In this document: piece after piece, positions 1 to 64,000 of the stretch | Numbering within the stretch: the stretch's first letter is position 1 | How the letters are laid out: each line of letters begins with the position of its first letter | Source: Alligator mississippiensis | Lineage: Eukaryota > Chordata > Crocodylia > Alligatoridae | Assembly (NCBI RefSeq): GCF_030867095.1 | Contig: NC_081835.1 | Location: 19,724,501 to 19,788,500 of the forward strand | Length of the DNA: 64,000 nucleotides | Reading direction: 5' to 3' | The notes under the pieces: model-generated | Databases searched by the model: none | What the model was told of the DNA's origin: nothing | Seen by the model: only the letters and a program-made list of their open reading frames with translations | Program-made: the position numbers and the translations under genes

Positions 1-659
1 CATGAGCCACTGGAAATTTCTGCCTTGATCTTTTAATGCGGACTCCTGGTGACTTGCCTGTTTTGAGGTTTCTAAACAAATGATGGCTTCTCTTTAGTTT
101 GGTCATGTGCCTTTTTGCATGGAAATGTAAAGAGAAATTAATACAAGCCCACATACTCCCAGAGAGACAAAGCTCCTCAAAGAGATTGATGCTTACACAC
201 CCACTCACACTGGATCTTCACATGTTCCCAGATGAAGCAACCTAATGGAGACCTGTACAGGGACACATGTTCCCCAGAGTCAAATATGTGAGCGCACACA
301 CACACACACACCATGACTATAAATACAGAGAGACCCCACCCCCTGCAAAAGACCAGTGCTCCCAAAAAAACATGCTTACAATTATATCTGGTAGTCATAC
401 ACCCCAAGCTTTTAACACATGCATTTGTGGAGAAGCGCACCCTCTCTCAATCTGCATCTGCACATTGCACCACATACTCGCCCATAAATATTTATGTATC
501 TTTATGCAACTTATCCACAGTCTGGCATGTGCACACTCTTGCACACAAGTACGTACAACTTCAGTGGCTAGTCAGTATAGAAAATGCTGTTGTTTTAACT
601 TAATAGACAAATTGTTCATAAATCATCTTTTCACCAAATAAAGCCCACCCCCATCCACC
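1..659. other. Unique-looking sequence, no gene seen
   Basis: No coding homology, splice-flanked frame or repeat family is recognisable here. The only structure is a short CA run at about 297-312. Open frames in this stretch are short, and their peptides are compositionally ordinary. Confidence 0.5.
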
Positions 660-790
660 AACGCTTTGTAAGGACTCGTCACGCCAGCCTGTAATTGACT
701 GAGCCCATTATTAATGTGTTCCAGCCGCCCCTCGTCCAGGACTCAAACCTCCTTTTTAAGGTCCTGTCATGTTAAAAATTGACGTGTGTT
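660..790. other. Candidate conserved non-coding element
   Basis: This stretch shows no repeat signature. It has several intact CpGs and homeodomain-type AT cores, such as CATTATTAATGTG and TGTAATTGACTG. Such composition is common in vertebrate conserved enhancers, but conservation cannot be seen from one sequence, so this is a guess. Confidence 0.2.
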
Positions 791-898
791 GACTTTGGCC
801 TCCGAGAAGCTGAGCACTAGTTGTAGGTAGGAACTGTGTGTGTTTAGTCTGGCTAACGTTTTATTTTTCCCTTTCATCAAATTAGTTCAGCTGTATCT

Positions 899-927
899 TA
901 AAAAAAAAAAAGAAAAGAAAAGAAAAA
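899..927. repeat. A-rich simple sequence
   Basis: A run of A followed by AGAAA-type units. It could be an old retroposon tail, but no element body is recognisable next to it. Confidence 0.6.
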
Positions 928-1554
928 CCGTTTGACAATCTGAGGCTCGGGGTTAGAATTGCTGCATTGCTTTAAAACAACAAAAAATAGCTTGCAAATG
1001 TGGTACAATGTGTCAGGGCAAGGATGGGGCCTCGTAAGGCCAGCATAGTAAGGGCACCGGAGCTGACTGCATATAAACACTGCTTCCGAGATTCTACACC
1101 AAATCTCATAACCTTTGTATTTGTTTAATTTATTCCAGTTTGGATAATTATATTCTGTCCCCACCCTGCCCCAAAAATTTATTCCCCATTCCCATTACTG
1201 ATTGGATCAGGAATCTTCTTCACTCCACTGTCTTAACGTTTTACATACCCTTACTGAGAGATGTTGAACACCCAGTACTTTCCTCCCCTGAACAGGATGC
1301 ATTTCAATGGCAAGTGAAAGGTTCTTCGTAAAATCTGTAATGGGCCTTGGAATCCCATGGAATAACAGACGCTGCTTGTGGAGAAGCATTATGTATTTTG
1401 TGTTTCCTAAGCCTCTAACAATGTTTAAGGAAACCCCTTATCCTGCTTTGCTGTCTATCTGTCCACCCCTGTATTCATGTTGTGTCCATCACTATAGCAT
1501 TTGAATCCCCACAGCAGAGTTAAAATGAGCTACCATTATTTGACTCCCTGGCTA

Positions 1555-1642
1555 AGGCCCTGATTCAGGAAGGTGCTTAAGTACATGCCCACTGAAACTC
1601 ATCATATGCTTAGTACTAGGTGCCTTGCTGAATTGGGGCTGT
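1555..1642. repeat. Old interspersed repeat, GATTCAGGAAGGTGCTTAAG type
   Basis: The start reads CCTGATTCAGGAAGGTGCTT and the end reads TTGCTGAATTGGGGC, so the two ends are roughly inverse complements of each other. From memory this resembles a fold-back repeat family common in turtle and crocodilian DNA (CCTGATTC...GAATCGGGGC). The family name is not known to me and the boundaries are approximate. Confidence 0.35.
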
Positions 1643-4600
1643 GGAGTGCTAGACCCTCTTTCTCAACCCTTTCCCTGTGGTTAGCTGCCACATAAGTGAA
1701 TTTTATCTGGATAATTATTAAGGTTCAGTAAGGAAATTAGTCCGAGATGGGCTCCAGCTGCGAAAACGGGAGGTGGAATTTGAGTACCCCAGAGCAGAGA
1801 AGTATTCTGGTCCTGGGTTTCAGCTTGGCCCCCTCACTAATATTCCATAGTCAGCTGACAAGAATATGCAGAGAAGCCCACAGTGTCTCACTTTCCATGC
1901 ATCAGTTCAGTCAGTGAATGCCAGGTGTCAACTGCTCATTAGCCCTGTATTTATACAGGACTGACCTATGCTGTGCAGTGGTTAAATTGCATTGAAAGTT
2001 TCAGAAATGGTGCAGCAGGGTTTATATAAGAGGCAGCTTGTTCCCCCACGTGAGGCTGAGTGCACCAGGGAGGCTGGGAGGGCAGCAGCCACTGTTTTAG
2101 AGCCAAATGGAGGTGAGTTTATGAAACTCCAGGAAGTTAATAGCATGCGCATGTCATCATCCTGCCTCCTTTCCAATTGAAACCCTCTCTACACCACTTG
2201 GGGAGATGAGAGATCCCATTACAGAAGCCAGAGTTGGAAATAACAATGGAAAATCCTGGTGAGTGGATGACCTTGGAAGGAGAGTTGGGCTGGGCACTGC
2301 CTGTTTCCTACCTCCTCCCAGGTGTATGCTTGTGTCCAGGCAGACCACAGGATCTGCTGCAGGCCAAAAGCAGGAGCAGGGTACAGAGTTTTAGGGGCTG
2401 GATCAAAGGCTCTGCATGAGGAGGAGAAAACACAGCCAAGGTAGGGCCTGGAAATGGGACACTTCTGCAGCTCCTTATATCCCCTAATGCCTTATAGAAG
2501 GTACAATACAGATGGGTCAGTTCACCTCCCCTTAGGGTGAAACAGCCATATAATACAACTGTTTAGGACAGGAAGTGAGGAGCAATTGTAACCCATGTGA
2601 TGAGCACAGTGCCAGGGAGTATGTGCATGTCTCGTACATGGCAGTCTTTCTGGTCTGCAATGCCCAACTCTCTTCTGGAAAGAGGCTCTCTTTCCCAGCC
2701 AGCTGCGCTCTCTAACCCAGGGACTTTCCTGCACTGGAGGTGGGAAGGGGCATCCCTTAGGACAGGATTGGTCAACCTGCAGGAATATGTACCACAAGTG
2801 GCACAGGCAGCCTGTGTATGTGGTATGTAGCGGGTCAAGCAGAAGACAAACATCACCATAGCAGATTAGGGCAGAAAGCAGAGCAGCAGATCAAGAAGAA
2901 GGAGAGGATCGCAGTGACATTTGGGGAAGGTGTGGGGCTTCTGCCAAAAAGGTTGGTTCTCCCTGTCATGGGAGATATGGATCCTCTCTGCAAGTGGGAT
3001 CTGGGTTTCCCATTCCCCTGACTCAGCTTCCAGTGTCTTTAGTTACCTTCTGGATGTGAGAAAGGGGCAGACTCCCCTTCCTTGGCACAGCAAGATCCAA
3101 AAACCTGTCCGCTGCCTCTGCTGCCTCTTTAAGGTTTATAACAGACTTTGGACTGTTGGAGTCAACCCTTCTCTGGTCACTAGACTCCCTCTTTCCCAGC
3201 CTGTTTGACAGGCGTCTAGCCTGGGCACTGTTACACACGATCATGAGATCCACAGCCTAGTGCCAGCTCGGCTGTCCATCCTGTGCCAAGGCAGGTGCGT
3301 TCCTTCGCCTGTCAAATGGTGACTGTTGCTTCAGATTGTGGGGTGCCAGAGTTTCCTGATGAAGCTGTAATTAAATAGTCAGATTTCACCCTCAGGGAGG
3401 GGGCGGGGGAGCACAATTTGGCACCAAAGCCTTTCCTTTCTGCAATCCTCGATTCCTCTTGGAAGGCTTTGGCTGGGCAGCGCGCCGACACGCCTGAGCA
3501 GCGCGCCTCTCACAGGGGGGCTGAAATATTTTCTAACAGCTACTTTTGTAACATTAGTGAAATCAAAGCAAAACGTGTCAAAATTCCCATTAAGACAAAG
3601 TTAACTTCCCTTGTTTCAAGAGAAAGTGTCTTTGCCTGGAGGCGGGTTTTGGGTTTGCTGCGGAGGCCGTGAGAGACTATTGGATTACAGACTAGAACGG
3701 AGCCAGATTCTCTCTCCTCAGGGTGAGGGCTTTTCTAATCAGGATCAGTTTAATTCTGTCATCTGAATTATTAGTTTTGCTCTGTCTGCTGCCTGGGAGG
3801 GGAGAAGAGAAGGGAAAAGAGCAATTGTTGTAGGGCAGGGGGTAGAGCGATAGACGGGCCAATCTGTGGCGTGAGGATGGTGCTGTGGGCACTGTACAGC
3901 ACAAGACGTATTTTTTTTTGTTTTGCTTTTCCTTCCAGATTCTGAAAATGCCTTAATTAAGCACCACCCATCCTTGAAAGGGACTCAGAAGGCCCTTGCC
4001 AAAGTTAATATGCTTCATAGGGCAGTTCTACAGGAGACAAATATTAATGTATTGACTTTATAGAGAGCTAAGCTGCAGCCTGGGGAACGCATACTGGGCC
4101 TTCCCCAACATTGCACAGTCACTCCCTAGAGGGGGTGACAGAGCCCCGGGGTGCAGACACCCAAGCCAGCATTGTGAGCGCTAGTCAGCATAGCCTGTTT
4201 GATGAGGTCCCTTCCACCCTTACTTCTCTGTGGTCAGATCTATGAGGTCCGACGTCACGCTGCTGGCTTCTCACTTGGTGTGTACATAAAACAATTTCCT
4301 CATGAAATAAAGCAGACAACACAATCCTCCTTTCGGGCCAGCAATCCCCCCCAGCATTGCATGTCATCAGAGGGCTGTCTTGGCCCTTGGGCCTACCACA
4401 TCTGTGCTGTAAAACAGATATTTTTTAACACATGAGGAAGAACTCGAGGACAAGGAAATCTAATAATTAGGAACACAAAGCCCTCCCTCCATCATGTTGC
4501 AAATACAGGTTGATTGCAGCCTCCATCCTGTGCTCATCTTTATGACCCCAAGTGACTTTGCTGACTCCAAGATGGTTTGACTCGGTGCATGAGGCTACCT

Positions 4601-4649
4601 GTCTGTATTGTGCTGGAAGGTTACCAGCATGCTTTGGATGCCTCCAATG
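1643..4649. other. Mostly unique DNA, no supportable gene
   Basis: No protein homology is seen. A TATA-like TTTATATAAG lies at 2021-2030 with no obvious downstream gene. A hAT-like start (CAGGATTGGTCAACCTG) occurs near 2762 without a matching end. A CpG cluster lies at 3479-3512. The region near 4085-4175 vaguely recalls a minus-strand MIR, but too weakly to call. Confidence 0.4.
3350..3650. other. Candidate conserved non-coding element with CpG cluster
   Basis: About eight CpGs sit within about 35 bp (CAGCGCGCCGACACGCC and following). The cluster is flanked by AT-rich, repeat-free sequence with short motifs such as TGTAATTAAATAG. Most of the window is CpG-poor, so this patch stands out. It could be an enhancer or a weak CpG-type promoter; no transcript evidence is visible. 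Confidence 0.25.
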
Positions 4650-5176
4650 CAGAGATGCTCAATGTCTGGCCTGGATGCCAAATCGAGCCTCAACATGTGT
4701 GGAGCCATGACATCCAGTCTGTGGGGCTCCCCACGAGTAGGGAAATGTGGCGGTGGGGGAACAGTGGCAATTAACACTGAACCCCCTCCCCTGTTGCCAA
4801 AATCCCAAGACTTGCAGCCAGATCAGAGCCAGGTCACACCCCTCCTTCTGCGGCTAAGTCAGAGCTGAAGCACACCGCATCTGTCCAGGCAGCCAGGCTG
4901 GGCCTGGGCCACAGCCCCTTCTCCCTGCGTGGCTGGATTAGGACTAGGTCATGCCTCTCCTCCCTGTGCGGCTGAACTGCATCCATACTAAGTCCCCTTC
5001 CCAGTGTGGCTGGCAGGGCTGGACTGTCCCCACCCTTCCCTCCACCCAGCCAAATGGGGCCCTGCTGTGCCCCTCTCCAAGCACCAGATGAGATCAGGAC
5101 CACTGGCCTGATCCAGCCCACAGAAGGACTGGGCACTGCCCATCCAACCCACCAGGCAAAAAATTGAACACCACTG
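4650..5176. mobile_element. Non-autonomous hAT-type DNA transposon
   Basis: The left end is CAGAGATGCTCAAT. The inverse complement of the right end is CAGTGGTGTTCAAT, giving a 14-bp imperfect terminal inverted repeat of hAT type. The 8-bp flanks CTCCAATG and CCCTAAAT match at only four positions, so the target duplication has decayed or is misplaced. No transposase frame is present. The interior is GC-rich and partly tandem. Confidence 0.65.
4815..5060. repeat. Degenerate internal tandem repeat of the hAT element
   Basis: Units of roughly 60 bp recur with drift. Recognisable anchors are CAGAGCCAGGTCACACCCCT, then GGACTAGGTCATGCCTCTCC, then CATACTAAGTCCCCTTCCC. They are separated by TGCGGCT, GTGCGGCTG and GTGTGGCTGG segments. 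Array expansion inside short DNA transposons is common. Confidence 0.5.
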
Positions 5177-5184
5177 CCCTAAAT

Positions 5185-5919
5185 TTAAATAAACAAGTGA
5201 ATATGGTGAGGAGGAGGAGGATGGCTTTACCATGTTGTTACCAATTAATCATTGTCTTGTCAACAGAGTTGCTCAGGTTGTTGGCAGGAATTAGTATGAT
5301 AGTCTTGAGGAAGGATGGCCTGTAGTTAAAGGTCTAAGACTCAATACCTAACCCTGTGACCTGAGGCAAGTTATTGAGACCAGTGCTTTCAAATTGGGTG
5401 GCCTGAATTAATGATCTAAGTCCCAATCTAGCTATCAAGGTACGTGGTCTGATTTTCAAAGGCACCTACTGACGTCAAGCTGTTCAGGGACCCAGGGTGC
5501 TTCACACCAGGTGGGGTGCTAAGAAACACTTACATTTTGGCCTACATCCTCAAAGCTCATTTCTGGGGAGCTTGCTTAATACCCCTAGCTGCAGATACTT
5601 AGCTGTCCAAAACTGAGAAGCCACCAATTAAAGGGCTCTTTTGGAAAATGTGGCATTGAGGTGATAAGCAGTTCAGATATGGATTAGGTTAACTACATAG
5701 ATGCAAAAGATAAGACTGAGATTTACAGAGGTGGGTGAAAATTATAATGCGTTTGATCTGAAACAGGGTAAGCAAGCCTCTGAGGAAGTGCTGCTGGGTG
5801 TGAATTGCAAGAAGGAGTCTGTTTCCTTTGAGCTCTCAGAGAAGACTACAAAAGAGAAAACTCTGGGAACAACAAGTCTCAATGTGAATGATACTGAGCA
5901 GGGCATGCTGCGAGGCTGA
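5185..5919. other. Unique DNA with old repeat scraps, no gene
   Basis: Near 5455-5640 there are phrases such as CTGATTTTCAAAGGCACCTA and GATACTTAGCTGTCCAAAACTGAG. They resemble an old fold-back repeat family seen in reptile DNA. A short open stretch at 5701-5919 (LRFTEVGENYNAFDLKQG) has no recognisable homology. Confidence 0.3.
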
Positions 5920-5927
5920 CCCTAGCA

Positions 5928-6238
5928 TAGTGACTCTTAACAAGGGTGCGATGGCACCCTGAAATGCCTTGAGATCTTTTCAAGGGTGCTCTGCAATGTT
6001 AACACTGTTAGGTGCACAAACATGATTCGTGAGATAAACCCAGTAATTTCAAAGAGAAATCTGGCATCACATGCATTTCTGACATATTATGGTCTTTCTG
6101 AATTCTCTGCAGTAGAAGAATGGCTTTGTTATTTCTCTGTCCTCACAAAACAAGTGAGAAATAAGAGATGGCATTTTCTGAGGGGCGTCTTGAGTCGATT
6201 GAAGGGTGCCTTGAATCTAAAAAGGTTGAAAACCACTG
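5928..6238 (+). mobile_element. hAT-type MITE, copy A
   Basis: The left end is TAGTGACTCTTAAC; the inverse complement of the right end is CAGTGGTTTTCAACC. The 8-bp flanks are CCCTAGCA and CCCTGGAG, a partly decayed target duplication. The interior shares long blocks, in inverse orientation, with the copy at 7670-7932 (for example AAACATGATTCGTGAGATAA against AAACATGATTCATAAGATAA). It has no coding capacity. It inserted by a cut-and-paste hAT transposase supplied in trans. Confidence 0.8.
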
Positions 6239-6246
6239 CCCTGGAG

Positions 6247-7202
6247 CCTAGACACAGTTTGACTAGTGAAAGGCTAAAGTTAGTGAGCTGCCTGTGGTGT
6301 GGCGGTAATGTCCCTATAGATAACGGCTTTGCAGGTCTTGAGCTATGCAGGTGAGTGGTAGGCAAAGCTACACCTGTGACAGCAGTTAGAGAGAGCCTCA
6401 GGGACTGCAAGGCAGGAGGCCAAAATCACGTTGTTGGTAAATGTGCTGCCTGGCTCTGTGTGAACCCAGACCTGGTGCTTTGCCTACCCCAAGATATAGG
6501 AGTTTTTTTTCCGGTTCCACCCCTTAAAACAGATGTGAGCAAAGGGAATTGGTTATAGCAGGGCCTTGGTCCCATCACTCTAGTACTGCGGTCTTGCATT
6601 TACCTGTCGTGAAGCATAAACCAGATTGTGTCAGGCAAGCAGTGCAAGGACAGTAGAGCTAGCTGCTGCTGATGTGGCAGTTCATGGGAAAGCAGATAAT
6701 CCCACAGTCGGGGAGGTCTAGGAAGTCACTTGAGACTCTCAGGCTGAGAGGATGGCATGCTCCCTACTAGCTGTGCCAACAACTGCTTTCCTTGCTCCCT
6801 AATTGCTTGCATCTCTTCTGCTCCTTACTGCTGACTGTGGAGTAAAAGAACCTTCAAAGCAGTGGATTTAAGGAGCATATTAAAATGTGCCCCAGAGAAA
6901 CCTCTCCCCTAAGCCGGCATAAGGATGCCCTCATTACATCGCTGTGACCTTTGCCTCGCCACAGCATGCTGAGTGTTTGCATCACCTCTTTGTGACCTGG
7001 GCTTGTGAAGTTGTGCCTGCCCCCCGACTGTACTTTAGCACTGTACACTTCCCTCTCCCCTCCCCTAAAACTGGGCAGTTAACCCAGCATGGTGTTTATG
7101 ATCCCTTGCCAAAGAGATGATCTTCTTGGTCTGTGGCAGCAGGATGCTTGAGGGGAGCAGCTCTCACCTTATGCTCATTCTGAAAGAGCCACGTGACTTG
7201 GG
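6247..7202. other. Unique-looking sequence, no gene
   Basis: No repeat family or coding homology is recognisable. Short frames here are not supported by splice sites or composition. Confidence 0.4.
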
Positions 7203-7330
7203 ATTTCATAGATTTCATAGACATTAGGGCTGGAAGGGACTTCATGAGATCATCGGGTCCAGCCCCCTCCCCAAGGGGCAGGAAATCAGTTGGTGTCAGA
7301 TCACCCCAGCATGATAAGCATCCAAGGATT
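7203..7330 (-). mobile_element. CR1 LINE 3' end
   Basis: The minus-strand CR1 terminus is seen on the + strand as TTCATAGATTTCATAGACAT, then AGGGCTGGAAGGGACTTCAT and the pyrimidine-rich CCAGCCCCCTCCCCAAGGGG. Its inverse complement closely parallels the last 130 bp of the CR1 ending at 49841, so both belong to the same subfamily. It is strongly 5'-truncated, as usual for CR1, and has no target duplication. Confidence 0.85.
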
Positions 7331-7669
7331 AAATGATGATGTAGCACATTTTGAGGTCTCTTCAAAAGAGGGTGCTGGGTTGAAGCAACAGGTGTCACAG
7401 AAGGCCAGGGCTGAGTCTGAGATGCATCAGCAGAACATGTGTGGAGGACTTGATGGGAGCCACAGGGAAGTCATCTGCCAGAGCTGAGAAGAATTTGCAG
7501 AGCTGAGGTAAAGGAATGATTGACAACATGCCTGGTGGGCACATAATAAGGTTATTTGCCCATGCTCGATCATGTTTGGAAAGCTCCGCTAACATGCATC
7601 ACAAGAGAAAGCACAGACCCAGCAGTGCTGGAGAGGCAGTGCCAGCTGGTGCCTAGGGTGGCTTTAACT

Positions 7670-7932
7670 TAGTGGTTCTTAACCATGTTTAGACTTGAGG
7701 TATCCCTCACTAGACTCACGGTGCCCCTTGAAAAATGTCAGCTCTTAGTTTTCACTTGACTTTTTGAAAGAGCAAAATTCTTCTGTTGCAAAGAACTCGG
7801 GAAGCCCACAATAGGATAAAATGGTTGTAATACTATGGATTCCTGGTTGAAATCTCTGGGTTTATCTTATGAATCATGTTTGCAAACTTAAGAGTGATAA
7901 CATTGCCATGGCACCCTGGTTGAGAACCACTG
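7670..7932 (-). mobile_element. hAT-type MITE, copy B
   Basis: The ends are TAGTGGTTCTTAAC and GTTGAGAACCACTG. The flanks CTTTAACT and CTATAACT match at 7 of 8 bases, which is a good hAT target duplication. It is the same family as 5928-6238 in the opposite orientation, and about 50 bp shorter in the middle. No transposase coding is present. Confidence 0.85.
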
Positions 7933-8269
7933 CTATAACTCTTTAACTGTCCCCACCAGGCTCTAGTACAAGAGTCTGTTCTTTGAGTGTCAGGATTGCT
8001 TATCACCATTATTTCCCATTCGGTGTTGCTGCCTGGTGGGTGTAAGGGACTGTTCCCTGAGAGGGAAAAGTGAAATGAAAGCTGAAGGGGGACTGAAGAG
8101 CTCAAGATAAGGCTGGGAGGGTAAACCTGACTGACCTTGTGTTATTGGTTCAAGTCCAGCCCCACACCAACAGTTAGTAAAAGTCACATTCAGCTGTTTT
8201 ATTGCCCTGATACATAATGAGCTTGTGCATGTGAAAAGGTGGAACATGGTGGGGGGGATTTAATTTCAT

Positions 8270-8600
8270 TTTTCATTAATCTGAAATACCGAGTGAAATA
8301 ATAATCAGTAAAAATTTGCGAGATTAGCACCTGGCGTCCGGTTGAATCATTGCAAGGGAAATTCAATGGATTTCCACGGATTTACAGGTGAACCCAAGCA
8401 GCACCTGGTGGTGTAATAGTTGTAAAGCAGGGAAAATCACATTTTCGGGACTAAGTCAGATCCACATTGAAAATTTAAAACAATAAAAAAAACCCTCATG
8501 GAAGAAATTCAGAAGCTAAAAATAAAATGTGTCAGAGGTGTTTTAAATTACCACAAAAAAAATCTAAAACAATAAAATCGGCTGACAACATGGATCTGCA
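8270..8600. other. AT-rich candidate conserved non-coding element
   Basis: The stretch has a run of AT-rich motifs (TTTCATTAATCTGAAATACC, GTGAAATAATAATCAG). It retains CpGs in an otherwise AT-rich setting (TTTGCGAG, CTGGCGTCCGGTTG). No repeat family is recognised. It could be a developmental enhancer; only a cross-species alignment could tell. Confidence 0.25.
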
Positions 8601-9446
8601 GATGAAATTTAGGTGGCTTAATGGCGATTTTTGCCACATGGAAATGGGGAAAGTGTAACGTGGAAAGATATAATGTGGACAAGCGCCCACTGGAATTTGT
8701 TTCCTCCAGGGGCAGATGCTGACATCACTTTTTTGGCAGCAACGTGGCCCCTTGTTGGCAATATCAGCAGAAGCCCAAGCCTGAACAAGTTGTGGAAACT
8801 AGCCTCCCCTGTCTCCTGTAGCAGTGCTTGCCCAGAGATGGGCATGCTCCTGTTTATAGTGCATGTATTCAGAGCATGGACAAACTCAGCTTTCAGGGTG
8901 GTCTTAATGCCTGGAGTAAACGTGACGTATGTTTTAAACGACGGACTGCTTCCCCCACAAGAGCAGTGCTGATAACCTAAAGCCTTGCATTTGATTCCCC
9001 TACCCGTGCTTTCTGAGTGCCTGTTGTGGATGCCAATAGTTACAGATTATACCTTTGCCTTGTGAGTGGTGTTTGTCTGGGGCCCTGAGCAATGGGCACA
9101 CTCTGGGCTCTGCACTCTTTAAATGGTGCTCAGCACCCACTATCAGGTCCAGATGTTCAAAGGAACCTGGTGCCTTGGAGAATCTGGTCTCAGTTATGAG
9201 CAGCAGAAAAGCTGGTCTTGAGCAACTCGGCCGTATGTTCACCTTTGAGACGCATATGTCTCCCCCCATGGGCTAGCTCTTAAGGAACGATGTCAACTCT
9301 GGGCTTTCCAGAGCACAGTGTTGTCTTCAACAGGCTCCTGTCTTCAATGGCTTTCAAAGCAGTTACCTTCTTACTGCATGTCTTGGAACTGTACTGCTTT
9401 GCCTCTCTTACCTTTTCTCTCTTGCTGCAGAGAGTAGGATGTAGAT
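8601..9446. other. Unique-looking sequence, no gene
   Basis: Several short overlapping frames exist on both strands (near 8631-8972 and 9000-9276). None shows a domain, signal peptide or splice context. Confidence 0.4.
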
Positions 9447-10243
9447 CACTGGCTTGAAGTTGTGGCAGAGTAGTTTAGATTGGGTATCAGGGAAAACTGT
9501 TTCACTGTTAGAAGAGTGAGGCAGTGGAATAGATGCCTAGGAAAGCTGTGGACTTTCCATCACTGGAGGTGTTTGGAGATTGGACGGCCGTTGGCTGGAG
9601 ATGATTTAGACATAGCTATGCCTATGTTCTGTGATGGGTATTTCCCATGCTTTGGGGCTTTGCTGATTGCCCCAGGAGACTGAAAGGGAATTCCACCCTC
9701 CAACCCCCCTTTCTGCTACATGTCATGGTTGTTATTTTTAAGCCTTCCTTGGGGGCACTGTGTGTTGACTGCAGCCAAGGCTGGAGATTTTGAGTGGGGT
9801 ATACAAATGCCAGTGCTCATGCTGGGACTTAAAGCTAGAGATTCCTGGTTGGAGGGTCTTGCCATTCCACTCAGGATCAGACGAATTACCATATTTGAGG
9901 TCAGGAAGGAATTTTACCCCATAGTCAGTTTGGTATGGACTGTGGTGGGTTTTGCCTTCATCTGTAGCAGGGCCCATGGTCCTCTACCTGGAATCTCTTG
10001 AGTGTATATTAACAGCCTTTTAGAGAAGCAAGATATTGGCTGCTGTGGTTCCCCTGCTTTAGCTGTGGCGGGTTAGGTTGTTATGTCTTGTGTTGTGTCA
10101 CGGTTGACAGTAGTTTTACTCAGAGGTTAGATTATGGATTTATATTGAATGGTTTGGATAGAGATGATCCTGCCTCAGTCAGGAGGTTAGACTAGACGAC
10201 CTCTGAACCTTCCAGCCCAACTTCTCTATGATTCTGTGATTCT
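9447..10243 (+). mobile_element. CR1 LINE 3' end, long 3' UTR form
   Basis: The start matches the CR1 C-terminal coding region (TGGGTATCAGGGAAAACTGT, then GTGAGGCAGTGGAATAGATG). The end is the typical GGTTAGACTAGACGACCTCT followed by TTCTCTATGATTCTGTGATT. Between them lies a segment (GTCAGGAAGGAATTTTACCC, GTGGGTTTTGCCTTCATCTG) resembling the 3' UTR of another CR1 subfamily. This is either a long-UTR subfamily or one CR1 inside another. It is 5'-truncated and inactive. Confidence 0.85.
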
Positions 10244-10299
10244 TCTGCATGCTGGTGTGAGGGGATACAGGATACACAGAAACATCAGCTGATGTAGAA

Positions 10300-10600
10300 C
10301 ACCACTGCCACTTATTCAGCCATGTGTTTCACATGCACCCCTGTTCTAGAGACTCCATTGTCTTCTAGTTCATTTCCAATCAAGTGGTTGGTTTTGACCT
10401 ATGAAGTCCTTAGTAACTTGGGTTCCTTATATCTTAGAGGTTGTCTCTCTCCAGTGAACTCAGGATACAAGCAGAGATTGTCTAAAATGTCATCTATGAT
10501 CCTTCAGTCTACCTCCCTGATGCTGTGGGTGGGTAATTTGGGGGGTTGTTTTCCTTCACCACCCTAGTCTGATGGAGTTGGCTCTTGACTTCCAGGGCAC
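10300..10600 (+). mobile_element. L2-like LINE C-terminal fragment
   Basis: Translation of the + strand gives FPIKWLVLTYEVLSNLGSLY followed by LRGCLSP. This parallels the C-terminal region of vertebrate L2-clade reverse transcriptase proteins (pattern FKVLVLTYKALNGLGPxYLxDxLxP). The upstream LHCLL match lies in a different frame, so the copy is old and shifted. Boundaries are approximate. Confidence 0.55.
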
Positions 10601-10690
10601 ATTGCAAAGTTCAAATTTTTTCTGAGGAGTTGTGATTATTGAGGAGAGTATTAGTGCTTATGCTGGCTATGTTATTTTTGACTCCTGGAC

Positions 10691-10771
10691 AGTTTTTTTT
10701 GGTTGTTGGTTTTTTGTTTTTGTTTTGTTTTTTTGGGGGGGGGAGTTGTTTTTGGGTTTTTTTGGTTTTTG
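10691..10771. repeat. T/G-rich low-complexity tract
   Basis: Runs of T broken by G clusters, including a G9 block in the middle. The tract follows the L2-like fragment and may derive from an old tail in inverse orientation. Confidence 0.8.
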
Positions 10772-10789
10772 AGAGATGATACCAAAAGT

Positions 10790-12170
10790 GTCTGTTCTAC
10801 TGGGTCACCACTATGGGGATCTCATCTTAATCTATCAGACCTCTACATGGTGGATCACATGGAAGTTAAATCAATCCATTGACATAGGGTCTTTTCTAAA
10901 AAAACTATTTTGTGACCTTCAAAGAGGTGGAGCAGATCCCAGATCATCATGGATTTCCTTTGTCCACATGTGGGACTAACTAGTTCAACTCATTCATCTT
11001 GGGCTTGCTTTCCTGTTTTTGCCATTTCATGAAAAAAAGAGGGTGGAGAGAGAAGTAGATGAGGGCTCAGAGCTGCTGTGCATTGGAAAAGGACCTACAG
11101 ATTACATCACATGACAGAGGTCTCTGCTTCAAAGAATTAAGACCATTAACTGGAAGCATTAGCTAGTACCTGTTTTCACAGGGGCAGCCACAGAGGTGGC
11201 CAAAGATGCATTACATATGACCAGTGTGTCACATGGATAACTTCAAGTCTTCTGTCTCTCTCTGAGGCTGCAGGTGCTAACTCAAGCCATTACTTGGACT
11301 AACTCATCTTTGTGGTCCCCACTGTAGCTGGTAAGGGATGGCTGATGTCATAATGGACAGTGCTGCTCTTTCATGGGGTCTTGGGATTGCAGACGAAGAG
11401 AACCAGCTTCCAGCTGCTCCATGGAGGAGGCCCAGCAATCAAGCCTGCTCTCTCCTTTGTATCAGATATCTGCTGATGCTCATCTAGAGTTGCTTACCCA
11501 AGTAGCTGCTATTCAGAGAGGCTTGTTGGCTTATTTTTTTCCTTTTTTTTCATGCTCAGACTTCCTCAAGGCCTCCTCAGAAGTCTCTGGCATATCATCC
11601 TACAGATGTGGCACAGCGCCTTGGTTGCAAAATATATCCGGCATGGCAGTTGGAGATTGCACAACACTCTACCATTAACTTACGGAAACCACTGTGATAT
11701 ACTATTAAAGACAGACTCCAGCCTCTATCTATCACTCCAGCTGCAATCATGTGTCCAGCTGTCAGCCGGAAGAGCACGAACATAGTCAGTACAGGAGCTG
11801 TAACCTCTGGAACGCTTTCCTCTCATAATACATTCTCTTGTCTGGGGGCAGACGGTACAGAATATGTGATTTGGCTCATCTGGGATGCCATATGCAGCAC
11901 GTAATGACTTCACATTCTGCCTAATCGTGTTGCAGCTTACATTTTGTCATGCAATGTTTCTCTTTATTTGTCTTTCTCAACAAGTGCTTCCCTATGGCTG
12001 TTCAGAATTTGGCTTGAGTAGGTTTAAATGCCTATGTTAACTTATTTGGGAAGTCAGATAGCTTCTGGAAAGTGAGGCCTACCATTATCGTGATGGGCCA
12101 GACCTGAGACTTTCAGGGAACAGAGCTAAGTATTACAAGTTCCTACCTAAATGTTTGTTTTCTGTTCACT
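10790..12170. other. Mixed old sequence, no gene supported
   Basis: At about 10818-10866 one frame reads LNLSDLYMVDHMEV. This weakly recalls the L2 motif LDLSAAFDTVDHxxL, so an older L2 scrap is possible. The rest, including the minus-strand frame at 11725-11913, shows no recognisable domain. Confidence 0.3.
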
Positions 12171-12188
12171 GCAGAATCTTGCAGAACT

Positions 12189-12440
12189 ATGATGTGTTCA
12201 CCCAGACCTACCATCACTGTCATTGGTGGAGGTGTATCAGGTCAGGTGTGTGCACCCAGGACATATCAACTTGTTGGGTTCAATGTTGAGAAGTATGACC
12301 CAAGAGAGAGAGATTGCATCAGATGCATCAACATTGATTCCAGGGTTACCACGTCTTTGTCCACACTGCTTGGTTCTTCATGGTCAGTGACCTCAAGTTT
12401 GCTAAGATTGTCTGGTTCTTGCATGCCAAGGATGCTATGA
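12189..12440 (+). other. Peptide resembling a dinucleotide-binding fold start
   Basis: The open stretch begins MMCSPRPTITVIGGGVSG and continues to VGFNVEKYDPRERDC. The pattern matches the beta-alpha-beta start of FAD/NAD-binding proteins: hydrophobic strand, GxGxxG, about 11 residues, G-F-N-V, then an acidic residue. Known family members such as flavin amine oxidases have about 10 residues in that gap. A TTTTCTGTTCACTGCAG acceptor-like sequence lies just upstream (ends near 12172). Downstream, the frame loses any resemblance. It may be a pseudogene scrap or chance; no function is claimed. Confidence 0.2.
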
Positions 12441-12599
12441 AAGTATGTTATTGCCTTGTTGTGGGATTTATGCCAGGGCATGAGCCAAAGGAAGTGACTA
12501 GATTGCAGGTGTCTACCCTCATGTCATTGCACATGCTATGTAGGCCTTGCCCAACTGCAGGCATTGCCAAGCAGGACCCAGGTATGAAAAAATAGAAGG

Positions 12600-14011
12600 T
12601 TGATTGCTCACCATGGCAAATGTGCTGACAGACTGAGTTTGGAATCGAAAGTACCTGAAATCCACACCCTTCTTAAGGTGAAATTTGGGCTAGTACTGGG
12701 GCTGAAGGCCATCGCTGGGCAATTCTGATCTCTGTGGGTCCTACCAGTAGCTTTTCCAGATAACCTGGGCCTTGGCTATGAGGGGGCTTTTGTAGAACAC
12801 CTGGACGTCTCTTGGAGTAGGAACAACGTGTCTACATAGCAGGTGGGGGGCCAGGTGGAATGCTAGTGGTTGCTAGTACCCAGTGGTACTTGGTTCTGTC
12901 TGTAAATGCTCCAAGATCACATTCCTCCTTCCAAAGACCGAGGCGTGACCTGCACATTTCTCTGAGGTTTTGCCAAAATCATTGGCCTGAACAGGGAGCT
13001 GCTGAAGCTGCATTTCACTAGCATTCAGCTCTGAGATGCTGCACACCCCCTCTGGAGAAGGGGTTTGCCTTCAGGGGCCAGACAGAAGGCTGAGATTCGT
13101 GAAGACTGGCTGGAGAGCCCTTACCCAGAGGGAGCAGTGATAAGTGCCATGCTCTGGCTGAAGCCATCCAAACGAAATGGCAGGCAAAGAGGCAGGTCAC
13201 GGGACTGAGAAGCCCCTCTCCCCTACTGACTCATCCAAATGGTGCGTTCCCTCCTGATGGGAATCCCATTTTTAAATCTGCAAAGCCACACTGATGGGTC
13301 TCTCCCAGTGCCAGCCAGGGCCTCCACTAAAGGAATCCACTCTCCAGCAGCTGAAACCCCTGAGCCCTGCTTTGTGTCAGACTCTTTATCTTGGCGGCTT
13401 TATTGCAGTTTATTGTACAGCAACTCCTTGCCCAGCACGCCCACTCCTCCTGAGTCACCTTTCACTCATTTTGGTCTCTACAGACATATTAAATCCTGTG
13501 AGGTCTGCACAGACTAAATTGCCACTGCTCCATTCCTCTGCTGTCAGCATCCGTTACACTCGTAAGAATCAGATGCCGAATCAGAAAATAATAAAGGCGA
13601 TATTATGAACAGAGGGGAGAGGAGATTAAAAACTGTGTGCAAAGGGCCTTTGGGTTGCTGTGCTGTTTATTGCACATCTCAGGTTTAGGTTATTTGTGTT
13701 GTCACTGAGTTGTTTTGGGGTTGGGTTTTTTTTAATTTTCCCCAGGCAGGAAGTCACTGGCTAGGAATTTCATCCCAAACCTGAGGATGAAGAAATAGGC
13801 ACTCTTTGTTAGATACCTGCTACTCTCAAGAAACAGTCAATGGCTTCCATATTTAAGTGCTAATTAAACCCTCTACCCATGCAGGCAGCATTCATCACTG
13901 CCCTCAGGTCAAATCCTGAGCTCCTTTCTTCACCAACACTCTTATTGGCCCTCATGTCATTGTACATGCTTGTACCGATGACCAGATACACTTCTTGCTT
14001 ACTCCTGAAGA
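12600..14011. other. Unique DNA, no gene; possible CNE at 13530-13640
   Basis: No repeat or coding homology is recognised. About 13535-13615 is repeat-free with unusual AT-rich and CpG-retaining sequence (CATCCGTTACACTCGTAAG, AATAATAAAGGCGATATTAT), which could be conserved non-coding DNA. Confidence 0.3.
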
Positions 14012-14694
14012 AGGGAATTGTAAACAGAATGGAAAGTATCATGATGCCCCTTTATACATTCATGGTGCATTCACACCTTAAATACTCTACCCAGTTCTTG
14101 TCCCCCACACCTCAGGGTGCAAAGAACAGCAGCAAGGATGATCAGTGGTATGGAGGGGCTTCCATATGAGGAGGAACTAAAGAGGCTGGGCATATTCAAT
14201 TTAGAAAATAGATGCTTGAGGGGGGACCTAAAGGTTTACAAAATGGTAAAGAGAAAGTAAATAGGGATTTATTATTTACTACCTCTCAGACTACAAGAAC
14301 CAGGGGTCACAAAATGAAACTAGTAAGTAGTAAGTTTAAAACTAGCAAAAGGAAGTTCTTTTTTACCTGGTGTGTCATGAAGTGTGGAACTCAATGCCAC
14401 CAGATGCTGCGGAAGCTGACAGTATAGCTAGATTCAAAAAGGGATTGGACAAATTCTTGGAGGAAAGAGACATTGGTAGCTATTGAGCATGAGAGTGAGG
14501 GGTACAGCCTCTGAATCAGAACTTCCTGGACCTTAAATGCTGGAGGCTGTGAGAGAGCAACAGTGGAAAAAGGCCTGGTCATCCCTAGTTCACTTTCCTT
14601 TTCAGCATCTGCTGTCTGCCTCTGTGACAGGAGACCAGGCAAGATGGACCTATGGCCTGACCCAGTAAATGGCCGTTCTTATTTTTTTATGTTC
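14012..14694 (+). mobile_element. CR1 LINE 3' end, TTATGTTC-tail subfamily
   Basis: This is a clear CR1 C-terminal region. Phrases such as CCATATGAGGAGGAACTAAA, GGGCATATTCAATTTAGAAA and AACTAGTAAGTAGTAAGTTT parallel the sauropsid CR1 consensus. It ends with CCTATGGCCTGACCCAGTAA and a TTATGTTC terminus at about 14687-14694. It is 5'-truncated at about 680 bp, frame-broken and inactive. Confidence 0.92.
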
Positions 14695-15057
14695 GACCAG
14701 TTTAACTCCACCAGTGAGAATGGTGTTATGCTGGGATAAAGGAGTGTAGAGAAAAGATGGGCCCCAGCTTTGGAATTGGCCCAATATTGTCAACAAGTCC
14801 TGGGTGTGAATCTAGCATAACCTTAAGTGGTTTCCAGGGTGTCGTGTTCACTTGATGCCCCTAATTCAGTTTGGCCATTGCAAGCAGGCCAGTCACCAAC
14901 ACATCCCTGGTCTTGTGCACAGCATAGTAGAGCTGTACATCCAAAAAACAGACTCCACTTATTTTAACTGATTCTTCTTTAATATTCACAGAAAGCTGCT
15001 CTTAGCACTGGATATGAAACACCTACCTCCTGAGGGTAGAGCAGGTGGCACAGCCAT
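14695..15057. other. Unique sequence, nothing recognised
   Basis: No repeat or coding signal is visible. Confidence 0.4.
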
Positions 15058-15190
15058 GCACTGTTGTTATTTGTTTGACCAGAGCTCCTACATGGACCAT
15101 AGACCAGAGTTCCTCTGTGCTAGGAGCTGTACAGCAGAGCACAGAAAAACAGTGTCTGCCCCAAGGAGGTTTCAATGTAAGTATAAGACA
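15058..15190 (-). mobile_element. SINE-like repeat (MIR/CORE-SINE-type tail)
   Basis: In inverse complement it reads CTTGGGGCAGACACTGTTTT, CTGTACAGCTCCTAGCACAG and GGTCCATGTAGGAGCTCTGG, ending in AATAACAACA. The same tail occurs on the + strand at 22668-22745 and 34510-34650. The family is common in turtle and crocodilian DNA; I do not know its formal name. Confidence 0.6.
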
Positions 15191-18100
15191 AAGAACAGAC
15201 GGTCGATAGAGGCAGTCACATGAACATGCCTTATGCAGCCCCCTCGAACTTAGCCCCCTAGCTAGCAGGGGTTGTATCCTAGCTTTTCTTCCATTCCCAA
15301 GGATGTGAGAGTGAACAGGGATTGCCAGTACACAGCTGGCAGGGCTGCATGTGCAGGGTGGCAGGGTAGTAGTATAGCATGTTATTACCTGCAGGGGAGT
15401 AGGGAAAGAGCCCTGTTAGGATCTCTGCGCCTGTGGCTACATTGGCAGGGGCTGTTCATATCAGGTATGTATCTGCTTACCTGGTCCATGGCTTGCTAGT
15501 TGATACAAACTTTACAAATGGGGCTTTAAAAATACCTTTTGGGCATTACTGCTTTACTCAGCCTGTGGCTTGCTTGCTTATTTTCCTTTATCTCTTTGGT
15601 GATTGCTGTGCGTGAGGGCAGGCTTCTCCTCTTGCTGACATGTACACCCTCCCTGAGTCACAGGGCCTGCGAGGGTGTCAGCAGAACACCCAAGCTACAT
15701 AGCCATAGGCAGCCATGGCTTTTTGTTTCTGGTTTGACCTGGTGATGCTCCAATTTGGGTGTTGCCCTAGTTGATCCCTGCAATTGTGACATCCATGGAG
15801 GAGGAAGATGGACCCCAGGAGTTCTCTTGCATTTCCTCAGAGCCTAGAAGACTGGAGTTTGGCCATGTCCTGACTTGCACTGACCCCAGTCCCTTTAAAA
15901 ACACATATATGTCTATAAATAAAGCTCCAAACAGAGCTTTTCCAGCTGGAGGGTGGGGGATGGTTACTCTGTAATCTCCCCAGTTTACTGTTGAAAACAT
16001 CTTGGTCAAATGTTATCAGCATCTGAACAGGAACAGCTTTGACGGACTGCCTTTCGGGAGATTAGAGGCATCAGTGGTTGCTTAGTACAGTGCAAGATGC
16101 TTCTGCTGGTCCCATGGAGGTGCATTTCAAGTGACATTGCTTTGGCTTCTCCCTGCTCTTCTGGTCAGGTTTTGGGATGCCTTGTGTTTCCTCACTAAAG
16201 GATTGATTGTAATCCAGCCTCAAGGAACAAGTCTGCAGAGAACATTCTCTGCTGATGGCCCTCTTTGTTAAATGTGTCCTATGGTGCTGCAGTGGTGTAG
16301 GTTGTGGTCCTATGGTGCTATGGATTCGAGTTTCTCCATATTGGAGCAGAGCACCCACCATCCTGAATAGCACCTTTGGGGGCAGGTTCAGCTGTGGGAC
16401 CTAGGACTGAAGAGGCCCTGGACAGCAAAGCCTCTCTGAGCTAGTCTGTAGCACCTTGACAGAGCAGAGACAAGGTCTTGTGTGTAGGGGAAGCTAGGAG
16501 TATTTCCCTGCAAGGCAGCAGAGCTGGAGAGGGGTTGGACAAAGAGAGAGTGGCAAATGGGGAATGGGAAGGTCATTCCACAAAGAGCAGCATGAAAACC
16601 AACCTGAGAGGTAGAGAGATCAACAGGACATCAAGGCCAGACACTCAGGGAGCAGCAAGCATGTGGCCAGACACCTGACATAGGCAGTGAGGCCCAAGGT
16701 ACCAGCTGAATGATCTACCAAAGGTAATAAGTTTACAGCTTATGCAGTATTCTAGCGGGAACCAGCAGAGAGACCCAAGGAGGGGATGGTGTGCCCAGAT
16801 GAATCAGGAAAGGAGACCATTTGCGCAATGGTGTCTTGGCTTAGCAGGTCTGGCATGATGCTGTAGTGCAGGGGGTGGAGAAGAGGAGGCTGCAGCAGAT
16901 GAGAGGTGAGCTGATCAAGGGCTGGGTAGGATGAGCAAGGGGGAAGCGGTTTCACTGTGATGCAACACTAGTCTGAGTATATGGGAAGAAGGAAAAGGAG
17001 GATTTAAAGAGGGACCCTGTTGTAGAAGCCTGTATCAGAGGGATGATGGTGGTTTAATAGAGAAGGGCAGGAGAAAGAGTCAAGGAGGGAAATAAAAACC
17101 TTGGTATCAGCCATGTTGGGGGTGGGTTGATGGGTGGCACCACTTCTGGCTCTGTGGGATCAGGCAGACAGGGACAGACACATCAGGAGCATGCCAACAT
17201 CAGTCTCATCTCAGAAGAATCCAGGGCACCTCTGGTTTTGTGCAGTGCAAGCTGGCATCCCTGAACGCAAACCCTGTCCCCAGCAGTCCACGGTCCACAG
17301 CAGCATTCAGCCTCTTTGTTCTGTTTCTCCTGTGATTTCCCAGCGGACGAGCACAGGAGGGAGGAACTTGCCTCTGCAGGACCTTTATTGATCTGTGACC
17401 AGTTCCCCTCTGCTGTGTTTTGAGAGGGGAGGATCTAATCTGGCTGCCTGCTGCAGGCCTCGCATGTCATTCCTTCACTGCTTTTATGTTTTAAATAAGA
17501 AAACAAGCCCTTTCCTTCAGCAGAAGTGTGAAACAAGAGGGCCCCGCCGGCTGCGTGAGCCATTGCCAGATGGAAATATTGGATGCATTGGGGAGCTCTT
17601 GGAGTTTCCAGTAAACTCCAGGCCTTGGCTCCAGAGAGAAGAATGGGCATGTGTCGGGGGGAGACAGGAACCGCGGCAGGAAGTGTGCATCGGAGCTCCA
17701 GGAAGTGAGCCGCGGAGAAGCCAAAGCCCGCTGGGCTGCAGCAGCATTCCTGAGTGCTGGAAACCCGAGTCACTCTTCCTGCAACATGCCTGGAATACCT
17801 CTGTCTTGGCCAAGTCCTTCTGCTGACCTGGCAGCAATGAAGAGCAGCCACCTCGTTGTGCCAAGCTAAAGGCCTCCGCTCAGGAAGGGATATGCTTGCG
17901 AAGGCCCCAGCTGTGGGCAAGGGACCTTGCTGCGCTGTGGCAGGAGGGACAAATGAGCTATTCAGCTTGCAAGTGCACCAGGGGAGCTGGTGGCCAGCCA
18001 GAAAAGACAGCCCTGACTATACCGTCCTGGAGCTTTAATGCTCCACCTGGCTTCTGGTCAGGAAGCATGTGTGTGGGGTTGGAGGTGGGGGGGTTCGCTC

Positions 18101-18627
18101 CTCTGAACAGGTGGGCTTGGGAAACTGCACAGGGGAAACCAGCCGCACGATGGGGGGAAGTGGGGTGCTGACTTCCCCCAGCTCTTCAGGGCAGGTGGTG
18201 CCAGAGCCAGGATAAGCACCCAGCATTGTGGGCTCCTGGCTCTCATGCTGATTCCCTCCCATGTAGCCCTGTTCCTTCCCCTGCACAGCTTGATCGCTAG
18301 GTGTGAACAGGAAGATTGTTACGCAGAGGCAAACGGAGATGCAGCCAAAACCCGCCTGATAAATGGAATGGCAGATGGCCTGTGTGTGTTCATATGAGGA
18401 TGGTGATTGCAGGGTGACCTCCATGGGGTAATGAGTAGCACAGCAATCATGGTGATTCATACACCATGGAAACGAGAGCCTGGTGAAGTCATCTCATCCA
18501 TTCCCTACCACCGGGCCATGTTCTCCTCAGCAGAACATTTCCAAGTGTTTTTGTTCAATTGGCTTCTGAGTAACTCCTGCTACAGGGCTTCAGGCACACA
18601 GCCTGCAAACAGTTCCAGTGTCTAAGC
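15191..18627. other. Long unique stretch, no supportable gene
   Basis: Frames at 17395-17920 overlap on both strands and look like by-products of a GC-rich patch with several CpGs (17520-17720), not exons. No splice-framed coding region, repeat family or RNA gene was recognised. Confidence 0.4.
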
Positions 18628-18814
18628 CAGGCGTGGGCAAAATGTGGCCCAGGGGCCGGATGCGGCCTGCCAGGCCATTCTATCCAGCCCGCTGGGCCAC
18701 TAAAAAATTTCGAAAATTAATATTAATCTGCCCTGGGCTGCCTCTTATGTGGCCCTCCATGGCTTGCCGAAACTCAGTAAGCAGCCCTCTGCTGAAAATA
18801 ATTGCCCGCCCCTG
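18628..18814. mobile_element. Short hAT-type element, GGCCGGATGCGGCC family
   Basis: It begins CAGGCGTGGGCAAA; the inverse complement of its end is CAGGGGCGGGCAATT. The interior has the characteristic GGGGCCGGATGCGGCCTGCC and CTATCCAGCCCGC. These belong to a hAT-derived family abundant in crocodilians and turtles. The 8-bp flanks GTCTAAGC and GATCATCT do not match, so the copy is old. It is 187 bp with no coding capacity. Confidence 0.8.
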
Positions 18815-19191
18815 GATCATCTGTGGTATCCCTTGATGTGCAGCTCAAGTCTCCCTTTGAGTTGCATCCCATGGCTTTCATTTCAACCCATTCCAAATGG
18901 TTCCTCTCCTCTCCAAAGCTGACCGACTTGGAACGTGGGTCAGCAATCACCTTCTATATCATTCTTCCTCCTACCTGGTTGCACTGGCCTTGCTACTTTG
19001 AACCTTCTGCATCAGGCCAGTCCTTCCAAGACCTTCACCCTCTGTTTTTCTTTTCTGAGTCCTGTTCATGTTAGCAATATCTTTCTTTTGCGGTGGTGCC
19101 CAACACCGCAATATTACAGCTAGGGTATTTTGACAGCTATCGGCTCCCTGGTCTGTAATGAACAACATATTTTCTCATGTCAATCAACGTC

Positions 19192-19680
19192 CATAAGGAC
19201 ATAAGAAGTGCCAGACTGGATCAGAACAGTGATTCATCTAGCCCAGTATCCTGTCTTTGACGGTGGCAGGAGAAGATGCTTTAGAGGGAGGGCCTTGAAC
19301 TGGGTATGCCTCGAGTCGTCCGTGCCCTGTCATACCCTCTCTGGCATCATTGGATTAGAAATGCCTGATGAAACATCTCTGACTTTGATTCAATAGCTAC
19401 AAATGAAACTATGGTCCATGAATTTGTCTAGTCCCTTTTTGAACCTGTCTATACGATCTGCTTCTACAACATGCATAATCCATACCACTTCAGAAAAGAC
19501 CACCTCTACCACTATACTTGTCTCTTTTGTGCTCATTATCTTCTTGCTATTCCCCTTACTCTGATGGCATTTTAAGCTCCTGTCTAACTTGCCCCCTGCC
19601 ATAGTCTGGCATGGTGTGGAATCAGTTCTCCCCAAGCACTTTCTTCCCACTAGGAGAGCAGCTCTTCAGGTTATTTCTCT
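19192..19680 (-). mobile_element. CR1 LINE 3' end
   Basis: The minus-strand terminus appears as CATAAGGACATAAGAAGTGC, then CAGACTGGATCAGAACAGTG and CATCTAGCCCAGTATCCTGT. It is followed by the C-terminal and UTR region (GAATTTGTCTAGTCCCTTTT). This is the same TTATGTTC-tail subfamily as 14012-14694, in the opposite orientation. It is 5'-truncated and inactive. Confidence 0.9.
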
Positions 19681-19734
19681 GCTTGCATTTCTCAGACTTC
19701 AGTCTTATTTTGTTATTTCAGGCTCTTCCCCCTT

Positions 19735-19870
19735 CCTCCTAGATGTATGTGACTCTCCCTAGGGCAGTTTAATTAACATGCCCTCCACAACCACTTCCAG
19801 ATCATGAACAAAGATATTTAAACAGTCCTGGACCCTCTATTGAGCCCTGGGGCATCTCACTGGATGATTC
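19735..19870 (-). mobile_element. Probable CR1-related LINE fragment
   Basis: The phrases ACTTCCAGATCATGAACAAA, ATTTAAACAGTCCTGGACCC and GAGCCCTGGGGCATCTCACT resemble a minus-strand segment widespread in sauropsid CR1-type repeats. It may be a continuation of the neighbouring CR1 or a separate insertion. Confidence 0.5.
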
Positions 19871-20545
19871 ATCTCACTTTAATACAGAAGAACTGTGATT
19901 GCCTTCTGACCCCACCCTACCCCAAGCTATTGTAAAGTGGTGTGGTCCTAGGCTATTGGGTTTAATTTCTCTAACTAAAAAGGCTAAACCTAACCCTCAT
20001 GGTGGTGTCCAGTTGTTCCTTATATTTGTGATTTGATGGATGGTGTTTTTCAGGCTGCTCTTCCAATGTCCTGTGCTCTCCATTACTCCTGTGGGTCTTG
20101 TACTCTGGGTGTTCATCTGTATGTCTGGTGAATCATCAGACTGGACAGCACTGACTTTATGAAGGAAAGATGGTAGAAATGACTGCTGGGGGGTGTTTGG
20201 CTGGATAGTCGGTCCTGGAGCTTCTGCTTCTGTCAGTTCCTCTGTAAATGTTTATTAACCAGTGGCAAGGGATGGGGGAACTCCCTGTGAAACATGCTGT
20301 TTGGGCCTGGGCTAATGCTTGCCTCCATGTGTGCCTGCTGGAGTGGGTCTGGTGTTGCATGGAGGGTCCTTCCAGGTGTGTTGGGCTGCTCATGCTTTTT
20401 CCATGCACTGGAAAATCCAGGCACCGGGCAGTGTTTAAAGGTTGTAATCGTTTCATCCTCCATGACAGAGGGGTCTGGAAGAGGTGAAGGAAGCTTTGAT
20501 ACCAGCCCAGCTGTTTGGGCCCCTACAGGCAGTAACATGCGTTAC
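19871..20545. other. Unique sequence, nothing recognised
   Basis: No repeat or gene signal was identified. It immediately precedes the palindrome. Confidence 0.4.
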
Positions 20546-20766
20546 TCATGTTGCAGCTCCTCTTCATTAATATGAAGTGCTGCTCCCAGTGAAGGACCTA
20601 ACTGAGGAAGCCTGGAGCTGAGGTTTGCCCTCCTGAGAGCACCAAGGAGTTTGGACTGGAGGCTTCAGCATGCTTTCAGGAAGGCAAACCTCAGCTCCAG
20701 GCTTCCTCAGTTAGGTCCCTCACTGGGAGCAGCACTTCATATTAGCGAGGAGGAGATGCAACATGA
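20546..20766. repeat. Long near-perfect inverted repeat (96-bp arms, 29-bp loop)
   Basis: The left arm 20546-20641 and right arm 20671-20766 are inverse complements with 7 mismatches and no gaps over 96 bp. The loop is 20642-20670. Shared cores include CTAACTGAGGAAGCCTGGAG and its complement. If transcribed it would form a long stable hairpin. No terminal repeats, target duplication or known element family is visible. It could be a fold-back element, a recent inverted duplication, or a hairpin RNA source; the sequence alone does not decide. Confidence 0.95.
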
Positions 20767-22620
20767 AAGCCTGGAGCTTTCAGTAGCATTTGGATCAGAG
20801 ATTTTGGAAGGGGGCTTTATTGTTCACCTTGATATCATCTGTCTATGTTGCTCGCTGCCCAGGGGTGTAGAACTACTCAACCTAGCTCTGTGTGAGTGAG
20901 TCTGCTCTGAGTGTGCCCAGCTGTGGCAGATCCCCTTGTTGGGAGTTACCTGTTTAGTGTGTGAGCAAGGCTGAAGATCATGGACATGTGCTGTGCTGTT
21001 CTTAGTCTGAGTTAGGCAAGGCTTCATTTAACAGCTGGTACAGGAGCGAAGCAGGGAAAGAGCTTGCTGTGTTTGCCTTGGGCTTAGCCTCAGCCTCTAT
21101 TTAAAATGTTTTTTTTGCCAGCAAAACTATGCCACTTGAGGAGTGGTGGATTCACACCTCTCACTGATGTTGCTAAGCCAGCAAAGGTCATAGCAGAGAT
21201 GTGGTTAGTACCTCAAGAGAGACCTTTGTGCCAGTCTCACTTCATCCATTTGGGGAGATGATTTAATCTGTTTTCCAGAGCTAAGCTGTCTCTCTACTAA
21301 GGGAACACAGTTCTGTCTGGCTTTGCAGTATCAGTCTAGGGTGTAATTCCAACCCCTCTGCCCCAGTCCTAATTGGCATAATGTTGCCAGTACAGACCAA
21401 GGCAGATAGCGCTACCAGCTCTAATAGCAGACTCTTTGTACATACAAAAAGCCCTAGGCTTGGATTAGTCCATCTTTAAGTAAAACTGTCCCTGGTCATT
21501 ACTACTGGGCTGCAATTCTTAGGAGAAGGGGTTGCCCAGAATGCTGTTTGACCGTTTCATTTCAGGATTTGTATAAATCTGCAACACTTAGCATGGACCC
21601 TCCTTCTGCATTGCTGATCTCTCCTCTGTGAGCTACAAGACTCCAGACCCCTGGTGTCAGAAGAAGGGGCAATGTTAATGTTATTCAGTGTGGTGGTTGT
21701 GCTGTGATTGCCTTCCTGGCTCAGGCGGCAGGGCTGGCAAAGGGGCTATGTGAAAGGCAGAGCTTTCATGTCTATTTATCTGTGTGCACAAATCATGGTA
21801 CACAGAACATAAACAGAGCGATAATTAGTTACACAGGTCTCCTATGAGAAAACAGAAAAGCAGGTCCTGCTGTGTTTCCAGGGAAGGAAATCCCAGCTCC
21901 CCAGCAGTCTGTGTGCTCCAAATAATCCCAGCGATCATCATGAAGCAGGAAGAGATTGTTAGGAATGAGCAAGGAAGCAGGGCCAGGGCTTGAGCAGAGC
22001 AAACTTTTTAGGACCGGAAAGTGGGAGTAGAAGCGTACAAAAATGCTCTGTGATCCTGGACAGGAGTGGCTGTGGACATGCAAAAGTGGGAGTGAGGGAG
22101 AAGCAATAAATGTTGCAGTAAAATTTTAAGGGGAAAGGGGGCAACCTCCACTCTGTACCTGCTAATGAAAGAAGAACAAAGTGTGCACACTGGGATGACC
22201 AAGCAGAGCTGTCGCAAAGGCAAATTCTTCACTGTAAGTGTCATTAAGCAGCCGGAAGTCCTTTGGTTCCTTGTCCTCATGGTAAATCCTGCTAAATCCA
22301 TCAGGTGAGGACATGGGGGTGAGGGGGAGGACACAGAGTCCTCAAGAAAAACAACCACCCCTCTGACGCTGCAGGGATTTCAGCTGGGTCACAAAGGCAC
22401 CAGGTTTTCCTGACTTATTTTCCAGGGAGGAAGATGTGGAGTCAGCTGGACACCATCACAGAAAAGCTCCCTTTCCAGGCTGGTGGCCCGCTACTGCTTT
22501 CCCCTGTGGGGCAGGCCCACCCCCAGCTCCTGGGGCATGAGAGGGAAGGGGAATGGGTAAGGAGGGCTAAGCGTGTGTGGAAGCTGGGAGCAGCCCCAGG
22601 TCCAAGAGAAGGTTTTTGTC
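20767..22620. other. Unique sequence, no gene
   Basis: No coding homology or repeat family was recognised. Minus-strand frames at 21829-22358 show only hydrophobic, proline-rich translation with no domain. Confidence 0.4.
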
Positions 22621-22623
22621 AGT

Positions 22624-22662
22624 AAATTTCATAGTTGTTAGGGGCTGAAAGGGACCGGTTGA
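22624..22662 (-). mobile_element. Tiny CR1 3' end scrap
   Basis: AATTTCATAGTTGTTAGGGG followed by CTGAAAGGGACC matches the inverse complement of a CR1 terminus. It is very short, and the assignment rests on this motif only. Confidence 0.5.
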
Positions 22663-22667
22663 GTATG

Positions 22668-22745
22668 TGTATGCTGCCCAGTACAGCAGAGCCCTGATCC
22701 TGGACTGGGGCTCATAGGCATCACTTCACTAATAATACTGGTGTA
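22668..22745 (+). mobile_element. SINE-like tail fragment
   Basis: CAGTACAGCAGAGCCCTGAT followed by CCTGGACTGGGGCTCATAGG and ACTAATAATACTGG. This is the same tail family as 15058-15190 and 34330-34650. Confidence 0.5.
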
Positions 22746-24492
22746 TCTTCACAGCTAGAAGACCGTAGTACATTGCCCGGTTCAGTCAAACTCAGCTGTG
22801 AGTTAGCAATGACTTCCAATTACCCTCCCCACCATGGTACATCCTAAATCATGACATATCCTGACTTGCCCAATGGATTATGACATGCAGTGACAATGCC
22901 TTGGTGCCACAGTTGCTCTCAGGAGCAAGGAAGAGGCTGTTGTCAACCTGCCCATAGAGAAACCCCATGCTATGCTTCCTAGAGTTTGCACAGCTCTGCC
23001 TGCAGGTTGGAGGTAATTGGGGCTTCTCTGGAAATGCATGGCTTAAGATCAGGTGTCACAGGAGACCGGAGAGCATGGAGTGGGAGGGACATGGGAGGGT
23101 GGAGGGGGACAGGGTGGGAGAGGAAGTTGAGGGGAGGAGACAGGGTGAGCTTGAAGCCTTAAAGAGCAATTAGTCAAAGCCGAATTGTTTTTCTAAACTC
23201 TTAATGAAAACAAAGAGTGGGGCATGGCCCAGATGGTGCCAGGGGATCAAATAAACGTCGCACTCAGGAAGCAGGTGCTACTGGGAATGTTTCCTGCTAG
23301 CCCTGCTGCTGCTCACAGCCACTTTTATTATTTGTTATTTTTCAGGACTGCAGCTGGGGTTTCCCTCCAGCTGTGTGGAAATATGTTTGAGACAGGTCCT
23401 CACTGGAGAGGGAGGGTCCACGAGAGCTAGTCAACAAGCCGGTGGCGCTCGGACGTTCTAGGGTAACGAGCAAGGAGTCGTCTGGGTCTGACATCTCCGA
23501 CAAGGCTGGATTTCTGTTTGTGTCCACCACACTGTGCCTTCCATCACCATCGGCACTCATCTCAGAGCAGCTGGGAGATGGGCAGAGCCAGTCCCATTCG
23601 GTCCTGAAGGTTTACATTTCCATCTCATTCATTAGATTTTTATTTGGGGCTAAATTTCTATTTTTCCTCACAGGAAAGAGAAACGCTTTCCAAACCCAGA
23701 GCAGGTCAGAACTCAGGAGAATGGCTTTGGAATAGCAAGACGTACAAAATAATACATTTGTTCTTTTTATTTGCCAATGCCTCTTTGAGGTATGGCACTT
23801 CAGACTTTTAAGAGCGGGGGGAGGTGGTTCTGTCTCTCACCATGAGGACTTAAATCAGAGAAAGAAAGGAAGGAGGGAAGCTGGACATCTTTCCCAATTG
23901 CATAACTCCAGGAGTTGGGGCTTTAAGAAAAACATCAGATTTGCAAGACTTGAGATAAAGCCATGTAAGCTTGTGACACTGGCAGATGTACTTGGTTTGC
24001 TTGAGTGGCAGGGGTGGGGGGGTGGTGCGGAGGGCAAGGAAGTTTTTAATTCATTAAATGCAATGCTGCCTTGACAGCCTTGAGACTGAAACCCATTATT
24101 TTCCTTCAGGATTCATGCTGCACTGACAATAGCACTGCAATTTCCTATTCACTTCTCCAACAGCACTTCATCCCCTATTCCCCCATGAATCTCCTCTAGC
24201 CTTACAGGTTCCCCCCATGAAGACACAGAAGGCTTCAGCATGTCTAACCCATGGCTTTTCTGCTGGGTTTGATGCTAAGAAGGTCAGTTTGTGTCAAGTG
24301 TAGGCATCATCTTTAAGGTGGGGACCCTGTCCACATGGGACTGAACTGAGACCCACCCAACTCATCTCCTAAAGGCCTCTGTCTAGCCTTGAGAAGGGAA
24401 TGATTTCCCCCTCTCCCATTTGGGACTGGATTTGCATTGATGATGGAAAATATCTCATTTCTCTAGCAGCAAACAATGCAGTCTCCTAGATA
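22746..24492. other. Unique sequence, no gene
   Basis: No supportable coding region is seen. Around 23200-23560 the sequence is repeat-free and retains CpGs (GGCGCTCGGACGTTCTAGGG), so it could include conserved non-coding DNA. Confidence 0.35.
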
Positions 24493-24500
24493 CTCTAATA
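24493..24500. repeat. Left 8-bp target duplication CTCTAATA
   Basis: An exact copy of 24818-24825, flanking the hAT element. Eight bases is the diagnostic hAT duplication length. Confidence 0.9.
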
Positions 24501-24817
24501 CAGTGGTTCTCAATCTTTCTTTGTACCAGGACCCATTTGTAATTATAGATGGCCAGCCAGTCTCGACCCAGTGCCCCTACCTGTTGTCCCCAGCCCCTGC
24601 CTCCCAGTGTGTGGGGCATAGGGGACCCAAAGCAGCCCCTTGCAGGCTGGAACTCTGCCAGCCTCCAAGGAAAAAGCCACTGTTTCCCACTTTTTTCTCC
24701 TTTAAAGGAGAATCCATTTTTAAAGTTTGTTGATTCATTTTTAAAGTTTGCTCATGACCCTTTCATATATTCTTGTGACCCACTTTTGGGTTAAGACCCA
24801 TGGGTTGAGAAATGCTG
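24501..24817. mobile_element. Non-autonomous hAT element with exact target duplication
   Basis: The ends are CAGTGGTTCTCAA and, as inverse complement of the right end, CAGCATTTCTCAA. These are flanked by an exact CTCTAATA duplication. The inner ends carry the familiar TGACCCACTTTTGGGTTAAG phrase. The middle (about 24550-24690) is GC-rich and has no transposase coding. The intact duplication suggests it is one of the better-preserved hAT copies in the window. Confidence 0.93.
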
Positions 24818-24825
24818 CTCTAATA
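24818..24825. repeat. Right 8-bp target duplication CTCTAATA
   Basis: Matches 24493-24500 exactly. Confidence 0.9.
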
Positions 24826-25832
24826 CATTACTCAGGATATTGATTGCTCTGTAATTGTTCCCACAGGTATTTTTTTTTATTGTGGACTTGAACCTAGCCT
24901 ACACAACCAACCTACACCTACTGGGGGCATGCAGCATACCTAGACCTAGTATAGTGGAGAGGACTGTAAATCAGTACTGGGGAGCACTGGCAGAGCTGTC
25001 CTGGAGCAAAAATAATGGTGGGGGGTGAGTACAATGGGCTAGGATTGAGGTGCATCCACAGAGCTCCTGCAGGGAGCACAGGGCTGGAACAAGGGGTGTT
25101 GTAAGCCAAGCTTGTGGGGCACTGGTAGTGCTGTGGGGGGAGCTTGCAGCCACCTGTGCTGCCGTGGCCTGTTTCTAGCAAGACTCTCATCTCCTTGCTC
25201 TCAGGAGCTCTGAATCTCACTTTTACTGACAAGTGGCTGCTGCCGGTGGCAACATGCTGAGTGCATTTCATGGGCAGTGGAAAGCTTTCAACCTGCTCCT
25301 GGCCTGCCCTGCCTGTTGTTTTCCAAGTCAGGCCTTGGAAAAAGAGACTGTACTTTCTGGATCCACTTCCAGGACCTCAGGAGAGGAATGTTGCTGAAAT
25401 TCAGACTTTCCATGAGCAGCTTTTGGGTGTGGGCAGCCGTCAGCTTGTGAGGCTACAATGGAACATCCAGCTAAATATACCCCAGCCAGGAAATCAGGTG
25501 AGTGAGAAGCCCAGGTCTCACCGGGGGACGGCATTCCCACAGACAACTGGGGTGCACCCTGTTTTGTTGTGGGGCAGGGGCTAGCTCTGGGACTCTCCCA
25601 GCTGTTCCAACCACTTCTTTCCCAACTGATGCTCTATTTTCACCCTCTCTTGAGCCCCCAAGACCTTCAAAGCCAGTGCAAACACCATCCAGTGATGTGA
25701 GGTGCTTCCTGCCCTCATACGCACTTCCCAGCCCTCCTGAGGGCCCCTGGTCCCTAGGATACCTCCCCCCACCCTTAATGCAACAGGATATCATTGTATG
25801 GGAGAAGTGGGTCCTGTAGCCAATACTGAGAG
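24826..25832. other. Unique sequence, no gene
   Basis: Overlapping frames on both strands at 24918-25819 have no recognisable domains. No splice-framed exon was found. Confidence 0.4.
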
Positions 25833-25925
25833 AGAATCATAGAGGAGCAGGGCTGGAAAGGACAAGCTGATGGTCACCTAGTCCAACCCCTGCTCATCCA
25901 GTGGTTTCCTGGATGATAGACAACG
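25833..25925 (-). mobile_element. CR1 LINE 3' end fragment
   Basis: GAATCATAGAGGAGCAGGGC, TGGAAAGGACAAGCTGATGG and CACCTAGTCCAACCCCTGCT give a standard minus-strand CR1 terminus. Confidence 0.8.
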
Positions 25926-26097
25926 GAGAAGCAGGAGTGCCCAGCCCAGGTCATTAGTTTTGGGGCCAGCTGTTCACAACCGATGGTGGCTGAGACTGAG
26001 AGGGAGCTTACTTCGGGCACTGATGGGCACCTTCCACCCAGGAAACGGTCCAACTTAGAGTGAAGTGCTGCTCATACCTCAACTTGCTCATCTCCAG

Positions 26098-26160
26098 CCC
26101 TGTGGGTCAGGTGGAGAGTGTCCTCTTCTTTATTTTACAGTAGGGGAAGCTGAGATTGAG
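26098..26160 (-). mobile_element. MIR/CORE-SINE fragment
   Basis: TTCTTTATTTTACAGTAGGG followed by GAAGCTGAGATTGAGG is the inverse complement of the MIR core phrase (cctcagtttcccc...gtaaaatg). Confidence 0.5.
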
Positions 26161-26235
26161 GCCTGGATCCACTCAGTGCAAACAGCTGCAGTTCCCATTG
26201 ACTTCAATGGGGCCTGCCTGTTCCCTAGGCCTAAA
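26161..26235. repeat. Old reptilian repeat, TTGACTTCAATGGGG type
   Basis: CTGCAGTTCCCATTGACTTC AATGGGGCC is a phrase typical of an old interspersed family common in sauropsid DNA, resembling the family at 1555-1642. Confidence 0.35.
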
Positions 26236-29214
26236 GAACAGCTCAGTGATGCATGTGAGCCCATGCCATGAGTCAGCAGAAGAGCTGGGGTGAATACTGG
26301 GGACTTCCTGACTCCCGGTACTGTGAGCACAAGGTCAAGCTGACCCTTTGGTGGGAAAGGCATCGGGCTGTTTCCCAGGATCCTTGATCAAACATGGAGT
26401 CATAAATATTGGAGCAAGATGTTTCTCGGCCTCTGCTCGGCTGCTTCGAGGGGAGGTTATTACCCACCAGACGGCTGGTGTGAGGCGACCTTGAGGCACT
26501 GCGCTGTTGCCTGGCTCCAGAACAATGGGAAGGAGCTGGGTGAAAGGAAGCTCTCTAAGTACCAGACGGTAATCGCCTGCCCAGAGGGAGGGGGCAGGAA
26601 ACCCAGCGTGCCCAGGGGTCAGAAGTATAATCATGACAGATCTTCCCTGTTAACAAAAGCGGGGGGAGGGTGGGACCCCTTACTTTATTGCCATGAGGTT
26701 TAGCCCTGGTGAAGTAAGCAATTGGGCATTAAGGTGGCAACCCCCTCGCCCCCAGTTCTGATCCCTGTTTCCCCATGAGACAACTGATGGGGTGCAACAG
26801 TTTGGGAGCATTCAGGAGGAAAACTTGCTGCGATTCCAGGTGTTCTTCCCCTGTGGGAATCCAGCTGCTCAAGAGTCCTCACATGGCTTGGGTTTAAATT
26901 TCTGATGCTGTTCGCTCCCTTCAAGAGCTGGCCTAAGTGCAACCTGGCACGTGCTCCCCATGACTGGCCACCTCAGCTCAATAAACTGGTAATGCTGGGT
27001 GATTTCCTCTCTCTACATATCAACCGATCAAAGCTCTCAGCAGGGAAAGGTATAGAGAAGTGGTATCTTGGTGCCCTAAATTAATACTTTTGAGGAAGTG
27101 TTGGCAGCAAGGAGTCCATGGCACAACTGGGACACTTGGTATTAGACAAAGAGCCTTGGATAGGTCCTGCTTAGTTGGACAGCTCATCCTGAACGCCCAT
27201 TTTCTTCCTCTTTTTTTTTTTTTTGCACTGAAATTCCTGCATTTCCAGTATAATAAACCAGCGCAGTTGGTGATTCTAATTCAGAAAGCATCAGCTGCAG
27301 CAGTCCATCTTCCAGACTGTTTCAGAACAAAGCCACAAAGTTTGGTCACACCAATGTCTTGTTCAGCAACTGCAGAAGTCAGGGCACCTGTGAATTGTCT
27401 TCCTCCACTTGTGGAGCCCCTTCACTGTAAATTCCAATTGTTACTCTTAAGTTTATTTTTTCTCTTGGTAGAGGAAGAAATAGATGGTTAAATGTGATTC
27501 TTTCAAGGCTGATGAGGGATGGTGCTGGGCTAGGCAGCCAGGGCACTGCAGACAGGTTTATGGTGGGTAGAGCTTAGCACAGTGGGTAGCAGATTTAATA
27601 TGCAGACTTCCTGCTGGAGCACTGGAACAGTGGGAATATGCTGTAGACAAGGCTTACCCATTGTGTCTGGCAGGAAGTTCTCATCAGCAAAGGGCTGTGG
27701 GTTTGATCACCATCTCAAACTGGAGCATGTTTTTTCATGCTCAGGCATGAAGTGGGCATCGGTGACCCTCTGAAGCTCCCTAGTTTCCTCTCCTCTCTTA
27801 TGGTGATTTTGATGGTGCTCAGTGACTCAGGGATGCTTTGGGGTAAATAAAAATGTTTAATTAATTTCTTCATGTACCAACACCTAATCTGTCAGGCACT
27901 TTTTATGGAGGGTGGAGCATCATTAGTTCTCTGTGCCAAGTGCAAGGGCAAATATCATGGTCATGGGTAGGGACTGGAGTCTAGAACTTGAGAGTGGCCA
28001 CTGGGGTTCTTCTGCTTTGCCGTATGGTCTAGGTTGAGCCTCTCTGACTTTCTGTGCTCTAGCTGGCTCAGGTGTGAGAAGCTGCACTCAAGATTTGCAA
28101 ACCATGTTCACGGTGTTGCGTGGATCAAGCTAGAGCAGTGCAAAGTGCCCTAAGAAGCTGCCATGGGCCCCAACCAAAACTTCTGAAGTTTGGCAAAGTT
28201 CCCTTCATGTTTTCTTTCCTTGCTTCTTTGTTTTCTCTGCTGCTTTGGCTGACTCCACATCGACCTGAAAGTGGGAAAAATGATAAGGGAAGTCACTTCT
28301 CATGGCAATGCTACCCTACCTAGAAACCAGGAAACCCCATACATCGCTTAAGAAGATGGCAAGATGTCCGGTAGGTGATGGCATCTAATATAAAACATTA
28401 CAATAGTGCTCGGAGGAGCTGATCGGGATTGGAAGGCCAAGGTTGAGCTGGGCATTGCGTAGATACCATGGAAAGAAGTTCCATGCCCCAAACACCTTGC
28501 AGCCTATGGAGAAAAGTGACATAAGCAGTGATGGGGAGAAGGGCTCCATAGAATCTGTGCCATGTTTTTTAGCCACTTTCATTTTTTTGTTATATATAAG
28601 GTATATCTTGGCTCTCCTTATCTGCCTTTCACTCACACTAGCCATTGTGTTGAGATGGGATGTGGGCTGAGACCGGGGTCTAGCAGGAGCTGCCTGGACT
28701 CCAGAATGAACTGAGCTGTGTCTGATTTCCCTACTGGCTACAGGCAGCTAAGTCCAAGCTTTAAGTCCATCCCTTTCAGTTCCCCTGTGGCTGCTCAACA
28801 CTATCCAAGGCAGTAGCTCCTCCTGGGTCTCTGACTGGTTTCACGTGCCCTCCCTTCCACTTCCCATGCTGCCCTAACCATCAGCTCTTCCTTCTGCATC
28901 CTGCCTTGCCTTGCCTTGCCTTTCCCTCCTACCTGGTTCCTGGATCTGATCTTGGTTCCTGACTCTCGTTCTTAGCATAGGTTCTAACTACATGGATGAA
29001 TTGTCCATGCTGCAGTCATTACAACAGTGGGAGGGGGAGAGCATTTTAAGAAGAGGACACTAGCCATATGTGTCTCAGCTTGGAGGTTTCTATTCAAAGC
29101 ATACACAAAGCAGGTCAGGAGGTCTCTGTTTCCTCACACAAAAGCACGAGGACATTCAGTGAAACTGGATGGTGGCAAACTCCAAGCTGATGAAAGGAAA
29201 TAGGGGTGGGTGAC
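26236..29214. other. Unique DNA with simple repeats, no gene
   Basis: It contains a T14 run at 27211-27224 and a short CCTTG array at about 28902-28922. About 26370-26600 is CpG-retaining and repeat-free. No frame shows homology. The frame at 28385-28670 overlaps on both strands and is unconvincing. Confidence 0.4.
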
Positions 29215-29300
29215 ACTGAGGCAAACAATGTAGCTAGATTTAAAGAGGAATTGGGGAAATGTATAGATAACAAGATTATCCGGACTGAGAACAGTCAATA
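29215..29300 (+). mobile_element. CR1 internal 3' region scrap
   Basis: AATGTAGCTAGATTTAAAGA GGAATTGGGGAAATG matches the part of CR1 seen at about 14420-14460 (GTATAGCTAGATTCAAAAAG). Confidence 0.55.
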
Positions 29301-30457
29301 TCAAAAACTGAGAAGGGCTATTACATCTAAGGCACCAGGGTGAAAACCTGTCCATGACGAGATTGGGGTCCACACCTGTCTACTCTGGCCTTCTGCCCAT
29401 GCCTCTGGTTCAGGTTTTGCTCCCAAAACGTATGCTGGCCTAGCTTGGCCATGAAGCTGATTAGCAGTTCCACCATAAAAGGTGCTCCAGTCCTTGCGAG
29501 AGTTGCCCATCACTAAGCTAGGTGCATCAGCTCTGGTCTTGCCAGGGTATCTGGGTGCTGATAGTTAAGGAGAGGGACTGTGTCTGGTGCTCTGTGGTGC
29601 TTTGCCTGCAGACAGATTTGGAGAGAAGAAACCAATGTTCAGAAGGTGACCTGAGGTGTGGGGGGGAACTCAGCGCTGAGCCTGAGGTTAGCATAGTCCC
29701 TGATCTGTGAGGGTGCGTGTTCCCAACAATGAGAGGCACATTGAGCAATTTGAAAGCAGCAGGGGCACTGCGCTCTTCCCAGCTTCACGATGAGGCAGGG
29801 AGGGGAGGGCATGGAGCGGAAAGCACTCCGGAGATTGGAGCCATTAAGCTGAAGAGAACACCAGGTCTCTATCCACCCGCTCCACCCCCACCCTGCCCCT
29901 CCTGAGCCCCCCTTGAAGCCTCTTCTGATCTGTGGAAAAAACCGGCTCCCCAGGTAGAGGAGGAAGCTGGCAGTGACAGTGCTCTGAGGATGTCACAGTG
30001 AAACCAGCAGGGCTATTTATAGGCAGCTAATTGATTAGGGCGGCCACAGCAAAAGGAAATGACTTTCAGGACTGACAGAAAACTGCGGTGCCTGGCCAGC
30101 TTCAGAGAGACCTTTAGGGTACAACAAAACCCTGGGACAATTGAAGCCTGGCTAATGGCTTTGAAAACAAGAGCGCTTTAGAAAGGGAGGCAGCGATGAG
30201 AAGAGCAGCAGTGAATAGTCAGGATTCACTAGGAACCACTAGCACCACTGGAGCACCAGGGAATATGTGGGGCTTCACTAGAGCCCCCCTGTTGTGCATG
30301 TGTGAGTTTGTGTGTGCATTGAGGACTGCCACAATGTGACTGACGGGGGATTCCTGATGACAGTGGTTTGGAGAGGAAACCAAGCCTTCTCCTCATATGG
30401 GCAGATCCCAGGATGGGCACTAGTGTGGGGTGCACAGATCACCCTATCTCTGCCTCC
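29301..30457. other. Unique DNA; possible CNE at 30000-30200
   Basis: No gene was recognised. About 30005-30185 is repeat-free with motifs such as CTATTTATAGGCAGCTAATT GATTAGG, which could be MEF2/homeodomain-type sites. Regulatory function is not established. Confidence 0.3.
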
Positions 30458-30540
30458 TGCAGGGTTTGGAAGAACCAGGGAGAGGATGCTCGACTAGATG
30501 GGCCCTGGTGTAATTCAGTCTGATCCTGTTTATGATCCTC
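30458..30540 (+). mobile_element. CR1 3' end scrap
   Basis: GGATGCTCGACTAGATGGGC followed by CCTGGTGTAATTCAGTCTGA and a TTTATGATC terminus fits the CR1 ending GACTAGATGGxCCxTGGTCTGA. Confidence 0.6.
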
Positions 30541-31224
30541 TTTGTAAGCTAAGCCCTCACTGGCTTTGGTTTGTGATGAGCCGGCCTAGCTGGGAGCACC
30601 ATTGAAGCAGAAGTGCATGCAAACAGACAGCCCACAGCACACCTGGTGACCAGGCCCTTCCTCTGCCTTAGCAAGGTGAAGGACTGGGAGACAGACAAGG
30701 GACAGGCCCTGTCTTGCTGAAGACTGGCAAGATTTTTCAGGTTGTATGAGTTTGGTAGCAGTGATAGGAGCTGGCTTGCCCCAAAACCCCCATCCTGACC
30801 TGTGAGCTGAAGGTGGGGGGAGTTTGCTTTCCAGAGCCCAGTGCTTCAGTGACTCCATTTCTTGAGGAGGTACATGGAGTCCATCCTCAGTGGAGTTTGT
30901 ATTTTGGGGCGGGATAGAATGAGATGGAGCAGGACATAGAGAATGAGCTTTGTACTAGTGCTGGGGAAAAGGTGCTTGGAAAAAGGAAGAATGAGTGGCA
31001 TGTTCTGGGGCTTAGCTGGGGCGTCACCTGAGCACAGCCCCATGCTGGTCATGTGCATCTTGTGTGTGAACAGCTAAACAGTGCACCTGCAGTCAGTGGG
31101 GGCCCTTTCATGGAACAAGTCCACTATTGATCTGGGAAGGTGAAAGCTGGCTAGAAACTTTGGAGAGGCAGTGATCTCCTCTGGGAGGGGGTGCAGGACT
31201 GGGACTCCTCTGTTCTTTTTTCTA
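30541..31224. other. Unique sequence, nothing recognised
   Basis: No coding or repeat signal was found. Confidence 0.4.
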
Positions 31225-31420
31225 GCTTCACAAATGACTTGCTGTGTAATCTCCAGCAGTGTCTTCCTGCCTTGGTGCTGCCATTTGTCTCTTTGTGAAA
31301 CAAGGTTAATGAACTTACCCACTCAGAAGGAGGGGCTGTGAGGATTAATTAATTGAAGCTTGCAAGATACTTTATGTTCCTTGCATGGAAGACATACAAG
31401 CTAAATGGCTTGAGATAGCA
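31225..31420 (+). mobile_element. MIR/CORE-SINE-like copy
   Basis: The order is that of a MIR-type SINE: GACTTGCTGTGTAATCTCC, then TTTGTCTCTTTGTGAAACAA, GAGGATTAATTAATTGAAGC and CAAGATACTTTATG. It is diverged, with no clear target duplication. Confidence 0.5.
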
Positions 31421-32499
31421 TTTATAAGCACCTGAAGCCTGGAAACATGTGCGAGGAGAATCATGGATCTGCAAACCTCTTCTCCTCAGTTTATCCAGCC
31501 AGAAACCTGCCTACTGATGCCATCACTGGTGCTGATTCATGGTCTGTGTGCTGATCACAGCTGTTCTCTTTTGTTTTTAAGATGTTACATGATGGACTGT
31601 GTCAGTGTCTGAAGAGTAAAATGAATTGATACCACATTCCTACAGCAGAGAAAAGCCCCTTTTCCTGAAGAGCCCCAAAGAGGGGTGAATTCCACAGGAG
31701 TGTGGGTGACAAGAGTGCTGTGTCTTGTCCAGGCAAGTGTGGTTGAAGCTGGAGTGAGCAGCAGGAATCCACTGTCTCTGAGTTTGCTCATTTGGAAATG
31801 GTGCTCTTTTCAACGGTTCTGTTATCAGATGGAGCATTTCCTTCATCAGTGTTAATATCCATGTAGTGAAACAATGAAAGGGCTTCCTATCAGTTCCAAA
31901 TAGGACGTGAAAAGCTCTCAGCGTTAAGAGTAGAGGATGCTGGAATAGGGCAATGGGAAACGTCTGAGTCACTGAAATGCCTCTTTGATTCCATTAGTCT
32001 GCTGCATTCAACCGGAGGGGAGAAAATTGTGTAGTTAGTTAATGATCTGAGGGACAGAGGACAGGAAAGACCAATGCTTGCAATGTGGCCTCTGCAAAAA
32101 AAAGGAAAGAGTAAGAGAGGCCTGCTGCCTGGGGCTTCAAAAAGCAAAGAGAATAACCAAGAATCAAGAAAAGTGACTTGCAATTGAACTCATCTTGGCT
32201 TTAGAGCAGCCTGTGGTATGAAAAGTCTTAGAAACAGAGAGAAACCCTGATACTCCAACCAAATCACCAGCATCACTCCCATTCAACTGGACTTGAACAT
32301 ACTTTTCCAAGGGTTGAACTGGACCCACTGACTTCTACAAAGCTGCAGCAGAAAACAAAGTTTAGTGGGCACCTGGGTTGTCAGTTGTTTGCTTCCATAC
32401 ATTACAGATCCCTTTGATCCATCTGCCCTTTATGGTAGACAGATATTTCAGTATGAAAGCAGATGTTAGTGACAAGCTGGCCAGTCATGGAGCATGGCG
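31421..32499. other. Unique sequence, nothing recognised
   Basis: Minus-strand frames at 31585-32183 lack any recognisable domain or splice framing. Confidence 0.4.
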
Positions 32500-32560
32500 C
32501 ATTTGGAGATTCCCAGATTATAGGGCCAGGAGAGACCATTATGACCGTCTAATGCCCAAC
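32500..32560 (-). mobile_element. CR1 3' end scrap
   Basis: GATTCCCAGATTATAGGGCC followed by AGGAGAGACCATTATGACCG and TCTAATG matches a minus-strand CR1 end of the GACCATTGTGATCATCTAGT subtype. Confidence 0.6.
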
Positions 32561-32574
32561 ATTGCAATGCCCAA

Positions 32575-32752
32575 AAGTCCAGCACAATACAATAAAATGC
32601 TGTACAATGTGTGGCTACACAATAAAGGACAATACAATGCTGCAAGTGTAATGTGATTCAGCATGGTACAATACAATACTGCACCAGAGAATAGAATCCA
32701 ATACAGTGTAGCACAATGACTCAATACAGTAAAATGCAACACAGAAAAATTC
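32575..32752. repeat. Degenerate AATACAATGC-type minisatellite
   Basis: Repeated short phrases AATACAATAAAATGCTGTAC, GGACAATACAATGCTG, GGTACAATACAATACTGCAC and GACTCAATACAGTAAAATGC indicate a decayed array of roughly 10-15 bp units. It directly follows the CR1 scrap. Confidence 0.75.
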
Positions 32753-32759
32753 TGTGCTA

Positions 32760-34329
32760 AATCTCACAGTTACCTGAATCCTGCTTCCATCGGAGATGCT
32801 GGCTCTGCTGCCATAGATTCCAGAACTGGCCCAAAGTGATGCCTTGTGATTATTTATAGAGGGACCACTGCTGCTGGACATTTTACAGACCAAGGGAAGG
32901 GCATGATCCCTGCCCTAAAGACTCCTTAACTAAAAGGAAGTCCCAGTGCTGCCTCAAAAGAGATCCATCTGGTTATGGGATTGTGCATGGAACCCACAAG
33001 GCTGATGGGACAAACTTCATCCCAGTGTAGATTCATTAGGACAATGGATTTGCTCAAGGGGTGAATCTGAACCAGCTGTTTCAGGTGCCAGTTGGAGAAT
33101 AAGACCCTGTCTTTTCCCTGTGTTTTCTTTCTACAGTTTGGGTGACGTGTGTGGCTGGCTAACCCAAGGCAAGCACTGGGTCACTAGCTGCCATGTCACA
33201 GAAGAACATAGTCTGGTGTCCCTCATCCTGTGATGGCTAATACCTGCAGCTTTGTAGGACAAACCTCCACAATTCACCTGCATGATGCTGTCCATGAGGG
33301 AGGATGGAGTCTCTCCCTGTCACTTTGGTAGGAGGCATTCTGTGAGGGAGGCTCAGGTCCCTGCTCATACTGCAGCTTCTCTCTGGCAAGAGAGAGGCAT
33401 TTGGATTTTAGGGCTGGGAATCCAGCCCCTTCCATCAGAGCTATTTGCTTTCAAAAGACTTTTGAATAGCTTGAATTTAAAAGCTCAGCAAATCCTTTCC
33501 CTCTGAGCTCCACTGGTGCAACTGAACTAGAGGGAAAATGTTCTTTATAAATCATCCCATGTCACAGGACCACAGAGAGGGGGATAGACTCCTTTTATTG
33601 TCCATTGTCCTGGCTGGTGGCAGGAAGCACTTTCTGGCCACCGACTCCAGTTACTCTGGATCAAATTGCTTAAAGCCAGGACTGAGCTGCCTTCACCCAC
33701 TGGCCTTAACAGGCCAGCATCACGGAGCTGTGAGAGAACCATTCCTGAACCAAGCCTCCTGTTTCAGGTCTGCATCTTGATTTCTGGAACCCACATGTGA
33801 GTTGCAGTTCTGGAGGTGACATGTGAATCCTCCAGCTGCCATCCATGCTCTGGGACACTGGCTGGGAAGGGATTTTCTCTCATTGTAAATTGGCTGGAGG
33901 AAAACTACAGGAAAACTCCCTGCAAACACATGGCATCCCACGTGGACCCATCTACCTCCTCCTCCCTCATCCACTGCGCTATGCCTTCTCACCCCTCTCT
34001 GCAGCACTGATATGAGATGAGGCAGGACTAGTAAGGGCCTAATTTGCTTTTCCTCCTGTTGAATCTATTTGGAGGTTACTGGGCTCTCATGTCACTTAGG
34101 AGGGACTAGAAGAAAGGAGCAGAGAAGTCTGCATTCTCCACTAGCTCTGGCCGTGCCATTTTACAGCTGCTATGCATTGGTGAAAGTGGAGTAGGGTAAG
34201 AGGGAATCAGACCCCTGGGGGCAGTGATTTTCCATGGCTCAGAAGGAAACCAAATGCCAGAGCCAGGACTGATCTAAGCAGTATCCAACCCTTCAACCTG
34301 TGCTCAGGCCACTTCAGCACATTTTTCTG
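32760..34329. other. Unique sequence, no gene
   Basis: No supported coding region or repeat is seen. Complementary frames at 33538-34010 have no recognisable domains. Confidence 0.4.
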
Positions 34330-34650
34330 AGAGAGAAGGGCACTGGCAGAGTGGACCAGGAGCTAGGATGTCGGACTGTGGCTTGGATACATATGTAAGT
34401 AAATAGCAGAGCTGGGAACAGATCCTCTGTGACCTTGGACAAGTAAGTCATTTCCCCTCTCAGTACTTCTCCTTCCTGCCCTTTCTCCTATCTAAATACA
34501 GAGGAAACTCTTCAGGACAGGGGTTGTCTCTTGCTACATCTCTGTGCAGAGCCTTACATAATGGAGCCCTGATTTTAGCTGGGACATCTGGGATTTTAGC
34601 TGGTGTTTCAGATAATGAGCAATAATGACAATAATAACCATAACAGCTTC
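34330..34650 (+). mobile_element. MIR/CORE-SINE-like copy with shared reptilian tail
   Basis: The head includes GGGAACAGATCCTCTGTGAC and CTTGGACAAGTAAGTCATTT, the CORE/MIR signature. The tail includes CAGGACAGGGGTTGTCTCTT, CTGTGCAGAGCCTTACATAA TGGAGCCCTGA and an AATAATGACAATAATAACC end. The same tail occurs at 15058, 22668 and 46229. Confidence 0.65.
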
Positions 34651-37600
34651 CTGGGAGAGAGTTGGGTACTGATGAGCGGGTAATGACAAGCAGTTTAACT
34701 CCAGGAGGGGTCTTTCCACCATGTGCCTGTGCTCCCTCAACTCTCTCTTCATTTTTTTTTACTTGGTTGTCATCTTTCTTTGTGTAATTTAGCCTGGCTG
34801 ATGTTTTTGCCATCTATTCTGGCTCCTTGGCACTGCATGAGCTTTGGCCTGATGTACAGTTTGATTTTTTTTTTTTTTGAGACCTCCCGCATGCATTTCT
34901 TCTGAAAAAAATCCTAGGAAAGACCTTGTCCACTATTGTAAATTTATTTTTTTCTAAAATTCCTAAAGTTGGTTCTTAAAGTTACAAAGCAGTAACTTTA
35001 AGAGCAGCCTCTGGTAGAGGGATGAGCCAGGAAGCTTGTTAGATATTCAGGGAGATTCAGAGAGACTTTCTTCTGGCTTTGTTGGAGCTGTAGACACAAT
35101 GTCCCATCAGGGTCCCATGTATGTTGTCCCCTTAGGAGCCAATGCAGGAATGGGCTCTGCAGAATGTTTTCCAGTGCAGTTTGTTCTCATTTTCTCTGCT
35201 CATGTCTTTCATTGCCAGGAATAGCTGAATGCTTTTAGACTCCAGGCCAAAAGTTTAATTGAACCTTTTCAATTGAGAAGGGTCCCAGCTCAGCTCCAGC
35301 ACTCCGCCATGTCTGTCTTGAAGCTTGATTAACAGATCTGCTCTCCTCCTGGGGACCCGGGTTTGAGTCTGAGCCATGGTAGCCTACATGCACAAGGGAT
35401 TTGTGCCACATGTGGTGGTGGTGCACAGTCCAAAGTAGCTGATTGTGCTCCCTTTCCAGAAGCACTTCAGCTCCTGAACCAGGCCTCACCGAGGCTATCC
35501 ATCCAGTCCCCGTGGCATTGATCTGTTGCTTTTCCCTGTGCTATCCAGGAGACATTCCAAACAAAGGGATCTTCTGCCCACCTCTGTCCTGGGGGGCACT
35601 GGGAAGCCCAGATCAGTCCAAGACAAAGCTCTGGCCGAGGAGTGATGACCAGGAAAACTCATCAGGCAAGATCAACACCTTCAAATAATCTCACTATGGC
35701 AGCAAGCACACCAATAATGACAAGGCCTGTTTCAAAATGTCATCAGGCATTCAGCTGGCATCTTCAGGGCTGTGGTCTTTCCCTGCCAACTACTGAAAGG
35801 GCCAGGGTGACAGATACAAGTCAGTTAAAGGAACAGCTAGGGTCTGTGTGGGAAGAGGCTCCAGTGCATCTCAACCTCAAGATCAGGATGATCTCTGCAG
35901 CATGGATATAGGGTTGGCTTAGGGCACAGGCCCATTTCTCCATTTGGTTACATGTTGAGCTTTACTCTACTACAGTTCCACTGATGTCTGCACTTAGAGT
36001 CACAGAGTACCGGGCCAGGTCCTATATCTTCGCCTCTAGTATCTCACCACAGGCAAGCAGCGTCTGTTAGCACTAGCTTTCATCTGTTGCAGCCTGGGGA
36101 AGGGAGGAGGTGCAATGATGGAGGGGAATGTGGCAGCCCTGACAGTGTCCCATGTTCTCTTGATCTTGACTTGCACAGACCCCCACTCAGGCTAGCTTTG
36201 GAGGCAGGGGAGGGCTTGAACTTTGGCCCATTTGGTTTTTAGCTTCCCTTGTGAGGCTGTCAGTGAGGAGAGAGTGCCAACTGCCATGGCAGCAGCTGAA
36301 GTGTGACTTGCCAGCTCACTGCAGAGGAGGCCATGAAGGGATGAGGACCACTACCCAGCAGGGTCTGGATGGCTGCTGTAGGAACGAAGGGCCCTGGCGA
36401 TCTCTGCCAGACCCTGGAGCCCTCCCTGCCCATTCTCCTGGCTCCTAGTACTGACAACACCCCAGCATTTCCAGGTTCATGGTAGCGTCCTCTGAAGCTG
36501 CAGTGAGACCTGGGGAAAGGGAAGAACAATTTCAGAATCCCCACATTCTTCTGCAGGCGCCTCTGGTGTTACGATCCCACCAGCGGGTTCAGGAAGAGCA
36601 AGAGCTTTTGAGGCCAGGGAGCTGGTGAGAAGCTAAAGCAGAGAGGGGCCTCTCGCTCCCGCCCACCTCTTCCCTTACCAGCCCAGCTTCTGCTTCTGCT
36701 ATCGGCAGGTTCCCCCTGGCTGCGGCCAGCTCGCTTCTGTGTTATCTGCCAAGCCCTAGATCCAGGTATGTCTCTAATTCCACAGAGTGACAGGGATGCC
36801 CTTTGTGGAAGGCGAGATGAGAGCAGGCGTGCGGCTGCACAGCCTCGGCCCAGGTGACAGGAGAAGCGAGCCCTGCGCTCTGTTGAAAAACAAGACGGAG
36901 GAGAGAGAGAGAAAAAAGTGACAGCACTGGAGGGAGCCCAGAGGGGGGGACAGAGAAGGCTTCCACACAAAGGGCCAGCCTGTCTTCACACCTGCTCGGA
37001 CATGCGGGGAGCACGGAGGCTGATGGGGCGGGGGGAGCAGGCAATGACAGATAGAAGCAGAGGGAAATAATTCTCACTGAAAGAAGCATGTCATTGGAAG
37101 ATACCTCAGCGAGACACTTCAAATAAAGGGAAGCAGCCGTGGTGACAGGATACATTCTTTGCCTCATACGCGCTGCAGGGCCATGAGTGCCAGAGACTTC
37201 GGGGGGAAGAAAGGCTACTTGAGTCGCATCAAAGACAACCACCACCGAAGCGCAATTGAAGCCTGCAACCGTAGCCAGCCTGAAAGCCGGCTTTGCGCAG
37301 GACGCTTTGTTCTCTGATCGGCCCCTCCGCTTTGTGAGCTCCCTTCCAGCATCAGCTGGGCGCGGTGTGTTGGGAGTTGTGGTGTCTTCTCAGAGGGAAT
37401 CCAGTAGCAGGTGACATGAGCTCGGGGTGGAGAAGGGGGCTCTATTCTTAGGCCCCCTACTCCATAACAGACAGTCTGGCGTGGCTGCTTGGCCTGTCCC
37501 CTCATGCAAGTATGGGGTAAACCATTGCCTTTCACCCGCAACACCCCCTGGTTTCACGAGGGAGAAGTGGCTGTTGACACCCGCTGGCCCTATGTCACCT

Positions 37601-39172
37601 TTGGCATTGCTGGGTGTCACTCAGCTGAGCTCAGGTCTTACACAACAGCAGGTTTGCTAGCACAGCTGCTGTCAGCTTAATGCAGAGATGTAACAGAGGC
37701 TTCATCTAAGCTCCAGTAAAGAGCATCCCTCTTCCCATCTTCGTGGAAACTGAATTGCAACCCCCTGCCATTTGCCAGGGCTTTCAAGGAGATTAAAGGA
37801 GGCATGAGCCTGAGAACCATCTTGCTGTAACTCCCTCAGCTCCATGGGCTGGTTATCAGGGACCACTTGTGTTTCAGCAAGCCTTCCCCCACTGTCCTAA
37901 AGCCCATCAGCTCCCCTAACTCCATCCCTTCTGCCTGGCCTGTGGATGTTCTTGTATGAAACCCAGCATCCCAGACATTCATGTCTGTCCTTCATGTCCA
38001 TGATGTGGCTTCCAAGATTGGCATTCTACAGAACCAGCAAGGGCTAAATACAGCCTGACAGCCAGACTCGCCCTGAAATTCAGAGGGGTTTTGAAGCATG
38101 TTGCTAATGAGGATGGGGGGTTCACATACTACCTGCTCTTCCCGGCTGCCTGACAAGTGAAATAATAGCTCAACATATTGTGCTGGACCAATGGCTTTCT
38201 TCCTGCAGCCCTGCTGATGGAACTGGTGGCATGTGAAGTATTTGACAAGCGTGATGCTGCAGCTTGGGTATCTTTTGTGGCATTTCTTGCTTGGTTTTCA
38301 GGAAGAAGAGAAGACTCTTGGTAGCCTCCCTATAACTGGCACCCTGACTCCCTCAAAATGCTTCACAGGACCCAGGGCATAGATTATGGCAATGCAGGGT
38401 GAAGCCTATACAGCACTAGGAAATGAGAACCTCTCAAGGGGGAATTGGGGAACATGTGGCATCATGACATCCCTGGGGAGCTTTCCAGTATCTTCTGGGG
38501 AATCCCAGACAGAAGTCCCAACCTTGTGTATGGTGAATGTTGCTCTTGGTATCTTACCGGGCTCACATCACAGACTTGTCCCTTCCTCAGGCCCATCTCA
38601 TGTCCAAGCTTCACCTGTCTTGCACAGAGTTATTTCAGTTGTGGGGCTGTAGGTAAGAACAGCACATCACCCACATGTTCTCCTTAATGATGGGCTGTCC
38701 TTGGGGCCTCCCCAGCAAAACCTGCCTGAACCTTGGGGAGAAGTGTATGCTGAGCCGGACACCCACCTGCAATTTTGTAGCCTGACCTCTCTCTCGTTCT
38801 ACTCCTAGTGAGACCCTTCTCCTGAATGCTGGTGTTTGCTTAGTACTTACAAAGAGAGGTTAGTCATCAAAGGCAAGAGGAACCTACAGGACCATGCAGT
38901 GCTCTGGGAGATGAAGCTGCTAATTTAGGGCACTATGTGTGAGTGTAGAAGCTTAACTTCAAAAACCTGTTTGTTGTAGCACCTGAGCCACAATATTTTT
39001 TCTTTCCAGATAACCACCAGCAGATTGGCTGAAGCCTTGTTTATGGTGGGAGAGAGTGGTATGCCTCACAGGAAGCATGTGAAGCATGGACAGTAGGACC
39101 AAACAAACCATTAAGTGAGTATTCAAATTCCCCCTTTAAAATCATTTGCTTTTAGCTTGAATCCCCACATTG
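34651..39172. other. Long unique stretch, no supportable gene
   Basis: A T14 run lies at 34865-34878. Frames at 36569-37245 (minus) and 37427-37680 (plus) fall in a GC-rich patch and show no domain. Apart from the CpG patch listed separately, nothing is recognised. Confidence 0.4.
37093..37370. other. CpG-enriched patch, candidate regulatory element
   Basis: About 16 CpGs occur in some 270 bp (CATACGCGCTGC, CACCGAAGCGCAATTG, GCCGGCTTTGCGCAGGACGC). The surrounding kilobases are CpG-poor. No repeat family is recognised. It could be an unmethylated enhancer or promoter-like element, or a conserved element that retains CpGs. No exon is supported. Confidence 0.35.
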
Positions 39173-39270
39173 AGAATCATAGAAAATTAGGCTTGGAAGG
39201 GACCTCAGGAGGTCATCTAGTTCAACCCCCCTGCTCAGATGTCCCACTGCCACTGTAAATAGGTTGAGAA
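39173..39270 (-). mobile_element. CR1 LINE 3' end fragment
   Basis: GAATCATAGAAAATTAGGCT, TGGAAGGGACCTCAGGAGGT and CATCTAGTTCAACCCCCCTG form a textbook CR1 terminus in minus orientation. Confidence 0.9.
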
Positions 39271-39534
39271 CCTACTTTGTCCAGCCTGACGTGTCTGTGT
39301 GACCATCACTAGTGTATCTCCTGGGTGAGGATGATGGGCAGAAAGCAGCCTGGGCAGCTGCATGCCTGTCCCTGGGCCTGGGAAAAAAAGGCAACACAGC
39401 TAATACATTAGCCAACTGTGCCCCCATGTGGCATACAGGAGTACAGGCACCAGGGCCTAAACATCCAAGTCCATCTCTATAGCCTTGTGAAAAATCCACT
39501 TCTGCCAGGTTGCCTGCAGTTAATCCTGTTCATT

Positions 39535-39670
39535 TGTATGTAAACTCTGTCTTTGTTGTTTCCCTTTCTCTGATCTCCTTTTGTCCTTAGGCTGTGAGCT
39601 CCTCAGGCCAGTGCCTGCTCATCATGGGCACTAACTTAAATATTTAATAACAGTCATTAATAATGTTGGC
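39535..39670 (+). mobile_element. SINE tail fragment (probable)
   Basis: TTAGGCTGTGAGCTCCTCAG GCCAGTGCCTG followed by CACTAACTTAAATATTTAAT and AATAATG parallels the shared reptilian SINE tail (gattgtaagctccttggggcag...taataataa). Confidence 0.45.
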
Positions 39671-42061
39671 ATCTGCCCAAGGAATCCTTGCCATTTTGCC
39701 CAATGCTACAGCAGCCTCTTTGTGAGTAATCCATGCAGGCATTCTGGTGTGGACTTTAATGTCTGTTACATCACACAGGAAGGGCTTGGTAAGTCCCAGC
39801 TCTTTCTGCCATATGGTGCAAGTTTCTCAAGCCTACTGCTAAGACTAGGTGTTCCGGCCCTAGAACACCATGCAAATTGACTTACAAACCACAACGCTTC
39901 TTTTCTCCAAATAATAACTTTGGAAAAGGAGAACTGTCTTCTCAGGGGTTTTTTAAGCCTTTCTGGGGTCATGTTTCCAGGCTCTTCTCTACAACACTGA
40001 GGGGTAGAAACCTCCCTAAACTCTAAAAGCTCTTCTTTGTTGGTGTGGCTCCTGGAGCCAGGTCTTTAAGAAAAACACCACATACCATCATGAGAGCTGA
40101 CTCTTCTTTTGACAGTGCTTGTTTAATGGGAGCCTCACTGCATAGCAGGACAGAGGTCTTTGTTATTTGGGGGGGAAGCTATTGTCCCTCATTTCAGTCA
40201 TTCCTAGGGATCCTTTTCCCCAGCTTTCTTTCCCCACCCCAGCCCCTTACCCCACCCAGCTGATTGACTTGGACTCTTTTTCCAGCGCTGGTCCTTAGTG
40301 GGCCACAGGACTGTTTGTTGAGCAAGTGAGAGGCTCAACCCTTCCTTGGGTTGTGCTCTATTCCTGTAGCACTCCTAACCTTCACTGGCCTGGGGACAGA
40401 GGAGGAGATGAAGTCTGAGCCCCTACATGTCTGTGCCTATAGCTCCAGCTCCTGGAGTGAGGGTGTTGCAGCAGAACCTCAACTTTGTATTGTTTTTTTT
40501 CTTTTTAGGTAGACTTGGGGCCTTCCTTGTTACAAAAAGCTTGGACAGGAACCCGGCGGCAGTGAGGCAGGGAGGTTTGCTTGAAAGAGCCTGAAACAGT
40601 AGATGAGAGAGACTCACCTGCCCCACTCAGCTCGATGGGGTGCTACCCTCAGACCTGCTGCTCTGGAGGCCTCATCAGCACTGCACAACAGAGGACACTG
40701 GGTATGGCAGGAAGAGAGCAGTGCCCACTGACCTGAGCAGGAGACTCCATCTGCTGGGGTGAGTACCACTCCCTGGGCTGGTGCTCCCAGGGAGGGAAGA
40801 AAGCCCCATGCCTCTTTGAGGGGATGAGCCCCCTTCAATCCCCACTCCAGGCTGGGAATGGAGAGGCAGGACCAGAGTGGGGTAATGGGGCCACAGAGGC
40901 CCCATGGCAGTGTACTTCATGCCTCCACTCTGGGTCTCAGCTGGCTGGGTTTCCCTTCATGCTACCTATGCAGCATTTCTACCTCCTGCCAACCTGTAAA
41001 AAACTCTCTCTCCCCCAGGACCTGGGTTTATTTCTGCACAGCCCTTCTAGGCCAGGGAGTAAGACAGTCATCTCAGAAGCCCAGACAGAGGTGGTCCACA
41101 AGGCTGCAGGGTGGTCTGGCCCAGAGGAGGAGGAAACCAGGAAAGCAAAGAGATGTTGTCACCTTTGTGCAGCCTTCCCAGTGTCTATAGGAGGGGAGAG
41201 GAGACACAGGGGTTTCAAAGCAAGGCTTTGTGATGCTCGGAGATGTTGGCCCTGCTCAGGCAGCCAGTGCATCCAAATTCTCTAAAACAAAGCATGTCGC
41301 TTTCTCTTCTCCCAGCTGGAAAGGGCTGGGCCCTGCCTATGTTTCCTGTTTGTGTTACACCCTGCAGACTCCCTGCCGAGCTTTCTCCTTTGGGGTGGGT
41401 GGGGGAGCAGAAACCTCCCAGGTCTCTCTGAAGTTGAAGGATTAGTAACTTCCCTATCTCTTCCACTGTGAGTCAGGGTGGCACCATGGGATCTCCCCAT
41501 CCTTGCAGCCCTGTCCTGGACAAGCTTGCTGCAGGGCTGCCCTCTGCACTGGATGTGCTAGGTGGAGTCAATCTTTGCTTTCTCCAAGCCACTGTCTTCT
41601 CTCCCTATAGATCAGGGCTGGCTTTCTTTCTCATCTATGTCGCCTTCTGTCTGTGTTCCAAGGCAGCTTTCGTCTGGGCTCTGCTGAGGCTTTACCTAGG
41701 GATAAGAGGACCGGAGGAAAAAGACAGGGGAATAAGAGCTACCACATGCAGCAGCAATGGCATTGCCAGTTTCCTTGGGAGTCAGCACGTACTTCATCTG
41801 TGCGCCTGCAATGACACCTCATATCCCATGCCTGGCAGTCACACGTGGCACCAAAGTGATGCCAACAGTGGGGAAGGTATTTACTGTGTTATCCAACTGA
41901 GAAACTGTTCTGATTATGCAAGGCCTGTGTAGCACCAGGAGGACCTGAAAATCTCATCACAGAGTTTGTTCCTTGCAGATTTTCAGCCCAGAATGATGTG
42001 AAGTGCCTGAACCTTTTGGATCTAAACCATCCATCTCAGACCAGACTAGGTTTTTGCCTTT
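39671..42061. other. Unique sequence, no gene
   Basis: Frames at 40824-41285 and 41468-41932 are the longest. They show no domain, signal peptide or splice context and are judged chance. Confidence 0.4.
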
Positions 42062-42200
42062 TCTGCTTTGCTGCCTCAGGGCTGGGCTCAAGTCCAGCTG
42101 GCAAGGCCTCTGCCTGCTGGCTGGGTTGTAAATTAGGCTGCCATGCTGGGTGCTGCCTTTGCTCAGAGGAAGTCTCTGTTGTGCATGAGAACCACTAGTA
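42062..42200 (+). repeat. Unidentified interspersed repeat, copy 1
   Basis: It shares with 43705-43835 the blocks GGGCTGGGCT.AAGTCCAGCT GGC, GGC.TCTGCCT.CTGGC and TGTAAATTAGGCTGCCA, in the same orientation. The block GGGCTCAAGTCCAGC resembles a tRNA T-arm (Pol III B box), so a tRNA-derived SINE is possible. No A box is clear. Confidence 0.6.
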
Positions 42201-42865
42201 CCTCTCTTAGAGTGAATGGGTGGTTGCTTATGGGGCAGCTTGACTACTTGCTCCATGGACCTGGTAATGGACACAAAATTTTTCACCTCTGATCCCAGGG
42301 TCTGATACTGTGAGCATTTCACCTGGGGAGTCTGCAGGGGAAGACCCACAGCCAGTGGGCTCTGCTGGACTCCTGAGGGCTTTGCATCATCCCTAGCGCT
42401 GTTGTAGGTGAACAGCTCCACTCAATAGTGACCAAAAGTCACTGTTGTCTGACAGCTCCGTGGTGGTATCAGAACATCCGGACATAACAGTGACAAGGTG
42501 AACAAGCATCCCATCCCACAGTAGTAAGCTGACAATCCCTAGAGTACTCCCCTGCCTCTCCACTGAACCCTATGAAAGAGGATGAATGGGCCCAAATGCA
42601 GGTCACACCCCCAGCCTCGGGGGGCCTGAGGCCACTTGTCTGCTGGCCCACTGGGGCTTCTTGTCTGGGTCTCCTGGGTCAGGGCAACATGTGCCCTCCT
42701 GAATACTGCCTATCCACTCACTCCTGCCTGGGCATATCAGGGACCAGCAAAAAGGCAGAGTAGGTAGCTCCAGAGGACCCCTTCCCCTCTTGCCCTGAAT
42801 GCAGACAAGTCTTTGCCTAATTGTCTTGTTGGGTGCAAGCAGGTAGGCTTTATTTTGGAGGGAAA
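42201..42865. other. Unique sequence, nothing recognised
   Basis: No gene or repeat signal was identified. Confidence 0.4.
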
Positions 42866-42985
42866 CCATATAGATTTAGGTTCTCTGGGCTTCAGTTCCC
42901 CACCTATAAGATGGAGAGAGGAGCTCAGGGGGCTAGAGAGTGTTGTGAGAATAAGCACATGATGGTGTGCAAAGTGGTTGGCTAC
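42866..42985 (+). mobile_element. MIR/CORE-SINE-like fragment
   Basis: GGGCTTCAGTTCCCCACCTA TAAGATGGAG, GAGTGTTGTGAGAATAAGCA and GTGCAAAGTGGTTGGCTACC follow the order of the MIR right half. Confidence 0.65.
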
Positions 42986-43502
42986 CAGAATAACAGGGGC
43001 CACACGTGTGTACCTGGCCGGCGTGACCAGAGCATTCCAGCAGCAGTCCATGATTGCTCCAACCTCTTACTCTGGCCCATGGTTCAGTGAACTTGGCTTC
43101 CATCAGACTGTGCAAAGTGAATTCCAAGGCTGGGGGAGGCCCTGCTGAGAGTGCCCTGCAGGTCCCCAGTCCTGAGAGTTTGTAGACGTGCTGTGGCCCA
43201 TCTCCCTGGGGCTGCCAGATCTTTTAGATCCAACCTCACATTTATGTGAGAGGTCCTGACAGGTCTTGGCCATTCCTTGGCTTTCTGAGGAGAGCCAGGG
43301 TCACTTGCACAATTGCCACAGCTGAAGTGAATGACCACTCAGTTAATGGCTCAGAGCTGCAAGGGCCATGGTGAATGAGCTTCCTCATGCCAGGGCAAGC
43401 TGGCAACTGACTCCACACACAGTACAAGTCTGCCCTGATGCTGTTCCAGTGCCACCTGCTCTGGAAAAAGCCCACAAGTGCCCCTGATGGCACAGGGGCT
43501 TT
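42986..43502. other. Unique sequence, nothing recognised
   Basis: No gene or repeat signal was identified. Confidence 0.4.
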
Positions 43503-43553
43503 GAGGTTGGGTTGGCACAGAGACATTAGAGTTGGGTTGGCACAAGAGCATTG
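43503..43553. repeat. Two-copy tandem duplication, about 26 bp
   Basis: Two successive units share GTTGGGTTGGCACA.GAG.ATT. It is probably a small local slippage duplication. Confidence 0.75.
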
Positions 43554-43704
43554 GGGGTTGCAAGCTCTCTCTCTGAGCACAGAGTGGCATTCCCTGCTCT
43601 GGTTTCTCCTGGTGCCAAAGCGGGGCTGGAAGAGGGAGAAACTTCAGACTCAGAAGGGGAGCAGCCAGGTGTCATGTCTGCCTGATGCTCTAGGCACACA
43701 CTGC

Positions 43705-43835
43705 GGCAGCTTTGCCACCTCATGGCTGGGCTTGAGTCCAGCTGGCGCGGCTTCTGCCTACTGGCGGGGCTGTAAATTAGGCTGCCACACTCAGGCTTGC
43801 CTTGACGTGGGAGGACAATAGAGGAAGTGCTGAGG
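43705..43835 (+). repeat. Unidentified interspersed repeat, copy 2
   Basis: Direct partner of 42062-42200, with GGGCTTGAGTCCAGCTGGCG, GCGGGGCTGTAAATTAGGCT and GAGGAAGTGCTGAGG. The two copies lie 1.6 kb apart in the same orientation. This fits either a dispersed repeat or a local duplication. Confidence 0.6.
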
Positions 43836-44599
43836 GCTTTCCACTCAAGATACAAATCTCCCATTCGTGAGCCAAAAGGGAGACCCAGATTAGGAGGGTG
43901 TTTGCAGCCCGTGTCCTGAGGGAACCTGGCTACATTGGGGAGGGAGAGGCAGGCAGACAGAGACTGCATCTGAGGGAAGGGTGGCATTCACCCTTGTGTG
44001 GCCCTGCTAGGCCTGTGGCAGGGGTGGAGGAGATGCAGCTTACACTGCCCAGATCCAGGGCTGGTTTGGCCCCAGCCACAGGCTCAGGGAGACCCCAAAG
44101 CTGCTCTCTTTGTATGACCACTGAATAGTGAGGTTGTGTCTCCCCTAAGCCTGACCCATCTGAAACATCCACTGCACTGGAGGCTTTTGCAGGGGGCAGG
44201 GAGCTAGTACATATTGGTATCTCCAGGGCTGTGGGGGCTCACCACTTTGTGCTGCTGTGGCCTGTGTAGTCTTCTGAAGAGGAGATGGCATTGAGACCCC
44301 TCTCGGCTGGACTGAGCAGGGACTCTGGGGGTTCAGTCAGTGCCCTATGGGTGCCCAGGTCATTCAGATGTAACTTAGATACTTGCCAGTGTCTGCACAT
44401 GGAGCTTCTGGTCACTAGACAGCACAGCAGGGGTGGGCTCTGACACATGGGTCTATGTCCCTGTGAAGCTCAGGCTTTCCTATGGGTCTTGCATCTCCTG
44501 TTGAAGTGCCAGCCTGGGCACTAACAAACTGTCCAGGGGTTGGGGTGGCAGAGAGTCCTTCAGAGCATAGTGGAGGGGGCCTGAGGGCTCTGTATTGCC
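43836..44599. other. Unique sequence, no gene
   Basis: Nothing is recognised before the left target duplication of the LINE insertion. Confidence 0.4.
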
Positions 44600-44616
44600 C
44601 TGACCTGGAGCTCTTT
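44600..44616. repeat. Left 17-bp target-site duplication
   Basis: CTGACCTGGAGCTCTTT is identical to 45612-45628. The two copies bound the Tx1/L1-like insertion. The length fits target-primed reverse transcription. Confidence 0.92.
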
Positions 44617-44654
44617 TTTTTTTCACAAATATATATAATGCCAAATATATATTT

Positions 44655-44716
44655 GGGGGTCGGACTCGATGTTCTATTGAGGTCCCTTCTGACCCTAGCA
44701 TCTATGAATCTATGAA
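44655..44716 (+). mobile_element. Minimal CR1 3' end nested in the Tx1-like insert
   Basis: GGGGGTCGGACTCGATGTTC through CTTCTGACCCTAGCATCTAT and a GAATCTATGAA end. This is a CR1 terminus of only about 62 bp, opposite in orientation to its host element. It lies between the Tx1-like coding end and its A-tail, so it probably inserted after the Tx1-like copy. Alternatively the Tx1-like UTR itself carried it. Confidence 0.8.
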
Positions 44717-44892
44717 TAACTCCACTTCCAACACTCTGCCAAGTGGCCCCTGTGGCAGCTCAAAGCACGTGGCAGCTCGGCAGTTCAAAGCACACTAAAA
44801 ACCCATTACACAGTTCGCATGTTCACTGAATCGCACACCCGCGCACCCATCTCCATACCTGTACCCCCCACCCACTGCCTTCTTCAGAGGGT

Positions 44893-45400
44893 CTACTCCT
44901 GAATAAGTCTATGCCAGACCCCTCTCCACCAGATGAGGTCTGCCTTTGCTTTCCCGTTGTCCTCTTCTATCTTCCTGTAGTACCAGTATGTTTCTCTTAG
45001 TCCCATTTTAATATCGTCCTCAACTGTGGGGTCTGAGTGTCTGTTTATAAGCAAGTTCCTGGCTTTCCACAGGGCAGACCTGAAGCAGGATATGGCCTGG
45101 TGCCCATAGAGAACCGCTTCCCTGCTCAGGTTTCTGAAACCTGTCACCACCAGGAGTGCACGGACTTTCTTCCACACCTCTCTGGCATATGGGCAGTCCC
45201 AGAAGAGGTGGTCCATTGTTTCTGCCTGCCAGTAGCAGGTCTGTCTTGGGCAGTTTGGACCTCTCTGCCCTGTGCTGTTTTTCCATGCCCGCATGGGGAG
45301 TGCCTGGTGGGCTGCCTGCCAGGTCAGGTCTATTTGCAGAGCAGTTGCTGCAGCAGTGGCAAGTGCACACAACCTCCAACGGGAGCCCATGGACCATGGA
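44893..45400 (-). pseudogene. LINE ORF2 C-terminal region, sense part
   Basis: The minus-strand frame, ending in TAG at 44893-44895, reads LTWQAAHQALPMRAW, then CPRQTC, then MDHLFWDCPYAREVWKKV and later ALWKARNLLINRHSDPTVED. This is the order of the C-terminal tail of Tx1-clade LINE polyproteins. It has the LxWxxxHxxLPxR block, a Cys/His knuckle (C...C...H-x4-C) ending in CPxAxxVW, and the LWxARNLLxxRHxDxTVE block. In an intact element this follows the reverse transcriptase domain and binds nucleic acid. The first 25 or so residues, before LTW, do not look like the family and may be junction sequence. Confidence 0.8.
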
Positions 45401-45404
45401 TTCC

Positions 45405-45611
45405 CCATGGTTTTACAAGATCCTGAAGCACTTTCAAGAGAAATACAAATTGCATGGCACTACCCTAGCAACCCTGGTAAACCACCACAAGATATGGGAG
45501 GTGGTAAGGGCAAGAGACACCATGTCGTCCATAGACTTACTACCTGGCAACAGCTGCCAGGCCGTGTGGGAGCAAATCTTCTGCAAGGACCTACATAAGA
45601 AGCACAGAGCT
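45405..45611 (+). pseudogene. LINE ORF2 region, inverted 5' part
   Basis: The + strand reads PWFYKILKHFQEKYKLHGTT, then HHKIWEVVRARDTMSS and CQAVWEQIFCKDLHKKHRAL. This matches the Tx1-type region that precedes the LxWxxxHxxLPxR block (pattern FY..L..F...F, then .K..Y..LR, then W..I....L....KDL). It lies on the strand opposite to the C-terminal part, and its coding resemblance runs into the right target duplication. Confidence 0.7.
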
Positions 45612-45628
45612 CTGACCTGGAGCTCTTT
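45612..45628. repeat. Right 17-bp target-site duplication
   Basis: CTGACCTGGAGCTCTTT, an exact copy of 44600-44616. The first nine bases (CTGACCTGG) also occur inside the element (complement at 45319-45327), as microhomology would require. Confidence 0.92.
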
Positions 45629-46228
45629 GCAGGGAGGGTGGTGACAGACAGCTCCCGAGGCTCGCTGCGGATGTGACAGCAGGGGGATGAGGGCTCCCAT
45701 TCCTGCCCCAAAGGTGAGCCAAACTGAGACAGGGAGGATATCAAAGCAGGGCTGCTTGGCCTGCCCTATGGGGATTAAGTGATTAAAGACCTTTCTTGTT
45801 GCTTCTCCAGGTTCCAGCAGAGGATGTTTGGCCGGATTAGCCTGGCAAAGCCTCCCCCCTTAATTTAGGAGAGACAGCGGCACCTCAGAGAGAAGACACC
45901 TCACAGATGAAAGACAGGACACATCCCAGGGGAAGGACTGTCTCTCCTCAACCTTGCTGCTACTTCCCAGTGCCTGCACACATGCCAGGAGCCCTGGATC
46001 CCCCACTACAGGTATTGCTGCTTTGCGAGTCAGCTCCCAGGCTTCAGTCAGAGCCAGGATCTGCTTCCCAAGATCTGTCCTTAGTTCCACACAGGTGACA
46101 GCTCTGTGAGCAGAGGCTGGATGAGCCCATGGCTGGCTGGTTGCAGACATGGCTGATAGTTACATAAGCAAGGCCCTGCCTTACTCAGCATGGTCTCTGC
46201 CCACATGTTCCACCCAGGAAGTAGGGAG
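45629..46228. other. Unique sequence, nothing recognised
   Basis: No gene or repeat signal was identified. Confidence 0.4.
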
Positions 46229-46440
46229 GTTGACCCTGTGGCTAAAGCAATGACCTGGATTCAGTTTCTGGCTCTGCCACAGTTTCCTTGTGAGACCTCG
46301 GGCAAGTCACTTGACCTTTGTGTGACTCCTAACTCTGGCCCCACCAGTCTCTCTGGACTGTAAGAGGGAGCCTTGCACTACATCTGTACAGATCCCTGCA
46401 CAAAGGAGTCCTGAGCCTCACTAGAGTGGAAACGTGGCCA
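46229..46440 (+). mobile_element. MIR/CORE-SINE-like copy, nearly full length
   Basis: The head-to-tail order is intact: TGGATTCAGTTTCTGGCTCT GCCAC, TGAGACCTCGGGCAAGTCAC TTGACC, then GGACTGTAAGAGGGAGCCTT and CTGTACAGATCCCTGCACAA AGGAGTCCTGA. The GGGCAAGTCACTTGACC core is the MIR hallmark. The tail is the shared reptilian tail. Confidence 0.8.
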
Positions 46441-49089
46441 CTGTCCAGCCTAAGTCTACCCTAATGCACATAATCCGCTGACTCTGCAGTTTGGCACTAA
46501 CAAGCTCCTATCCATGCTGGGGCAGACACAACTGCAGGGCTGGAAGGGAGAATCTGCTTTATTTCATCCACTGGGCCGCCAGCAGGGCTCCCGCTGTGGA
46601 GTCTTTCTCCCTAACCATGGCATTGTGAGCAGGGGGAGCCCAACTGGAGCGTCAGATCTGGAGGGAGGCTGGGGTTCTGCTTGTGATGCCCAAAGGGAAG
46701 CTGTAGGCAGAGCCTGTTTAGTCTGGCACAGTCCTTTGAGCAGACTGTGATGCCCTCCCCTCCTGTTTACTCCCCTCCTGCTCTTCCCTCCCCCCCCCCC
46801 CCCAAGTGACTCTGCTGCAATATAAATCAGGGCTTAGACCAGTGGCCATGGTGACCTCAAACAGCATAACTGCACCACAAGTGACTGCCAAGGCCATGTC
46901 CGAGCTATGTACAAATAACTAGGTGGTAGAGCTGCCCTAGAAAGAGTGTTTAGATCCCTCAACCATAATCCTTCCTTGGGTCAAGTTCAGCAGCTGTTTT
47001 CTTCCTCCAAACTCTTCCTTCCTCCCCAGTCTCCAACCTGTCCTGTTCTACTTGGCCACATGGAGAAGGAAACATGGCCACTGTGCAGCCTGAGGCACTC
47101 CCACACTTTCTCACTGCCTTTGGTGCCTGGCACCCAGGAGATGCTTCTAGCATCCCTGGCCTCATCCATGGGGCACTAGCGCAGTGTGCTTGGTTTCACC
47201 TTTCCTGGGGGACGCTTCCACCTCATTGTGCTGCTACCTACCCCAGCAGTCTCGGCCCTGTCAATGCATCTTCTTCCTGGGCTGCCAACATCACAGTCCC
47301 TGCACAGGCTTCACCAGGCTTGTCATGCTATAGAGGGTGAGTGGTTGCCAAGTTTGCAGGCGTAGTCAAGAGGATGCACATGCATAACAGGCCACTGGAT
47401 GGTGCTCTCACCCCATGCACAACACCAGCTGCATGGACTATCTCTGGGCTGTAACTAAAGTACTGCAAAAGAGAGGTGGTTCCAGCCAGTACTGCCAATT
47501 GTGACAAGGCTACAGTGGCAGGTGTGGGGAGATGATCCCAGGTACAGAGTCAGCAATGCTGTAGTAACAGGCTGCTGAGGGTGCAAACATCTGGTGAGTC
47601 AGGATACTATAAAGGGAACCATTTCCCTAACTGGCTCAATTCCTTTCCCTGTCTATCAGGCAAGACTGCATGCAGCAAATAGCTTACAGGTGAGGGCTGG
47701 CTCACACACAAGCTTCACTGGGTTTAGTTAAATCATTTTAGTTAAACTTATGCAGATGTGGGGGAAAGAGAGGCTCTTTTATATCTGTTTGAAAGCAGTT
47801 GTCTCGAGTAAGTCTGTGTCTGTAAATTTAAGGAAGGACTCGAGTGTCATAAGCCTGGTTAAACCAATGGAAGAGCTTCCACATACAGCTGTAGAGGCTT
47901 AACTGCTTAGGTGCCAGTTACATGTGAAGTTGAACAAGTCCACTTGCATGGGTAGAACAGGCTTTGAAGGGTGTGTCTGCATGGTGACTGCAGTGCAGTG
48001 TAGGCATGCCTGAGCTGGCTTTGAACTAGCTAGCTTGGGTGCTGGTGGCTGGCTAGCCTTGGCAAGACAGAGCTGAGCATGAACTGCAAACTCCCCTAAG
48101 CAGCAGGGGAAATATGTGGCCAGTTAATCAACACTGAGCTCCAAAGCTGCAGCTAGATTGCTGCTGGTCTGAAGCCAGCTGGGGTATGTCCAAATGACAC
48201 CACAGTCACTACCAGGATTTCAATGATGACCTGTCTGAGCTGGAGGATGGTGGCAGAGCTGGTCTCTCTGTGCCCAGGGGCCATGCAGCACACAAGCCAC
48301 CTGGGATCCCATGTGTGGCAACTCAAGCTGAGGCCTGGAGTAGTTCAACATGCCTCACATCTGTCATTTCAGCCCTGGCAGCAGCCTCCCAGCAGGGCTA
48401 GGAGTCCTTCTGCAGGGGTCAGTTTGGTTGGGCAGGAGAGCTTGTTTGTTGGGCTCCAGTGAGGAGTTAGCATCCGTTAAGCACTAGTGCCCAGGCCCCA
48501 GCCCTCCCCACACGGTTGTGATGTGTTTGTGAAACACACTGCGCTTGCGGTTGACCAGAGCTCTGAAATAAGTGAGGCCGGAATTCATGCACTGTGCTGT
48601 ATCCTGATGTGGTCAGGAGCCCAGGCCTGGCTGGGGGAGGGCGGGGGGCCAAGGGAGGCTGCTGGTGGCAGCAGAGGCTGTGAGGTGCCTGCCAGGAGCC
48701 TGTGCAGGGCCTTGCGATGTCACTGCCACCGGGCGTGCGGGGGCCCTCCAGGGTTCCGGAAAGCCTGACCCGACACGACCGGAACCACGATAAAAATGAA
48801 CCTGACCAGGACACCAGAATGGGGGAGATTAATGTCTGAATTGTCAACAAGCCACTGGAAAAAAAAGGCACAAGAGGAAGCAAGGGGCTGGGAGAATCCA
48901 ACAGATACCACCAGTGGGGGGGGGGGGGGGGATGGGGAGGAAAATGCTGCTTCTGCCCACATGTTCTGTGCTGCCTGGCCCTGCTGCTGCTTTACCTCTG
49001 CAGCACCCCATGGTCCCACTCAATAAGGCCCCAGGGAATCTGGACTTCCCAGAACAGGTAGCTGGGAGGTCCATGGTTCTCCCTAGTAG
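46441..49089. other. Unique DNA, no gene; C14 tract
   Basis: C14 at 46790-46803. About 48525-48610 and 48690-48800 retain CpGs without repeat signature and might be conserved non-coding. Frames at 48467-49096 on both strands have no domain. Confidence 0.4.
48916..48931. repeat. G16 homopolymer
   Basis: Sixteen consecutive G. It is prone to length error in sequencing and may form a quadruplex with nearby G runs. Confidence 0.9.
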
Positions 49090-49841
49090 TGGTTGAGCTG
49101 TTAAACCCGCAGCATGCTTATAGGCTCGGCAGTGTTACGCTCACTAGCACCATGGCTAAAAGAGACTTGGGGATAATGATTGACCACAAGATGAACATGA
49201 GCCACCGATGCGATGTCGCAGCTGGTAAAGCAAACCAGACTCTGGCTTGCATCCACAGATGCTTCTCAAGTAAATCTCAGGATGTCATCCTCCTGCTGTA
49301 CTCAGCCTTGGTGAGGAGGCAGCTGGAGTACTGCATCCAATTCTGGGCTCCACAATTCAAGAAGGATGTTGAGAAGCTTGAGAGTCCAGAGGACAGCCAC
49401 GCACATGATCAGAGGGCAAGAGAATAGGCCTGATGAAGAGAGGCTGAGAGCCATGGGACTCTTCAGCCTGGAAAAGTGCAGGCTCAGGGGGGACCTGGTG
49501 GCTTCCTATAAGTACATCAGGGGTGTGCATCAGGATCTGGGGAAACATCTGTTCATCAGAGCACCCTGAGGGATAACAAGGACCAATGGTCATAAACTCC
49601 TCCAAGACCATTTTAGGCTGGACATAAGGAAAAATGTCTTTACTGTCTGAGCCCCGAAGGCCTAGAATAGACTCCCCCCAGAAGTGGTATAGACACCTAC
49701 TCTGGGCTCATTCAAGAAACGTTTGGATGTTTATCTTGCTTGGGGTCCTTGACCCTAGCTGATTTCCTGCCCCTGGGGCAGGGGGCTGGACTTGATGATC
49801 TTCAAGGTCCCTTCCAGCCCTAATGTCTATGAATCTATGAA
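49090..49841 (+). mobile_element. CR1 LINE 3' end with RT C-terminal coding
   Basis: One frame reads KRDLGIMIDHKMNMSHRCDV, then ANQTLACIHRCFSSKSQDVI and LYSALVRRQLEYCIQFWAPQ. This is the conserved C-terminus of CR1 reverse transcriptase (EKDLGVLVDxxLNMS...LYSALVRPxLEYCVQFWAP). The UTR ends with AGGGGGCTGGACTTGATGAT, CCCTTCCAGCCCTAATGTCT and a GAATCTATGAA tail. It is 5'-truncated at about 750 bp, frame-disrupted and inactive. It is the same subfamily as 7203-7330. Confidence 0.95.
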
Positions 49842-52800
49842 CCACCTCCAGCATCCCTGGGCTGCTACTGCTGTTTATCCCTAAGGATCCAAGCATGCAT
49901 GTTGGAAGTGCCCATCGCCTGCCATCTTGTGGCAGTGTGCCCTGAGGGGATCCCTGCTGATTCTCCAGAGTCCAAATCCAAACTTTCCAGGTGTCCTGAG
50001 AGCAGAGGCCCAGCCACATACCTTGCCCAGGCTCCAGCCACAGACCAAGAGCCCTAGCTGCCCAGGATTCATTTAGCACTGTCAGGATGAGAGATGCTAC
50101 CAGCACCATGCGCTGCTATGATTGTTATCAGCCCCTCCTGCACCCTCCAACTGGACACATGTGCTGCCTTCTAGCTCTCCTATTCCCAGGGTGTTACTGC
50201 AGCTCCTTTCTGCTGCTTCTCAATCAGCCTCTGGACATGCAATTTTTAGAAGCACCCCTCAGCAGTTTCCCTTTGTCTGCTCTATGTTGACTCTGAAGTG
50301 GATCCACAGCAGCTGCTCCATCCCCAGCCTTCACTTCATGATGGTATCATTTCTCTCCTCCCTTCTCCCTAGGGAACTTATGCCTGGCTCCGTCTCAGTA
50401 CTTTCTCTTCCCCCTTGACTGCACTTGGGAATGGACCTGAATCAGTCACCAGTGACCAGCAAACAGGGGTCCTTTCGCTGCTGCTAACCTGAACCTGTAG
50501 ACAGGAGCAACCAGGGGCTTGCACCCAAGGCTTGCAGCAAACCCAATCAGCTCAGTGTGCCCTTGTCTCCCTGTAGGGTTGGCACAGCCGCAGCTGTGCT
50601 GGCTGCTGAATCTCAAGCACAGATGGGGCCTTTGGGATTGGCAAGATGAGAGTGGCTGGGTTCACTGGGGGGCAGCATGCACCTCCCTTCAGTTCCCCAA
50701 TTCTCCCTTGCCAGGTGAGTAGTCACCATGTGTTTCACAGTTTCCTGCCAGCCCCTTTCCACCTGACTCTTTCTCCCCATTTGCCTCCTTCAGGGCTTGT
50801 TCCCACTCTCTCTGTGCTTCCCTCTGTAGATGTCTCCTGTGCACCCCTCATCTGCCCCATGTTGGCATGGTTTTGTTCCTGGAATCTCTGCTGAATGCTG
50901 GGCCTTGGGTACCTCTTCCTGCCTTGTGCATTTATTCATGCACTATATACTGCCTCCCTTTGACAGGTGTGGGGCATCTTCAGCTTCCCCTGCTTCCTGG
51001 CCTTTCCATTGGCCCAGATGAAGGTTGGTTCTTCATTCCTTTTTCCCTTTCAACTGCCTATGCCTCCCTTGTACCACACCCAGCCTCACCAGCTTCTGTC
51101 TGCCTTCTCCCTGAAGGGAGGAAAGGGAGGAGTTGTCTCCATCCCTCTTGCATGCACTGGGGAATGGAGTCAGCCTGCACTTCATCCACAAGCCCCAGAC
51201 TTGGCTTATCCCAGCCTGAGGAAGAGCAAATGTAGCCACAACACCATCATGACTAATAACAGCACTGGGAAGGGTGTGACCCAGACTTGTTTGCCTCCTG
51301 CTCTGGGCAGCAATCTGGGCAGGGGCTGTGAGGGGCTGGTAGAGGTATCCCTGGTGTAGCTAATTCATCCTTTAATCAGCAACACCCAGTGCAGTCCTGA
51401 GGTTAGGCAGTGAGCTCCAAGATGCTGGTCCACGGGCACCAGCCAGTTCCACGTTCCACAGGCTGTCTTGGAGGGACATCTAGCGGTTGTCTTGTCTCAC
51501 TGCATTTATCAGTATCCAAATTCCATACAACAGCAAAAGATTTCACTATGGTGACTGCTAAGGGAAGCAGGTATTTACTGTGGGGGAGTCTTTGCAGAGA
51601 ACCTTCTTGTTGCCTTTCTCAAAATCCTAGGCCAACCATGCTTATGGTTTGTCACAGTTCTGGAGCATTGTTGCTGTTTGTGTGCCAGTAGCATCTGGTC
51701 AACCCAGCAGAGACAGAGGCATTGTGGCAAGGGCCATACACGCACACATAATACAAGTCCCTGCCCCAGCAAATTGGCCATCTTACTACGTGAGAAGGAG
51801 AGTGAGGGAAAGACGCAGTTGTTATCTCCCCCTGACAGGTGGGAACTTGACCCAAGTCAATCCTGGGCTTTTTCCATAAGGTCATCCTTCCTCTCACGTA
51901 GTAAAGAAGAGGGCTGTGCCCTTAGGGGTGTGATTTCTATGAACAAGGCAGCCCCCGAGAGGCTGCAGGTCAGGCTCTTAGTAATTTTATTGTTTTCTTC
52001 TCAAGAGCTGGGCAGGCTATGAAGCAAATGCATAACAGACATTTTGAGGAATCTGAATCCCTTTTCTATTCAACTGGCTTCATGACCTGGCTTGTTTGCT
52101 GTTCTACAAAGCTCCATCCCAGTTTGGGTCATTTTACCCAAAGTTTAGAAAATGGCTGGTCTTTTGGGAAATCAGTATGCCCTGAGGAGTGTTCCTCGCT
52201 TGCAAAGGAAGTGCCAGCCAGCCACCCAGGTACAGACAGACTTGTGCAGTTTGCAGGCAAGAAGCAATATCCTATTGCTGAGTTGGTGGGTTACATAATG
52301 TGAATAAAGAACCCTGAATAACCAGGTGCAGTCAGAAGAAAACTGCTTGAACAGTGCCTAGGTTTCAATCTCTGTGCATCTAGATGGAGAGCTCTTTGCA
52401 CAAATTGTGTTTTGAATGCTAAGGAGTATTGAATACAAGTGTAAAAAGCAACATCCATTGTAGATAATTAGTAAAACAGAAAACAGGGCTAACTTCACTA
52501 CACAAATTGTTTGCTACAAACAGCTTTTCTACCTTTTTTCTGTGAGCATTAGGTCTGTGCAAGCTCTTCCATGATTCAAGCCTGAGATGGTCTTATCTGA
52601 TCTGAGGTTTGTTCCATATTCAGTAAGACTTATCTTCAAGGAACTCGGTGGCCTGGGTGCAGGGTATCTAAAAGATTGGTTAAATATCTCATCTGATGGC
52701 TGTGGTTGACACTTTGACCCATTAGAACAAGGAGCCTATAAAGCTGGTCTGTATAGCATGAGAGTTTCCCAAAGACCATGGAGTAAACTCCCATATGGAA

Positions 52801-52880
52801 TTAAAGGCCATCACAACTTCACCTCCTTCCTCTTCAGAAGTAAGCTATGTTTCTGTGATCTTAGCTTCTCTGACGAACAA
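49842..52880. other. Unique sequence, no supportable gene
   Basis: Frames at 50646-51359 and 51410-52022 are pyrimidine-rich translations without domains. No repeat family is recognised. Confidence 0.4.
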
Positions 52881-52888
52881 TATTGTAA

Positions 52889-52905
52889 TGTGTGTGTGTG
52901 TGCAT
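52889..52905. repeat. Short TG microsatellite
   Basis: About seven TG units followed by GCATGCACATGTATGTAT. Confidence 0.8.
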
Positions 52906-55900
52906 GCACATGTATGTATTTGCCCCCTTCAGGAAAAAAGACGAGAGAGCAAACCCATGATAGATGTTAGTCATGCTGCTTAAGGCAGCGCTGGATACTC
53001 CAGTGATGAGGACAGCAAAAGAACCAATATAGAACAGAACAGAATGTTTCTTTTATATTTGCTAGCCACATCCTGAGTGTGACTTTTTTTCCCATCTGTT
53101 GGGAAGGGGGTAGGTATCTGTCACAGAGCGATGAAGAGGTTTGTGATCCAGCCATGTGCTGAAGGTTACTGTGGAGGGCAGAGTGGTTTTCACATCTGAG
53201 GGAATCCTCTTTGTCAACAGAGAAGCCCTGGAGCATTTGGATGCATTGTCAGTGGTCGCTAGTGGACAGGTCTTTACCCTGGGCTTTGCCTGTGGAGTAG
53301 AGGAGCCAGCAATGGTGGTGACATGGGCCATGGAGGAGGGTTTGCCTAGGACTTTGGGTGCAGTGAAACCATGTTGCCCATCTCTGACCTGGTTGACTTA
53401 AAACTAGAAGAACAATTTTAAAAGGACAGAGATGAGCAGAACTTAAAGGAGCAATCACCAACTGAACAGAAGCATCAATAGAGAGAGTTTCCTTCATGGA
53501 GGAGCCTCTTCCATGGGTAAACTGCTGTGTCAGGATGCTGTTCCCAATGCACAGCCTTGGTTTTCCCTCCCTTTGTTCCAATCATTGGTACTCACTACCT
53601 AATCCCTCTCCCTGCCTTCACCACATATAGGTGGGTTGATGGCCTGCCCCTGCACTGCTGTTTTGCCAAGCTCTGTGAGTCTGCTCATTCAGTCCTTTCT
53701 CACAGTTCACATCCTCCAAGCCTCATGCCTGCTTTCCTCTGCTACGAACCCCCTCGAGTTTGTTGTTCTATCTCTCAGGCATCACGGCGCTGTGTTGGAT
53801 GCAGTACATCTGAGCTGTGCAGAGAGAGGGCCCCACAGCCAGCAGATTGACAAGATAAGAAATACAAGAGTCTCCTCACTGGTCAAGCCACAAGCTTGTC
53901 TTGGCTGAGAACCCTTTGCTGATCTGATCTGGGGCACGGAGGCCAACAGCGAGGGACAGAGAATCAACTGCACAGCATAGGATTGGTATTCACTCACTGG
54001 GGCATGGGACCTCCCCAGCCCTTGACTGTTCACTGTTTATCCAAAGCACCATCTCCCCTGGCCCGCTGCTGTATTAGAAGCCCAGGTGTCAGGGAAACAA
54101 TGTGGGCTAATGGTGAGGAAGGCAGCGAGACGGTAATCACCATCCACCCTTGGCAGACCGTGAGGAAGGCAGCAGCTGTAAAGGGAGTACCCAGAGGGGT
54201 GGCTTTGACCCCCTCATTGTGATGCACTTACCTTCCCTGATTACCGTTGTGCTGTGGGAGAGGTCAGTTCATTACAACAGGGCTTTTGCAATGAAATGGG
54301 ACCAAAGCTCTCCCTGCTCATGCTGCAGGGGGAACCTGAGCTTGAGCAGTGAGTGGGAGAGGGGCCAGGACAGTAATGCACAATGAGGTGTGAGGGAGTC
54401 ATGTATTTCCCAGAGCACCTAGCTTTGGGCTCTCTGGCTTCTTCCAAGACAGTGACTCCAGTGTGCCCTGCCATGTGGAAAACCTGCCTGAGTTACCCCC
54501 TCAGACTGATCAAGAGCCACAGAATTCCCTCCACTTCCAAACCTAAAAAGATGCCTTGTCTTGTCACTCTACTCTGTGCTCTTGCCTCCATGTCTCAGGC
54601 CTGGGCTGGGTCCAAGACCACCCTGGAAACACATTCTCTACCCCAGAGGGAACTGGAGATGGACTGGTGGGAGAAGAGTCAGGGTACAGATTTGAGTCTT
54701 GCGCAAGAATTTGGGTCTCTTGCAGCAATAGCAAGGCAGTGCCATGGGATGCAGCTTGGTTAAAGGTGCTTCTTTCCAGGAGAGACAGTGAAAAGCAAGG
54801 TCTGCAGCCACCTATGGAGCAGGATGATCAGACAGGGGGTGGCTTGATGCCTTGACCAGCATTTCCTCTCAGAAAAGAGGCAGTGATGTTCCTGGCTGTA
54901 TGCGAGTCTGTGCTATGTGTAGAATGACCCTGGCAAGGGTCTCTGTGGTTGCAGGTCTGCGGCCATCTACCTTGCTTCTGCTTTAGAAAGCCTTGGGATC
55001 CTTTGCGGTTTAAAGAGGCTACAGGAGTGCAAATGCTGCTTTGGGATCGTTCCCATGTCGGGAGCCTTTTCCTTGTTCCATTTCCATCTCTTTGTCATGC
55101 GGGTCTGTTGCATGGGGGATTCAGAGCCATCTTACGTGGCTCTGAGGGAAGAGCTCTACAAACATCCCACAAGTTGCAGCCGCCTTGGTGGAACAGCAGC
55201 ATCCCTCAGGGGTCAGCTGCCTGGGGAATGAGTAGAGGCACATGGTCACTCATGGAAATGACACGATGAGTTTCCTCCAAGCCCCTCCTCAGCCATCCTT
55301 TCTCCAAGGCCGCTGGCGTCATCCCAGCTGGCCTGGTCTGTGATTCTAGTCAAGGTCTGGAACATCACAAAACATGGATGACGTTTTGCCCAAACTCAAG
55401 TCCCCTTTGTGCTGGCAGATTCCTGGGCATGTCATAGAAGGGATGCTATCCCTACTCAGAGCATCACACAAGCCTTTGGGTTACCTCTGTGTGTCATGAG
55501 GTGTGCAGGTCCCCATAGACAAATGCCACCAGTATCTTCTTCAATGGCCTGGGCTGAAAGGCCCAGTGCCACCAGGGCTCCTGATGCCCCAAGCAAGGCA
55601 GGCTACATGCCTGCCTGTCTGCAGGGACAGTGGCAGAAGCCCAGGGAGCCCTCAGAGTTTCTAGGAAGTTTCCTGTCTGACGCTCTAGCAGATGCCCTGG
55701 GTCTTCAACCGCTGCCAGTCCTGGGCTTCCGGTAGGGGCTCCAGCCCGGAGCCCCCCTCCGCTATCAGCTCACCAGATGCTTTTTTCAGGATACTGTGGT
55801 AAAACTGTGCAGGGCATGAGCTGCAATTTGGGGTTTTCTCTGGTGTCAGCCTTGAAGACAAATTGGATGAGGAAAAAAAAAATGATGCCCCTGTCACTGG

Positions 55901-58499
55901 TCATTAGTCACTCTTGTTTTTCTCCTGTGTGTGCCGAGATGAAGCGGTGGGTCCCCCAAGCGACCCTGCATGGGTGGGCAGTGGGGCTGGGGCACTGGGG
56001 GGACTTGGTCAACAGTTACCTGGGCCAGAGGGGAGCAGAAGTTTCCCAGTCTCCTGCAGTCTTCAGCTTCTTGATTGTGTCGCCCCCCAGTGGTGCACTG
56101 CGCCTTCCGGCTGCTGCCTCGGGCTCCTTTCCCAGCCACATGGGGAAGCCTGCATGAGCCCAGGCTTTAGCACAGGAGGCCATGGGATGGGCTACATCGT
56201 GACTCCAAGTTTAATGGGTGATGCACCCCGTGACCTCCTCTGGAGCCATTCCCTTGGGCTTGCCAGGATCTGGACAGGAATTCATGCCTCGCTCAGTGTT
56301 CATGGCTCCTTTCTACCAAGGGTTCTGCTGTGATTGAGTAGATGCTGTTAAGCAATAGCATCATGCAGGCCTGTTGCATCTTCCATGGGGAAGGACCTCA
56401 AAGTATGTTGCAAGCTCAGAGGGTGGCAGTCATGGGGCCCTGGCCTGCACAGCAGCCTCACTGGGATGGAGCACAGCTACACAGTGGTGGGAGGCGAGAA
56501 GCGAGGCAGAACTCTGAACGCTTACATTGTGGAGAGGCTGATTAGGGTAGCAGACTGAAGTTGTCTTGCCCAGCACATGCCCAGAAGGTGCTGTGGGGCT
56601 GGCCATGCTGAACCAGCCTGGAGCACAAGAAATGCGTGATTTTTCAGGACCCCTTGCAAGCTCACAGCTCACCAGCTGCCTCTTTCTCCTCCCTCCACTT
56701 TGGAATTGGGCCTGAGGTGACCATCAAAGTCACTTCTCCCTCTGACCTGGGGAAGTAGCCTGGTGGCAAGAGGTGGGGACTTGCCCCAGATGTCAGACAC
56801 CCCTCACTGTCTAAACCTCAAATGGGACCAAGAGTAAGAGGCAGAAGAGAGGGCCCAGACCTAGGAAAGGAGCTTAGTGCTGAGCTTTGGCTCCAGGTTT
56901 GGCTGACACTAGCATGTGTTCCCTGGTTACTGCCTTGTTCTCCAGGAGGCTCCCCTCTCAGCCCCTCTGTTCCCTCTGCAAGATGAGAGAGGAACCAGCT
57001 TGCTGATGTGAGTGTTTGCCATGAACAGAATGGGGCCTCTTGAACAGTGCCCATGCCTTGGCCTGAATTGCTTGGCGTAGGCACTGGTCTCTGCTCAGGT
57101 ACCGCCTTGCAGGTCACACAGGATGCATAGCAGGAATGAGAGACCTCAGCCTTGTAGCCTCCCCAGGGATCTGTGCAGCAAATGCAGATTTGTACTTTAG
57201 TCAGCAAGTGCATCTCTCAAAAGCACTCGCTTGGAGGGGGAAGTGGTAGATGGGAGGGGGTACTGACAGGACTTCCCAGAATCCACGCTCCATGCTACCT
57301 CTCCCAGCCGGGTGCCTTGAATTGGGAGCATAGCAGATCTCACAGGCAGAACAGGCACAGCCTGAATCAACCAGTAACTGGGAGACTACTGAGGAGCCTG
57401 CAAGGTGGGCTGCGAGAGCAACCTGAGCCAGTAGGTGGTGGTCTGAGCCAGCCACAGGGCACCACGGAGCTCTGCCATCTTGCAGAGATGGGGTTCTCAT
57501 AATTTGTGGGCACATCTCACAAGAACAGCCATAATCCTTCTGTTGTCCTGATGATGTTCCCACTGTAGGGGTTCAAGGAGTGCGCCCACCTAAGGAGCCC
57601 TGCTTTGCTGTTCCAGCTGGAAGATTGTGTTCTTCCTTTCCATCCAAAACTATTGTCCTGCATTCTTGCATGTTGTGAAATGGCTGCTGGGTTTCACCCA
57701 GAGATGGGTGCATCCAGAAGGGAAGTGAGTGACTCTGTGCCCACAAGGGATGTTCTGGACACTGCCTGTGCACGTGTGATGTCTGATGGGACTTAAAGTG
57801 AGACCATCCCAGCAACTGCAGCGGGACCTTCTTCAAGAGATTCTGCTCCCCCATCTGCTAGCAGGGAGCTGGCTAGTGCCAGCTGGGCGTGGGAGAGTCA
57901 TCAGCGCTGTTGATTTGGCAACGGGAGCTTTTCTCTGTGTTACCACCTAGTCTGTGTTTGCTTGTAGAGCACTAGCACTTCTGGCCAACAGCTTCCTTAA
58001 CTAGCATTGCTAACATTTGCCTCCATGCTGCACCTGGCTCAGGTGACCCAAGAAAGGATGCTTTTCCCAGGGTGTTTTCCAAAGTGGTGGCTTTGTGAGC
58101 CACTAGATGGTGCTGTGCAACTGTTCTTCATGAGTCCTAGCTCAGCTCGGTGGTTGCAGCTGCCTCATCTCAAACTGCAGGTTGGGAGGTTGCCGGGAGG
58201 GGGGGGCTGCTGCCTGCCCCTTACATACAGGCTAAGCCACCCTTCATAGGAGAGCTTTATGCCCCTTGTTCCTTTACCAGGGCTGGCTGCTTTATAGCAA
58301 TAGAGGAAGTGATCCTTGTAGCTACCTAGATATTATAGGAAATCATGGTTAAAAAAAAAACATTGTTAAGGTTGTAAATTTTGGATGCCTCATGCACCAT
58401 ACCTCCTGATGTCAGGTACATACGTGACAGCTTAGCCTTTCTGTAAATTAGACCCTCGGGTGGCAAAACACCTAGAAAGCAAAGAACATAAAATTAGCA
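52906..58499. other. Long unique stretch, no supportable gene
   Basis: The 53060-53470 interval has open frames on both strands (for example + strand LKVTVEGRVVFTSEGILFVN). They show no known domain or splice framing. The frames at 54383-54763, 55409-56333, 56818-57213 and 57173-57563 were read and judged chance. No RNA gene was seen. Confidence 0.4.
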
Positions 58500-58575
58500 G
58501 CCACCTTTTGCAAAGCTTGGGTTCAGTGACTTGCCCAGCTCCACACAGGAAGTCTGTGGCAGAGACAGAGAGAGA
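58500..58575 (-). mobile_element. MIR/CORE-SINE fragment
   Basis: GGTTCAGTGACTTGCCCAGC followed by TCCACACAGGAAGTCTGTGG CAGAGACAG is the inverse complement of the MIR core (tctgccac...gggcaagtcac). Confidence 0.7.
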
Positions 58576-59261
58576 AGCCAGTCCTCCCAGGCTGCTTTCA
58601 CCATAAGACTGTTTTTTTTCTTCCCACTGTCGTCCATCTCATTCATTCACTCCCTAGTTTCTGCACCAGACAAGACAGGGGCCCTACAAGCAAAATCCTC
58701 CTGTGCCACACCCAGCCTGGATTCATCCCCTAGCACGGCGGTCATGTGCACTGAATGAGGCATAGGAAGAAAGTGTGCATGCTCATCTAAGTAAAGACTA
58801 TCACACCACGTTACCATGGACAACTGTGGGTCTGGCAGTCACTCTGTTGCTTGCCTAGATAATGTTGTTTTGACACAATGGGTGGAAGTGCCCACACACA
58901 ACACCCATGTGGCATCAGAAAGGTTACGTGCTGCTCTGGCATGGATTTAAAAATAAAATCAGGGCTAAACTACTACCCTGACTTTCTCAAGAAACAGTAG
59001 TTAAAACAAGCTGTTGTATTCTAGCTGTTCAAGCTACACAGTCTGCAAACACTCTGCGCGTGGGTGTCTATTGATATGCTTCCTGTTGCCATAGTACCTG
59101 AGAGCCCATTCCCAGTTTTGTGTAACTCATGTAGTGTTCCCTAGGTGCACAGGTTTGTACATGCATGTGTCATGGTCTCACCCTAAAAAAGCACACCAGA
59201 GCTGCCTCTGCCCCATGCCCCAGGCCAGATCCAGCCTGCAAAATAGCCGCCGGCCCAGGGT

Positions 59262-59264
<3 letters not shown>
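58576..59264. other. Unique sequence, nothing recognised
   Basis: No gene or repeat signal was found. Confidence 0.4.

Positions 59265-59293
<29 letters not shown>
59265..59293. repeat. G29 homopolymer
   Basis: Twenty-nine consecutive G, exceptionally long for a vertebrate G run. The true length is uncertain because such runs are hard to sequence and assemble. Confidence 0.85.
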
Positions 59294-61354
59294 AGTTTGA
59301 CGCCTTTGCTCCAAGGGATTTCACCTCGTGAAGTGAGAAGGAGTTGGGCACTCCAGTACCTTGGAGGATCTGGGCCTTGAGTACTGCTGCGGCTGGGGGG
59401 GTGCCCTGTGAGGACCGAGCAGATCACGGCTTTTGAGACTTGCCTCAGTGGTTGTCTACGCACTTTGCTCTGGGCCAGCCTGCCTTGCTTTTTTGCTGTG
59501 AGGCTCCACAGACAGAATTTCTTGGCCTTGCCTCGTCTTTTGAAGGTTCTGGTCAAAAGAGTGGTATCACAGCCAGCCTCTTTCACCGCAAGGGATTAGG
59601 AATAAGCAAAAACTTGTCCCACTCACTTCCATGGGGTGGAGGGGGGTTGGAAACAGTCATATGGTTGAGTAAGTTTTTGATGATTGCTTGCAGTGAGCTC
59701 CTCTGAGGCCAAGCCCTTTGGGAGGCAGGGAGAGAAGCCTGGGAGTGACCAGGGCCTGGAGTTACCCTACCATAATTTATTCCTGGGCAGGTTACTTCCC
59801 CACCCACCTTCCCATCTCTGCAAGGGGCTTCCTGGTCAGCCTCTTGTTGCCTGTCTCACCAGAGCCACTCTGCTTGTGTTCCACATTTTAGAAATAACCA
59901 ATGGTTTAAAAAACCCAGGTCAGAGAACTCTGCCTCCTTCCCCACTTCCTCCTCCTCTCTCACCTCCCAGCCACACCCCAGCTGCCCCCACCCCAGTCAG
60001 GCCTAGCCAGAGGGCACAACAGAAGTGTAAAGGGCCAAAACCTCCCAGGCACTGTACACACCATCTCTTGCCTGAGCGAGGGCTCTCAAGTGGGAGACTG
60101 CCTGGGGGCAAAGGGTCCAGGCTTGCACTGATCTCCATCAGGAACAGCGAGATGAAAGGGGCCTTGGAGAGATGCTGGGAGTGGCTACATCTTGCCCACC
60201 TGCCCTGACTCTCCAGAGGGGCTTTCCCAGCTTCGAAAAAGTAGCAGAGGACCAACTATGAAAGCCTCAGACCCTGTCCAAACTAAAGGTGACAAAGTCA
60301 CTTTGTGTCTGGCCTAAAACACATGACTGGGAGTCTGGGCCCCAGTGCTCATGAGTGATGGGAGCCGGAGCTGTGCCGAGACAGGATCAGGGAGGTAGCA
60401 GGAGCTTGGCTATCCGGCTATAAGTCTACATCCCCCATGGCGCTGACATGGCCCTGCCTAGGTATGCCAGGCGCCCTGGCAGGACATCAGAGCCCATATG
60501 CCTGCCTCAGATACAGCAAGTGCATCAGTTGGGTCTTTCTCCCACCAGCTGCCAAACATGATTCCTTTGTTGTTGCCTCATTTGTTGGCCCCTCAGGCCT
60601 GCCTCCACTGCCAGGCTGAGACCAAGCTAGAGAGAGCCCCATGCCCCAGAGAGTTTGCAGTCTCTGCAGCTCTGCATGGACCAGTAGGTCACCTGAGACC
60701 AGAGGCTGAGATTGGGGTGGGGCGTATGATTGGTGAGATAAAGGTAAAGTTTGGGCTGGAGAGCAGCAGTTGTGGCCATCGTGAAATGGCAGCTGGCTGG
60801 GGAATGGGAGTCATGTTCCCCAGGGCTAGGAGCATTGCCTGGGTCATCTCTTGTGGTGGGCCCTGCTCCCTATGGGGTGGGCACTGCCATGTGCCAGGGA
60901 TCAGCATTCATGGAGCAGGGGAGAACAGAGCTCCTTGTTCCCTGCAGCTGCTCTCACAGTTGGGTGGTTTCCTTCCTTGTTCGGGACTGTGGAGGCAAAT
61001 AACAGCCCCTTCAAGCGGAGTCCTTTCAGCTGCAAGGGCTGCACAAGAGAGACACTCATTCCAGGTCCGTAAGGCTCGGCTTTAATTGCCCATACGATGC
61101 TAATCTGCTGGAGGGGCTCAAGCGCTCCTTTATCTGAACCTCCCCCACCCCTCCCCTTCCCCTCTGCTGCTGTGATTCCCCTGGTGGAAATCTCCAACTC
61201 CTCTCAGCCCCTTCATGCAGTTTGCTTTGAGCCAGCCTGTAAGAGGAGTTCCCAGCCCCTCACAGCCCCTCTGCAGAGAAGCTGAGACAGAGGGACCCTG
61301 TTGTGAGTCCTGGCCCTCACCTGCAGGTTGTGTGTGGCTGGAGGCAGTAGCAGG
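59294..61354. other. Upstream flank of the coding exon; no other gene seen
   Basis: Frames at 59684-60208 and 60498-61085 show no domains. An acceptor-like CCTGGCCCTCACCTGCAG ends at about 61326, 29 bases before the proposed start codon. The 5' untranslated region may therefore be split by an upstream intron. No TATA box or CpG island is obvious. Confidence 0.35.
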
Positions 61355-61883
61355 ATGGAAGTCTCTTTCCCCTTTAGCTGGTGTCTGTGCCTTGGCTGCC
61401 TCCTTCTGCTGTGGCTGAAGCCAGGGAAACCAAGCTCAGACAGTCCAGAGTGCAGCCCAAGGAAAGACCCTTTGTGCTGGGAGTCTCTAGTGGCAATGCC
61501 CCCTTCCCAGCCAGAACCTGGCTGTGACAGGCTGGGAGGATGCAGGCTCCACTTCCTTGCTCCTGAGGAGCTGCCAGCCCTGGAAGAGGTGAGGGATGTC
61601 CCAGAGGAGCAGCAGATGGAGTTCAGGCAGATCCTGAAACAAGCCGGAGAGGGTCACAGCAAGCCAAGCCCTTCCCGGGCCAGGAACCTGCTTGACCGTC
61701 TCCAAACAGTGGAAGCCAGCGTGGCGGCCGTGGCATCCAGGCTGCAGAGGCTGCAGGAAGAGAACAAGCTCAACCTGAGCCGTGTGGAGGAGAGACTTGA
61801 CTCCCTGGTGGTCCTGCTGATGGGAATCCTGTCTGGCTGCAAGCTGTCCTGCGATGATTCTGTCCTGAAAACATCCATCCTGG
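61355..61883 (+). CDS. First coding exon of a secreted or membrane-anchored coiled-coil protein
   Basis: The start ATG at 61355 has a good context (GCAGGATGG). An in-frame TTG-led extension to 61328 is less likely. The exon encodes 176 codons plus one base. Residues 1-22 (MEVSFPFSWCLCLGCLLLLW) form a signal peptide or signal anchor. Residues 27-100 are Pro/Glu/Cys-rich, with Cys at 33, 41, 57 and 63. Residues about 108-157 form an amphipathic coiled coil (NLLDRLQTVEASVAAVASRL onward) with an N-glycosylation site at Asn140. A CKLSC pair (162, 166) follows. The exon ends at a TGG|GTGAGT donor in phase 1. A leader, coiled coil and Cys pair in one exon is typical of proteins that oligomerise before a C-terminal globular domain, such as fibrinogen-like or C1q-like families. 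That domain is not seen, and I do not recognise the gene. Confidence 0.72.
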
Positions 61884-61889
61884 GTGAGT
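61884..61889 (+). other. Splice donor GTGAGT
   Basis: TGG|GTGAGTG matches the vertebrate U1 donor consensus. Homology-like composition stops here, and the frame runs on only into intron-like sequence until 62026. Confidence 0.7.
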
Positions 61890-64000
61890 GCACTGGAGCT
61901 CTACTTCTGGGTCTACCAAGCCTCATTGTGCTGGCTTTTGGCCAAGACCAACCCAAGACTGGCTCAGATCCAAGTCCCCCTTTTCCCAAACCCATCAGGG
62001 ATGGGATGAAAGCAAGAGCGAGGTAATTGATTCTAGGTTTGGCTCCTCTCTTCTCAAAGGATTTCCACCCAGGAATGTTCCCTGCAGCTGAACAGGGTAA
62101 CTATGAACCAGTCCCCCATTTCAGCCCTCCCAAGCAGTTGGTCTGGTGATGAGTGGGCTTCATGGCACTCCAGGGCAGAATTCAGCTGTCAAGAGGTGCT
62201 TTAAGGAAGGAGATGTGCAAGGGCCAAGGAAGGCAAGGGAGGATGTGGCTAGGGCCAAAGGGAGCGGGAAGACTGACACCAAACCCAGGTGTGCCTGTAA
62301 CATCCTGGGCCCAGTGCATTGCTCTAGCAGGATGTTTAGATTTCATGTCATGCAGCTGTAGCAAACACTTCCTCAAGGGTTTTTAATGCAACTGAGTTGT
62401 GCAGGGATCATCCAGGCACTGGACAGGCTGTGAGGTGGGCCTGGAGTGGGGCTATCTTTATCCATCTCCCATTTCCCCTTACGGTTTTCTCTCCTTGGGG
62501 ACATTCTCTGTCCAGGTTTTCTTTCCCGAGAGCACAAACATTGTGCTGAGCCTAGTCACAAAGGGTCACACATCAGCAACAAGACACCGACATCTGCCTT
62601 CATTGTGGAGATCTTGCACCACTGGGCATTGGTCTCTTTGCACACAAGGGCACTCATGGTACAGGCAAAGACCACTGTGGGGAGCATTTCCCCCCAGACA
62701 CAGCCCCTCTTGAAAAAGCTCTGTGTCAGGGATAGCTCACTGTGATCGTTCACACTCCAGAAGCCTGCACAGCCTGGCTGGGCATCTGGCCGGGTGCTGC
62801 CAGTCTGTGCTTCTAAGGACAGTCCCTTCAATCCAGACATCACACGGTACCTCCTGGACTGCAAGGGCCCTGCTCCCCAGAGACATGCACTCTCTTTGAG
62901 AAACCTGAGCTGACCTGTCCAGCCCACATCCATCCCCAGCCAGTACTTGTTCAGTGCAGGAGGTGCAGTCAGGACCCACTCAGCATCTGCAAACCCTGCC
63001 CGACCCCAGTGGTATTGGCCAAACAGCTCCACTGTCCTGCTCTCCTTATCTCTCCTCGTCTGTTACCTGGCTTTCTCCTTGATTTTTCCCTTCTTTCCCC
63101 TTCCCCTCCCCTCTTTTTTTTTCCTCTTAACATTTTCCACCCCTCTCCCCTTTGATATCCAGACACCCCATCCATTCCTGTCCTGGCAGGAATTCCAGGC
63201 AGTCGGATGCCATCACAAAGAGAAAAGTCTGGGCTGTGTTGTCTGACACTTATAGCTACCAGGTTTTCTTGTGCGGTGAAGGGAACAGTTCTCTCTCTTG
63301 AAGCCCTGGCACAATCCCCATGCTGTTCTGCCCTTCCTCCTCTCGGCCCTCCAGACAGGGCCTCCCTCAGTAGACATCCTTGCTTTTTATTAGCCTGGAG
63401 CTAAGGAGAAAGGAGAGCGCTGGAAGCAGAGGAGAGGGTGAGGGGAGAGGATGCCATGGGCAGTGATCCAGCTGCCCCTGAGGAAGCAGACCTGTACTTC
63501 AGGGAGAGCTCTGGGCAAATCCTGACAAGTTCAGAAATCCCCTAGATTAGAGGCTAGTTTGTGTCTCTTGGCAGGCAGGTCTCAGGAAATACATGGGCAA
63601 ACACTACCAGAGCTTGTCTGAAGGACATTCTCCAGAGGCTCAAAATGCAGCAAAGAGGCAGTTTAAGGGCCTCCAGGAAGGATTCGGAGGCTGCAATGGT
63701 TCACCAGGGAGGAAAAATTAAAAGAGCCATGGCTGAGTGACAGGCAGGGCGTGGGGGCCATAACCAGCTATTGAATTTTGAAAGGGTGAAATGTTTGGGA
63801 TGAAGAGGACTTGCTTGAGCCCCAAGGCTGTGAGTAGATAGGATGAAATGCAAAAAGGAGAATACTGGGACAGTGACACCAGGAGGAAACCTGCTGAGCT
63901 AGGGACAGTCTCCCCAGGTTGATGCTGGAAGCTCCCTTTGCTGGAGACTTTAAAGCAAAAAAGTGTGTGGCCCTGGCTGTGAGTCACCATGAGTCATTTC
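61890..64000. other. Probable intron and right edge of window
   Basis: No second exon is certain. A long pyrimidine tract ending in TTTGATATCCAG at 63162 is the best acceptor candidate. From 63163 a phase-compatible frame stays open for about 240 bp, but its translation has no recognisable domain. The minus-strand frame 62556-63032 is long for this window but lacks any domain or splice support. Nothing is recognised beyond 63420. Confidence 0.35.

Follow-up and report, generated by a model that had tools for sequence, protein, structure and literature searches.

Structure of the locus

The window, by which is meant the whole 64-kb stretch of DNA that was analysed, carries a 5'-truncated LINE copy of ~990 bp (44617-45608) that lies between two copies of a short direct repeat and consists of two parts in opposite orientation. 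The features delimited at this locus are listed below with their strand and, where comparison was used, its source.

44597..44616, no strand: target-site duplication copy 1, 20 bp, with the exact 17-mer inside it at 44600-44616
44617..44623, minus strand: remainder of a T-run (whole run 44614-44623), the A-tail of the LINE
44624..44654, minus strand: AT-rich 3'-terminal tail of the LINE, typical of the family (comparison with other copies)
44655..44715, plus strand: CR1-like 3'-end piece within the LINE tail, opposite in orientation to the LINE (matches to loci L022 and L015)
44717..45331, minus strand: 3' part of the LINE, comprising C-terminal coding sequence (zf-RVT) and 3' UTR; very probably the first-strand cDNA (genome copies, Pfam)
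45319..45330, minus strand: internal copy of the putative second-strand priming site, CCAGGTCAGGTC as the plus strand reads (sequence comparison)
45331..45332, no strand: inversion junction GGTCT^ATTTGCAG, with ~1 nt of homology (comparison with copies)
45332..45608, plus strand: inverted 5' part of the LINE, coding sense on the plus strand; very probably the second-strand cDNA, primed from the target (genome copies)
45609..45628, no strand: target-site duplication copy 2, with the putative internally priming 3' end at 45609 (20-bp repeat)

Three Ts of the T-run belong also to duplication copy 1, and many other copies of the element, compared by eye, have a T-run and then GCAAAAATATTT-like sequence, oriented alike; this run is the A-tail that the original prediction had placed on the minus strand. 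The CR1-like piece of ~60 bp matches L022 at 84% (positions 4970-5028, beside a reverse-transcriptase ORF) and L015 at 90%, and its name, CR1, is our assumption; it may have nested there later or have belonged to the inserted RNA. A minus-strand ORF at 44893-45459 gave a Pfam match to zf-RVT (E 1.6e-6), and no Pfam match was found for the plus-strand part. LINE C-terminal coding sequence on the minus strand, as first proposed, is thus supported by the zf-RVT match, and the preceding coding region on the plus strand is supported by genome copies, though not by Pfam. Approximately 38-39 bp that are present in loci L002, L003, and L005 are missing from the window copy at 45100-45102, and this gap of ~39 bp is probably a deletion. 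Scans of the whole window for tRNA genes and Rfam families returned no match in either case. A run of 29 Gs is located at 59265-59293.

Target-site duplication and flanking sequence

Both 44600-44616 and 45612-45628 read CTGACCTGGAGCTCTTT, a 17-mer that is not part of a longer exact match and occurs nowhere else within the window. When one mismatch was allowed, the repeat grew leftward to 20 bp, with GCCCTGACCTGGAGCTCTTT at 44597-44616 and GCTCTGACCTGGAGCTCTTT at 45609-45628. The exact 17-bp duplication reported earlier was therefore reproduced (17/17, or 19/20 over 20 bp), but the target-site duplication is better taken as 20 bp with one mismatch, a reading under which the two-base mismatch that the 17-bp version leaves beside the primer disappears. 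An automatic search for duplications covered 21 LINE copies and gave p values of at most 0.03 for five of them (L011, L012, L013, L017, and the window copy), though in L017 the signal comes from a simple repeat; the 16 copies without a signal may be old or poorly delimited. A paralogous empty site was sought in this genome, but neither flank had a paralogue among the matches.

Copies elsewhere in the genome

The window's own genome (2.35 Gb, with the window on contig C12) was searched for related copies; 40 of 1268 first-look candidates were scored, giving 70 matches. At 19 of 20 loci (L009-L028) the pieces up to ~45337 and from ~45333 were found adjoining each other on opposite strands, some of these matches being partial; the remaining locus, L015, had no match to the second piece. 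At L011 a single ORF of 235 amino acids runs across both parts. The plus and minus parts of the window copy thus map to adjacent, opposite-strand intervals in non-inverted copies, which indicates that the window copy is inverted from 45332 on.

For finer comparison, 26 copies were placed on L017 as reference, itself one of the 26. On this scale the inverted part of the window copy begins at 861 and the 3' part extends to 868, so that the two cDNA ends are adjacent or overlapping. Four of the 26 copies are 5'-inverted, namely the window copy, L002, L012, and L013, a count that leaves out short reversed pieces in L026 (28 bp) and L031 (46 bp) and a distant one in L021, and that may miss inversions hidden in L029-L032, which were covered over 1.7-2.0 kb only. 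This fraction is not a genome-wide rate, because the search that yielded the copies started from the window copy. L012 and L013 have breakpoints of their own and target-site duplications of their own (18 bp and 12 bp, with one mismatch each). Among 20 further copies (L033-L052) none was found with the inversion of the window copy; 18 of these could be judged fully, since the second piece was not matched in L039, nor the first in L041.

Family assignment

The clade evidence comes from the related copy L009, the window copy ending before the reverse transcriptase. The reverse-transcriptase piece of L009 matched RVT_1 in Pfam (1.1e-22), and in a comparison with solved structures its best named matches were LINE-1 ORF2p (~1e-27) and R2 (~1e-9). 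Since LINE-1 ORF2p is the nearest, this sequence evidence supports an L1-type reverse transcriptase and places the element in the L1 group of LINEs. The likeness of the window LINE to Tx1 is our presumption.

Priming homology and mechanism of insertion

The 3' end of the target strand reads CCAGGTCAGGGC, and the window continues from there with TCTGTGC. At the breakpoint, most non-inverted copies read CCAGTTCAGGTC-TCTGTGC, or nearly so, in the antisense orientation of the element, and the bases that follow the target 12-mer in the window continue as LINE sequence. The 3' 12-mer of the target agrees with the breakpoint site of the LINE at 11 of 12 positions in L012, 10 of 12 in L009, L022, and L019, 9 of 12 in L030, and fewer than 9 of 12 in L017. 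Only 13 of 200,000 random 12-mers from the window agreed with the majority priming site at 10 or more positions. Other spots within ~1.9 kb also reach at least 9 of 12 in all six copies, so that only the coincidence with the breakpoint counts as evidence; in four of the six (L009, L022, L012, and L019, not L030 or L017) no other spot scores higher than the breakpoint site. The first nine bases of the duplication, CTGACCTGG, do recur inside the element (45319-45327, minus strand), as had been noticed at the outset. Seven copies of this 9-mer lie in the window, where shuffling predicts 1.66, so that by itself it is weak evidence, its position at the breakpoint being what counts. The microhomology between target and element RNA that the original prediction invoked is accordingly present as a 12-mer match at the start of the inversion, of up to 11/12.

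The feature is very probably a 5'-inverted insertion made by twin priming during target-primed reverse transcription of an L1-group LINE, as originally proposed; the opposite-strand parts, the duplication, and the target homology at the start of the inversion all support this explanation. Briefly, the LINE endonuclease would nick one strand at GAGCTCTTT/G, and the 3' end at this first nick would prime on the A-tail of the RNA, giving a first cDNA of ~0.6-0.7 kb. A second nick 20 nt away would expose the 3' end CCAGGTCAGGGC, which could anneal inside the same RNA and prime a second cDNA of ~280 nt. The first cDNA would stop ~1 nt beyond the second-strand priming site, and joining of the two cDNA ends would leave the 5' inversion together with the 20-bp target duplication. 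Whereas structure and homologies can be read directly from the DNA, the order of strand events is inferred by analogy with the established twin-priming model.

Two observations stand against this explanation. The junction recurs in L002 to within ~3-5 nt, which a single event of this kind does not predict, and the duplication, with 0-1 differences, is cleaner than a divergence of 9-13% suggests, although the CpG-masked terminal branch is 0.073. With four of 26 copies 5'-inverted, and two of the other three carrying duplications of their own, the event is ordinary and L1-like. Twin-primed 5' inversion is a known accident of LINEs, and the window copy is a well supported but ordinary instance.

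Age of the insertion

Against a majority consensus, the 3' part of the window copy shows 56 differences in 595 positions, and the inverted part 36 in 275. Trees were based on 26 copies and on a set of 44, from which L041 (3' part missing) and L049 (a near-duplicate of L048) were omitted; the larger set was also analysed with CpG columns masked. The terminal branch of the window copy was 0.11 (26 copies), 0.13 (44 copies), and 0.073 (44 copies, CpG-masked), and the corresponding medians over the copies in the trees were 0.11, 0.12, and 0.069. A recent insertion, as the original prediction had read this copy, is ruled out by the divergence from the consensus and by a terminal branch of 0.11-0.13 substitutions per site, values like those of its relatives. 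The insertion is old in spite of its clean duplication.

The near-identical copies L048 and L049 of the LINE 3' part lie on contig C11 at ~64.4-64.6 Mb, and further LINE matches at C11:64369028 and C11:64606592 suggest a local duplication there.

Junction common to two copies

L002 (contig C7) matches the window copy across the inversion junction at 87% over 201 bp, and in a reciprocal search (40 candidates scored for each, of 176 and 213 first-look candidates) these were the only two copies with this junction. The junctions read GGTCT^ATTTGCAG in the window and CTCTG^CAGGG in L002, positions ~3-5 nt apart on both sides. The inverted part of L002 starts ~40 nt deeper in the element than that of the window copy, and the priming point and the flanks differ. 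No target-site duplication was found for L002 (p 0.36 against shuffles); its flank agrees with the LINE at the 5' end of L002 itself at 6 of 7 positions (by eye). The inverted part of L002 also contains an insert of ~270 bp (L002:2336-2607) with similar 8-mers at its edges, ATATCACC and ATGTCACC, and no match to this insert was found among the other loci compared.

This agreement points to a recurrent breakpoint or to the early spread of an inverted source. In the latter case an older inverted copy would have been transcribed and retrotransposed to give both the window copy and L002, which accounts for the agreement of the junctions to within ~3-5 nt, and the two would be expected as sisters. 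Instead, the window copy grouped with L009 (support 92/86 with 26 copies, 94/20 with 44) and L002 with L012 (94/87 and 95/88), although L020, L042, and L045 are closer to L002 than L012 is when CpG positions are masked. In all three data sets, none of 200 bootstrap trees joined the window copy and L002, and forcing them together cost 28-31 log-likelihood units, with p-AU values of 0.004 (26 copies), 0.037 (44 copies), and 0.075 (44 copies, CpG-masked). They have no rare transversion in common, against a mean of 0.18 per pair, whereas the window copy has two in common with L009 and two with L012. Tested alone, the inverted part is neutral on a joint origin (p-AU 0.50, log-likelihood lower by 0.10) and the 3' part gives p-AU 0.061; several arbitrary other pairs were likewise not rejected in such tests, so the single parts are of limited power. 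Nor does an inverted source predict that the target should match the breakpoint, and the 5' ends of the two copies differ. We consider descent from such a source improbable. Because the trees do not pair the two copies, independent inversion is favoured, though not proven.

A plain 5'-truncated insertion that was inverted later at the DNA level, for instance through the element's short inverted repeat TTYTGCAGG / CCTGCAAAA, is very improbable. Such repeats do lie near both breakpoints, and the junction is common to two copies, but the breakpoints are off the repeats, the first arm is missing at the left junction, and the target-element homology and the duplication are flush with the inverted end. 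For two unrelated repeats lying side by side between coincidental 17-mers, an outcome that the original prediction named as contrary to it, no supporting point was found, and this reading is refuted by the many copies in which both parts follow one another within a single element and by the presence of the exact 17-mer just twice in the window.

The chances are about even that twin priming in this LINE family has a preferred inversion breakpoint. The window copy and L002 would then have undergone separate inversions, at different target sites and from different internal priming points, with the two cDNAs ending and being joined within ~3-5 nt of the same place under the guidance of the element's RNA or cDNA structure. 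Peaks of inversion breakpoints reported for human L1 in PMC12016303 offer a precedent for such recurrence. An RNA stem linking both breakpoints is no more than a tentative idea as to the cause, the summed arm pairing exceeding 4 in just 6 of 26 folded copies. The copies with a breakpoint stem predicted by folding are L009, L010, L012, L036, L040, and L050. Inspection of the 5' ends of ordinary truncated copies, made without a statistic, revealed no preferred stop at either breakpoint.

Comparison with known elements

The element has an L1-group reverse transcriptase in common with LINEs of the Tx1 clade. PMC5753468 and PMC9004415 describe Tx1 LINEs from crocodilians and, as ancient fossils, from vertebrates. 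Some of the crocodilian elements are reported to be sequence-specific, whereas the 3' flanks of the copies compared here vary (by eye). In the open-licence literature twin priming is scarcely linked with Tx1, which is weak evidence of absence. With CR1 LINEs the window copy has in common the ~60-bp tail piece resembling a CR1 3' end; unlike CR1, the main element ends in an A-rich tail, and its reverse transcriptase best matches L1 ORF2p.

The closest parallel is human LINE-1, whose 5'-inverted insertions were reportedly attributed to twin priming by Ostertag and Kazazian in 2001. A 5' inversion is reported in ~31% of human- and chimpanzee-specific L1 insertions (PMC2912911, Kojima 2010), with homologies of 2-5 bp in ~70% of the inverted ones (PMC2912911). 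Target duplications of inverted L1 insertions measure 10-20 bp (PMC4245944), and the overlap of the human L1 cDNAs, where they overlap, has a median of 12 bp (PMC12016303). As far as the available text of these sources goes, the window copy resembles the human cases in its oppositely oriented cDNA segments, a duplication in or at the limit of the 10-20 bp range, adjacent breakpoints, A-tail, and target-element homology at the 5' junction. It differs in belonging to another LINE family in another vertebrate and in a priming homology that is longer and imperfect (up to 10-11 of 12, against 2-5 bp in ~70% of the human cases).

An L1-group LINE family of this vertebrate has thus very probably made 5' inversions as human L1 does. 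In the cell assays described in PMC4245944 almost all inversions came from human L1 acting in human cells, the exception being one zebrafish Nimb-2 insert in chicken cells, and natural cases elsewhere therefore bear on the question of host versus element dependence. The near-identical junction in L002, a further difference from the human LINE-1 cases, is the sole part of specialist interest and provides a test case for the placement of inversion breakpoints by the structure of the element.
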